From positions 13,032,023 through 13,096,022 of the forward strand of contig CM026433.1 of assembly GCA_014871385.1 (NCBI GenBank): a DNA stretch of 64,000 nucleotides, in the 5' to 3' direction. This document shows positions 1 to 64,000 of the stretch, piece by piece (the stretch's first letter is position 1; every line of letters begins with the position of its first letter). The stretch is from Ceratodon purpureus (taxonomy: Eukaryota > Streptophyta > Bryopsida > Pseudoditrichales > Ditrichaceae). Under the pieces are notes generated by a model that had not been told where the DNA came from, searched no databases, and saw nothing but the letters and a program-made list of their open reading frames with translations. The translations under genes and the position numbers were made by a program.

Positions 1-4
1 TTAA

Positions 5-923
5 CCCCTAAAAATCCAAGAAAGCCAAAATGGGTTTTTGCTGTTTTGGGCAGCGAAGATGAAGGGGTTAAACTTCATATTTTTGCCTAAGATTTTTACT
101 AGATGCTCCCTATACTGCAAAGTGTATGTGGTAAAATTTTCAAAGCCATTTTCCAATTTTTAGACCTTCATCTAGAAATTTTAGGTTTCAAGTCCAAAAC
201 GGGCAGCTTAAAATTAGGGTTTTTTAATCTTTTTTTCTTCAAATATTTTCATAACCAAACCACCACTCAAATTCCAAAGAGACCTAAGTCAAAAAATAAA
301 CCAATTTTACAAGGGCAGCCTCCAAAAATTACAAAAGACAAGCTTCAAATTTTTGAATTATTTCTTTCAAAATTCGTCAAAATTTGAGATTTTGAAATTT
401 ATCAAAAATAATTTCGCCCAAAAATAAAAAATGTATAAAGGCACCTAACCACTGTTTAGATTTTTCTAAAACCAAGTATACTTAATGTCATACATGTTTT
501 ACACTATCAACGTTTTCAGATCCGCTTCTAGAAAATAATTTTTATGAAGGTCCTAAAAAAGGAATAAGTCTCTAAAATTTTGCATGGAGGTACCCAACTT
601 GATTAACTACATAGAAAAAAATATGAGCAAAATGTTTGGGACAATGAACATCAAGTCCCCATTTTCACCATTTACCCTATGTCGTTCGGTTTATACCAAA
701 AAAAACTTTTGCTACAACTTTAAACATTATAATCTCACAAACGGTATACATCCAACCGTTGAAAATTTCAGCTGTACTTCTAAAGAAAGTAAAGTACAAG
801 ATCTTACGGTTATATTTCTAAAAAAAGGAAAAGAAAACTGGTCCAAACCGTCATTCTCACAAAGCGGTCAAAAATGACACATTTGGAACTTGGAGCTTCC
901 AAAAACGACTGGATTTTTAGGGA
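5..923. mobile_element. TTAA-flanked TIR element, family A, copy 1
   Basis: The ends read CCCCTAAAAATCC and, on the other side, GGATTTTTAGGGA, a 13-base terminal inverted repeat with one mismatch. TTAA lies directly outside both ends (1-4 and 924-927). No transposase-like reading frame is present, so it is non-autonomous. A nearly full-length copy lies in the opposite orientation at 35520-36433. Family members share an internal motif close to AGATCTTACGGTT (here about 800-812). The right flank, starting TTAAGACCTC, also occurs without an insertion near 18046 and, inverted, near 33770. The window begins at the left TTAA, so the left flank cannot be checked. Confidence 0.7.
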
Positions 924-927
924 TTAA

Positions 928-1893
928 GACCTCTGCCTCACGGCTAATACGAAAGTGCCTACTAGATGTCATCCACCTTTTCCTTCCTCCTTCATGTCCA
1001 CCATCAATAATTCATTGTTTTTGTACTTAAATCATTGCTAGAATTTTCAGCTCATATCCAAATGAAGCCTGAATCCACTTCCTTATTAGTTTTTTGGGTC
1101 TACATATAAGATGTATAAGTGTAGATTCATGGTTGCACTTATATTGTTGTTTGATTGTGGTGATTCCTAGACTTAATCAAACGTTACAATATTGCATTAT
1201 TTCCATAACATGTCGCACCGCAATGTCGAATACAAGAACCTTTGAAATCTTATATTTTTGTTCATCCATCTTGCACAAATGGCAATTAAAAGAGAAAAAG
1301 AAGGGCTGAAAATTTCTACATTTACTCGATCGGCCCAAGTTCTTGGCCCCTAGGCCATTACATATGGGAAAATCGACTTGAGTTATAATCTTATTGTAAT
1401 GGGGACTTGAGGCCAACTTTTTTTAAGCAATCGGCTCCAAGGAAAATTGGCTCGGCCTGCATATGGAAATTGGCCCTAAAGTTACCCCATCTAATAATAT
1501 TTCCAACCTGAGTTGCGAGCCCAACTTTCATAGTGTCTACGTTCCAAATAATTTAACAACATTATTAGCAAAGAAGTGGGTTTTTACCTACGTAAAGGAC
1601 TTAGGAAAATCTTTGAGTGTAAAAAAATTAGGTTCACCTTTTTCTATTTTGAAGTCCTTGTCCTTTATGCACGGTAAGCTTTTGGACCAAAGTGATTCAT
1701 GCAAATAAGCATTCACCACAAGGGCATAGTTAGATGAAGAAGGCTAACGCGTGGTCATTATTAACCTACACAAAGGACTTGGGTGAAGACCATGATCATT
1801 ATTAGCAGAGAAGTGGTTTTTCACTTACTAAACTACGCCCTTTGCCGTGAATGCTTATCTCCATGAACCACCTTGCTCCAGGAGCTTACCCTA
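928..1893. repeat. Family B repeat segment, left copy
   Basis: This segment matches, in reverse complement, about 30935-33785, where the match is broken by an insertion at about 31180-32450. Its first 380 bases also match 18046-18380 directly. It contains a foldback: about 1682-1735 pairs with about 1845-1893, for example GCATTCACCACAAGGGC against GCCCTTTGCCGTGAATGC. No coding function was seen; the short open frames here change between copies. Confidence 0.65.
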
Positions 1894-4396
1894 CACTCAA
1901 ACCTAAGACGAAAAAGCCATTAATTGTTGATGTTTAAACAACACTATTGTTGTGGAAAAAGGATGGAATCCTGTGCAGATGAGACTACACTACCAAGTCT
2001 GTTGAACATTACGTGTGCATGTTTCCGGGGACTACCATAGCTGTAGAACTAGTAGCATCGTCCAAGCTCTTACACATAAACCAAAATGAGGTCTTCTTCC
2101 ACTTCCGAAATGTAAGCAACTCACATCTACAAAACCTATCATTTCTAGGAAAAACACTTCTTTTTTCACTCAGGTGGGCTACTACTTACTTGGCATAACA
2201 TCACATGCTCTCATGTCAATATCCATCTTCCAAGTTCCAACAACACTGTTGCAACAAAGTCGATGGAAGGAGAGAGAGAGAGAGAGCTAACTTAAGCCAA
2301 AAGAGAATGAGCTTCGTCTCCTTACATGTACGATAGACCTGTTGCAGTTGCAGTTGCAGAATGCTATCTAGAATATTTCACTCTCATCGATTCCTGTGTC
2401 GATGCACTTCGGAGCTCGTACTCTCTTGCAGGTGTATCTCTCGGCGTTGCATCAACAAACTTTTCATGTATGGTAGTCTCTTGATGTTGCTCTTTTCTTT
2501 GAAACTGGTTTCAGATGCTAGTTTTTGAAGTGGACTAATCTATCTATGGAGGTGTCGAATCAACAAACTCTTGTTGTGTAGGTTAGTTTCGGAGGAGACC
2601 GGTGTTTTTTCTTTCTCTCGAAACTGGTGCTAGTTTTTCGTTTCGGAGAGAACTAGTCATAAGTTTTTCCTCTTTGAAACTGGTTTTAGATGCTAGTTTT
2701 TGGAGAAGACTAATCTATGGGGATGTTGAATCAACAAACTCTTGTTGTGTAGGTTAGTTTCTGAGGAGATTGATGTTGCTCTTTTTCGGTAACTGGTGCT
2801 AGTTTCGGAGAGAACTAGTCATAGGGGGAGTTGATGTGAGGGCTTGGTGTTGGGAATCTAGACAAGTAGATGAGTTGCAGGTCAGATTTGACGCTTTCAG
2901 CTTCGGAGTGATAACTTAGTGATGTACACATTCTAGTGACCCTGATGAGACAGCACCAAAGTTAGTACTTTTTGAGTTTTTGAGCTTTGTTGTGCTTTCT
3001 GAGCTTCGTGTTCGGTGTAGCATATGGTGAGGCAATGTAGAGCTGCCAGGGTTTAAGGATCAGGAGGAGAGCTTGGAGAGAAAGGCGTGATCTGAAACCC
3101 ATTTCCTTCTCAATTGTGTGATCTGTTTCTCATCAGTTTGCATTCCTTTCCCAGAAATCCTCCGCGGCATGGATCAGAAGCGGCTTCGGAGCACAAGGCT
3201 GTCTGTTGAATCAGAACCCTTGTAGTTTTCTCTAGAGCACATGCAGATTGACCCAAACAGTTCACAAAGAGGCTTCCGAAGTGGTGGTGATCGGAAGGAG
3301 TTGAAGAAGAACCTCGGCTAGTTAAAGCGATTGCGTCCATCACAAGTTGTCAGAGAAAGTGGCTGCAGGAGGGTCTTCTGGGTAAGGCTTGGTTTTGTCT
3401 CGTTCATTATCTCCGTGCTGAGTATGTGAGTTCGAAAGGAGGAACTGTGTTTCTCAATTGTGTTTGGTGATTTTAATGCAGATGATCTACAGATTCTGAT
3501 CACCAAGATGCCATATCTAACATGAATTTCTGTTGAGAGCTCAGTCACTAAGGTTAACATGCGGTATCTCTCCTTCTTCAAGGATCAGGGTTGGAGTAAG
3601 TTAGCTTAGATTGAGAGTTTTGGGTTTGTTTGTGGGTTGATGATGAAGAGTGAGTTCGAGAAGTGAAGGGTTGTGAAGTTATGGTTGTTGTGTCGAAGTT
3701 TGCAACAGGTGGGGTTTCTTAAGCTGTAGATGGCCGAGGTTTGAGTTCTGGTTGGAAGTTTAAGTGGGCAGGAAGTTTTGACGGTTTGCCTTTGGAAATT
3801 TTCCAGGTGGGGAGAGGGGGAGCGTGTTTGAGCTGCTTCTGAAGTTTAGAACCTCGAGAAATCTGTGTTCTGGAGAGGAAGAGGTTAGCTTAGAGTTGGG
3901 TTTGATCTCTACTCAGAGTTGGAAACGAGAGTTTTCTCGCTGGCTGAGGAGAATTTGACATTGGGTGTTATTCTCTCGAGAGCAATTCGGATCTACCGTG
4001 GTTATGGTTTTTTTTTACAAGTGAAGTGATCCTAACATGAGAAGGGTGACATTCTGGGTGCACCTGGTTTCTTAGTCCATCGAAGTCTTGTGCACCTGAT
4101 GGTACAAGATGTGCACGTTCGAAGATTTCTGCATTCTCAGATGGCATTCTTAGAGATGGCTTTGTACTTTGCTAGCTCGGTGGAGGTGTTGTGCATGGTG
4201 TTCTGTTGAGAGGGCAGCTTTGTGGGTGGATCTCAGTAGCAGTGGTAGATGGCCTGATGGGTATGAAGAGATTGGTGACCATGATCCAGGGAGGAGGGCG
4301 AAGGGGAGGAGAGAGTGTTTGGTTTCTTTGAGGAGGACCTCGCTTGGTTGGGTTAGTCCTACAGCCCTGGAACCCTCGGAGGGAGAGGAGGCAGTG
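1894..4396 (+). promoter_or_regulatory. Upstream region and probable 5' leader of the TIR1/AFB gene
   Basis: No gene is recognised between the repeat and the TIR1/AFB start. It holds a GA microsatellite at 2270-2286, a TTGCAG triplet run at about 2341-2358, an imperfect tandem repeat at 2449-2840 and then G-rich, intron- or leader-like sequence. The frame of the receptor is open upstream of the chosen start from 4169, giving 76 codons with no F-box similarity. I treat this as leader. The transcription start cannot be placed by eye. Confidence 0.4.
2449..2840. repeat. Imperfect tandem repeat in TIR1/AFB leader
   Basis: The phrase ATCAACAAACTCTTGTTGTG followed by a GGTTAGTTT block starts near 2557 and again near 2728, a period of about 171 bases. 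A diverged partial unit starts near 2449. Each full unit also holds GAAACTGGT and GATGCTAGTTTTTG-like blocks. Confidence 0.7.
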
Positions 4397-6795
4397 ATGC
4401 CCCGCTCCGTGTTCCCAGACGAGGTTCTGGAGCACGTGTTGGTCTTTCTGACCTCCCACAAGGACCGAAACTCGGTGTCGCTTGTGTGCAAAGCATGGTA
4501 CAAGGCGGAAGGATGGAGCAGGCGGGAGGTGTTCATTGGGAATTGCTATGCCGCGTCCCCGAGCAACCTCATCAAGAGGTTCCCCAAGTTGACATCCTTG
4601 CAGATGAAAGGGCGGCCGAGGTTTACCGATTTCGGCATGGTTCCGGCCAACTGGGGGGCGTTCATCCTGCCATGGATTGAGGCCATGGCGGATCACTACC
4701 CTGGGCTGGAAGAGCTTCGTCTGAAGCGCATGACTGTGACGGACAAGGATTTGAGGATTGTCACCGAGGCTTTCCCCAATTTCCGGTCGTTGCGTCTCAC
4801 CAGCTGTGATGGATTCAGTACTGATGGGATCGCTGAGATAGCCAGAAACTGCAGGTAATATATTTGTGTTCTTCATCGAGAAATCCATCTTCTGTGATGT
4901 AAATGAGAATGGGTAGCGTCTCTCACTCAGGTGGTAGCTTACTGGTGGTCGCAACTTCATCTGGGGTACCGTAGTATCAACGATGGGATGATGGTGAGTG
5001 AATCAGTGTGTGTCGAGGTTGAGATTGAGTTCAGAGTGAAAGTGTCACGATGCGCAAGCTACAGTGACAACGATTTTTCTGTTTAAAAAATGCAACTGTG
5101 AAAAGAGTGGCTATTTTAGTTTTGGATCCGACTTTTATGTTGATGTTTGATGGTGAGGTTGCTTTACAGACACGTGTTTTTGTATATGGAGGAAGAAAGG
5201 AAAGAAAGGAAATTAATATTTTTCTGTGTTTTTTGTGCACAGGAATCTTGCAGTGCTGGATCTCCATGAGAATGACATGTATGTTCGGAATGGAGACTGG
5301 TTGACTGCCTTCCCTGAGACACACTCATCACTAGAGTGTCTCAACTTTGCGACTGTCAAGTACAAGATCAATGAGAATGATTTTCGATCTCTGGAGGCTT
5401 TGGTGGCTGGCTCTCCAAATCTGAAGAGGTTGAAGCTGAACAGGGAGATCAGTCTGGATCAGTTGCGAAAGCTTCTTCTGCGAGCTCCTCAACTTGAAGA
5501 GCTGGGCACAGGGGTTTACAACCAAAACCTCTCCTGGAATAAACTCCATGAGCTTCAGAGTTCTCTTGTTAGGCAAAAGAATCTTCGGAGTCTTTCCGGT
5601 TTTTGGGATGTAGCTCAAAACTGCATACCCACTATGTATCCAGTCTGCCTGGAGCTCACCAGCCTCGACTTCTCGAATGTTGTTCTCTCCACACAGGATT
5701 TTTCTAAGTTCATTACTTATTGCGTCAAACTGCAGCGCCTACTGGTTGGTTTCCTTCCTTCTTTATCCAAGTGGATTAATAGTTACAGCCTCGATTTTTT
5801 TTTTGCTTATGAACAGAGACATTTGGCTTTAAGTTGACGTCAAATATCGGAGGTCTTTAACATCCCCTACACTGTAAAATATCCAGTTACCTGTGATATA
5901 TGCATATATGTTCAGCGATGGTTGTCCATAGTCCTCGTAGTATAAGTTTATTTGTTTTCTTTACTCAGGATTTTTTATTTATTTTTACGTGCAAACCTAA
6001 CCCTAGTACCGTTAAGAGTTTCATGATCGTCTTCTTTCATCGCAGGTTCAAGACTACATAGGTGACCAGGGTTTACAGGCTGCAGCAGCTGTATGTAAGG
6101 ATTTGACAGAGCTTCGTGTTTACCCTGTTACGGATGATGGCCTCTGCACAGAGAAGGGATTGATAGCGATCTCTGAGGGTTGCCCCAACTTGAGGAAGAT
6201 CCTCTATTTTTGCAAGCAAATGACAAACGCTGCAATGACGAGATTTGCCAAGAACTGCTCGAAAATGACCCACTTCCGGATTTGCATCTTGAGGGTGTAC
6301 GAGGACTGTGACACCAGAGAGCCACTGGATAAAGGATTCGGAGCAATTTGCAAGCTGTGCAAAGATCTTCGGCGTTTGTCTCTCTCTGGTCTCCTGACCG
6401 ATAGGTGTTTTGAGTATATTGGTGAATATGCGAAGAAGCTGGAATTGTTATCAGTAGCCTTTTCTGGTGAGACTGATTTAGGAATGCAGTATGTCCTCGA
6501 AGGCTGCCCTGTGCTGCGAAAGCTGGAGGTTAGAGATTGTCCTTTCGGTGATGAGGCTCTTTTGACAGGCATTGACAAGTACGAGTCCATGCGAGCCTTG
6601 TGGATGTCCTCCTGCAAAGTCACGAGAGACGGTTGCCAGTTCCTGGCGCAGAAGAATCCCTCTCTCAATGTGGAAGTTATCGCAGACAATGAGAAGTCAT
6701 CTCTTTACTCAAATTACACTGTTGAGAAACTGTACGTCTACCGCACCATTGCAGGGCACCGCACCGATGCCCCTCCCTTCGTAGACATGCTGTAG
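4397..6795 (+). CDS. TIR1: TIR1/AFB auxin receptor F-box protein (3 exons)
   Basis: Exons are 4397-4854, 5243-5744 and 6046-6795, joined in phase with GT-AG introns, giving 569 residues. Arabidopsis TIR1 has about 594. This is the F-box subunit of an SCF ubiquitin ligase. It binds auxin together with Aux/IAA repressors and targets them for degradation in the nucleus. The N-terminus has the F-box ([13 protein letters not shown], residues 6-18) and the remainder is leucine-rich repeats. Aligned with Arabidopsis TIR1 as I remember it, the pocket residues are kept. They are the two Phe of RFTDF (Phe79/Phe82), Arg in FRICIL (Arg403) and Ser-Leu in RRLSLSGLL (Ser438/Leu439). LSVAFSG is also present. 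The ATG at 4397 is preferred because family members start a few residues before the F-box. COI1 is a less likely alternative because the sequence follows TIR1 throughout. Confidence 0.96.
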
Positions 6796-9700
6796 GTGAT
6801 GTCTACCTTCTTCCGGTTTTAATTATCTTCTTTCATAGGACCATATCTGTCAGTTTTATTAGTCCCCACATTTGATCCACCTTGAGAGAAGCTATAGAGA
6901 AGGGAAAGGGGCTTAATACAAGTGATGAGATCCCACAGAGAGATTATGTGGCATGGCTGTAGGTGGCCTTCGGATGACTTGCTCGCTTTCTCTGAACTTA
7001 GGTTGGGGTCTTGTCTGCAATAGAGGAGGTTTGGATACTGTACATAATATCTGTAGTAAGTTCCTAGTTTCAAGCTTAGTAGACACTTTATTTATAGGAG
7101 GGCCTGGTGTCTTGTTCATTCTACCCTCAAATTTGTGAAATACATTGCTAGTCTTGTAGCTACACTGTACACAGCGATTGTCAAAAACTGTATCATGTCT
7201 GCATCTTTTCTTTCAAGACTTTTTGACGTGCTGGGAGTGTCTTTGAGATTCTGATCTATTTGAGACCCCTTATGTGGTCGGTGTTCTGAATGATTGTTAT
7301 GTAGGAATAGTTCACATTCTAGATGTATTGGAACTTGTGTTTCTATAGGTTCTTCGAGGAATGCTTATTTTGAAGTTTCTTGAGGTGTGCCTACCACTAT
7401 CACCGTCCCAGGTCTTGATTCTCATTGTCCTGTGTGTATGACACAGTTATCTAAACTCATGAGCTTAGTGTTCATCACGTAGGCTTGTCTGTAGCGTAGA
7501 TCAACTTGTACATCCCCCTCACTGATTCCAATATCGACCATATCCATTTCAAACTAAGCAACTACAAAAGCACTAACCAACTCCTCTAAAACCCTGCTAC
7601 ACATCCTACGTTGCTAGATCCACTTCCATCTAGTGTTCCTCATCACCTTAAATGGAAATCCCAACCCCTGCTGCAATTTATTTATTTATTTTTGAAGCAA
7701 TCCTTGCTGCAATTTGGATGCACCAGTACCGAACACCTTTTTGATGCCCACTCCATTGAGTTCCAAATACTTTCCACAGAGCACAACCACTCCATAACCC
7801 ACTCCATTAACTCTTCAGGTTAAAAGCTTCAGCAAGCGATCTCTGCAGAAAGCAAAAGGCTCTGATCCAGGATGTAACCCACTATTCCGTTCAGGTAGCC
7901 TTCCAATCATGCCAACTCAAAACCCCCTCCGAAAGTATCATCCTCTGCAGGAGCAGAATGAGCATTCAATGCTATTGACGTGGAGCTCCGGATGAGCAGC
8001 TACAACTCATGTGTCCAACTCTCGATCGGTAATTATCTGACTCACATCACTGTAGCTCTCAGTCAATTTTTAAGCTGGTAACTTCAACTGGGCTTGCATT
8101 GTGTGTATGTGTTTGTGTCCTTGTTGGTTGTCAGGCCAGCTCTCGTCTTTACATTTGATGCCTGCAAACTGCAAAGCCTGGCCCTCCTCCTGACGCCGCT
8201 TGTGTGTACTCCCGCAAACACTTGACCAAATCTTTAATTCTCAATCAAGTGCATTGAGGAGTTTTCTTTCTTTGTGTTGCAAAAAGATAAGTTGAGGCTT
8301 GGCTATGGTGTGAGTGTGTACTCCATGTGCAACGCAGTTTTGTTCTGGTTTGACAGGGTCTAATCCTGTTTTAAATGAGTCCATCAGTGTGTGTGTATGG
8401 TTATAACAAGGACCCATCTTAGTTTCATGTACCCAGTTCTTTCGTGATAATGAGTGAGGTATTTTAATGGGGAAGTTCATAAATATGGATACATTATATG
8501 GTGTGACAAAAGAGTTCTGGATCATCAAGGCTGACAAGGTTTGGCTTCTACCACCAATCAGAACATGCTCATTTCTAACTACAAAACAGAAAAAAAGGAT
8601 GCAGTTGGCTGGACAAACGGAACTGGTAATGCTCGTCTGTTACACTTGCTACATGAGTTAATGTATAAGCTACATGGGTTTGTCCTTGTCCAGGTTCTCC
8701 ACAGCTGTAGGGATTTCTAGAGTCGCTCTTTTCTTTCTCAGGAGCCTGGAAATTTGCTGTGATATACATGTTCAGATTGTTCATCACAAGAGTTGTGAAC
8801 ATGCATGAGGAACAGCTCCTTAGCGCCATCAAGACGAGAGTCCTGAGAAAACACATGAAACATGGTGTTTAAATCGCCCAAGGACAAGCTTGTACAGATG
8901 AGAATCTGAAGAATCAGATGCCAACTACCACATGTGCTCCTAACTGATCAACTGTTGAGTTTATGCCGTCCTTGTCCCCCTGTTTCACACCCCAACCACA
9001 CAAAAGCCCACAGAACAATACACATGGGCACCTATTTGTCTCCACTCTTGACTTCCCTGATCCTCCTCAATCTGCACTTGGAGGTGCTTGTTGAAACATA
9101 ACGCTTGCTTGAACTCAATGATTCTCATCAGGTGCAATCAGCTGGGCGTTGATTCTGTTACGGGTGCTGGCTACTGTAGACTTTTGACTGGATTCTGTGG
9201 TTCGGTGAGCCTAGAGTGGAGCTAGGCTATTCCTAAACCAAAACAAACTTGCAATAATCACCCACATGCTTGAACCCAGATGCTTTGTCTTAATGGGGGT
9301 TCACATGGACGGAATCGAATGTAAAGAGTTTGCAAGAGATTATTGTATGATGTCTTCTTGAACATGTGCAGGACCGTCTCTCTATTGAAACCCTCGCTTG
9401 AGAATAAGAAACATGTTTAGAGTTTAGGGTTTACGAGAGATGGATTTGCGTACATTCTTATAAGACGGCATTCAACAATCTCAGGCTAAGGAGTTGCTGC
9501 TGTCAATTGACCACTAATTCTCTCTTAGTGATCGGCTTGAGTCGTTAGACAATCTCCACAGCTTCGACGTTCTTTCCATTTGACTTCCAATCAGGTTTAC
9601 GGTTTTGTAAGAAACCGGGCAAATTAATCAAACCGAGAAACAAACCACAGGTGGCAAATTAATCAGTGTGATAAAGAGTAATTACGGTATGTTACATGCC

Positions 9701-10248
9701 ATGATCAGTTTCATGGTAATCAGGGTTTTGGCATTCATAGCACCGGACATACTCGAGAAGGATAGCTTAACCCAAAGAGCGAAGTTAGCTTTGCACGATG
9801 CTAACCCGAGTCCGCTTATGAACTTATTGACAAGACGAGACGTGCTCAGTTCAAGGCACATGCTTCACCATCAAGTACAAAAGGCTATATTGGCATGTTG
9901 ACGTTAACCGAAAGCTGGTAGTGACAAATTTTCTGGGCCCAAATAATTATGTGCGAAATATCTGCAGTTCACTTTTCCTGCAAGAAACGATTTCCTTGTC
10001 TGTTAAGATCTCAAAGACTCTGGGCTAACTCAGTTCGCAGAATGTCTACAAGGAGGATGAAAAAAGTATCAGCACCTAGGTCACAACAGACAGCAACAGT
10101 AGATATCAGATACACCCTAAAATCTGTACATACCTGATTGTAACACAGTCTCATTTCTAATTTACAGCTGCTGCAATTGGGCTCCAAAATCTCCTTGCTT
10201 GGCTTCGATAAGCACAATGTCTTTTTTAAACAATGCACGTAGATGAAT
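6796..10248. other. Intergenic region between convergent TIR1/AFB and GH3 genes
   Basis: The two flanking genes end toward each other, so this space must include both 3' untranslated regions. I found no supported gene. Short open frames of 60-98 codons occur but show no splice-linked continuation or recognisable motif. No clear inverted or tandem repeat was found. Confidence 0.5.
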
Positions 10249-12124
10249 TTACCAAAAACTCTTCCTCTTTGGAACTACTCCTCTACCGCTTACTACAGCG
10301 GACTGATGAACAACATTGGCGACTATATCATGGTGCTCTTTGCATCCAATCTGCTGTATCTCAGATTCCCAAAATCTCTCTTCTATCGCATCTTCAAACG
10401 GCATCCTCACGTATGTCTGTTTAAGGATTGAAATACGAGTGGCAGCATCAACCACCCGTTGGTAAGGTATACGCCCTGTAAGAACCCCTTGAAGCAAAGT
10501 GTTCAAAACTGCAGTTTGTCGTGACATGGTGTGTGATACTAATACCATATCAACGCCAGCAAGAACCGCCTGAATAGCAGCTTCTTCAATCGAGTACTCC
10601 TTGATGATAGCACCCAGCTCCAAACAATCTGAAATTATAACTCCTTCAAAGAGAAGAGCATCTCGTAAGTAGTCTATTGTAACCTTGCACATGGAGGCAG
10701 GTTTACGTGCTAATTCTGACCGTCCGCTGAAACATGGTACATCAATATGGGCCACCATGACTGCTGCAACATCAGCATCTACAGCCTTTTGAAAAGGAGG
10801 GATCTCAATCTCCATAAGCCGTGTCAAGCTATGGGGCAGTAAAGGAAGGTCAACATGGCTATCAAGTAACGTGTCCCCATGTCCTGGGTAATGCTTTGCA
10901 CAAGCAGCAACACCTTCATGTTGTATGCTTCTTATGAAAGAATATCTGTAGACATCCAGTTCAAACACCACTTTCTCAGAGCTCAACAGATGGACTCACA
11001 AGGCAGAAGATTTGTATGCACTGCACACAGCGGATACAAGCACAAAACAACAAACTCATGGTTGATGTAGATCTACTTGCTAAAACTGAGCAACAAGTCT
11101 GAGCGAAAATTGCAACAATAGTGATGAAAACGATACGCCAAAAACCGATATGCACCGAATTAAACAACATATTCAATGGCTCAAGACTATGACATATATC
11201 TATTAATTCGGACACGTATTGGACATAACAAAAGTCGTCTCCCTTCAATGGATTTTCAGACACTTACCCAAATTCAGCAACACAAGCAGGAGTACTCGCA
11301 AATGACCTCCTGCCAATGACTGTATTATGAGGGTTCGTATCCACATCCAAAACTGGTGCCAAGTTCATGTCGATGTTAACTGCTTTAAGTTCCTTCCCCA
11401 TAACACTTGCTACCGCCGCAGCTGCCTCTGGATCACATGTATCCCCAATAACTCTTGCATGTGGAATAACAGTGAATGGGGGCCCCAAGCGCTGAACGTG
11501 ACCTCCTTCTTGATCGACCATTATCAAAAGTGGCCTGTTACCAGCTTCTCTCTTGAGATCCGCACACAAGCGTGCAACCTACAGTTGGAAATTCAATTAT
11601 CAAAATATGCAGAATTTGGACGAATCATCATCTCAAGTGTGCAGCTCGAAAGATAGCAAACTATCTTGAATAATTCTATGAACAAGAAACTTGCAGTGAA
11701 ATAGGTTAAAATATATGGAGCATGACCTGCTCCGGTTCATTGAAATTCCTACTGAAAAGAATCACTCCCCCCGCACCTACACCACATTCCAAGGGTGCAA
11801 TCAACTCAATTCGATCTAGACAAGATAAAATGCAGAAAGCAACTTTCCAGAGAGAGAAATGTAATTAGAAATGAAAGAGGTAGAGCCATTGAAACCCTCA
11901 CCCATTGAAATGAGGGTCTTCGCGTGACGATTCAAAGAAGTTCCATAGAACCCAAACACCAGCAATTCAGCCACTTCAGCCCGAATTTTAGCAACCTGAT
12001 CCGGACCAAAGGATGCCTCTACCTCGTTCTCAGATATCTCAGAACCATCAGCTGAAGATCCAGCTGGATTGAAGAACGGCAACGGATTACTGAGATATGA
12101 GGATACACCCCTCAATTCGTCCAT
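10249..12124 (-). CDS. NagZ-like glycoside hydrolase family 3 (beta-N-acetylhexosaminidase type)
   Basis: Four exons on the minus strand, 11902-12124, 11727-11815, 11268-11578 and 10249-10945, join in phase to 439 residues. The family hydrolyses terminal beta-linked N-acetylglucosamine; bacterial NagZ acts in cell-wall recycling. The hallmark motifs are all present: MVDQEGGHVQRL (about 124-135), MNLAPVLDVD (175-184), KHYPGHG...DSH (225-238, the Asp/His catalytic loop) and IISDCLELGA (nucleophile Asp314). Bacterial NagZ is about 340 residues; the extra length is mainly an acidic N-terminus of about 40 residues. I see no signal peptide or obvious transit peptide there, so a cytosolic location is likely unless an upstream exon exists. 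The usual plant GH3 beta-glucosidases and xylosidases have a different architecture with a second domain. The true substrate is unknown. Confidence 0.9.
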
Positions 12125-13330
12125 CTTGAAATCACTTTGCTTGTCTACATGAGACAGAAGTGCACCATCTCACTGCTCTCCCTCTCCGGCACCCCTTTCC
12201 TCAATTGAATGCAAGCTGCCCTTCTCAGTCATCTCGCATCCCCCATCAAACAAAGAGTACTCCGAAGCAACACATTGAGCCCAGATTACTGCAAGTCAAG
12301 GACAATACAAGTCCGTCTTTGTTCATCAAATGCGCTGCCCTTCCTGCTTCCTGCACCATGCACATGAGCAGCCACACTGAGCGGCAAAAACCCTAACCTT
12401 GTATTTAGAAACTATCCACATTCCTCAAAATTGGAACACAATCCTTTCCTTCCTCCTGCTAACCTCACCTGCATACTCATTCAAAACAATTCCTTCAATC
12501 CTCACACCTCTCAAGCTACCACACCACAATGAATAAACCCTAAATTCTCCCACAACATAAACCCTCCATCACCATCCCCTCCGACCTTCCACAAACAAAA
12601 ACTCACGCACCTAGATCCCAACCATTTACCCAAAACTGCTACACTCATCCTCAAACACACACTGCTACATAATGCATTCCAAATCTAGATCAAACCAAAA
12701 CGCTGAACAGAGCATCATCACATGTCAACAGAAATCAATCCTTTCCATTCAAAAACATTGTATTCGTCCAAAAAATTGTACTTATCCAAAAAAATCCTTG
12801 AGTTTCGGAACTACTACATTACCTCAGCATTTCCAGTATGGATTCAATCCTCCCCGCCTTCGATTCTCCATGTGCAACAAACAAACATCCCGAAACCGGA
12901 GCTCTTGCATGAACTGGCACATACTCAGCTACATCTCCTCTTCACCATCTTCTGAACAACTTCGAAACTGAATCTGAACATATGCAACAACATGTTATAA
13001 TCCTCCATTCAGTACATAAACATCACATGGGTCTGAAATTTTACAAAGTTTTTATGGTGAATTCATGTGACAACAACCCACGTTGGTAGAAAATTCAGCT
13101 GATCACATGAGAGTTAAACTTAGGACAGTAAAGTCTGTAGTTTGAAACTCCATTGGATAAACCCATAAACCCAAAAGCTTACATTCTATGTCATTGGCCT
13201 AGATCAATGATGCAGTTAAGTTATATTGCATTTATCATCATCAAAGAGAAACTGTAGTGAACTTCATAACATACAAAATATGGCCCCAAAGTGTCACTCC
13301 TTGAAGGAGCTCTCAAGGAGCTGATATCTG
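12125..13330. other. Upstream region of the GH3 gene
   Basis: A CA- and C-rich stretch (about 12160-12700) is followed by AT-rich sequence. It presumably contains the promoter and 5' leader of the minus-strand GH3 gene. No gene, RNA or repeat could be supported. The open frames at 12160-12396 and 12672-12971 are compositional. Confidence 0.4.
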
Positions 13331-13334
13331 GACG

Positions 13335-13530
13335 ATACTCAGGACGATACTCAGGTGGAACAAAAAGATACCTCTGGATACGAAGTTGATGCTGTCGTGA
13401 TACCCGATGATACCCTCATCATGTCCTTCTCATACCCTCCTTGTACACTCTTCGTACCCCCGTCGTTTTCGTTACATACCCACCTGGTACAAACTTCATA
13501 CCCTCCTGGCCTCGCGACTAAGGGCTCCCC
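13335..13530. repeat. Short periodic GGGTA-type repeat
   Basis: Read on the minus strand, GGGTATGA or GGGTACGA blocks recur every 20-30 bases, often followed by GTGTAC or TTGTACC (for example near 13500, 13480, 13460 and 13435). On the plus strand this appears as repeated ATACCC. It abuts the GC-rich inverted-repeat island. Confidence 0.5.
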
Positions 13531-14130
13531 ACTTTGGGGGGAGTGCGGAGGCTGCCCGGGGAGCCCTTCTGCCCGCCTGGCCTCGCCCTCGCGGCCTCCC
13601 TTCCCCCCGCTGGCCCTCGCCCTCACGGCCGCGGTCCCGCCTGTTCCCTCTTGTTCCCAAAATACTAACCAAAACATGTCATCAACCCAAAGAGGATGGA
13701 GAATATTCGACAAAGGAGTCATCAGTCCTAAGACGCCGTTCTGGCGTAGGGAACTACTGCGGCTACGCCGCAGAGACAAGATAGTACAATTGAATTCAGT
13801 TAAGTTTTTTATTTTGTACTCCAATGATCTACAACTACTTTGTCATGGTCTTCATGAACACTGCATCACATTCAAATTACGCCTGTTGGTCATGGAGTTA
13901 CACTTGTTTGAGCTCTCAAACGGCGTGAATGCCCTCTGGGTCTTGGGAGCGGGTACGAAGGGATGGAACGGGGGAGCAGCGGGAGTGGCAGAGGAGGGCG
14001 AACAGCGGAGCGGGAGAGGGGATCGCGAGGGGTCGGGCTAGCCCTCGTCGGGCAGAAGGGCTCTCCGGGCAGCCTCTGCGCTCCCCTCAAAGTGGAGAGC
14101 CCTTAGTTGCCAGGCCTTCCTGGTACCTCT
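13485..14130. mobile_element. GC-rich element with long inverted repeats
   Basis: About 13505-13575 and, inverted, about 14040-14120 match closely. Both contain ACTAAGGGCTC, CCACTTTG, GAGGCTGCCCGG and GAGCCCTTCTGCCCG with few mismatches. A weaker match extends inward, so each arm is about 170 bases. The centre is AT-richer and holds a small palindrome (GCGGCTACGCCGC near 13760). GC content is far above the surroundings. The 228- and 157-codon frames across it are produced by the GC-rich repeat and are not called as genes. Confidence 0.6.
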
Positions 14131-15080
14131 TCATTGTGAAGTCATCTTGAGAAGTGGACATGAATTGAGGATTGGGAGAATCTCTCATTGGTGCTGAAAA
14201 CTTTAGTGAACAATGAGTGTTCATCGAAATGGAACATTGGTGTTACATGTTTGGAGTGTGACGACAGTTTGAACTATGTAGTAGAGGATGATTTAGAGGT
14301 ACAGTCGCCTACAAGATGTTTACATAATGCCTTTTAGTGGCATTCAAATATTTGTATACAACATACAATAAAATTAGTCCATGTTATCTTGCAAAATTAT
14401 CACTCAATTCTTAGCCAATCCCACTCAAGCATACCAAGTTTCAATTTCAAAAAAGTAGAATTCTAATTTTTGGTGGATTTATAAAGCCAATTTTTATGAA
14501 TTTATAATATATTTTGTTGAAAATAATTGGTGATGACTTTTTTAAATTTGATTGCAAAGGAACATACATACACGCATCTTTTGCATTAGAAATCACTCCA
14601 TTGAGAAACAAAGTTTTATTCTATGAAGAATTCAATGAAAATTTATTATGCAAATAAAAATGTAAAATAGACATTTCTTTAATGTAATTAGATTTTGGCA
14701 TTTTCTTCCTACATAGGAAATAATATTCTACATTCAAGCATGATCATGGTACTTTAACTTAAAACCGTCATCATAAATTACGCTCAAGAATGAACAAATG
14801 GACTCCAAAGTGCAACCAAGTGTGAACCAACGGCTCCTACTTTGATGACACCTCTAATATCCTTAACGAACCTTCCCACCGTCATCCCACCGCGGTCAAA
14901 CCCCCCTCACCCCTACAATCGAGCCCTCTTACCCCCTCTTCACAATACTACAACTCTATAGCCACTTTACTTTTGGGAGGGCCAAACTAGGTAGCCCAGC
15001 CAAAAACATAAGTCCTATTAATCTTTAGAAATACTAGGCTGAGTTTTCAAAAACCAAAAGCATCACTCCTATCTAATCTC

Positions 15081-15142
15081 CAAAAATATTGGAATGGGAT
15101 TTAATCAGTTGCAAAAATATTGGAATGGGATTTAATCAGTTG
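15081..15142. repeat. 31 bp tandem duplication
   Basis: The unit beginning CAAAAATATTGGAATGGGAT occurs twice without a mismatch at 15081-15111 and 15112-15142. A third, diverged copy of its core lies near 15194. Confidence 0.9.
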
Positions 15143-15400
15143 CAGCATTCTATAGTGTTGGAGTTTCACAAGTATTTTTAATATCTAATCTCCAAAAATA
15201 TTGAAATGGGATTTGATGTGTTGACGCTTTCTATAGTCTAGGAGTTTTAGAGTGGAAACTCCAACACAGTAGAAAGTTACAAACACATCTAATTGCCCAT
15301 GGCATTGTAGGGGTTTGAACAGGAGACCTCAGGGTTGGTTCCTGACAGCCTTTAAGCCCCTCCTCTTGCCTACCTTCATCTCATAGTTTAAGGTCATTTC

Positions 15401-15536
15401 GGACCAGCTGCTAGGGTTCTTGGTGTGGCCCATGTATTGGCAACCAATTAAGTTACTGATGTGAAAATGGACCAGCTGCTAGGGTTCTTGGTGTGGCCCA
15501 TGTATTGCAACCAATTTAATTACTGGTGTAAAAATA
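15401..15536. repeat. 68 bp tandem duplication
   Basis: Two units begin GGACCAGCTGCTAGGGTTCT, at 15401 and 15469, and differ at a few positions. Single copies of the same block occur near 16357 and 17445 and, inverted, near 34350. Confidence 0.85.
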
Positions 15537-16828
15537 AACCATCACTTCCTACACCAGCACATCAAAATGATTACCACAACATCTACAGTCACCTCACCCT
15601 TAAAACCAATCTAGTCAGTGCAATGAAAAAAACCATCTTTTTCCACACCAGGACACTAAAAATGATATGTTCCAACCTTCACAATACTACAGCTCTACAG
15701 CCACTTTACTTTTAGAAGGGCCGCACTCGGTAGCCCAGCCAAAAACATTAGGTCCTAGTAATCTCTGGAATCACTACGCTCAGATTTCAGAAGCAAAAAA
15801 AATAAAATCAGTCCTGTTAATCTCTAGAAATAGTAGGCTGAGTTTTCAGAAGCCAAAAACATATCTTATTTCTAAAAGTGGCCATTTTCACCATTTGAGC
15901 ATGTGCTCAAAGATTCCAACTCCACCTTGTTAATAATTACTTATTTCTATAGCCTACTACTATGCTCCCACCAAGTTCACCACACTACAAACATCTGCAC
16001 TCACTTCATCTTAAATCAACCTAATTACTGTAGTGAAAATCAACCATCCCTTCCCATACCAGCGCACTAAATATCAGTCCTATTAATCTTTGGAAATACT
16101 ACGTTGAGATTTTAAAATCTCCAAAAATATTGGAATGGAATTTGATTCTGCTTGAGTGTTCTATTGAATTGAACTTTCTACTGATAGATACTCGTGGAGT
16201 TTCTACTGATGTAGAAAGTTCACCATTCAACAGAAGGCTCAAACAGAATCACATCAAGTACTTCTAGCGAGTCGAACATGAGACCTCATGGTTGACTCTT
16301 GGGAGCTTTAAGCCCCTCCTCTTGCCTACCCTCATCTGCTAGTTTAAGGTCATTCTGGACCAGCTGCTCGGGTTTTTGAAGTGGCCTATGTATAAGCAAC
16401 CAATTCAGTTACTGATGTGAAAATAAACCATCACTTCCCACACCAGCACATCACAATGATATGTTCCCACTTCCACCCGACTACAACATCTAAAGTCACT
16501 TCACTCCTAAACCATCGTAGTCATTATAGTTAAAAAAACCATCACTTCTTATATCAAATCACAAAAATGATATGTTTCCACCTTCACATCTTATCTTATT
16601 TCTAAAAGTATTGGAATGGAATTTGATTCTGTTGCAGCATTGCACTGTATTTGAATTTATACTGCTTTCTATTGTGTTGGAATTTCTAGTAATGTAGAAA
16701 CTTGAACACACTACAATGCGACAACAAAATCACATCAAGTATTTGTTGCAAGTCCAACATGAGGCCCCATGGTTGACTCTTGGGAGCTTTAAGCCCCTCC
16801 TCTTGCCTACCCTCATTTGCTAGTTTAA

Positions 16829-17430
16829 CCCCTAAAGGTTCTGGAAATCCAAAATGGCTCTCGGCTGTTTTGGACAGCCTAAATGAAGGGATTAAAAGTA
16901 ATATTTATGCCTAAGAATTTTAATGGATGCTCCCTATACCGCAAGGTGTATGTGATAAAATTTTGAGAGCCAAATTTCACTTTTAGAACCTGCCTCTGGA
17001 AATTTTAGGTTTCAAGTCGAAAACGAGCAGTTTAAAATTAGATTATTTTGGATTTTGTTTTTGAAATGTATTCATAACCAATTTACTACTCAAAATCCGA
17101 AGTTACCTACAAGAAAAAAAGTATGAGCAAAATGTTTGGAGTAACAATCATCAAGTTTGCCTTGGCACCATTTAGAGTATGCTTTTCACTCAAAGCCAAA
17201 AAAATATATATAAAAAATCAGTAGACTTTGAACGTTATAATCTCACAAATATTAAAGATCCAACCGTTGAAATTTCACATGATATTAGTGCAGGTAGTTA
17301 GGTTCAAGATCTTACGGTTGGATGTATCAAAAAAGTAAAAAAATAAGAATCATACTCCAACTTCTACAAGGTTGTCAAAAATCACAGTTTTTGGTTTTGG
17401 AGGTCCAAAAACGGCTTGAACCTTTAGGGG
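16829..17430. mobile_element. TTAA-flanked TIR element, family A, copy 2
   Basis: A 602 bp element bounded by a perfect 13-base inverted repeat (CCCCTAAAGGTTC / GAACCTTTAGGGG) and by TTAA on each side (16825-16828 and 17431-17434). The flanks rejoin exactly: TAGTTTAAGGTCATT is uninterrupted at about 15385 and 16341 and, inverted, at about 34373. These act as empty sites, so the element added itself plus one TTAA. The interior resembles copies 1 and 4 (pairs such as GTATGTG and AGATCTTACGGTT) but is shorter. Confidence 0.85.
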
Positions 17431-18415
17431 TTAAGGTCATTTCGGACCAGCTGCTTGGGTTTTTGGTGTGGCTCATATATTGGCAACCAATTTCGTTATT
17501 GATGTGAAAATAAACCATCACTTCCCAGACCAGCACATCAAAATGATATGTTCTCACATCCACCACATTACACCATCTAAAGTCACTTTACTCCTAAACC
17601 ATAGTAGTTACTATAGTTAAAAAATAAAACCATCACTTCCTACACCAAATCACAAAAATAATTTGATCCCACCTTCACATCTTACCACAGCTACAATCAC
17701 TTTAGAAACTAAAGTAAAAATAAACCATCATACTAAGGGCCGCTTTTCATTAAGGAGCCGGGCCTATTCAACCCGTTTGAAGGCTTAAATTCCCCCTTTT
17801 AATTGGCTAAGAGACTGAAATTGCCACCAACTTCTTTACATTTAGAGGCCGAGCCAATTTGGTGGTATGAATATTTTAATTAGAAAATGCAAGTTTTAAC
17901 ATGGCCCCAGCTTGGTGTGTTGGATGCACCGAGAATGGAAGGCCAATTCTAGGCTTTGGGGCCAATGTGAGATTTGATTAAAAAAACCCTTTATAATAAA
18001 AAACACTTTTCTCTCAACTACTCAAATCCATTTGCGACACTGCAGGGAATTAAGACCTCCGCCTCACGGCTACTACGAAAGTGCCTACTAGATGTCATCC
18101 ACCTTTTCAAGTATTCCCTCCTTCATGTCCATCATCCATAATTCATTGTTTTTGTACTTACATCATTGTTGAAATTGTCAGCTCATATACCATTAGGAGG
18201 CCAAATGAAGCCTGAATCCATTTCCTTATTATATTTTTTTGGTCTATATATAAGATGTGCAAGTATAGATACGTGGTTGGAGTTATATTCTTGTGTGATT
18301 GCGGCGATTCCTAGACTTAATTAAACTTTGCAATATTGCATTATTTCCATAACATGTCGCACCGCAATGACGAACACAAGAACCATAAATATATGTATGG
18401 GCCATACATACATAC

Positions 18416-18730
18416 ATCTTTTGCATTAGAAATCACTCCATTGAGTAACAAAGTTTCCCTTTATGAAGAATTCAATGAAACGTTATTATGCAAATAATTT
18501 TCTAAAATAGATATTTCTTTAGTGTAATTAGATTTTGGCAAAAGAAATGTACCATCATGCTCAAATGTACAATGTTATTTCCCTTGTCTGGAGAAAATGC
18601 CAAAATCTAATTACAATAAAGAAATATCTATTTTACATTTTTATTTGCATAATAAATTTTCATTGAATTCTTCATAGAATAAAACTTTGATACTCAATTG
18701 AGTGATTTCTCATGCAAAAGATGTGTATAT
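18416..18730. repeat. Inverted repeat at the inner edge of the right arm
   Basis: About 18416-18541 and 18596-18728 are reverse complements with about 90 percent match and a loop of about 55 bases. Both contain GAAGAATTCAATGAAA or its complement. The first arm is also a direct copy of about 14574-14702, so the inner part of the terminal arm has been duplicated and inverted. Confidence 0.7.
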
Positions 18731-18998
18731 GTATGTTCCTTTACAATCAAATTTTTAAAATTCAGCACCAATTGTTTTCAACAAAATATATTGTAAATTC
18801 TTAAAAATTGGCTTTTAAAATTCACCAAAAATTAGAATTCTACTTTTTTGAAATTGAAACTTGGTATGCTTGAGTGGGATTGGCTAAGAATTGAGTGATA
18901 ATTTTGCAAGATAACATGGACTAATTTTATTGTATGTTATATACAAATATTTGAATGCCTCAAAAATGCATTATGTAAACATTTTGTAGGCGACTGTA

Positions 18999-20279
18999 TA
19001 GCGTGTGCAATAACTATAAACATTTGAACCTTCAAGCTGCTTTAGAAAAAGATAAAAGAACAAAAAATTAATACAAAGATTTTCCAAAAAACCAAAATGA
19101 AATAATACATTTTAATGAGAAAATATGTTTAAAATGTATAAATCCTAATTTTGTATACATGTGATGAAAATGTATTAATTCAAATTTTAAGTATGATGAG
19201 ATTTTGAAAGTTTGAAAGTAAATTTGCACTATTGATTTTAATGCTAAGTCAAAAATAATAAGTTGTTTTAGAGATCTATGAAATGAATTTGATATGGATA
19301 GAACACTTTGTAAACTTAAGACCTTTAACCCTTTAAGGTCCTGATTCAAGATTGTTTTCAAAGATTTGTTATAAAATGGTTGATGAATCACAAAAATGGA
19401 CTTGATGTACAAAACAGAGTTATAGATGTTAATGTGAAAATAACCGCTGTGCGGTTTGTCTCATCATAATCATTATTAATATTTTAAAAAATTTAATTTT
19501 GTAAGGTTTTCTCTTGAAATTCAGATAAAAATCTAAAATTAACACACACAAAAATTTAAAATATTGTTAAGGAATAAGGATAACATGCTCTATGAGATGG
19601 TATAGTTTCTATTATTTGATCATACTTATTATGGAAAATCATGTTTGAGATCTCACTTTTTGAACTAAGAATGAAACTTGACATACACTAGTTTTATAGA
19701 TTTTCAAAAAATCATAAAATCTTATTTTGAAGATCCATGCCGTACAAATGATAAACAACAAGCCCAAGAATTGAAAAATTAAAAATATGGATGAAAAGCA
19801 TCTGGTTTTAATAGATATCAGGCTGTTGTAAATCATCCAGCATCCATATTCTTGACGCCAGTGCGTCAAAGGGTTAATGAACACCCATCTACATAAGAAC
19901 CAATCCATTTTCTCTACAAAATCAAAGAATATTTATTTATTTTGTTTATCAAAAGAAATTATTAATTTTGATTTTAAGACCACATTTACTACTACTTTGC
20001 AAACAAATATTGATATTTAAACTTGTTTAATTTTTAAATGTTTACATGTTTTCTAAAGGCTTCTAAAAGCTTCTAAAAGCTTGAATTTCTGTCAATAGCC
20101 TGTCCATATTAAGCACATGAATTACAAAAATTCTACGTAGCTATAACAAAATTCTTTAATAATATTAAATACATCAAATAGTGTTTAAAATTTATTTTTA
20201 GTCAACTTCCAATCCATTCAAAGGTAACAGTTTCTAGGAACAAACTGTCTCTGAAAGTCCTACCTCAGTCCTACATCAC
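18999..20279. other. AT-rich intergenic region
   Basis: Very AT-rich sequence containing one TTAA element (described separately). Minus-strand frames of 114 and 89 codons lie in it, but they are Phe/Leu/Ile-rich and follow base composition. No gene is supported. Confidence 0.5.
19329..19873. mobile_element. TTAA-flanked element with CCCTTT ends
   Basis: The left end reads TTAA-CCCTTTAAGGTC and the right end GTGCGTCAAAGGG-TTAA, an imperfect inverted repeat bounded by TTAA at 19325-19328 and 19874-19877. The right end also folds on itself (TTGACGCCAGTGCGTCAA). TTAA target sites with CCC-starting ends are typical of the piggyBac superfamily. The 545 bp interior has no transposase-like frame. 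No empty site is available in this window. Confidence 0.45.
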
Positions 20280-21767
20280 ACCATTGACACCACCACCACC
20301 ATCATCACAACTCCAATCACCCCCACCAAAACCCAAACCAAAAAAAAAAGACGCAACCAAAACTGAACCCAAAATGGTCCCAAAATGGTCCCAAAATGGA
20401 CCAAAACTTGCCTTTCACCAACTGAAAGCGTTGAAAAGGAGAAAAGAAACGCAACCCGGTTGACTTGACCCCGAACGCCTCCCCCAGCACGACATTTCTG
20501 ACCAGAACAGGCGACCTTTCTGACCAGAACAGGCGACCTCTCCCCCCTCCCCCACCCGAAACCGTCACCGAACCCGAAACCACCACTATCTACACCTTCG
20601 TTACACCCACCTCACCCACATCTACCACTCCAGTACATATCCGACGCCTTTGGGCTCCCCTGCGCCTCCCCTGGCGACGCCTCTACTTGCCTCGCACACA
20701 CTCCGCGCTCTCTCAATGCGCAGCTGCACCACTCCACGGCACTGCAATCACGCCTTCGTAAGCTCCCTGCCCATCTCTGGATCCCCCTCTCTCGACTCCT
20801 CTGCTGGATTTTATCTGGGGTTGAGTAATGCGCTCTTTTGGGTGAAGTTTGCGTGTGAATTTTGAGTCTGGAAGGTGGTTTTGGTTGTGTTTGTGGTTGG
20901 GTAGGTTACATTTTGTGAGGTTTTGACTCTGTGCCCATCTCGCCAGCTTCCCCTCTTGATGCTTCTGCTGAATTTTATTTGGGTTCAAGTAATGCTGTAT
21001 TTTGGGTCATGTTTGGATGTGAATTTTGGGCTATGTTTGGGTGTGAATTTTGGGTTTGGAATGTGGGTGTGGTAGGATAGGTTACGGTACAGCGTTGTGA
21101 GTTTTCTATCTATCTCTTGAACCTCCTCTCTCGATGCTTCTACTGGTTTTTTAATCTGAGGTCAAGGAATGCAGTGTTTTGGGTTAAGTTTGGGTGTGAA
21201 TTTTGGTTTGGGAATGTGGTTTGGCGTGTGTGTGTGGTAGGATGGTGTAAGGTACACCATTGTGAGGTTTCTATCCATCTCACCAGCTTCCTCGTTTGGT
21301 GTTTTTGTTCATGTCTAGCTCCATATGAGTGGATAGGCCTTTTTGGTCAAAGGTTGGGGCGGGCAATTGAAGAGAATGAGAATTTGAGGAGCGAATGCAA
21401 GTTTATTGGTCATGTTCTCTCTGTGTTGAACGTTTGATTGGGTTCAGGAGTTGTTGAGTTTTTTCTTTTGAGGACGGAGCGAGGTTTTCGGTGAATTCTG
21501 GTTTTAGAAGGTTGGTGTTTGGTAGGATTTGGTTGTTTAGGGTTTTTGGTGTGTTTGAGTTGGCGTTGGATTAAATGTATGTGTTAGTAGGTGGTGGTAT
21601 AACATGGGTTTGGGTTTTAGGGTTGAGGAGGAAGAGGTATTGATTGGCATTTGTGTGAATTAGAGTACTGATTGACATATGTTGGAGTTTGTCTTACAGG
21701 GTGTGTGTTCGTTTGCCGAGGATTTCACCTGGCTTTTTTGAAGTGGAATTACTGGATTTAGAGCAAA
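20280..21767 (+). promoter_or_regulatory. Promoter and 5' leader region of EPSP synthase
   Basis: A C- and CA-rich block (20280-20760) with two exact short tandem repeats: CCCAAAATGGT three times from 20368, with the last base changed in the third, and a 22-base unit ending ACAGGCGACC twice at about 20495-20540. It is followed by TG-rich leader-like sequence with a larger tandem repeat at 20765-21310. Leader introns are possible; the transcription start is not visible. Confidence 0.5.
20765..21310. repeat. Degenerate tandem repeat, about 165-175 bp unit, upstream of EPSPS
   Basis: Three units and a partial fourth. Each has a CTC-GATGCTTCT-CTG block (near 20791, 20953 and 21128), then AAGTAATGC-like and TTTTGGGT, then GTGTGAATTTT and a GGTAGG-GTTAC tail. 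The fourth starts near 21270 and stops after CCAGCTTCC. Confidence 0.75.
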
Positions 21768-24700
21768 ATGGAGGTGCTACGTGCGTCTTCTTCGAAGACG
21801 TGGAGTGGTGCTCTTGTGAGTAGCGCTGATGCTTTGAGCAAGCAGAAGGTGGAGAAGAAAGTTCACCTTGTGAAGGTCAGCCCGCAGGTGAACACTTTGG
21901 TTTCGAAAATTGGAGCTCAGGACGTGCTGAAGGCTGTTGAGAAGAGAGGTGGATGGGGAAAGCGGGGGTTTAAGGCTGGAGTTGCGAGAGCTGCTGTTGC
22001 GGAGAAGGTTGCTAATGTGGAGGAGATCACTCTCGAACCAATTAAAACTATCAGTGGAAAGATTAAGCTTCCAGGATCCAAGTCGCTCTCGAACCGCACG
22101 CTTCTCCTGGCAGCTCTCTCTGAGGTATGGCTTGACGAAATTTCTGCATAGCATCAATTTAATCGAGTCTTTAATGACATGGGTTGCTCGGTACGTTTAT
22201 TTTGCATATTTCTGCGTGAATTCAAAATGCCATGGTCGATTTTCTTGGGATGGTCATGGTGTTGCCTTTTCGAGCTGTTCTTAATCTATGTACATTGGCT
22301 CCTTTCTTACCAGTTCCACTTGATTTGTTTGAAATTATCAGGGAAGGACTGTGGTGGAGAACCTGCTCGACAGTGAAGATGTCCGTTACATGGTTGAGGC
22401 GCTCCACACTTTGGGCTACAAAATTGAGGAGGAGCGTGCAGAGAATCGGTTGGTAATCGAAGGAAGTGGCGGGGTGTTTCCCATTGCTCGTAACGCATCA
22501 GCGAGTAACGAATTGGTGAAGCTCTTCCTTGGAAATGCTGGTACTGCCATGAGACCATTGACAGCTGCTGTGGCAGCAGCCGGTGGCAATCTCAGGTATT
22601 CTTTAAAACTTTCTTTTTCATGAGCACAGCTTAATTTTAGTTTCACGCGATTTTGATTGTTGTTTCTGAAAAAATCCATCACTACATTTTTACTGTCCAA
22701 TGATTGGCATTTGCAGTTATGAGTTGGATGGAGTACCCCGCATGAGAGAGAGACCTATCATTGATTTGGTGACTGGCCTTCAGCAGCTTGGAGCTGACGT
22801 GACATGCAAAGAAGATAACCCTAAGTGTCCCCCTGTTACAATTAATGCCAAGGGTGGTCTTCCCGGAGGAACGGTACAATAATTTTTCCCCTCAGGCTGT
22901 CTGCTTTCAGTTTTCACCAGAGATTCCATGTGCTACCAGCGATAGCTCACAGATATTTGAATCTTGTTGCAGAATATGCACACCCTGTCTCGTTACGAAA
23001 AATAGATCCATTACTTTGTTATTTAGGCACAATTAGTCATCATCAGTAGCAATGAATCTCTACCTCAAGGTTAGAGGCGATTGCCGATCAGCTCTTCGGT
23101 CGCTGTGATTCTGAGGCGATGAAAACTTGACATCTACTCCTGCAAAAGTGGATAGAAAATACTGATGTGATAAACTTTTACAGGTGAGTCTTTCAGGCAA
23201 AGTGAGCAGCCAGTATTTGTCGGCAATTCTAATGGCAGCACCACTTGCATTGGGAGATGTTGAGATTGTCATGGCTGACAAGCTGGTCTCCGTGCCCTAC
23301 GTAGACATGACCTTGCGATTGATGGAAAGATTCGGAGTGACAGTTGATAGGCATGGTGGCTGGGAACGTTTCTCGATCAAAGGCGGCCAGACTTACAAGT
23401 ATGTTCTATAATGTTGAGTCCTGATTGTCATGCATGTTAATAGTTAGATGATAGTGCTGACTTGAGGAAGCACTGTTACTGATGTAATTCCTTGGTATGC
23501 ATGCAACTGATCAGCATTCTGCAGTGGATCATATCACTAGACAAAGATATTATTGTTTTCTATAGTACAGATTACTGATATGCTGCCTAGTCGGTGGAAA
23601 GGGCACGCGACAGAGTATATGTAGATTGATGTTGCATTTATCGATTCCTCCTTTCAGGTCACCAGGAACTGCTTATGTTGAGGGTGATGCATCAAGCGCT
23701 AGCTATTTCTTAGCCGGTGCTGCTGTGACTGGAGGCACTATCACTGTTGAGGGCTGTGGAACAACCAGTCTTCAGGTGTGCATCATGATTCAGAATTTTA
23801 ATTACAGTTGGTTGCTTTACTTCTGTAAGTGTAGTTCTCTTGAGGTGGAGTTTTTCCACGCCTTAAAGTCAGGGTCTTATTCTCATGTTTTCTTTTCTAT
23901 TCTTGGAGCACCTTGAACACTGAAACATTTAGTTCATATGTTCCATCCTCTTTAAGCATTGTGGGAACATGAATTTCAGGGTGATGTGAAATTTGCCGAA
24001 GTTTTGGAGAAGATGGGAGCCAAGGTCGAGTGGACTGACCATACAGTCACGGTTACAGGGGCGCCTGTGGATCCTACAACAGGCAAAAGGTTGAAAGCCA
24101 TTGATGTTGACATGAATGCAATGCCTGATGTTGCGATGACGCTTGCGGTGTTGGGGCTCTTCACCGACGGCCCTGTTGCAATTCGGGATGGTACTTTGCT
24201 GCACCTTGGATAAATCTTTTACTTTATGGTGTTCTTAACGAGTTTTTGTCTTCGGAGTTTCATGTAGGAAGTCGGTTGTTAATGATTTTTTGATGTAATA
24301 TTATTTGCTAGTACTTCTGTGATTGGAAACCTTATCTTATAAGTTGCTCAATTCTTTGCAGTTGAGAATTGGAGAGTCAAGGAGACGGAGCGTATGAGGG
24401 CTATTGTTGATGAGCTCACCAAGGTAAGACATATCTATTAAAAAAAAAGATTCTGCTGAAATTGTTACTAGATTCCCGAAAATTCTATGTTCGTTTGCCA
24501 CGTTTTAGACGCATGGTTTAATTCCATTAACTTTTCAAAACTAACTCAGAAGCTTATTGGACAGTATGTGCCCTTGCTTGACTGGCTTCCATTTGGACGT
24601 GTTTTGCAAACCCTTTCACTTAAGAGACTCTTAAGATGTCATTGACTTTGCTGTCTTATTAAAGTTACCGTCGATGCTGGAATCATTGTTTTAAGAGGTT

Positions 24701-25035
24701 TGGTGCCCCTGTTACGTAGATCCTTAACTGGAAGAGTTTAGGAGTCCTTTTTATTACTGTAATTGCTTTTGGATATTGGCAGGCACTGAGAGTGAAAGTG
24801 TATGTTATGTAAACAGCTTGGAGCAGATGTAGAGGAGGGTCAAGATTACTGCATAGTGACTCCTCCAAAAAGGATTATTCCAGCTAAGATTGACACGTAT
24901 GATGACCACCGTATGGCCATGGCTTTTTCGCTCGCTGCTTGTGGAGAGACCCCAGTCACAATCATGGACCCAGGTTGCACAAGGAAGACTTTCCCAACTT
25001 ATTTCACGGAGTTGGAGAAGCTTTGCCAGCACTGA
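21768..25035 (+). CDS. EPSPS: 3-phosphoshikimate 1-carboxyvinyltransferase (EPSP synthase), 8 exons
   Basis: Exons: 21768-22124, 22342-22595, 22717-22873, 23184-23398, 23658-23775, 23980-24190, 24362-24423 and 24817-25035. All phases agree, giving 530 residues (Arabidopsis about 520, also eight exons). The enzyme joins phosphoenolpyruvate to shikimate 3-phosphate in the sixth step of the plastid shikimate pathway. Residues 1 to about 80 are rich in Ser, Lys and Ala with few acids and serve as a likely chloroplast transit peptide. [10 protein letters not shown] (101-110) and [10 protein letters not shown] (182-191) are the substrate-binding motifs. Thr187 and Pro191 are the usual residues of the glyphosate-sensitive class I form. 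[23 protein letters not shown] and the C-terminal [13 protein letters not shown] are also present. Nothing appears broken. Confidence 0.98.
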
Positions 25036-27937
25036 GACGTCTTCTTAAACTTTGCAATTTTCTTCTTTTCAGTTGCCCATTTAGAACATCTAACGAGATG
25101 CACTTAGCAGGTATATCAACCGTTTCTGGAGTATCTCGTCTCCATTAATCACTAGGTCAGCATTCATATTACGAGCTGTTTTTGTAGCTTATTTGAAAGA
25201 GGTTGAAGAGTTGAGCATCTACTAAAGAAGATTGCCAACATTCGCACACAGAAACACGACTGAGGTATTGCAAAAATTGGTCATAGATAAAAAAACACAG
25301 CCACCATCTTGAACAATTGAGTCATAATCTGGAGGTTATTAATTTCTGTACTAGATTCAATATCGGTGGCCTGACAGCTTGTTCTGGCTAGAGCTTTAGT
25401 GTTGACATTACCTGTAGAATGAACAGTGTAGTTGGCTGTGGGGAAGTTTCATATGACCACTGACAACCCATATTAATCCAACATTTGTCTTATTTCAACT
25501 TACTCCTAGTGATTGTTTGAGGTGGTGCTTTTCTGTATCTCCATCAAATGTACATGTAAGTTACTCTTGCTTCTCACTCCACTATCCGGGCTGAGATGTT
25601 GATATGTTATTTTGGGCAGAGATGTTCTTCTTTAGGCAAAGTAGCCCAGGAGTTGTGCAGCTGCAATTTCTTTTTAACTACTGCAAGTCCACATTTGTGT
25701 ACACTTGTCCATCTCAGTTCACTGTACGTCATTGCCTAGTAGATTCTACAATGTACTTCACTTTGCTCTTGTTGTATCACCTGGTATTTAGAAAGGTTTG
25801 GAGACAAGGGCATGTGCGCACTCACTCTTTGTCGCCTAAGCAGCCTTTCCAAATTAGGAAACAGCATGTGCAAAACCACTGACTCTAAAGATTCTCTCGA
25901 GTCCTGTATGCCCTGTTCTCCTGCTTTGTTTTCTTGACTTTGACAGGTTTATGAAACCCTTTGCCTGGTTTTTGTTCAGAACTAATGACAATCTCACTGA
26001 TAAAAGAACACACCACATATCATCAAGATCTTGATGTAATTGAAAATTATACAATTGACAGCCAAAGCACACCTAATCATCTGAAAGTCAATCATATTAA
26101 ACTCAACCTCCCAGGTGAGCTTCCAAAGCACAGAAAGCTATGGTCGTTCAATAAGAATTAACAAAGCAAACAACAGCTAAATGCTATCCCTTCCAGGTGC
26201 GCTTCTACAGCGCAGAATGTTCAGTGTTGTACAACAGGTTATGAATTAACAAGTTCATTGACGGCTAAATGCTATCAGGTTCTACACAAATGGCAGAGAA
26301 TCCAGCTGGAGCTTGCATATCATACATTTATACTTGCCTTCATTACAATTTAGCCGTAGCACGGAGCTTACCCCATTCCATAAACTACATATTGTCAAGC
26401 ATGGTCCACATAGTTATAATTCGACAAAGAATGTTTCCATCTTGGTACTTGAGAGTGGAGCTCTTCAGGCTCCATGACGTAACGTCGTATATTGTAATAG
26501 ACTGTAATGGGTTCTCTGAACTGCCGGCTTCTATGACAGATAAGATTATTTCAAAGAGAGTCTACGAGGACAGGGCTAGAGTGTTGCCCATTTGGTGTTT
26601 GCGTCAAGTTGGGTTATTAAACTCGCATACAGGTCTGATGGCTTGAAGGCTTGTTTGTTTGTTCAGATTTTTGCTGCGTACGTTCGAGGTCACAATGCAG
26701 ACTACAGAGATGTCAGCCTTTGGGGGGACAAGGATTCACAGCTGGCCGTGGAGTTTTTAAGTCATTTATAGTTGGAGGCTTGGAGTAGTATGTCAAAGAA
26801 ATCAAAACTAGTATGACAATGTATTGACTGTAGGTGTGTCAACATTCTTGGTGGCATTGATTGTTAGATGATTGTTCATACCTAGTCTTCGCACTTAGAA
26901 GTTTGTCAAGATCAAGCCAATGTAATTCTGTCATCTTCAAAGGTAGAATTACCTATTTCCAGCCCTTTTAAGAGATCTTCATACTTGTAGATAGAAATAA
27001 CATATGATTTCTTTTTCACAATATAGGAAATGATAGCAGAGTATGAGGGAAATTTAAAATTTGATTTCAATCATAGTAAGTTATCACTGTACCATTTTAA
27101 AGTTGAAGTTAATAAACTCCTCTTATTGAACCTAGCTTGATCTAAGATTGGGCTTGAACATTTGATTCGCTTTAGCGAGCACGTTGTGATTGATGGATAC
27201 TTGAAAATTTGACAAGTAACAATGAAGGTTTTGCTCCGTGAAGAGACCGGATATAGACAAGGTGGTTCAACGCTGATTTGTAGGGACTGGGAATGGGTGG
27301 GGTCCGGGATTAGGCTGTCTTACCTGAGAGAGGTTCAGCTTCTATTCTGCTTCGGAATGAGCACAATGGGACGATCATGATTCATTGATATTTTTCTCAT
27401 CTGCCTGGTACAGTGGATTACAAGGAAGACAGAGTGGACCAAGTTATGCATGTGGTTGCAGTGAGACTTCGTGGATGCATGCAGTGCCAATGTAGTCAAG
27501 GCTTGGACAGGCCGCGATTTTAAGAGTTTAATAATACAAATGAATATTGCCACTACAGTAGTGACAAGTGATCCTGTTTCTTGAATGATACTTTCACAAA
27601 GTCATGCTTTCTTTTGGTCACTCTTCATGCTTTCCGAAAGAATGCAATGAATGGGCCCTGCATCCCCCCACCCCCCAGAAAAGGAGTTCGTTAAAGAACC
27701 AAACATTCCAAATTTTCCCACTTTTTTTTGTTCTTTTTAATATGCCCCAACAGCATATTGAAAATTTGGGATTTTTTAAATTTTTTTCCTATGTGTGTAT
27801 TTCAATTTGGAAGCTTAAAAAGGGGAACTCAATCCATCAACTGCCGCTGTGCCCACATTCAATATGGTTACATCTAGGGTTTGGAGATGTGGGGAGCATG
27901 CACCTCCTCCACATCTCAAGAGTATAGAGTTAATATA
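25036..27937. other. Region downstream of EPSP synthase
   Basis: It starts with the EPSPS 3' untranslated region. The longest open frame, 26269-26646 (125 codons), has no recognisable motif, start context or splice-linked partner, so it is not called. No repeat structure was noticed. Confidence 0.4.
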
Positions 27938-28247
27938 TGGTAGAAGACCAAAAATGGCGCAAATTTCAGCCTGGGGAATCTACTGCGAAATTAGCAGTGC
28001 AAATAATTTTCATGCATGGGGAAACTAATTAAAAAGTTGGAGCAAGTGGAATCATCATTTTTGGACTCTTCTACAATTAGTTATGAATTTTGAAGATGGA
28101 TTCATAGGTGTTTCTAAAATGGCGCACACCCTATAATGTTTTCCATCAGTACATGGTACTGTTGGGTGGGGAAGCTATTATGTACCTCTGAGGGAAGATG
28201 ACTAGTGCGCCATTTTCGGCACTGCGCCATTTTTGGTTGTTCTACCA
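27938..28247. mobile_element. MITE of about 310 bp with TA flanks
   Basis: The left end is TGGTAGAAGACCAAAAATGG and the right end, inverted, TGGTAGAACAACCAAAAATG; both continue into GCGCA. That gives an inverted repeat of about 25 bases with a one-base length difference. TA lies outside each end (27936-27937 and 28248-28249). ATGGCGCA recurs inside, at about 28118 and, inverted, near 28208. It is too short to encode a transposase. Confidence 0.65.
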
Positions 28248-28543
28248 TAGATGCAGGTACGAGGAACATTGTACCAATCAAACTATCACCCGGTCCCTCT
28301 TCAGTACTAACACTGTTCCTCCTCCAAAGGCCAGGTTCATGATGTGCATGAACCCATCTGTTTGAATTGCAGTTTCTCAAAGAATGCAGACAGAACTTGA
28401 AGCTGTACAAGTTGCTTCTCAAAGGTTTTTCAATTCAGTATTTCTGCAAATAGTATGCATCTGGAGGAGAACTCACAGATTATCTGCAAACCATGAGGAG
28501 GATCCGTGGTTATAAACCTCGCCCTTGTCTTCATAACGTAGGG

Positions 28544-28660
28544 CCCACCAGTAGAAAGATGGTCGTTAGGAAACCAACGAGCTAGTGTAAAATGCAAGTC
28601 CACCACCTCATTGATATACTCGTTGGTCGTCCCATACCATTTTTCCACTGGTGGCCCCAA
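28544..28660. repeat. Inverted repeat (hairpin)
   Basis: About 28544-28582 pairs with about 28619-28660 (CCACCAGTAGAAAGATGG against CCATTTTTCCACTGGTGG, and CCAACGAG against CTCGTTGG). The two arms are almost adjacent. Confidence 0.6.
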
Positions 28661-28965
28661 GTAGAGCATACATTGGTGGAGGCAAAAAACCCCCAATTAT
28701 TTCAGTGTTTATTAAAAGTAATTTAAAAAATAAGATTCTTTTTAAAATGTGTAAGCTATATAAAACTAACTAAATTGGTCTCAATAGACTAATTTGAGGT
28801 CTTTCATTTCCAAAAAAACAAAATTACTAAAAAATGGGCTATAAGGTACTTTAATTAGAAATAAAGAGGAGTAAGGAGGGATAAAGGCCTGCCCCATCAT
28901 TAAGACAAGGGCGAGCTATATTGCCAGGAGAAAAGGATTATGGCCAGAATCTCATCATAGAAGAA

Positions 28966-29070
28966 CAGAACATCATAGTATCTTTACCCCTTTATTGTCT
29001 CAGAACATCATGATATTTTTATTCCTTTATTGCCTCAGAACCTCATGATATCTTTACCCCTTTCCTGCCT
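28966..29070. repeat. 35 bp tandem repeat, three units
   Basis: Units starting CAGAAC-TCAT at 28966, 29001 and 29036 each run through a TATCTTTACCCCTTT-like block. They differ by several substitutions. Confidence 0.75.
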
Positions 29071-30293
29071 GAGTGACCACTGACTTCTGAGTGGTCATTG
29101 AGTGTGTTATTAATGAAACAACTTGTAATCATCATAAGATCATAATATCTAAATCCTTTTACTGCATGAGAGACCATTGAGTGGTCATTGAATGTGTTAT
29201 AAAAGAAAAGACTTGTGGTCTAGTAAGAATTGGCTCTGCAAGTATAATGTTCAGATCTGTGCAAGGAAAGTGTGCATGGATTGGAAGAATCAAATCATCA
29301 TTCCGGCAGACACTACTCCTTAAATTGATAAAAATACATAGTAAATACGTATGTTGACATGTGGAAGAAATTGGATAAAAAGAGTGTCATTCATTTATGA
29401 AAGGATGTATAATTGAAAGACAATGAATGTGGTCGGTTGAAACATTGAAAAAAATGATGAAAGTAATTCATTGAAATACGTATCTTTCTATAGATTTTAC
29501 TATAAAACTTTGTTTTTGACATAGACACATATAGTGTTTCTTGTATTTTTATTTATTTTGAACACACTAATGATGACTTTAGTTTTATCAAGTTGTTGAT
29601 TCGGTAAAATCTCTATTAACCTTTCTATATGATATGTATATAGTTTGGCTACAAACTGTGTACAACATTGATGTCTATGCTTTAAAAATTAAAACAAATT
29701 CTTTGAAGCTTAGATGTAAAAACTAAATGTATTTTCTTGAAGTGGCATGACGGTCCATGAATGAACTGCTTATTTGTGATTTGTGAAAATTGATGTCAGA
29801 TTTTATTGACTAATAAATTAACAATTGTTCATATCTTTCACATTTGGTTGTTCAATATATTGCCGACATTTATGACATAATCTTTATGTTCCATTGTTAG
29901 ATGATCATAACAATTTTGAAAATGGGTCCAAAGAAAATTACAACATTATTCACACTATTAGGTGTTATTAGCATATTATCTATGTTTTATCCCGAGATTA
30001 AACGGGCGTGAGAGTGGCGGAGGCGCGATTGGCCACAAACAACGGCCTCAGCCAGGCGGTCGGCATCGGCCCTAGTCAGCGCTTGTGGCTGTAAAAGCAG
30101 TGCGCGCAAGGATGGCTATGGCCGACCTTGCGGTCGGAGTCCCAGCCAAAGGCCCACCACCCGTCGCCATGGCAGCAGTCGTAAGTCATTTCGTGCGTCG
30201 GCTGCGAGGGGCCGACGGCGCGACACTGGGTCGCAAGCGGCATTCTGCCTCTCCAGCGTTGGCAGCGAGGGGCCGTTGTTGCGTTGCGCGGTC
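29071..30293. other. AT-rich spacer ending in a GC-rich block
   Basis: 29071-29990 is AT-rich with no supported gene. At about 30005 the composition switches sharply to GC-rich (GGCCGAC and CGGCC-like words), leading into the tandem repeat at 30294. The 87-codon frame at 30085-30348 is Ala/Arg-rich and compositional. Confidence 0.4.
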
Positions 30294-30870
30294 GCCTAGG
30301 CCGTCCGCTCCGTCAGCGACCACCTTTTACATACGCCCTAAAACTTAGAATGTCCATAACTTCTTCAAAACTTGTTTGAATTGGGCTAATGAGGTGTTTT
30401 TTGACATCTACGTTTCTTATAAATTCCAAAAAACATCTCATAAGCTTGATTTAGACAAGTTTTGAAGAAGATACGACAATTTGAAGATTTTCTTAAGTTT
30501 TTGTGGAGTTTAGGGGTCGGTTGTCTGCTCTCGGATGTCGATACGACCGAGGCACTCCCCTCGAACAGCCCTTCGCTGCGTCGGCCGCCTAGGCCATCCG
30601 CTCCGTTGGCCACCACCTTTGAAAAAACTCCCCAAAACTTAAAATGTCCACAAATTCTTCAAAACTTGTCGAAATTAGCCTTTTAAGGTGTTTTATAGCA
30701 TTTAAGTTTCCTGGAGATGCCCAAAAACATCTCATAATGTCAATATGGACACGTCTTCAAGAAGATACGGGGCGCTAAAGTTTTGATTTTGTTTTTGTAA
30801 AACTAAGGCCATTAGCCATCCGCTATCCGCTCGACGGCCGAGGGGGACGGTTGCTCCTTCTCCTTGTACT
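30294..30870. repeat. Tandem repeat of about 294 bp, two units
   Basis: CCTAGGCCGTCCGCTCCGT at 30294 and CCTAGGCCATCCGCTCCGT at 30588 open two diverged units. Each passes from a GC-rich head into an AT-rich body with CTTCAAAACTTG and, later, an inverted partner GTTTTGAAGAAGATAC or CGTCTTCAAGAAGATAC. A third, shorter head (CCATCCGCTATCCGCTCGACGG) begins near 30815. Confidence 0.75.
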
Positions 30871-30934
30871 CTCCCTCTCCCATCTCTCACCATTTAACAA
30901 GAAGTTTTTGACACATGTGTCATAAACTTCCTCA

Positions 30935-33900
30935 TTCACCAGGAGGGCGTAGTTTAATAGGTGAAAAACCACTTCTATGCTAATAATGACCATGGTCCTC
31001 ACCCGAGTCCTTTACGTAGGTTAATAATGACCATGTGTGAGCCTTCTTCATCTAACTATGCCCTTGTGGTGAATGCTTATTTCCATGAACCACCTTGGTC
31101 CAGGAGCTTACCCTGCATAAAAGACAAGGACTTCAAAATAGAAAAAGGTTCAGTAGAAAAGGGTGGTTATGAAATGTAACATCACATTATAGATTTTTTT
31201 GACCCCGCTTAACCCTTAAAGGACAATCATCCACATTTGGACTTTTTAAGAATTTGGGCATGTACTTGTGACTTCAATTTAACCCCTAAACAGCCATTTT
31301 CCTGGAATGGGTGTTTTTTGAATTTGAAAAAAATATTTTCTTTGAACTTTAAATGTTATTATCTTTCAATCCGTGTACTCAAAAATGCCCAAAAAATCCA
31401 GATATTTGTTGAAACAATCCTATCTGAGATCCTACGATTAAAAATTTAAAATAAAAATTTCATTTTGACAATTACTCCTTGAAGTAGAAATGGCAGATTT
31501 TTGACATTTTTTATTGAAATTTAGTGATGGCCGATTGGAGGTTAAGTCGTGCTTTTTTGAAACTTTTTGTGAATGTAGGCCGCGACAAGGACTTTGAGGG
31601 AATCTTTTTTTTTTTCCCAATTATACTTTTAAAAAAATAATTGTGGTACCTGAAGTGAAATTTTGTATTCAGTGGGCAATTCGGACAGCCATGCTAAATA
31701 CATTTGTTGCCTCTGAGTTGTTTTCTCCAAATACTTGATGTTGTCATCTCTGAGATTTCCCTGAAAAAACTTTTTTTCAGTACAAAATGTTCATTCCACA
31801 AAATATCAAAGTTTTCTCACCGTTTCGGGCAGTGTTCTAAAAACACTTCTTCTTTCCTTCATAAAAATTAGAATTTTTTAATTTTTTTTTAAGGATTTTT
31901 CTTTTTTTCACTTAAAAGATTGACATCAATCTTAGATTTGACCGTTTGGATTGGGACTTCATAACATAATCGAATTTCCACGATAGAAATTTGAATTAGC
32001 ACTCTTTTATATTTAACTTCATAAAAATATTTTTTCCGACATGATATACATGTCTTTTGTGTGTAAATTTTTTTATACAATTAGCTAACTTAGTTGTTAT
32101 TGTCATGCACCAAAACCTCCAAAATCCATACTACAAAAAACCTAAAGAAAATAAAGTTGGAGTGTGTCGACCTAGTAAAAAATCGTGTCAAAAAAGTTTG
32201 TTTTTTAATTTCAATCGCATTAATCTTCTAATCTCTACGGTCAATTATGATGAGATTTTTTGAGATATTTACTACAATAATCTCATTGAAGATCTTACGG
32301 TTATAATTAGAAAATAATGATTTTTAGTCATTCATGCATTTTGCATTCAAAATGGCAGTTTTGAAGTGTTATTTGTTGAAACATAGTCAATGAACTTTAG
32401 GGGTTAATAACTTTAGTCCGCTGGGGAATATTATTTGATATAAGATAAAATTTTTTACACTCAAAAATCTCCATGAGTCCTTAACGTAGGTGAGAAACCA
32501 CTTCTTCGCTAATAATAATGTTAAACTATTTGGAGTGCGAACAGTGTGAAAGATGGGCTAGCAACTCAAGTTGGAAATATCATTAGATGGGGTCACTTTA
32601 GGGCCAATTTTCCTTGGAGCCGATTGCTTGAAATTTCAACCCATTTTTAGGTTGGGGCTCGCCTCAAGTCCCCATTACAATAAGATTATAACGGACGCCG
32701 ATTTTCGAATATGTAAGGCCTTCGAGCCAAGAAGCCAGGCCGATCCAATAAATGTAGAAATTTCCAACCCTTCTTTTTCTCTTTTCATTGCCATTTGTAC
32801 AAAATGGATGAACAAAAGTATAAGATTTTAATGGTTCTTGTCTTCGTCATTGCGGTGCAACATGTTATGGATATAATGCAATATTGCAAAGTTTGATTAA
32901 GTCTAAGAATCATGGCAATCACACAAGAATATAACTTCAACCACGTATCTACACTTGGGCAATGGTAAACTTGGGGTATCACTTTTTGGACACACTAATT
33001 AGATTATTTTTGTTTAAAACCATCAAAGTTTGTCTAATTTGTTCATTTCAATCAAGTAAAAAGACCCTAAAATGGAAAGTAAGAAATCATGCACCTCAAT
33101 GGAATCAAAACATGTATGTCTACAGAGTTTTTTTTGAAAAAAAATAATTTTTTGTATCCATTTGTAGATGAGGAAAAAAAAGATGAATTTTGGGATTTGC
33201 AAGCATTATAGTGCATAATTAACTAATTTTTTAAATAATGAAATAAATTATTTTATACTTTACACAATTAGATGTAGATTATATTCAAAAATAATATAAA
33301 AATAAAATTGCTTGATATTCCATTTGCTTGATTCTATGGATTTTTAGGTTAGGTGGACATAACTTACTTTTTCAACTAAAAAATCAAATCGAATTACTTC
33401 AAAATCTTTGATTATTTTTTATTTTATTTTTTTCTTGATACGTTAGAAGTACAGAGAACTAAAACCACATCTAATGAAGTCTTACTTTATTAAAATTAAA
33501 ATATGGATTTTTTGAAACACCAGCATTGAGTGCAATTGTTCATGGATACCCGAAGCTTACCATTGCCCACTTGCACATCTTATATATATACCAAAAAATA
33601 ATAAGGAAGTGGATTTGGGCTTCATTTGGCCTCCAAAAGGTATATAAGCTGAAAATTCTAGCAATGATTTAAGTACAAAAACAATGAATTATGGATGGTG
33701 TACATGAAGTGGAAGGAAGGAAAAGGTGGATGACATCCAGTAGACACTTTCTTCGTAGCCGTGAGGCGAAGGTCTTAATATCCTGCAGTTTCTCAAATGG
33801 ATTTGGTTGGTTGAGAGAAAAGTGTTTTTTATTACAAAAGGTTTTTTTAGTCAAATCTGACATTGGTCTCAAAGCCTAGGATTGGCCTTCCATTCTTGGT

Positions 33901-35175
33901 GCATCCAACTCACCAAGCTCGGGCCATGTCATAACTTGAATTTTCTAATTAAAATATTCATACCACCAAATTTGCTCGGCGTGTAAGTGTAAAGACGTTG
34001 GGGCCAATTTCACCCCTCCAATAGGTTGAATTAGCCAGGCCCCTTGATGAAATCAGCCCTTAGTCTAATGGTTTATTTTCACTTCAGTTTCTAAATTGGT
34101 TGCTAGGTAAAGTGACAGTTGTTGTGGTAAGATGTGAAGGTGAGAATATATCATTTTTGTGATTTGGTATGGGAAGTGATGGTTTTTTTTAACTATAATG
34201 ACTAGAATGGTTTAGGAGTGAAGTGACTTTAGATGTTGTAGTCTAGTGGAGGTGGGAACATATCATTGTGATGTGCTGGTGTGGGAAGTGATGGTTTATT
34301 TTCACATCAGTAATTGAATTGATTGCTTATACATAGGCCACTTCAAAAACCCGAGCAGCTGGTCCAGAATGACCTTAAACTAGCAGATGAGGGTAGGCAA
34401 GAGGAGGGGCTTAAAGCTCCCAAGAGTCAACCATGAGGTCTCATGTTCGACTCGCTACAAATACTTGATGTGATTCTGTTTGAGCCTTCTGGTGGATCGT
34501 GAACTTTCTACATCAGTAGAAACTCCACCAGTATCTACCAGTAGAAAGTTCAATCCAGTAGAACACTCCAGCAGAATCAAATTCCATTCCAATATTTTTG
34601 GAGATTTTAATATCTCAGCGTAGTATTTTCAAAGATTAATAGGATTGATATTTTTGGCTAGGCTACCCGGTGTGGCTGCAGAGTTATAGTATTGTGAAGT
34701 TTGGAACATATCATTTTTAGTGTGTTGGTATGGGAAGGGATGGTTGATTTTCACTACAATAACTAGGTTGATTTAAAATGAGGTGAGTGTAGATGTTTGT
34801 CAGTGTAGTGAACTTGGTGGGAGCATAGTAGTAGGCTATAGAAATAAGTAATTATTAATAAGGTGGAGTTGGAATCTTTGAGCAGGTGCCCAAATGGTAA
34901 AAATGGCCACTTAAGGCTTTGGAATTGCCACTTGGAAGGGGGTGTTGACGTGGGTGTAAGAGGGCTCGGTTGTAGGTGTGAGGGGGGTGTGAACGTGGAG
35001 GGGTGATGATTAGAAGGGGACGTGGAAGTGATGTTGGGTGGGAAGGTCTGTCAGGGATTTTAGATGTGTCATCAAAGTAGGAGGGGTTTGTTCATACTTG
35101 GTTGCAATTTGGAGTCCATTTGTCAAATTTTGAGCGTCATTTATGGTGACACTTTAAAGTTAAAGTGGGTTGTAA
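30935..35175. repeat. Family B repeat, right copy (inverted relative to 0.9-1.9 kb and 14.8-18.4 kb)
   Basis: Reading the minus strand from 35175 downward, segments match about 14760-14940, 16000-16600, 17690-18290 and then 928-1893, with gaps. The block CCATGAGGTCTCATGTTCGA near 34430 is the inverted form of the one near 16270. The copy is interrupted at about 31180-32450 by foreign sequence including a TTAA element. No coding region was found. Several hairpins of the GTAGAAAGTTC type lie inside both copies. Confidence 0.65.
31283..32403. mobile_element. Probable TTAA-flanked element, family A, copy 3 (nested)
   Basis: The left end is TTAA-CCCCTAAACAGCC and the right end TGAACTTTAGGGG-TTAA, an inverted repeat of only 8 bases (CCCCTAAA). 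It carries AAGATCTTACGGTTATAAT near 32287, shared with the other family A copies. It lies within sequence that interrupts family B. A second TTAACCC at 31210 makes the left border uncertain. Confidence 0.5.
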
Positions 35176-35519
35176 AAATATATTAGAATATAAAGTTAAG
35201 TTTTTAGAGAGTTCTAGTAAGAGGTTTGTAAGCTTAAAGAAGAAGTCCGAGGTAAAGATAATTTCAACCTCCATCTAATTTGATTTGTATTGAATTTCTA
35301 AGTGTGCCTCTTCTACAACTTACCTTCTTTATTTTCCCATTTAAATTCCAAGTTTATCCCTTATTTAATTCCATTGTTCCATCTTTAATTCATATTTTCT
35401 ATATACCACCTTCCTCGCCCTCCCCCACCCAATTTTGTTTCCTTTGGTTCTCTCCTATAACTAAATTTTCCACCACCATCTTTGAACTTCAACTAAAAAC
35501 TTCAACCGGGAACTACTAA

Positions 35520-36433
35520 CTCCTAAAAATCCAGCCGGTTTTGGAGGTTCCAAAACCCAAAACAGCCATTTTTGACCACGTTGTGGGAACTACGGTTTGG
35601 ACCAAAAACAATACTTTTTTTAGACATCCAACTGTAAGATCTTGTACTTTACCTTCTTTAGAAGTACTAATAAAAATTTCAGCTGTTGGATGTTTACCAT
35701 CTTTGAGATTATAACATTCAAAGTTGCAAGCAAAACTTTTCTTGGGCGTTGCTCAAATGACATAGTCAAAATGGTGCAAACGGAGAGTTGAAGATTTTTA
35801 CCCCAAACATTTTGCTCATATTTTTTTCCATGTAGGTAATCAAGTTGGGTACCTCCATGCAAAATTTTAGAGACTCATTCCCTTTTTAGAACCTTCATAA
35901 AAATTGTTTTCTAGAAGCAGGTCTAAAAACATTGATATCGTAAATTATGTATGACGTTACGTATACTTGGTTTTAGAAAATCTAAACAGTGGCTAGGTGC
36001 CTTTATAATTTTTTAATTTTTGGACGAAATTATTTTGAAAATTTTCAAATCTCAAATTTTGACGAATTTTGAAAGAAATAATTCAAAAATTTGAAGCTTA
36101 TCTTTGTTATTTTTAAAGGTTGCCCTTGTAAAATTGGTATATTTTTTGACTTGGGTCTCTTTGGAATTTAAGTGGTGATTTGGTTATGAATGTATTTCAA
36201 GATTTTTTTAAAAAAAAAGTGGAATTTTATGCTGCCCGTTTTGGACTTGAAACCTAAAATTTCTAGATGAAGGTCTTAAAATTAGAATTTGGCTTAAATT
36301 TTTTTACCACATACACCTTGCAGTATAAAGAGCATCCAATAAAAATCTTAGGGAAAAATATTAATTTTAACCCCTTCATCTTGGCTGCCCGAAATCGCAA
36401 AAAGCCGTTTTGGCTTTCCTGGATTTTTAGGGG
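35520..36433. mobile_element. TTAA-flanked TIR element, family A, copy 4 (inverted)
   Basis: The ends are CTCCTAAAAATCC and GGATTTTTAGGGG, a 13-base inverted repeat with one mismatch. TTAA follows at 36434-36437; on the left the matching four bases are CTAA, one change from TTAA. The 914 bp body is the reverse complement of copy 1 (5-923) with scattered differences, for example CCTTCATCTTGGCTGCCC against its complement near 45-65. Confidence 0.7.
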
Positions 36434-36437
36434 TTAA

Positions 36438-39298
36438 AGGTTTGATTAAATTAGATACACATGTTGTTTTCCATTTGATAAATGCTAAGGTTGCAAGAAA
36501 TAAAAAGTTGTGTTCAATTAACATCAAATTCTTAATCCTATTTTAGGTCCTCCTCCGCCACTTCAAGTCTAGGACCCATGAGTCTTTAAAGTTCACAACT
36601 TCCAATGAAACACATATTCCAATATGGAAAAGATTCACCTATCTTTCACAAAATCACTTACAATTAAAGGATGAAAGGACTCTTTTAATAAATAGGTGAG
36701 TTTACATACAACTAATTTTTTTCCATTGTGTCGCTCACGAGTCACTACTGTGTGTGAATCCTGAATCTGCACACTCCCTAGCTTTGTACTTCTGTTGAAA
36801 AGGATTTCATGTTTGGTTTTGTTGTAATTTGCACAGGTCCTGCTTGAGTTTTACTGTAATATGCATAATACCCTTGTCCGGCCTCATCATTTTGAGTTTA
36901 CAAGCATATTCTATTTCAACAATTTAAGATGTCTATTCCTAGAACTTAGAGGCAGATAAATTACATGGAATTATGAAGTGTATCTACAGTGTTTTTGGGT
37001 GCAATGGTACCACACTGCCGTGAATCCTTCGATCAATCAGTTGGGCTTTCGGCAAAGCAAGAACAACAACAACCATACCTTAGACAATTTAAGGTCCAAT
37101 AGGCAGTTGTACGTGTGATCAGCAGCCAGAGGTTGCAGAAGATGAGTTTGTAATGGGGCCCCCATGACAAAGCCTTTCGCAGCATAATTTTAGGTGAGAG
37201 GCAACTGAATCGTTGCACATGGGACATGAACTAAAACGGAGTGGGCTTGCACTTCCTCGGACCCTTTCTACAAGGTTCAAGCCCACATGATCTGTACTCA
37301 GACACTTGCTAGAATTAATACCTGCAGGTTTTCATTCATCAAATGATCAAAGGTCTTTTATCATGGCACCCGGTGACGCTGCTGAGTGGTCACCATGTCA
37401 ATTACCAAGTGATCAGTTGCTTTGCGGTAAATATGATCTGTTGCTTTTGTTGCGGCAGCTCGCTGCTGCAATGGTACAAAATTATGTGTTCTGAGGAAAA
37501 ACCAAGTCTCTCATCTTATGGTTTCTTCTTTCAATAAAAAAAAAGTAACCATAGTGAAAGAAGTGATTTTTTTTTGTAGTTGGACTTCTTAAATGCAACA
37601 ATTGCCAAAAAGATTATACTTTAGAAGGATATAAGTTTATAAGGATATAAAATGAAATTGTAGGTGATCTTATAACTTCCAATCCACCAACATCATTTAC
37701 CATGGATTTTATTTTTCGAAGATGGAATGAAGTCTACAACATTTAAGACTACATGTACATTGTCAAATAATTTTTCTACTATATTATCTTATTAAATGCA
37801 GCAATGACTTGTCAATAATAAAGTAAGGTGTGTAATGATCTCTCCCTTCCTTAGTTTGGATAATTTGATTTTGAACTCTGATGTAAAATCATTCCAAGTT
37901 ATCATATTTTATACCTACAACAATTCTAATGGATTGAATTAGACTAGATCATGAAACTTTGCATAAGTCTCTTCAAAAGCATTACAATTTACAAATGAGA
38001 GTGTATATTAATACAACAAGTTGTAGCTATGAACAAATTGGTGGCTTTTGTGATTTTATGCGCCTTCAATATGAATGAGTCACTTGGGTTTGGATATAAA
38101 TAAAAATTAGACAAACTAATAAGACTTCACTCACATCCACCTCCATAAACATGAATTAGTAAATACATTTCAATCCAAAGAAGCCTGGGGCATCCATTTG
38201 ATGTCTTTCTAATGAAATACAACATTATTGTACCGTACTACCACATCTGGGTGGCCATTTCTACGTGAATTTGCAGATCGTGAGGTTATGGAAATGGTTC
38301 AAATGATTTAAATTATGTCAGTAAAGCAGAGAGGCTGTCGTGGCCCCAACATGTAAAGTAAGAAAGACCCATCCTCAAAGCCACCACCAAGTAAGGACTG
38401 GGGTGTGGGAACTCAGAGAAATTGTCGCCAAAATGAGTAGTACATCAAAGGTTTCAAAGAGCCAATTCCTCACCTAAAAGAACCCAGCCCTCCATGTGCA
38501 TCCTATTGACTGAAAGCATTATTATATGTATGATTCACGGGGCGCACTTCCCTGTGCATTCTAACCCCACTACGCCACATTGACTTAGCTCCTCGCAAAG
38601 ATTCCTGAAAACTCTTACAACCGTTTGACCTAATGCGCTCCGTGCATTAGCCTCCAGCAGAGAGACTTTCGAGCTTTTGGCGGGTGAATTAGATTTTGTG
38701 TTACGGTTTTGAACAGGTTTCTGCGTCCAGGTAAGAGCCTTCTGTACATTATCAGGAGTCAACACAAAGAGAACCAGCTTTGTTGACATAAGAAGCTTTT
38801 TTAACATACGAATCTGTTCATCACATTCAAAGGTACATCATACGACTGGCTTGCATGCTTTCGCTTCCCATTTTCAAAACCAATGTTGGAAAATATTACT
38901 GTATGCCTTAGTGCATCTTTCTTTGAGATACCGTAACACCATAGCAGCAAACCAGAATTTTTTAAAAATATATATATATATATATATATATTTTTAAAGA
39001 TTCGCCTCTCAAAAATTGAATTTCTTAATTTTTGTTTTTAAGTAAAAAATTAAATAAAAATGATCTTAAATGGCTTAGAAATAACAAAATATTACAAAAA
39101 ATAATTTATTCTATTTTTTTTTCTTTATCTTCATAATTATCTAAATTTTACTTTTAATTTTTAGAATTTTTTTAAACAAACCTGCTATGGTACTATGGTA
39201 ATTAAATTATGGCCATGAAAGCAAATAGAGGTAATTTTTGAAAGATCACTATTGAATTAACTCAACTTGTTACAATAACAATGTGAATTAGAATCTTG
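36438..39298. other. Unassigned AT-rich region
   Basis: No gene is supported. A TA dinucleotide run lies at 38969-38991. The minus-strand frame 38535-38807 (90 codons) has a fairly non-repetitive composition but no start context, domain or linked exon, and is left uncalled. Confidence 0.35.
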
Positions 39299-39416
39299 CA
39301 CTAGTGGAAAGGAGTCCTTCCCCTTGAGAAAATTTGGAGGAACTGAGTACAATCCCTTCAAGTGTGCCCAATTCCTTCAATTTTTCTCAAGGGGAAGTAC
39401 TCCTTTCTCACTAGTG
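39299..39416. repeat. 118 bp hairpin (foldback MITE or small-RNA-like)
   Basis: The outer ends are CACTAGTGG and, inverted, CACTAGTGAG. The arms then share AAAGGAGT, TTCCCCTTGAGAAAA and GGAGGAAC/GAAGGAAT, giving about 46 paired positions with few mismatches around a short loop. TTG lies outside both ends, so a 3-base target duplication is possible. Confidence 0.7.
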
Positions 39417-41936
39417 TTGCAACTTGCCATGTCTGCAGAACTGCTGATGTTTGTAGTGGATTCAGTGCAAAATAAATATAATCCGGCAAACTTCATACTG
39501 GCCAATTTTCCCAGTCAAGATGCCATCATCAACTGTAGAAGTGGTTAGGGACTTTGAATGATTTGCAACCAACTTTACGCACCATGTTTCTGGAATCTTT
39601 TGAATACCCAAGTGGTCACAAGAGAGAAGTTTGCATGACTTGCAATTGACCTCAATTTATGCACCATATTTGTGTAATCATTTGACAATAATACAGTGGT
39701 TGGGTAATTTGTATGACTGGGAGCTAACTTCTAAGCACCATATTTGTGGAGTCTTATGCATAATGTATAGTAGTTAGGGTCACGTGCTATTTGCAACTAA
39801 CACATAAGCTCCATGTTTTTGGGCTCAGTCTTTTGACTGCAAATGAAGGATAGTGGTGACCAGAGAGTCTGCATGATATGCTTTTATCATTAACTCGTAA
39901 CACCATATTTGTGGAGTCTTATGCTTCAAGGTTTGGGAAGTTTCAGACGTCATGAACAGCTATTATCCTCCCTTAAAGAAGATTATTCGATAATTTATGT
40001 ATGATACGCAGGTAAAATTTAAGTTTTGAACTGGAAAGATCCTAAACCTCCGAAATCAAATCAATAATTTGGCGCTTTTATTCAGTTCGCTTACAACTAA
40101 CTGCTGGATCTCCGGGGTCATTGTTTTGCTTAAGCTCGCCATGAGCCGAGTACTCAATTGGTTTGCCTGTCTGCACGTTTCAGCCTCCAAGTTCAACAAC
40201 CAGTGGCTTGGATGAATAATATTGAACCGCTTCGTCTGGCTAGGATCTGATAGATTACCTAATGAATGGAGAATCCAAGGGCTCGACGAATTCCACACAT
40301 GTTGGGGGATCTTTTTGCCTGAATGAGGAATTCCGGAAATGTACTCACGCTGGTTGGGTTTTCAATATAAGTTGGTGCAGCAGGAGCAGCACAAATTGAG
40401 GCACACATACAAAACGGCAAGAGTTGTAATCATATTGTTTCATTCCTGAATCATGAGCTTACTAGAAGAAGAAGCTTGTAGAAGGACAATGATCCTTTTG
40501 AGGGTTGACTGCTCCGTGTGCAGCCACGGCTGGATGGAATATTTTCGAGTACATGATTGCTTTATGTTGCACCATGTTTGTGTATTCTTTACATTCCATG
40601 ATTGCCAACACTATATATATTGTCAGAAAATTAGAAAATAAGGCTTCATGAAGTTAAATCGTGTTCAAGGTTGTGATCCTTGTGTGTGTAAACAGCATAA
40701 ATGGCATCAAATTTGTGAGTCAACGTAAATTGTACATGTTTGTGATTGCCTATTGAGCATAAGCTTCATGTAGATATGGAGAAATTACATAGGTTTTGCT
40801 AATGCAAATTATGCAATGCAAGTGCTCATCAATCCATGGGCTACTGACTCAGCTTCAAAATGGGCAATCATTGGTGGAGGGGAATGATGTGCTGATATGT
40901 TCAGCCTGGTCAATGAAAGGAACAGAGATTTGGTTGATGGCAATGTAAAGAGGCACCAACACAAACAAACACGAAAAGGAGAATGTAAGGTAACATGACA
41001 ACCACGAAACAGAGATGGAATTGATATTATCCTCCAGCACTTCTTTTCTTGGATTGTGAAGTCTCTACATTTGCGGATGCTTATTGTTGAGCAAGACTTT
41101 ATTTGCACTAAGCAATTTTTGGAATCCTAAGTGGTTTGTGAAAATGTTTCACTCCTGGAAAGGGAACTCATCAAATTCTTTGCTATGAAGTTTACTTTTG
41201 TTCTTGCATGTAGTTCTCAAGGTCTGTAAACAGCATCCTCAAAGTGAATACTATCAATTCAAGCCCGTATAAAGAAATACCAAAGTTAAATAATACGTTT
41301 ATACACAAGGTAATCATATCACTAACAAGCCCCTCTAACAACCAGCATGTAATGTGTTGGCTTGCTTTACATGAAATTAGTTGAGGGGGCTATTCAAAGA
41401 TAAGACCATTTACCTTCTCATTGTTTTCCTTCTAAGACCCAAAAAGCGTAAACATTTGATTTGATCAGCTACTGTATTTCAATCCTCATGGTAATTGGTG
41501 AAACTCTTTTCATCAGTGGATATTTAAATCCAGCTATTAATATTGGTAGCGACCACTGACTCAAATTGAATTGTCAATACAGCTTTGATCTGGCACCTAC
41601 ACAAGCAAATTTCATGTGGATGTCAAGAATGGTACCCAAGCAGCCCAAGTCCCCATCAATACATGTGAACCAGGAATGTCTTTGAAAACAATGGCAAGGT
41701 TACAGTAATATTTGTACTTAACCTGTACTCAATGCAAATCTTCAAATCCTGAATCTAGGTTGACACCAAAATGATGCACTTAGTATAACTTATTATTGTG
41801 GACCAAACTAACTGTTACTGTTAATAAGATTGACGCACCTACATCTGATTAGGTACTTATTCTTGTAGAATTTATACATTGAGCTTGTATAATGTAAACT
41901 CTCTGTACATTAATGCATACTCATGTATTTGAACTA
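39417..41936. other. Unassigned region
   Basis: Phrases close to CACCATATTTGTGGAGTC recur loosely near 39663, 39748 and 39900, together with variations of GCACCATGTTT, suggesting an old degenerate tandem array. The minus-strand frame 40056-40298 (80 codons) is unrecognised. Nothing further is supported. Confidence 0.35.
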
Positions 41937-42000
41937 TCAAAAGCATGAGCATACGTCAAAAGCATGAGCATAGTTCAAAACATGAGTATACTTCAAAATG
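41937..42000. repeat. 19 bp tandem repeat
   Basis: TCAAAAGCATGAGCATA is repeated about 3.3 times with one- and two-base changes. The bases just upstream (GCATACTCATGTATTTGAAC) are close to its reverse complement, so the array can fold. Confidence 0.75.
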
Positions 42001-42166
42001 TTGTGAGCTGGTGTCAATGCTGGTGATAAACAGCGCCTAGGATCAATGCTTGTTGATGAAATGAATTCTATAAAGTTTTTATTCAATAACTTTTATTAAA
42101 GCCATGACTTTAGCCACATGATAATTGAACCCTTAAACTTACAACTTAACCCAGAACAATATCTCA

Positions 42167-42560
42167 TTTGCATAAACTAACTAGAGAAGAATTATATAAA
42201 TGTCATTTCTTCAAATACCATGTAAGGAGAAAATATTTCCACTGCCTCTAATATCACAACTAAGGTAGACGAACCCATATCCAACCAACCCACCATAACC
42301 GATTAGTAAACTTCTCCATTTCAGAGAAGTTTTAAATTCAAAATCTAGGGAAATCTTCCTAGATCTCTGTGTGATTCCTAAGCGTGATTGGTAGAAAGGG
42401 AATCGTATGGGAATATTTTGATAATAAACCATGATAGCCTATATATCCACCATGTCATTTGCATAAACTAACTAGAGGAGAATTATATAAATGTCATTTC
42501 TTCAAATACCATGTAATATGAAAATATTTCCACTGCCTCTAATATCACAACTAAAAGGTG
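42167..42560. repeat. Two direct copies of a roughly 105 bp segment
   Basis: The segment beginning CATTTGCATAAACTAACTAG occurs at about 42167-42270 and again at about 42455-42560 with few differences, separated by about 185 bases of other sequence. Confidence 0.85.
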
Positions 42561-43195
42561 TGACTCTAAAGAGAAAATTTCACCCAGCCCTGAGCTGAAA
42601 TTACTGCTAAGTTGCCAAGGAATTCTCGTTTGGAGTTGGAAGAATGGTAGTAAGGTAGAGCATATTTCCAACCGAGTTGTATTCCCAACCCCTACTATTC
42701 TTGATCTTGTCCCAAATATCACCCAGTGTGGTTCCAGAAAGTGTCCCAAGACTCAAGAGTGCTCTAGTTACATCCATGCCATGGAAAATTCAGTGTTTCC
42801 CATTGGTGCAGATGTCCTTTATCCTCAAAATCCAACCTCTCATGAAAACCATAACTTTACGATCGGTTAATGGTCACTCTATGCTTACGGACTTAAAAAT
42901 TCATAGAAAATTGTAAAATTGTTCAAAAAATGTGTTTTTGGAGGAAGGCTTTTGCACTAACTTTGCGTAGCTTCCAAAAGTTATAAAGTTTTTCTTTCAT
43001 AGGTTTATGTATGCAAACCTGAAATTTGGTAAGAAATTGGTCCCAAGACTCCCACTACCTTAAGACGAGGGCGAGGTTTATTGTCCGGAGTGACTCTACG
43101 GAGAAATTTTCACCCAGCTCTGAGCTGCATTACTGCCGAGCTGCCAAGGAATTCTCATTTGGAGGACTTCGGAAGAATGGTAATTAAGTTATGAT
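42560..43195. repeat. Two direct copies of a roughly 100 bp segment
   Basis: GTGACTCTAAAGAGAAAATT at 42558 and GTGACTCTACGGAGAAATTT at 43090 open two copies. Each continues through CACCCAGC-CTGAGCTG and CCAAGGAATTCTC to GGAAGAATGGTA. Just before the second copy a GACGAGGGCGAGGTTTAT block resembles one near 28910. Confidence 0.8.
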
Positions 43196-44936
43196 CATGG
43201 GAGTGCTCTTCACCTCCGAGCACAGCAGCGATGTCCAGAGGCCACGCTCAGTTGCAGTTGCAGTTGCGATCTAACTTAAACTTAACATAGTTGTAGTGTG
43301 TGGAAAGCATACTCGATCGTTGCAGTAAGTAGGTTCAATGGCGAAGTTGTGCGAGCTTGGCAGGAGACCAGCTGCATCTTTCTTTTCAAGATGCCTGTCT
43401 CGTCCTCGCTATCCGCGCCCACTGACTCACTGTCGCCCCTGTCTGTCAGCTCGGCGCGCCTCCCGATATCTTCTCCCGAGCAGCTACTACTACTGCGAGC
43501 AAGGAGAAAACACGAAACTCATCGCCTAGAGCAACTTAACACAATGGTCAATCAAGCTTGACAAGAGTAATTTAGCCATGGTTGAGTAGGAGTGGCCTGT
43601 ACGCTGTCCTAGGAAAGGCCACTGAGAAACAGACAAATCCAAGCTGGTGGAGATCATCGACAAGCTTGCATGACCTGGGGGTGGGTTAGAGCATTACATG
43701 ATCACTAGTTCAGGGATTATCGGTGCTTTGATCACGCCGCATACTTTGCTGTAGTTTGCTGTTCATGTTCGGCTCGGTTTAGTAGCTAGGCAGCGCCCCA
43801 TGATTGCTGAATCACCCGCTGACTTTGATCTCCACCATAGTTGCCACAGGGCGACCGGAGCAGTTGGATCAGAGCTGAGCGTGGTCGGAGGAGAACTTGC
43901 AACTTGTCGGACCTGGCCACGATCAGCTTGCAAGTACAACGTCCCCTTGCGCAGCTCGTGTGTATATATTAAGTCTTGAATATCATCCTCTTCAGAGTCT
44001 GAGTAGTACTAAGCCGGGTTCATGCTTGTAGAAGCTCGAGGTCGAAGTCCACCCTACACAGTCGAGCTGTTGCCATGAGTGAGCAATTGAGAGGATCCTT
44101 ACTCAGATGCTGGTATACTCAAACGTTGAAAAGTTCTATCTCCTTGAGCTAAATCTGAGACACGAGCTCATCGAGTCTTGAGTGGTTGGCAAGCTTACTG
44201 TAACCACCTCTTTTGACAGTACACAAGATTCCCTCTTTCTTTCGTTGTTGAGTCAAGTCATGCCAAACAAGCTGCTCGTGTAATTTGTGTATTTTCAAGC
44301 GGGGTCATGACCAAGGCAGGTCTAGGGGGCTGAAACGGAGTCCTGAGCTTTGAGCTTTGAACTTGGGGAAAGCGCCTGTGGTGCTGTGAGAATTACTTTG
44401 AAGGTGACGTTTGATCGATCATACCGGCCCAGTACCTAACGATACTGGAGAGCACCTCAGCGCCTCTGACGGAGCTTCATTATAAGAGCAGGGGTCTCTG
44501 TGCAACTGTAGTACTGCGCATATCACTTCCTCCTCAGCTCCTTCACCTCTCGCCATCGACTCATCAACCGTATTGTGTACAAGTGCAGAAGGATAGCAGC
44601 TACTCATCACGAGTCACGGCCTGGAGATGACTGCTCTGACATAGCCACGCCTCTTCAAGCTGACAAATTTATTCTTCTCAGCAATTTCGATCGATTCCCG
44701 AAGCTAACTCCATTAATTGCAGTGTGTGCTGCTAAATTCGATCGCTACCTGGTCCAGCGGTACATGAGTCAGGAGCGGTCGGTTCCGAGCCAGGCACCGG
44801 CGATCATTTGTTGCCCCCAGCTCACAACTCAAGAGCATTAACGCCCTGACATTGGGTTCGTGGTCTCCCCCTAAAGCATTGTTCACTAGGGAGAAGTGGA
44901 AGAGTTGGAGGGCAGCGAGGGAGCTTCAGCTTCGAT
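43196..44936 (+). promoter_or_regulatory. Probable promoter and leader of the EPF-like gene
   Basis: GC content is higher than in the preceding region and there is no supported gene. CATTATAAGAGC near 44480 is a TATA-like candidate that would give a leader of roughly 430 bases. A TTGCAG run at about 43250-43268 echoes the one near 2341. This is positional inference only. Confidence 0.35.
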
Positions 44937-46563
44937 ATGTCGGTGGGTGTGGTTATGTGCTTGACAAGCGCCTTATGGCTGCTCGCGTTTTTTCCTGCTT
45001 CAGCCGTTGCCCGCATCGGCCCCAGTGGTAATGATCTAACTTCACGTCACTCTACTTCGCTGCCTCTATGCACGCCATGCAAAGAACTAGACCTTCTGTG
45101 ATCATTTTTGTAGAGGTTGCAGTAGAGAACGGTCGATCAGCTTACTTTAGTTGGTACATGTCGTTCACTGATGCCGAGCACTGCAGCCGCCATTTCTCAC
45201 TCAAAACCTGTCCACTGATGCTAGAAGTTAGCTATGATAGCAGATTTGCTTCCCTGGACATCAAGGTTATAATTCAGAACTGAATTTGTAATCTTGAGGT
45301 GAATGGGAGTTTGTTCTTTTTTTAAGCAATTCTTCATTTTTCTACGAATCTGTTGACTAGCTCGGATGTTAGAATAAATACAAGCTGCTTAGTTTCCTTT
45401 TCGGACTTATCTGGAGATCTCTGTGGATCAGGGTGCGAGCACTTGTTATTTTGTTAAGTAGTATGTTTTGTGACCGGGTACTAGCCTCTATTCTAAACTT
45501 GAGTGCTAAATCGAATGGAAGATGTGCATATGAAAACATGCTTTTGTAGCTGATCTTACTTTTTCAAGTGAGTGCCGTGGTTCGTTCAGTTTTGCATGTC
45601 CTGGGTATGACGATTCACTTGCCGCAATGAATGAAGGAAGCTAACGGTTTTGAATCTTCGGCAACCATTGCTTACAGGCGCTTTAGCATCCACAAAGACG
45701 ATCTCGTATCTGGAGCGAACGCCGGGAGTCTTCAGTGAAGCGAAGCATGAAATGGCGGAGCTGAAACCACAGAGCATCGAGGTATGTTCAACAGCCCAGT
45801 TTCCAAACACATTAGTGCACCTTGCCATTGCTGAAAAAACACAATAGAGATGTTAGCTGTAACCACATTAAAAAAACGTCCCACCACAGCAATCACTTCA
45901 AAGCCTAGACGCCATTCTCTGAAATATTCTAAACCTCGTCAGTACTTGGATACGGTATTGTTCCCCTAAATGATTAATGTTTCGCAACGTTCTTTTAATG
46001 TACACTACGTCAAGCAGACATGAAGGACCAGAATCATTGTCCTTGAATTAATCTCAGGTTGACAATATAGTTCTCATGAACAATTTGTTTCCAAATTTCT
46101 CACTCCCATAGGCACCCTGAGAGTGACGCAAATCCTATTACAGTCAGTTCGAACGCATGTTCTCAGTTGTGGTACATTTCCAGCTTCTTTGTAATAAACG
46201 AACACAGCCGAACCCAGCCAATTTAACCAAACTTATAAATTTGTGTTGATTCAACAAACTAATGCGGCATCTAACAAATTCACCGATAAATGTGGATTGA
46301 TTTTACAGAGGATGGATTTGAGAACTGCACCCCAAGAAATCGACTCCATCTTCGATTTTCACAGCAAGATTGGCGATGGCGGCAGCATCAGAAGAAGCCT
46401 TGTAGGATCATCTCCTCCTACTTGCCGATCCAAATGCGGCACCTGCACACCTTGCAAGCCAGTGCACGTTGCCATCGGCAGCCCACATGGCGTCATCTCG
46501 GAGACAGAGTATTACCCCGAGGTTTGGCGATGCCAGTGTGGCAACAGGTACTATATGCCGTAA
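44937..46563 (+). CDS. EPF/EPFL-family secreted cysteine-rich peptide precursor (3 exons)
   Basis: Exons 44937-45027, 45678-45781 and 46309-46563 join in phase to 149 residues. Exon 1 encodes a signal peptide: hydrophobic LTSALWLLAFFPASAVA with likely cleavage after Ala25. The C-terminal domain is the family signature. GSSPPTCRSKCGTCTPC is followed by a variable loop, then EYYPEVWRCQCG and the terminal YYMP. Its six cysteines (104, 108, 111, 114, 140, 142) fit the six-cysteine branch rather than the eight-cysteine EPF1/EPF2 type. An Arg-Arg pair at 93-94 could be a processing site. Family members are apoplastic ligands of ERECTA/TMM-type receptors that control stomatal spacing or growth. The role here is not shown by the sequence. 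Exon 3 is very secure; exons 1 and 2 rest on splice sites and phase. Confidence 0.88.
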
Positions 46564-49500
46564 ACAATTAGAATGGACGTCCTAATGGTCCCACATGTAA
46601 CATACTAGATTGGTGTCTGGTTGAGATTATTAGTAGGCTTGAAATAAGAGCAACGTCGACATTGAGGATAATTTCACGTATGAGGCTCGATCACCGATTG
46701 GGCAGAGCTGAAGATTTCTCTCGCAGGAGCGCCCAATGTTGCCAAAGAAATTGTAGTACTTTTGTTGATGATCTCTTCCACTGGCAGGAAATCTGGATCA
46801 TCTACTTTGCTTGGTTAAGTTGCAGTTTTTATAGCTCAAAAGATTCCACAACCGAGAGGAGAATTCAGGTCCATAGGCTAGGTAACTATTAGAATGCTGA
46901 CCAGTACATAGAATACAACATTAGCGTAGAGCCCCTTTCTCAGGGGCCAGAAGTCCCACAAAGCTCTGTATAAATGATCAGCTATGAAACACTGTGTTGG
47001 AAGTAAACTTGGAGTGCAACAAATTGACAGATAATACTCTCGCAACTGGTGGTAAATATACCGGTACACACTTCCCATTACTATGCGCTTGTGTATCAAT
47101 ATTATTTGGTTGTAGCACAGTTCTCCGATCCGTGCCTTGTCATTTCTTGGTGGCAGTAACCTATAAGTTGTCTTCGTCAGGTCTCAGGACAGCCAGTAGT
47201 GGGAATTGTCATATAGCCCATATGTGTATGGAGTTCAAGTAGAGTATTATACACTGATTTTGCTGTAGAAACACATACCTCAAAGTTCACTGTGGCATTT
47301 TCCGACCCTTGGGTTCAGTTTGTTGTTTCGCTGACTCAATTGATGCCACTAATCTCCGCCGGCATGGACTGAGGCACAATCTAAGGCTGAAACAGTGCCA
47401 CTGTCAGCTAACTTCAGAGAAGTGGGTTCATTATGTAACCCATAACCCGTGTAGAATGATATACTTATACAAACTATTGAATCCATACATAGCCTTATCT
47501 AGATGATTAATTCGTATCACTGGTGATGCGTGAATGATATCCTGCATGGCGGCAGGGTAAACAGAGGAGTTGCTCTACGTTGATTTCTGAACATCAATGA
47601 GGGTATGTTTTCGCAGTACTACGTTATTGTCTTGTAGCACTTGATTTTGTACATGGCAGTTACTATTGCTACAGGACCAGACAAGGTACTAGAAGCATTA
47701 AGAAGTAATCTTGAATGAAATTTTCAATGTTTTGTTGGACAGAACTCACATGGTGTTGGCCACGTTGGTGATCGTAGCTATGTAGTCGCGCAGCGTTTAT
47801 TATGAAAAATTCCTCAGAATGAACGTCGATATATGCTCCCATCATGTGCTTGCTAGTATGCTTGCTCTTAATGTCAGGTCCAGTCAGTATCGTTACAGTT
47901 TTCAGCTTGCTTGTCAGGATGTCTCTGTCGGTTGCTGCCTGGACAGTGCTTCTCCAGATTTTCGAAAAAAGATTAAAATTCTTACCGGAGGAGTTGCAGA
48001 TTTTTGGTGGAGATGTTGCACTTCGTTATTGAATGTCCTCCCGACGAGCCTTTGTGCTAAATGACACAATATAGCCCTAAATTGCTAGCGACGATTCATT
48101 TCAAATCAACAATAGACAGGCTACAGCATGTTAATTGTTGAATTGAAATGGTGAATCTCCTTTGAAGTGTATGCAACATGATCATCATTGCTGGGGTGAA
48201 TCTGACCAAAACAGCCTTGATCACGTCATCTTCACAGGTTAACAGATGGTTACAGGTCCAGTTGATATCAATCTTTGTCCACAAAAAGTTATCATCATTG
48301 AGTATGGCAGTTCGCTTTAGCAACATCTTGGCCGGTCTCTACAAACTTGGAACGGAGTGGTCGGTTCTCAATTCATGAGCTTCCTTTAATCCTGACTCAG
48401 CGTCACGGTCATCAAAATGTCCAGTACCCGGTTGCATTCAAATCATCTTTATCAATTCACTAGGTTAAACCATCTCCCTTCAATGGCTATCAGATGACAC
48501 TCTTCTGGAGTAAAATATTAGCACCCTTTCTCCCGTTGAAAGGGCCATTCTGCACCTTGATACCGTCACGTTCAGGGAGTTTCACTAGTGAGGTCTGAGG
48601 CTCGTCATTCGATATGCCCTTCGAGAGAAAGCAACACAGTTCTTGCAGTGTAGTCGACGTCTTTTGCAGCGCCGTAGAGGACCATTGTAACTAGTAACTC
48701 TACAGAAGAGCCATGAGTTATAGCTGCCTTACCGGTTGCAGTTGAATTATCATTGTCACAGGCGCCAGTCACCAGCTCATAAGAGCAAGACTGAGTTACT
48801 GTAAGCAACTGTTGGTGTCGACCTTACACCATGGGATTGGTTGAGAGGTGCAGGAAACTAACAAGATGCAGCAGCGTGTTAGTACTGCAGCAGCTGCTCC
48901 TCTCAGCCTTGTTATCACGACGTAGAGCTCAGCTCAAGGTGACTGCAAGTGATGATAGCAAAGACTTTGGCAATAAGTGAGCAGATAAGAGATGCTGCTA
49001 CTGTCTGGTGTACGTACCTACCGAAGCACTGTCGAAGACTATGCACAATCTCCGAGACGAGTCTACGCCGCGCATTATTCGAGGCATAGCATAACAACCA
49101 GAGATTTTTTCTTCCTAGACTGGCCCAAGGGTAGAGGAAGGTACCACTTCAAGCGTGTTGCTGAAGTGAGGAAGAGACAAAACCGACTCTCCCACGCACA
49201 AACATAATTTGATGAAAGGTGAGCTGAAGGTTCTATCCCCCTTCTTGCTGCAGAATCTGTGTGCCAAATGTTTAGTACCCTTCTTCCGAAATCAGTTTAG
49301 TTGCCTAGTATGAAGAGAAATGATCAAAACTGTTGAGAATAGTTCTAACAAGTCTAGGCCACATTTGTGTATTCCTTCAAGCTCCATGGCTCAACGTTCA
49401 TCAAACAAAAGGTTATTCGAGAATCTCAAGACCACTCATTGTCATTAATTCTTGCTAGCTTGAGAGGCCCAAGTAATCGAGAAGCAATGGCTAGACTTGA

Positions 49501-50691
49501 AAATCTATTGTGAGTTCAAATTACAGATAAAATTAGATGGCTCTAATATTCAGTTGCTCAGGAGTCGTATTTTCGGAAATCTGACAAGTTAATTTACATT
49601 GAGTTGATCAGTTGACTAATCACTGGGTTAATACGATGAGCAACATAAGTACGTTTCACAGTTCACAGTAAAGCCTTCGGAATTAGGCATAACTAGCTAC
49701 ATGCCATGGCAGGCAGAAGAAGATCCAGGGATTGAGAAAATCGGTACTAATATTTGAGTTATCTACTAAGGTAATGCTGTCCTCTTCGAAGTCTGTCAAG
49801 GGGTTGCCAATAAATCCATGGTTAGTTAGTGTAAACATTATGCTTATCAAGTTATCATAATACTTAGTACTCTAGCCTGCACGAGATGCAGACTCGTGTG
49901 AGCCTACTCTAAGAGGACTGTACAGAATCCAGATCACAGAACAGACCTCTTAACGTAATTCTATTTGCATAAAAATAAACCTCCAGTATGGAACCTGATA
50001 AACTAACAATCTATTGGTCGAACATGTACTATTGAATCTTGCACTTCATTATTCACTTGATAATCTGCTGATGATTGACCAAAAAGCTCAAGTTCGAAGC
50101 CATTTGCCCTCCTTCGTAACGTCATATTTATTAATATACTTAGTGATTTACAAATCGACAATTAAACCTGGAAATAGCTTACCAGAATAGTGTACTACTG
50201 CTCTTTCTCACCTCCCAAGTAATTGGCACAAATATCAAATTTGGGGGTACTTATGCAGGAATATAGTTCCTATCAATTTCTCAATCTTCTCTTAGGGACC
50301 CACAAGCATGCACTAACTGATTCCTAAAGCTACCTTCTAGTGTTTAAACTTTACATGATTTCCTGGACACTTGGCTTCCTCAATGTAACCTAGAGAGCTA
50401 TTAAATGTCCGCACTGTTTTGTCTCAGTGCAAGGGAATACGGAAACACGCTAAGCCAATGGAATGAATCAGCCCATGATCTCACCTAAACCTATCCAGAT
50501 CATCGAAACTGCTGGTGAGATCAAAATTGTTGCAATCGTGTTACATGTACTCCAAATATACATTTATTAGCTAGGGTAAGCAAGCAAACTGTATTGAATG
50601 AGGGCCTTTCATGCATTAAAAACGTTCTGAGAGGAAGAAGGGTGACGGTGGCCAGGCACGAGTGTATGTACGTAGAGGATCGAGTACTTAC
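46564..50691. other. Region downstream of the EPF-like gene, with possible minus-strand exons
   Basis: No complete gene could be assembled. Several minus-strand pieces look exon-like: about 48738-48801 (acceptor CTTACAG, donor CAACCG/GTAAGG), about 49016-49096 (donor CGGTAG/GTACGT) and 50212-50269 (open in phase 0, donor GGAG/GTGAGA). A 41-codon frame from about 50129 down to about 50007 ends in a stop and has a non-random composition. These may be downstream exons of the chain at 50692-51401, but phases could not all be reconciled. Confidence 0.25.
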
Positions 50692-51401
50692 CTGACCAGA
50701 GGACTCGTCGAATGAGAGGGAGAGAAGACTCATGCGAAGCTTGCCATTGTCAACTGGTAGAAGAATACAGGGACACTCTTCATCACTGGGCTAGCTAGCT
50801 GGGCCACTTCGGAATGCGAGCCCTCAGCCTTGCAGGTAACCACTGGTATCAGGAAGGGAAGAATTTGTAAGATAAAGTGGAAATGAATCATGAGCTGCAG
50901 TGAGTTTACAATCGGTATTAAGCTACTGAACACAGCTAGGGTTGGCAAAGCCAGCCAGCCATGGTTTTGGGCTCTTGTCACTTGTGTGAAAGCTGTTAAG
51001 GGAAGCTGCAGACAGTGCCTTAGAGTACATACCTCTGCCAAAAATACCGTATTATCTATTCTTCTGCAGATCAATATCTACGCTTGTAACTCACATTAAA
51101 ATTTACATCTGTATCAAAACATCCATATTTGCACTTCTAGAATCCGAGCTACCAAGTTAGCGACTTCCATAGCCTTGTCAAAATTTTATTTCCATACCAT
51201 ACACTTACGCCTTCTGCAACTACTTATAAGTACCACTGGCAGGCCGCCAAATGCAGAAGAAACTGACACTCATGCATTTTATTATGTTATGTACCAGTGC
51301 AAAGGTGTAATCTATCCAAGGACTACCTTCCAAAAATTTACTCACAGCAGCAAGCGTTCTGCTGCAATTTCCCATTCCTTTCCTTTTCCCAAAAATTCCA
51401 T
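50692..51401 (-). CDS. Hypothetical split gene, first three exons
   Basis: Three minus-strand segments join in phase with GT-AG borders: 51346-51401 (starts ATG, donor CT/GTGAGT), 51033-51063 (acceptor CTGCAG, donor GAG/GTATGT) and 50692-50790 (acceptor GCTAG, donor CAG/GTAAGT). Together they give 62 residues, starting MEFLGKGKEWEIAAERLLL and including CPCILLPVDNGKLRMSL. I do not recognise the family. The frame remains open at the last donor, so further exons should lie below 50692; 50212-50269 is the best next candidate. The three compatible phases support a real gene, but each exon is short and chance is not excluded. Confidence 0.35.
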
Positions 51402-52607
51402 GATTGCAGAAGTACCGCACCTGACTACTGTAGCGCTTTTTGTTTCTCTTACAATGTTAAAAAGGTAAGCCAGAAGTGAGGGGAAAACAGTGCTAAAATT
51501 TAATCTGAAGGTAACAAGCATTAAACTTCATTTGTAAGAGAAAGCCTAGGCCATTGTACAATCGTAAGTATTTCACACCTTTCCATTAGCCTCTGCTCTA
51601 ACTTGCTTTTGTAGCATTCACAAAGGGACGGACCTGCCAAAGGGTGTTTTCAGCTGCCAATCTAGTACTACAACACTCTTTAACATTCATGATTACCAAC
51701 AAAACGGTTAAAGTACCTTGCATAGAAACCCGGTTCATCTGCTGTCAAAAAGCTTTGAGAAATTCCTGGCTCTCACTGACGGCCAGGCGTTTACGAAACC
51801 TCATTGCTAAGCTTGAATTTGGAGCGGATTGGCCCACGGTTTTACTGACCATATTCCACACACCCTGCAGTGAGCATAGCGTTACATTGTGTTGTGGAAT
51901 ATCATCAGTCCTTCGCTTTCAAGTTAACACAGGTTTAAAGAGAACTCATCCAGAAGTAACGTTCCACAGACATGACCCTCCTCTTTTTCCAAACATTCTG
52001 TGTCACCCAATTATATCACAACCAAATTCTGCAGTCACCATCTAGTTCCTGATCAACAACAGAAGAAGTAAATATTTCGCTAAAATGGTGAAATGAAACG
52101 AGTTCCTGCTTTATCAAGTCATGCTACCCTTGACAAGTACATTTGCATCATTCATTGAGAAGTAAAACTACCCCGTTGTGAAAAACCACAATGGCATCGA
52201 TGCCTAACTTGCAAATAAGCGGAGCTTCTTGAATACCTGCTCTGATTTCTTGGAGATCATGTAGGTGCTCTTGCAAGATTATCGAGGTGCTTTCATCCGA
52301 TCCTCTGCTTGCTACTCCACCCCATGTGCAATAATTTTTAACACTTCCACTATTGAATGGGCAGTATGCATGATGTCCGTAGTCGAATTGTTAACTGGTA
52401 CCACGACCGCCAGGACTGTCTAATCTGAATTCGTAGAACAAATCAGAAATATTCGATCTTGAACTGGAAATCCTTGATGTTACCTTCACGGTTCCAGCTG
52501 ATGTCCTACTACTCAAAAAAATTACTGGGTCTCCTTTCCTTGGTTGCACAAAGATTCAAGTGAGCCCATCCAATCTTGCCCCGCTGCCCATTCTCAAAAT
52601 TTGTACC
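51402..52607. other. Unassigned spacer
   Basis: The plus-strand frame 51644-52045 (133 codons) shows no domain and contains no clear splice-linked neighbour. No repeat was noticed. It probably includes the upstream region of the hypothetical gene at 50692-51401 and the 3' end of the orphan gene at 52608. Confidence 0.35.
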
Positions 52608-53522
52608 TCATCTTAATAATGGTGGAGCTTTGCGGGGCAATTTGGCAGGCTTAGGTAAACCTTCATCCCGGACTGGTTTTAGAAGAATTGTCTTCAAAAA
52701 AAATGCTTGCATTGGGATGATAGTTCCCAATGCACAAAGTCCATTTGGTATATCAATAGCCAAATCATCCAAAATTGCAATGAGTTTTTTCTTGTAGCCA
52801 TCTTTTAGAGCCGGCGCTGCTTGATCTAAGAGACACTTGTTCTTGGACTTAGCAATCGTGTCACTTTTCATCCACACTTGTCTAATACTCGTGGAAAACA
52901 CATGTGCCATATCGTTTCGATTCACTTGGCTCCTCAATTTCATAGCATACATCATGATCTCCTCCCGAAATTGTTTGGTATTAACGTGTTTTTCCCCATA
53001 ACCAAACTTCACCAACTCTTCTAAGTACTCTTTTTCTGCAAACCCCATAGCATAATTGCACCACTGCTTTTCCAAAGCCCTCTCTTGATCATCTCCCACG
53101 CTCTCCATATACCAACATATGGAGTGGTAGGACAAGTCATATGATCCATCGCTGAATGAAAAAGGACCAAAACAAACCTCACCTTCTCTACAAGCCTCCA
53201 ACAATTTCTTGTCTCGGAGATGAAAAGATAGCCGCATAAAGAGAGTCTCAATCAAATCATGTGCTGCAAGGATTTGAGGATCACATAAAAAATCGTAAAG
53301 TTGCCATTTTTTATACTGTGATTGCCAAAACAACGTGGAGGGGTGAGAAGGGTTATCACCATTGTATTCAACCTCGTCCAAGCAAAAATCTCCAACTTTG
53401 ACCGGTGTGTTATTCATAACATAAAACTCGCTTGAAGATGATGCTCCCATATCCACAACCAACTTCTCCATCCCTATCTTCATTGGAGAGTCATCGTAAG
53501 AAAACGCAAGAACAGACTTCAT
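52608..53522 (-). CDS. Orphan protein, 304 residues
   Basis: One uninterrupted minus-strand frame ending in a stop at 52608. I do not recognise the protein. It looks soluble and mostly helical, with no signal peptide, membrane segment or known catalytic motif. The N-terminal third is acidic; the middle is rich in aromatic residues and Cys (SYHSICWYMES, KQWCNYAMGF); the C-terminus is basic and Pro-rich (LPKPAKLPRKAPPLLR). The ATG at 53520-53522 gives the stated start. Directly upstream on the minus strand, GGCCGTAG precedes a frame that stays open (Gly-Val-Ala-Ser-Met), so CCGTAG may be a splice acceptor and this may be the last exon of a longer gene. The length and uniform composition make a chance frame unlikely. 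Confidence 0.65.
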   Translation of the reverse strand: MKSVLAFSYDDSPMKIGMEKLVVDMGASSSSEFYVMNNTPVKVGDFCLDEVEYNGDNPSHPSTLFWQSQYKKWQLYDFLCDPQILAAHDLIETLFMRLSFHLRDKKLLEACREGEVCFGPFSFSDGSYDLSYHSICWYMESVGDDQERALEKQWCNYAMGFAEKEYLEELVKFGYGEKHVNTKQFREEIMMYAMKLRSQVNRNDMAHVFSTSIRQVWMKSDTIAKSKNKCLLDQAAPALKDGYKKKLIAILDDLAIDIPNGLCALGTIIPMQAFFLKTILLKPVRDEGLPKPAKLPRKAPPLLR

Positions 53523-53541
53523 TGAAGCAACACCCTACGGC

Positions 53542-53649
53542 CAAAAGAATAACAAATTAGTAATCCTTAGGCCAAACAAATCTAACACCAAGAATCAAAA
53601 GAATAACAAATTAGTAATCCTTAGGCCAAACAAATCTAACACCAAGAAT
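53542..53649. repeat. 54 bp tandem duplication
   Basis: The unit opening CAAAAGAATAACAAATTAGT is present at 53542-53595 and 53596-53649 without a visible mismatch. It lies directly upstream of the orphan gene and is probably recent. Confidence 0.92.
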
Positions 53650-53879
53650 CTTGGAAAGAGTAAGAAGATACAACTCTACAGTTGAAGATGATAAGGGCAA
53701 CCCAGTACCCGCCACAAAAGCCAGCAGGTAAACCCTAAAACAGAAATCCTCCCCCAAATCTCTCCAACACCAATGCAGTAAGTCGAGAACCTCTCTTCAA
53801 TTGTTCTTATCTCTAAAACCACATAACATCTTCAAACCTTGAAAAACTAATAACAACTAAGGAAGTAAACTTCTGTTCT

Positions 53880-55310
53880 TGCATCAGAATCCCTCTAAAC
53901 TTCCCTGCCTTCACATAACGAAAACCTGCACAACGAAAACCTGCACATGGAAACAACAAATCGCCGTCAAGCAATCATTAAATCTTCACACTCTCCAGAC
54001 CTTAAAGAAACCGGCGCATCCTCTTTGGTTTCGTCTGAAGACAAATTTTTCTCCAACAACAACGACGCCCTCGAAACCAAAACGCAGCGATCGATCTCAA
54101 CTCTAAAACCGTATCAGGGCCTGGAACCCAATGAATTAAATATCTTCAAAACTTGCACCTCTATTCTTGCATCCGAATTTCACTAAACTCTCCCCGCTTC
54201 AGGTTAAAAAAGCATGGAAACGACGCATCGCCGACTAGGTTTTGATCATAATGCTTCAATGGATCGAAAAAGTACGCACCGGCAGCCGATTCAGAAAATT
54301 GAAACCCTAGTAAAGCTCCATCGGTTCACCTCGCGCGTAATCGAATTCAGACACTCAGGTGATATGACGATTCACCGTCTTCCTCGATCCACCTCACTCC
54401 TAGAAGCCATATCAACCGCAACATCAAAGAATCCAACGCCTACGGAATTTGCAAAACAACAACATCTGGAACAGAAGCCTCCTGTTCTTCCACACGAATC
54501 ACTCCAATCTCTCCCGCTTTCACATAATCAGAATAACGCATCATCGCCGTCTCAGATTCAAAGCCTACTGTCGGAAATTCGCAGCGCATTTGAACCTCTT
54601 AACAGTGGCAAAAAAATTAAGGATCACGCATCCGCCATCGGTTTCGCAACTCTAAACCCTAGCAAAGCTCCATCGATTCAGTTTGCGTGTAATGGAAGTC
54701 AGACTTTCAGCTGCGACGAAAAAGCCTCTATCCTCTTCAACTCCGAAACCACATCAACCATGACTCCAATCAATCTAACACCTTCAAACCTTGAAAAAGA
54801 ACACCAAATCAAACAAGAACTCACCTCATGTTCTCGCACCAGGTTCAATCTACTCTCCCGCTTCACGTAAACTCCTACGCACAGATTTCAATCAAACTCT
54901 TGAGCATTCCTTCGCAGCGCACCTAGCCACTCCTTTCAGCCAATTGTTCACGCAAACTCAAAACCCTAGCAAACCTCCATCAATTCAATTCGCATGAAAT
55001 CGAAGCTAGACTTCGAGCTCCAACAACAATTCCAGCTCGATCCTCTTCATCTCCGAAACTACATCAACCATGACTTCAACGAATCAATCCACCTTCAAAC
55101 CCTGACAAAGAACAGCACCTGGAACAAAAACCTTCAATTCTTCCATCCGCTAGCTCCACATAAACTCCTCGTCATGGCCGTCTAAGATGTCCATCACACT
55201 GCTCGGTAAACCCCTTGGCAGCGCTAGTTTGCGGCGAATGTTGCATGAAACTTGAAACCCTAGCAGAGTTCCATCGGATCCGTTTTTGCGTGAAATTTCG
55301 ACACAATCAC
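53880..55310. repeat. Degenerate tandem repeat, about 300-350 bp unit
   Basis: AAACCCTAG-AAAGCTCCATC-type blocks recur near 54301, 54654, 54961 and 55254. Each is followed by a GCG-GTAATCGAA-like stretch and preceded by a CCGAATCACTC or TCTCCCGCTTCAC-like block. The plus-strand frames across it (218, 79, 75 and 68 codons) share peptide phrases because of the repeat. The region lies head-on to the orphan gene, so it may be its leader. Confidence 0.65.
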
Positions 55311-56786
55311 AGTCCAATTTTCATGAGAAATCTGGATTCGATGTGCAAGTTCGGAGTCTAAGGTTTCGATCACAGTCGGCAGCGCAATTTGAACGTCAGG
55401 TTGAGTCTGTGTTGGAGCGATTCTAAATATTCTGAAGATTTTTAAGACTTTGGAGATTTTGGAGATTTTGGAGATTTTGAAGATTTGGAAGATTTTGATG
55501 TGAAGCGCCTAGGTTGGAATTTCGGAGCCCGCTTTCTTCACTATGTTATTTTTTACTTTTTTACTTTTTGCTTTTGCTTTTGCTTTTATTTTTTATTTTT
55601 TGTTTTACTTTTTTAAAATTTTAGTCTCGCTTGCTCATTTAGAATAACTAGTAGATATAAAAGGGCTTGTTGGTGTTTCTATATTTTAATTTGGTTATAT
55701 TATGTTTTGTTGTCAAGGATGAAGGCAATAGTTGTGGTTAGAAACCATTACGTTTTTTTACACTAGATATAAAGAAAGTACTAGGTTTTTTCATGTTTTT
55801 TAGCTATTTGAAGTAAAAGATAATAATATAGAAAAAAATATGTTTATGTTATTTTTCAAAAGCTTATGGTGGTTTTGAGAATAATTTTATTGTGGTAAAT
55901 TTATTCTAAAAAAGTATTGAAAAATAAAATATTTGGTATTTATTTTGAGTAAAAAGATTTGTTGTAATACTTTGTCACTGAGCTATTATTGTTTACCTTC
56001 TTTTATCTGAAGTTCTATGTCCATTATTGGGTTTGATGTTTTGATTAGCAAAATAAGATGTTACAGATGATGTTGGCTCTTTGATTATTTTGGGTGTTCA
56101 GAAGCTAGATGTAAGTTTGTGCAAAGTAGTAGTTGTGCCTACTTCATGACCAACCCCTCAAAAGTCACAAACTCCGCACAACCGCAGAGTCCATACAATA
56201 AGAGTACAACACTAGACATTAACATTCAGCAAATATTCAAACACTAAGTTGTTGTAGCATCCTTGAATGTGGGAAATTTCGGTTTCCGGAGGGGACTAGT
56301 GTGAATGAAGTGTCTCTTTGTTCCACCCCCAATCCAATGCCTAGAGGACAAAGGAATGGAAGCAAAGAACTACTCCACCCTTTTGAATGTATACACATAC
56401 AAGGATAACCACGATGCAACTTTCAATTTACTTTGCATGTCATAATTTAGGATTAATCTAGTCATGTTTATCCCATGGATAATGTACAGAACATGAATCC
56501 TGATGTGTTTTTGTCGAGCTCAGGAATTTGGACATTCCACAATCTTAAGTGAAAACTACTCTTCTTTTTGTAGAACCTATGAACTTTACTTCTGTGGAAA
56601 TAAAAGTTTTTTAAAAATAGAAAGTAAAACTAAAATAGGAGCTATAAAGCTCACTTTCAAACAGCCTGTCTACTGATAGTCTTTTCAGCAGAGGAGGAGA
56701 GTTAAGTATATTATTTTCGCGTTGAAGTTGTAGTTATAAAATTTATCGCGGTTGGGGTTTTATTATTTCATAAGCTGGAGTTCAAC
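55311..56786. other. Upstream region of the zinc-finger gene
   Basis: It begins with a 10-base tandem array (TTTTGGAGAT-type, about 55440-55500) and a T-rich run with TTGCTTTTGCTTTTGC near 55567. The rest is AT-rich with no supported gene and presumably holds the promoter and leader of the gene at 56787. Confidence 0.4.
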
Positions 56787-59429
56787 ATGGGGTCGAAGGA
56801 CGTAACCGCAGTTGAAAGTGCCAAAAGCAATGAGGCTATTCTGATTGATGGGCTTCCCAAACGTAAGTAAACAACCCTCTTTTCAACTATTTATCCATGT
56901 TGCAAAGTCTGATTCAATTTGATGATTTGGAAGTTGTTTGAAAGCCCAATTGAATAAGCATTGTTTGAATACTGAGTATGGTTGAAGTCATATTCTTAAA
57001 ACAAAAAATTTGTAGGTGTGATGGAGATTTTGTAAACATATGATAAAAATATGTTCAATTTAGAAACAACATATGAGGATGTACAACAAACATGTGAAAT
57101 CTTTTTAAAAGAAGAATTCACCTTCATTGTACATAATCTGTACGTTGTTTCTAGAAAGAACATATTATTATTGTATTATGTTTATTGTAATCTTTATCAC
57201 ACCTACAAAAAAATATGTTGTTTTTTTTTTTCTTTCCCAAAAACATACCTTGCCATGTTTGATATACATCTGATGCACACTGAGTATTTTTGTCTAAGTG
57301 GTATTTTTTATTTTGGAAAACGAATTTATCTTTTTCTAGTTTTTCTGTTAAAAGTCGGATAAATCCAAAGAAAGATTATCAAATCCTTGCATCAATAACC
57401 AAGAGTTAGTCTTAAATATGTACTCAATACTTTTATAAAATTTCCAAATTCACTTTGTAATGATTGAAAAATTAAATTTTGACAACTTTTCATGTTCAAA
57501 ACTGCAAGGAAACGAAGGAACATCTGCACTTGCTCAACTTGAAGAGCCTCAGGTCAAAGCTAAAGATGGTCAGAAGAGAATAAAGAGAAAGAAGGAAAGA
57601 GGAAAAAAACAATTTTATATTTGTCGATTTTGTCAAAAACTATTTAACAACGCTCAAGCACTTGGAGGACACATGAACGGTCATTCTGCCGGTATGGTCT
57701 ATTAACTATGATATTATTTTCTTGTATTGTGAAATATTTAGTCATCACTATGATATTTTATGATAAGCAATTCCTGATATTATTTTAGATGTTTAATAAT
57801 TTGTCTGAACTTTGTGTTATATTTTACTTTTTTTTAAATTTTTTTTTTTCAGTTATTAATGGAATATATTTGTGCAGCAAGGGATCAAGAAAAGATGAGA
57901 AAATATGAAAAACTCTTTGAAAAGAGGGGTATACAGTCAGTTTTCATCAACAGTCCAAGGTATATTTTATATTCTAGTTTTATAAATTATGAGATTTCAT
58001 GATGCTGTTAATTTTATTGTGACTTTTATCTTTTGATTTGTCACTTCATTTTTGTTATTTTTTCTTTAATTTATTTTTATAATTTTTTGGGAAGGAATTA
58101 GAAAGGCTTATTGTTGTAGCATATTACGCGGATAATATATTTTTATATACGATTTTAGCATATCCATCCATGTTTTGATTAGAAACCTCAGAGAAATTTA
58201 TTTTGAATTGATTAAAAAACTCATTCATTTGAAATTTGCATTGCAGGGAGAGTGTGACAAATACTTCATCAAACCCCTTAAACAACTTCAACCAACCACA
58301 AAATGTAAGCATTTTCTTTCACATAAAATAATATTCTATTTTTGACACTGATGTTAAATTTAGCAAATCAAAATTCACAATAGTTTTAATTTTATGCATA
58401 ATGTAAAATAATCAACTAGTGTTTTCTTTCTCCATCTTCTCTAAATAAATATTCATATATCAAAGCCTTCAACAAGGTGATAATACCATGGTTTCTTTAG
58501 TATTCCCACTTTATTAATATCCAAAAATCTATTATACAATACAGCTCGATTTGTCTCACTCGATTGTTCCGTGCGGGAATCTGTCGAGGAGAAACACCGA
58601 GCTGCACTCAATGTGTTTAACGGCAAGGGTTCCACTAATATAGTACAACATAACATTTTTCACTTGTAGTTGTCTTTAATTTCTGCCACAACAAGAGAGC
58701 CTTACAATTTTAGTTGCTAAAATCTTTATGCTGAGAGAATGTAATGTTCACAGTGGATGCTAAAAACATTGTTATGGTGGGTCTTTTAATGTATTTCAGG
58801 ATTACAATGGACTTTCCTCCACGGCACCAGTTCAACAAACAACATACACTCAACATTCAAAAGAAGAAATGGACTCCTTCCAAGTACAGACAAGGGATTC
58901 ACAGCAGTCCAGTTGGGCACAAACTTCAACTAGTGATATCAATTTAATAAGACCTCCAAGCGCGGACTTCTCCAAAATGCGGAACGCGCCCAATTATGTT
59001 GATTCTAATCCAACAGCAAATGGCAACTACGGCGCATTGATGCAGGACCCATCTATGTTGGGTTTTAATGCACCTACACCTGGTTCCATGCCTTCTAATG
59101 TCGTGTATACAACTTCATCCCGTACAACTTGGTGTGAAGTATGTGAGTTTTATAAATCAGTACAAATGCAGAGAACTCAGCAGGGGACAAATACCACCCC
59201 TACTTTGCAGATGTATAAGCCAGTAGTATATTCTTTACCTCCCAACATGCAAATGAATGACTTTTCAAGTGTTGAGCAAACACAACGTCCATTCAGTGCC
59301 GGATCGGGTAATCAAGATTATATGGTTGCATCACATGTTAATGGAGAACCTGGGCCTTCTGATGCCTCCAAAACAAAATCAGATGAAATGATCAATGAAT
59401 GGTTCAACTCCGCAAATTTTACATTGTAA
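56787..59429 (+). CDS. Single C2H2 zinc-finger protein with QALGGH motif (5 exons)
   Basis: Exons 56787-56862, 57509-57691, 57878-57959, 58247-58304 and 58800-59429 join in phase to 342 residues. The zinc finger is residues 64-84: CRFC, then QKLFNNAQALGG, then HMNGH (C-x2-C-x12-H-x3-H). It carries the plant-specific QALGGH helix that contacts DNA. A Lys/Arg cluster just before it (48-59) is a likely nuclear signal. After the finger comes a charged ARDQEKMRKYEKLFEKRG stretch, then a long Gln/Ser/Pro/Asn-rich tail without an evident LxLxL repression motif. Family members are nuclear transcription regulators of development or stress. The exon split immediately after the finger is clear. Which subfamily it belongs to cannot be decided by eye. 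The first intron is about 650 bp. Confidence 0.87.
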
Positions 59430-61249
59430 AATGAGCCACATCTTTCTATCTAGATTTTAGGTTAGCTTATTATTGTAATAACAGGAAAGTTTCAGAAGCT
59501 GTAGAGAGATTTTACAGAGATGTAGTTGCAGCATATCACAGACTGTAACCATGCTGTTCAATTGTAGACATTTTTGTTAGAAACTTAAAAGTGTGCATCT
59601 TTGGGATGAATTCATTTGTGGCATTTGGATTATGCTGCATGATTAAGGGCTGAAGCTCATGGTTGAAGCCTTGGGTGCGCTTTGCCTTGTCAACACTGTG
59701 TTGATGTACTCATTAACTGGGACTCTCACCCGGACTCTCACAATTTGACAACATGATTGTGTCATGGAGCAACATGTTTACTTGAGCTGGTGAGCCACTC
59801 AAAATTTCTTAAAAATATGTGCTGCAATTCTCTCTTACGAAAATCATTTAATTTTGAACATTTTCTGGGACATCATGTTCTCTGAAGCCACTGATATGCT
59901 CTGAGTGATATTTGCTTATTGATCTGATTACTGTCTCTTATAAGATTTTTGCACCGCAGTTGTCAGATTTAATGTCGTTGTTGGTTGTTTCATGTCTAGA
60001 GATGCTATGTAGTTCATTCCGAAGCTGGAGAAGTTCCCGAAGAGTGCAAATCCCATCTCTAGTCTTCCCCTCTTTCCAAATCTATATACAACAACGTCTT
60101 CTTAGTACATACTCTGATTTGCAATAGTTGGCAAATTTTGTAACTGTGTGCGGAATACATTGTTATCCCTTGACTCTGGCTCTCGGGAGTATTGAGTTGA
60201 ACAGCTCTGGCAGGTGATCAACTGATTTTCTTTGATGTGGTTTAGGGTTTAGCAACTTCCAGATATATGCGTGTGTTTGTTTCCACATTATGTCTTGCAT
60301 GTGGAAAGAATGTGCAGTCTTGGGCAGTTCAATCACCGAGAGTGGGCATGTGAGTAGTCTTCTTGCTTGCACGGGCCGAGAAGAAGCTCCTTACGATTCT
60401 GTGTCCAGATGGAAGGGCTTTTGCTGTGAATTACACCTGATGGTGTTTCTCTCTTGAGTTACAGGTATTCTAATAATTATGTGAAGTCCTATCTGCAAAT
60501 CACTTTCAGCAGTTATCATAATAATTTATGCCATTCTCTTTTATGCCGTGCTTGATTGTTACCTTCTTGGATACACATATGCTGGATTTATTGCTTTCTT
60601 TTACATGTTTTATTATTTGTAGGCAGAAACAAATGAAGATGTCGATGAATGGTAGGACACATTTCAGCGAGCTCTTCTGGCAGAACAGAATGCATCGACG
60701 TTAATGAGATTGTGCCAAGCTTGTACCTCTTGAGTCTGCAGATGGAAAATTAGACCAAGGTGGGTTCCGAAGTAGGGTGTAGTATGTATTCCTGTGGTGA
60801 GGGAACTCCTAGTGTGAAAGATTAGAACAGAAAATCTTTGTTCTATGTCCAATCCATTTGATAAAAATGTTTAAAATTTGGTTAACTCATCTAATCCCTG
60901 TTTTAAATGTGTACTCCATGCTCCTGGGGATAGTTCGGTTTTTTTATGTAAGTTATGACTTTAGATTGAAGTCAAAAAGTTGTGGAATTACTGAATTTGA
61001 AGTATAATTTTCTTCTTTGTGCAATTACCTGTAGCAAAATGTTCCGCAATGCATCAAACCTCATTACAGATATCTCACAAGTCTCTTGAACCGGAGACCG
61101 ATCACATCTTTGTACAATTGCTAGGGCCTTGGCCAATCTTAATGTGCTTGCACCAGAATTTAAGATCAAATGAAACATGGAAATAACAATTTGCTGCCCC
61201 AGATTTCGATCAAATCAGATTTGCACATACGGATCTTATGCTTCTTGGA
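59430..61249. other. Downstream of the zinc-finger gene
   Basis: It includes the zinc-finger 3' untranslated region. Open frames of 60-71 codons on both strands show no motif. No repeat was noticed until 61250. Confidence 0.4.
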
Positions 61250-61345
61250 GACAGAATGGATCAAAAAATACGAACCTACAATAGAAAACCTAGCAAAGCT
61301 CCATTAATTCAATTAGCATGTAATCGAATTCAGACTCAGGTAAGA
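61250..61345. repeat. Dispersed copy of the 54-55 kb repeat unit
   Basis: GAATGGATCAAAAAATACG followed by AAACCTAGCAAAGCTCCATT and TGTAATCGAATTCAGAC matches about 54255-54357 with scattered changes. It is one isolated unit fragment about 6 kb from the tandem array. Confidence 0.7.
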
Positions 61346-63343
61346 TGATGAGTTTCCATCTTCCTTAATTTTCTCAATCCTTACAGCCAAGAAGTGGTTT
61401 CTTTCAATGGTCAAGGTTTTATACGCGGACAAGAGTGTGTGTAGGACAATTTGTGACGGCTCTTGGCAAGGCGGGATTGCCCACGCAAATGGCGCTTCAC
61501 ATATGCAGAACATTCTTGCAGAGCTGCTCATCCACACGGCACCATGATTGCAAGAACACCACAGTCGTGTACTCTTAAACTTTAAGAGACGTCGATTTTC
61601 CCCAACCGTTTAATGCACACAGGTGATTAAGCTAAAACCTAATCGATACACGCTTCAAAGGTTAACGACAAGTCTTCCTCATTGTTTATCTATTCGTAGG
61701 AATATTTACCAGACACGACCTCACCCTTTTGTGTGGTCACCTTGGGCTGAAATTCAACATTGCTATGCGAGAAAGGCCGACAGTTCCCAACTATGGACTC
61801 ATTCTACGTCATTCGCTTGACTTCGAGATGGGTAATGACTTCCAGAAGGGTAGTGAATTCGATGCACACATAAATTATGGAAAAGAGAATTCATGTCCGA
61901 CTTCTGATGATCTTTGTACGTCACTAACTTACCCACCCGTACTAAACACAAAGCTCCTGAGGAGTGAATATGGGCACATTGATTGCCGCAGAAGGAAGCT
62001 TCTGCAGAAGCAGTTGCAACGTCCTTGGCTTTGTTTGAATGCACGCTCACCTCACCACCAGCCATTTCGGCAGAGTACCCTGCTCGTGAACCTTCCCCTC
62101 CCTTCGGATGCCAAGACTCCAAGAGGAGCCTTCACTGAACGGATGTCTGTGAGTTAGCCTGATGGGTAATCTCGAAGATGGGTCATACCAGCTTGGACTG
62201 ATGTCAGCCCAATTCGGAGAAGACATGAAACTCGAGCCGCATCAGCAAGTCTAGAAGGTGACGCATTGCAGCATCTTCTTTGATGAGTTGTCATGATAAG
62301 TAATGTTAGATATTATTATAGATAAGTTTTAATTTAAGCTTCGGTTTCGTGGATCATTGGGCCATAGGGCAGAATATTTCGGAACTGGTCATTGATCTGC
62401 CAAAGGTCGTTAAGCAGATGTTCGTTAAGGATTTACATGTGCCGAGTATCTACCATGGTGGTGTGGTTGTTTTAGAAGTGTGTGCTTTGTTGATAACTGT
62501 GGAATCGGAGATGCTCGTAGCTTCAGTGGAGGATTCTACACGGCAAGGGCACACGCTTGTACTATACGTTCGAGCTGGTTTTACGTTAGGTGAAGAGAGT
62601 TCAAAACAGATCGGACTCCTGACGAATCGGTCGTAGGAAGCGCAGGATTGATGCTGGACGCCACAAATAGGCTTAACGAAAAACCTTGACAGGTTCCTTC
62701 GTTTTTGTCGTTTGGGAGGTGCAACCCAAGTGGAAAGGAAACTGCGTAGCGGCAACGAAAGTGTGGTAGGCACACTTGTAACTCTTGCCTACCATCTCCA
62801 GAATCCACCCATACAAAAATCGTGGCAGCAGATAACCTAACAATCCTTCCCGTTTCGATCGACCTGTTATGGCTGACCTAGATAGATATTCCATGTTTGA
62901 AAAATGATTAAATTGCATAACAACCTCGAAAAGATCTCATCGGTGTAGCGGTCAAATGGTCTCTTAGATGACCGCCAAATGATCTTTCAGATGATCTTCC
63001 GTGAAGTTGGAGACATAAAAATGTCAAAAATGTGCAGAAAACAGGAACCTAAGATGTAGAGTCTGTTGTCAATACCTTGAACACGCCGGATGTCATATGC
63101 TTCATAGAACACGCCAAGCTGGAACGTTATGTACATATATAGTGAGACACTGCATTCCTCACCTGCACGATTTACGTCTAGGGATTCATACCAACTAACC
63201 CGAAGATTTGCTAAGGGGGATTTGAACCCTGAGAAGTTTTCAGGGTAAAGGCCACCGATCCTGTGTCTATCTATTCACCAAAAAATCACCTTAATGTTCT
63301 AACCTGGCTAGAGAAACTTTTAAGTTCTATTCGTTTTGCTATT
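61346..63343. other. Unassigned region before the F-box gene
   Basis: Plus frames 61729-62157 (142 codons) and 62349-62636 (95 codons) have mixed, non-repetitive compositions. They show no recognisable domain, so they may be exons of an unknown gene or chance. The minus frame 62673-62918 (81 codons) could equally be 3' exon sequence. None is called. Confidence 0.3.
63214..63283 (-). other. tRNA-like or SINE-like B-box sequence
   Basis: The minus strand holds GGTTCAAATCC (63218-63228), an exact RNA polymerase III B-box, with TAGACACAGGATCGG about 40 bases upstream as a weak A-box. The acceptor and T stems do not pair, so it is not a functional tRNA. A SINE end or degraded tRNA-derived sequence would fit. 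Confidence 0.3.
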
Positions 63344-64000
63344 CTACACCGTCGCTGCTGAATTGGGCTGAAAGTGAGCCTCCGACACCACATTCTGTGT
63401 TGCATAATACAGGGGCAATGATTTGTTGCGGGGTAGTAGCGACGTCGACGGGACAAAGTTGTCCAGGCCTTGGAATGGACAGGGCGGCAATTTGAGCTCT
63501 TCGGACAAATCGTCTGCCAAAACTTGGAATGATTTGTCGTACAGGAGTAAGCCGAGCTCGTTGCGTACCGATACACATCGGTAGAGAGGGAACTTGGAGC
63601 CCCACTTGGCGAAGAAGCTCTCGAACAATACTGCGTCTTCGATCTTTTGCTCCTTGGAAGGGTTCAACCTGCAAAACGACACTCCCTTGGTCCCCTTGCA
63701 GTCGTCCTCTCGAACCACCATGAACACTGTGCCCTTGCATTCCACAACTTGCACTTCGATCTTGCTCCCTGGGCACCTCGGCTCACACCTATACAGAAGC
63801 TTTTCTCTGAACACGCCCTCGTAGATGTCGTAGACGACTAATCCCATCACGCTGCTCCTCAAAATGCCTTCCTTTGCCACGAAGTAAAAGAAATTGTCAC
63901 AACATGCACCCACTTGAGGAGAAAAGCTCAGTTTGTACTTTCTTTCGATGACGGATAAGTTGTTGTCGACAGACCAAGTTTGCGTGAGAGAGTCATATAT
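63344..64000 (-). CDS. F-box/kelch-like protein, C-terminal part (5' end beyond window)
   Basis: A minus-strand frame open from the window edge to a stop at 63344, giving 218 residues of the C-terminal part. Kelch-like strand patterns are visible: YDSLTQTWS at the edge, then FFYFVAKEGILRSS, VVYDIYEG and a later GLLLYDKSF. This is the usual pattern of plant F-box proteins, where kelch repeats recruit the substrate to an SCF ubiquitin ligase. The N-terminal F-box itself would lie past 64000 and cannot be seen, so the F-box assignment is by family resemblance. No intron or break is evident in the visible part. Confidence 0.6.
   Translation of the reverse strand: MYDSLTQTWSVDNNLSVIERKYKLSFSPQVGACCDNFFYFVAKEGILRSSVMGLVVYDIYEGVFREKLLYRCEPRCPGSKIEVQVVECKGTVFMVVREDDCKGTKGVSFCRLNPSKEQKIEDAVLFESFFAKWGSKFPLYRCVSVRNELGLLLYDKSFQVLADDLSEELKLPPCPFQGLDNFVPSTSLLPRNKSLPLYYATQNVVSEAHFQPNSAATV

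Follow-up and report, generated by a model that had tools for sequence, protein, structure and literature searches.

A TTAA-inserted short element of probable piggyBac descent in the moss Ceratodon purpureus, and transposase-bearing relatives of its kind in the same genome

Which transposon superfamily placed a short element without a transposase exactly at TTAA in a moss genome? The question is raised by positions 16825-17434 of the window (the whole stretch of 64,000 nucleotides analysed here), which consist of 602 bp between two TTAA (Table 1). An earlier note on this DNA favoured TTAA-specific insertion of the piggyBac type, i.e., by a superfamily best known from animals, and gave a 3-base TTA/TAA duplication of the PIF/Harbinger type as the alternative.

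The element and its empty sites

The ends form a perfect inverted repeat (16825-16841 and 17418-17434) of 17 nt with TTAA counted, and therefore of 13 nt inside the 602-bp element. The earlier note had described the same length, perfect 13-base ends and exact placement at TTAA, and all of this holds. It had also regarded the ends as no standard match to piggyBac, a point that calls for correction: they are close to the pattern in the accessible part of PMC2872659, where piggyBac elements have terminal repeats of 12-19 bp, the motif CC[C/T]T and duplicated TTAA. The family of the window element has 13-nt ends with the motif one base in (C-CCCT), and the strict terminal position is off by one. 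None of the four open frames touching the element exceeds 63 aa (40-63 aa). The element is short, lacks a transposase, has many copies and has ends that resemble those of 6-kb elements of the same genome, as is typical of a MITE.

Table 1. Features of the window that bear on the element at 16829-17430 and its relatives.
Feature	Position	Strand
TTAA target duplication, left	16825..16828	
602-bp element, almost certainly a non-autonomous piggyBac element (MITE), internally deleted from a family of ~920-940 bp	16829..17430	
13-nt terminal inverted repeat, left, CCCCTAAAGGTTC	16829..16841	+
13-nt terminal inverted repeat, right	17418..17430	-
TTAA target duplication, right	17431..17434	
Internal-deletion junction relative to full-length copies; two BLAST pieces overlap there	17101..17109	
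Second family member, 73.7% to full-length copy L020 over 954 columns, TTAACCCCTAAAAA...TTTTTAGGGATTAA	1..927	
Third family member, 73.1% to L020 over 954 columns	35517..36437	
Short element with ends matching those of the transposase-bearing L039 element (different piggyBac family)	31279..32407	
Empty site, single TTAA, related host repeat	15388..15391	
Empty site, single TTAA, related host repeat	16344..16347	
Empty site, single TTAA, related inverted host repeat	34375..34378	

With the element removed, the joined flanks align unbroken across the junction to three other stretches of the window: 34605-34062 (549 columns, 80.7%), 16117-16593 (483 columns, 82.4%) and 15318-15474 (157 columns, 85.4%). 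These alignments bear out the homologous stretches reported previously at about 15385, 16341 and, inverted, 34373, which lack the element and have one TTAA each. The recipient host repeat (window 15063-17704 and 34062-34795) is itself clustered, with more copies nearby on C13 and elsewhere.

A family of short elements and its target duplications

We searched one genome, of 362,488,568 bases in 151 contigs. The sequence TTAACCCCTAAAGG occurs 1399 + 1444 times in these 362 Mb, far above chance (reversed control, 0 + 2). The 13-nt end CCCCTAAAGGTTC has 520 occurrences (258 + 262), compared with 17 (12 + 5) for its reversed control, and directly follows TTAA in 476 of the 520 (91.5%, 241 + 235). 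A DNA search with the element gave 77 pieces for the best 40 of 1965 candidates, mostly pairs bracketing a centre that is absent from the window copy.

Twenty copies were fetched and 18 of them aligned, leaving out L022 and L028, which have no recognisable end pair. Lengths including TTAA were 916-943 bp in 17 of the 18 copies and 641 bp in L019. The deletion in the window element amounts to 322 bp absent by BLAST relative to L020, or to 333 alignment columns relative to the majority (245 + 88, effectively one block). In L019 the missing block is another one; a short subfamily of these two copies defined by the deletion was rejected, as the deletion boundaries differ. Elsewhere, at L075 (C2:2432200-2434000, positions 47-1756), a full and a partial copy in opposite orientation form a compound unit of 1710 bp with family ends on both outsides.

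Identity to the majority was at least 97.8% in 14 of the 18 copies, 90.6-95.6% in the other four and 90.7% in the window copy. This sample is not random, its copies having been ranked by how closely they match the window copy, and young copies set its majority. Even so, the figures reveal young copies within the family, the window copy not being one of them. Diverged and without a long reading frame, the window copy probably inserted long ago and no longer moves.

The target duplications of the 18 aligned copies discriminate between the two readings that were proposed for the site. They were TTAA/TTAA in 16 copies, ATAA/ATAA in one and TTAT/TTAT in one. Duplications other than TTAA, which the earlier note had listed as contrary evidence, are thus present in two of the 18, but their form supports a 4-bp duplication. 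If the element were a PIF/Harbinger (Tourist-like) MITE, a 3-bp TTA/TAA duplication would merely look like TTAA, and one copy alone cannot discriminate because TTAA is palindromic; PF13359 transposases are also plentiful in this genome (best 150 of 596 candidates). However, ATAA/ATAA and TTAT/TTAT are non-palindromic direct repeats of 4 bp, which cannot arise from a 3-bp duplication. Hence, 4 bp were duplicated and the Harbinger-type duplication is excluded. Moreover, such ends were found at none of six Harbinger loci (in flanks of ~1.5 kb per side, where Harbinger's own end pairs were not found either), and both ends of the element resemble piggyBac elements. A Harbinger origin is therefore extremely improbable.

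The same TTAA is also filled by a family member, oriented as in the window, in a further host-repeat copy (L087, C2:22051700-22053600, positions 476-1416). This second filled copy is what one would see if host repeat and element had been copied together, in which case the empty copies would be excision products, or the element would have arrived as a passenger. In addition, the C2 copy has four of 22 rarer states (present in at most five of 20 copies) in common with the window copy. Yet it measures 941 bp from TTAA to TTAA and lacks the deletion of the window copy. Of the 12 states found in the window copy and in exactly one further copy, the C2 copy has none. The genome also holds the 476 exact ends at TTAA. 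We consider joint copying unlikely. The two insertions into this TTAA are probably independent, the evidence leaning this way short of proof.

Transposase-bearing elements with similar ends

The profile of the piggyBac transposase domain (PF13843) gave matches above the curated cut-off for all 116 of the best 116 of 998 candidates. Counted by eye, 93 of these 116 had a domain free of stops, and many open frames were near 1000 aa. Paired TTAACCC-type inverted ends were found around the transposase at 15 of the 22 loci inspected.

Three of four transposase matches with equal score were fetched (C1:21386739 was left out). They lie in elements of 6122, 6548 and 6408 bp on C5, C6 and C1, respectively, which have TTAACCCCTAAA on both sides and transposase frames of 923-952 aa. 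The C5 and C1 elements match at 99.1% over 4964 columns and 99.5% over 1184 columns; the C6 element matches that of C5 at 99.2% over 3164 columns and at 93-94% elsewhere. Their mutual similarity starts and stops at TTAA to within 7 bases, and the flanks outside differ.

These three elements share with the window family 12 identical nt of the end (TTAA included) and a subterminal similarity of ~70-72% on one side, weaker on the other. By BLAST, the right end of the window copy matched their left end over 216 columns (72%, E 4e-23), and its left end had no match at E 1e-3. The full-length copy L023 matched them over 338 columns (E 1e-31) and, with its other end, over 63 columns at equal distance from the tip (E 5e-5). 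Relative to 300 two-base-block shuffles, the right end of the window copy scored z 14.7 with the corresponding end and -0.1 with the opposite one, and the left end 6.1 and 1.5. The two other family members of the window gave z of 13.4 and 7.9 (1-927) and of 12.9 and 9.8 (35517-36437) with the corresponding ends, and -2.1 to 1.6 with the opposite ends. Given the 12-nt tip and the partial subterminal similarity, the C5, C6 and C1 elements are cousins of the window family, not its direct parent.

We found no transposase-bearing element with the exact CCCCTAAAGGTTC end in the genome. Among the first 100 of the 476 TTAA-preceded ends listed, inspection by eye, which would miss an imperfect end, revealed no neighbouring pair at transposase size. 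The earlier note had proposed a search for a transposase between the same ends. This search supports the TTAA-specific, piggyBac-type insertion favoured at the outset: DDD transposases matching PF13843 lie within closely similar ends, although none was found within the exact 13-nt end.

Five other loci were rejected as parents: L041 (a 938-bp family copy followed at some distance by an unrelated end), L042 (a different element of 2268 bp with similar ends), L043 (three short elements), and L044 and L045 (family members split by additional sequence). The transposase of L039, a locus of another piggyBac family, had no tblastn match in any of the five. The MITE had no BLAST match to the L039 element at E 1e-3 and, outside the tips, the family ends resembled none of those of L039, L040, L047, L049 and L051 (z -1.6 to 1.7). 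The direct parent may have been lost, or the cousin family may be sufficient.

In L039, a stretch of 5337 bp from TTAACCCCTAAAGT to CCTTTAGGGGTTAA surrounds the transposase, with TTAACCCCTAAAG on both sides; L039 and L040 were chosen for an end nearby and are thus a biased sample. Ten more loci of the L039 class were chosen by rank and profile coverage, not by their ends, and fetched with narrow flanks: eight of them were framed by correctly oriented TTAACCCCTAA-type ends, and two had such an end on one side only. Other transposase families have ends of their own, namely those of L047 (3902 bp, TTAACCCTTAAACGTCA, with CCCTTAAACG at the tip), L049 (4637 bp, TTAACCCCCTAAC) and L051 (5122 bp, TTAACCCCTCAA). 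No end pair was recognised at seven of the 22 loci, where flanks of 2-4 kb were perhaps too short for some: L040 and two of the ten further loci had one end only, and no end was found at L046 and L050, nor at L076 and L077 (~2-3 kb flank). Outside this count, L010, L011, L014 and L016 had no such end within 1.5 kb of flank.

The short elements in L043 match the ends of L039 and L040, and MITEs have hence arisen from more than one piggyBac family here. The window itself has piggyBac-type ends in the same orientation at 31209 and 31279, 70 bases apart, with the opposite end at 32407; they belong to another family than the main element, and 31209-32407 perhaps represents nested or chimeric insertions.

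The proteins carry the marks of piggyBac transposases. The aspartate motifs of the catalytic triad were present in 20 of 21, 21 of 21 and 21 of 21 open frames, and the sole miss was a frame fragment. In an alignment of 15 sequences, D201, D294, D412 and D415 were invariant, as was C535 among the C-terminal cysteines, with C514, C517, C526, C529 and C540 near-invariant. The accessible text of PMC7351741 gives D268, D346 and D447 as the catalytic triad of piggyBac; in the alignment of the L039 protein with 6x67, aspartates stand in the corresponding motifs (the matching of numbers to columns is ours). Sequence matches in the PDB were piggyBat (E 3.8e-27) and piggyBac (4.6e-25), and a profile search of solved structures at E 0.001 retrieved only piggyBac (5.7e-66) and piggyBat (2.8e-65). 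The predicted model of the L072 protein (mean pLDDT 77.5, with lower values towards the C-terminus; pTM 0.76) was matched by Foldseek to 6x67 (piggyBac, 7.0e-24) and 9c0f (piggyBat, 1.4e-23), with TM 0.61-0.62 on the query and rmsd 13-19, and next to Tn5 (1.8e-6). As modelled, it is a piggyBac transposase fold with a cysteine-rich C-terminal domain.

Kolobok elements duplicate TTAA as well, and the target site would suit them or another TTAA-duplicating superfamily. The transposases between matching ends are nevertheless of the PF13843 type, and their best sequence and fold matches are piggyBac and piggyBat, which makes such an origin very improbable.

The systems represented by piggyBac (6x67) and Myotis piggyBat (9c0f) resemble the present one in the TTAA duplication, the short CCC-rich inverted ends, the DDD residues, the fold and the C-terminal cysteine-rich domain. 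They differ in that the host here is a land plant, that the paired-end elements measured whole span 3.9-6.5 kb with open frames of ~800-1090 aa, that 430-464 aa precede the domain in the two frames checked, and that identity to 6x67 and 9c0f is 21-22%. The stretch ahead of PF13843 (464 aa in L039, 430 aa in L072) has no Pfam match at E 0.001, and the L039 frame opens with a region rich in proline and serine.

We conclude that 16829-17430 is almost certainly a TTAA-inserted MITE of the piggyBac superfamily, internally deleted from a piggyBac element that has relatives with long open transposase frames in the genome. A member of the ~920-940 bp family would have lost ~320-333 bp of its interior to give the 602-bp MITE. 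A piggyBac transposase made elsewhere would bind its CCCCTAAAGG ends, cut it out and insert it at a new TTAA, which would be duplicated. With the ends and TTAA but no transposase of its own, the window element would move in trans; we infer that the transposase that moved it was probably of the C5, C6 and C1 kind. For piggyBac, the available part of PMC7351741 describes a transposase that synapses both ends, forms hairpins on TTAA, excises without a footprint and integrates at TTAA.

piggyBac in a moss genome

Short elements assigned to piggyBac have been described in other hosts. The CMITEs of corals, as far as the accessible text of PMC2872659 goes, are likewise short and in many copies, with TTAA duplication and inverted ends, but they are ~100 bp long, whereas full-length copies here measure ~916-943 bp with TTAA, in a different host. 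The mPok elements of Pokey (PMC4912750, in part) are comparable in piggyBac class and MITE name, which is what that excerpt gives, and their host differs. Angiosperm MITEs have been classed as piggyBac in PMC10004981, whose consulted part gives the class name alone; unlike these, the moss family has transposase-bearing elements with matching ends in the same genome.

Other mentions of piggyBac from land plants are likewise thin: one 75-bp match is given for a grass (PMC8319324) and 122 kb, or 0.00%, for a fern assembly (PMC6890710); a survey names plants among its sources, without detail in the part available (PMC10813416). We found no paper on moss piggyBac elements among the matches listed in open-licence PubMed Central, and an earlier record may exist in the Ceratodon genome paper. 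The window element belongs to a known kind; it is the host and the scale (many open frames and 99%-identical dispersed elements) that lift it above routine.

According to the accessible part of PMC8000587, C. purpureus has a genome of 360 Mb with U and V sex chromosomes of more than 100 Mb each, ~30% of the genome. The SAM domain of LEAFY, which is typical of plants, is present in the genome analysed here and was missing from 14 control genomes. C6, with 110.5 Mb and 30.5% of the assembly, is by good inference a putative sex chromosome. It holds 19 of the 116 best piggyBac transposase matches, 4 of the 40 best MITE matches and 47 of the 150 best Harbinger matches (C6 matches counted by eye). 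In these best-scoring subsets, the piggyBac deficit gave binomial values of 0.0004 (transposase) and 0.002 (MITE), and a Fisher value of 0.006 for piggyBac versus Harbinger. piggyBac copies thus seem scarce on C6.

The near-identical dispersed elements hint, by their sequences, at recent jumping. Several transposase families with long open frames and TTAA-flanked ends of their own, MITE ends in the hundreds, near-identical dispersed copies and a lower copy number on the putative sex chromosome leave the case evenly balanced for a moss genome in the middle of a piggyBac expansion, in which at least one family may still move. If this is true, the moss would have an endogenous land-plant piggyBac system. 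Over a hundred scored transposases, long open frames and dispersed 99%-identical elements make piggyBac activity in plants directly testable. The same genome also allows tests of the route by which piggyBac arrived, and of whether plants have their own version of a widely used genome-engineering tool.
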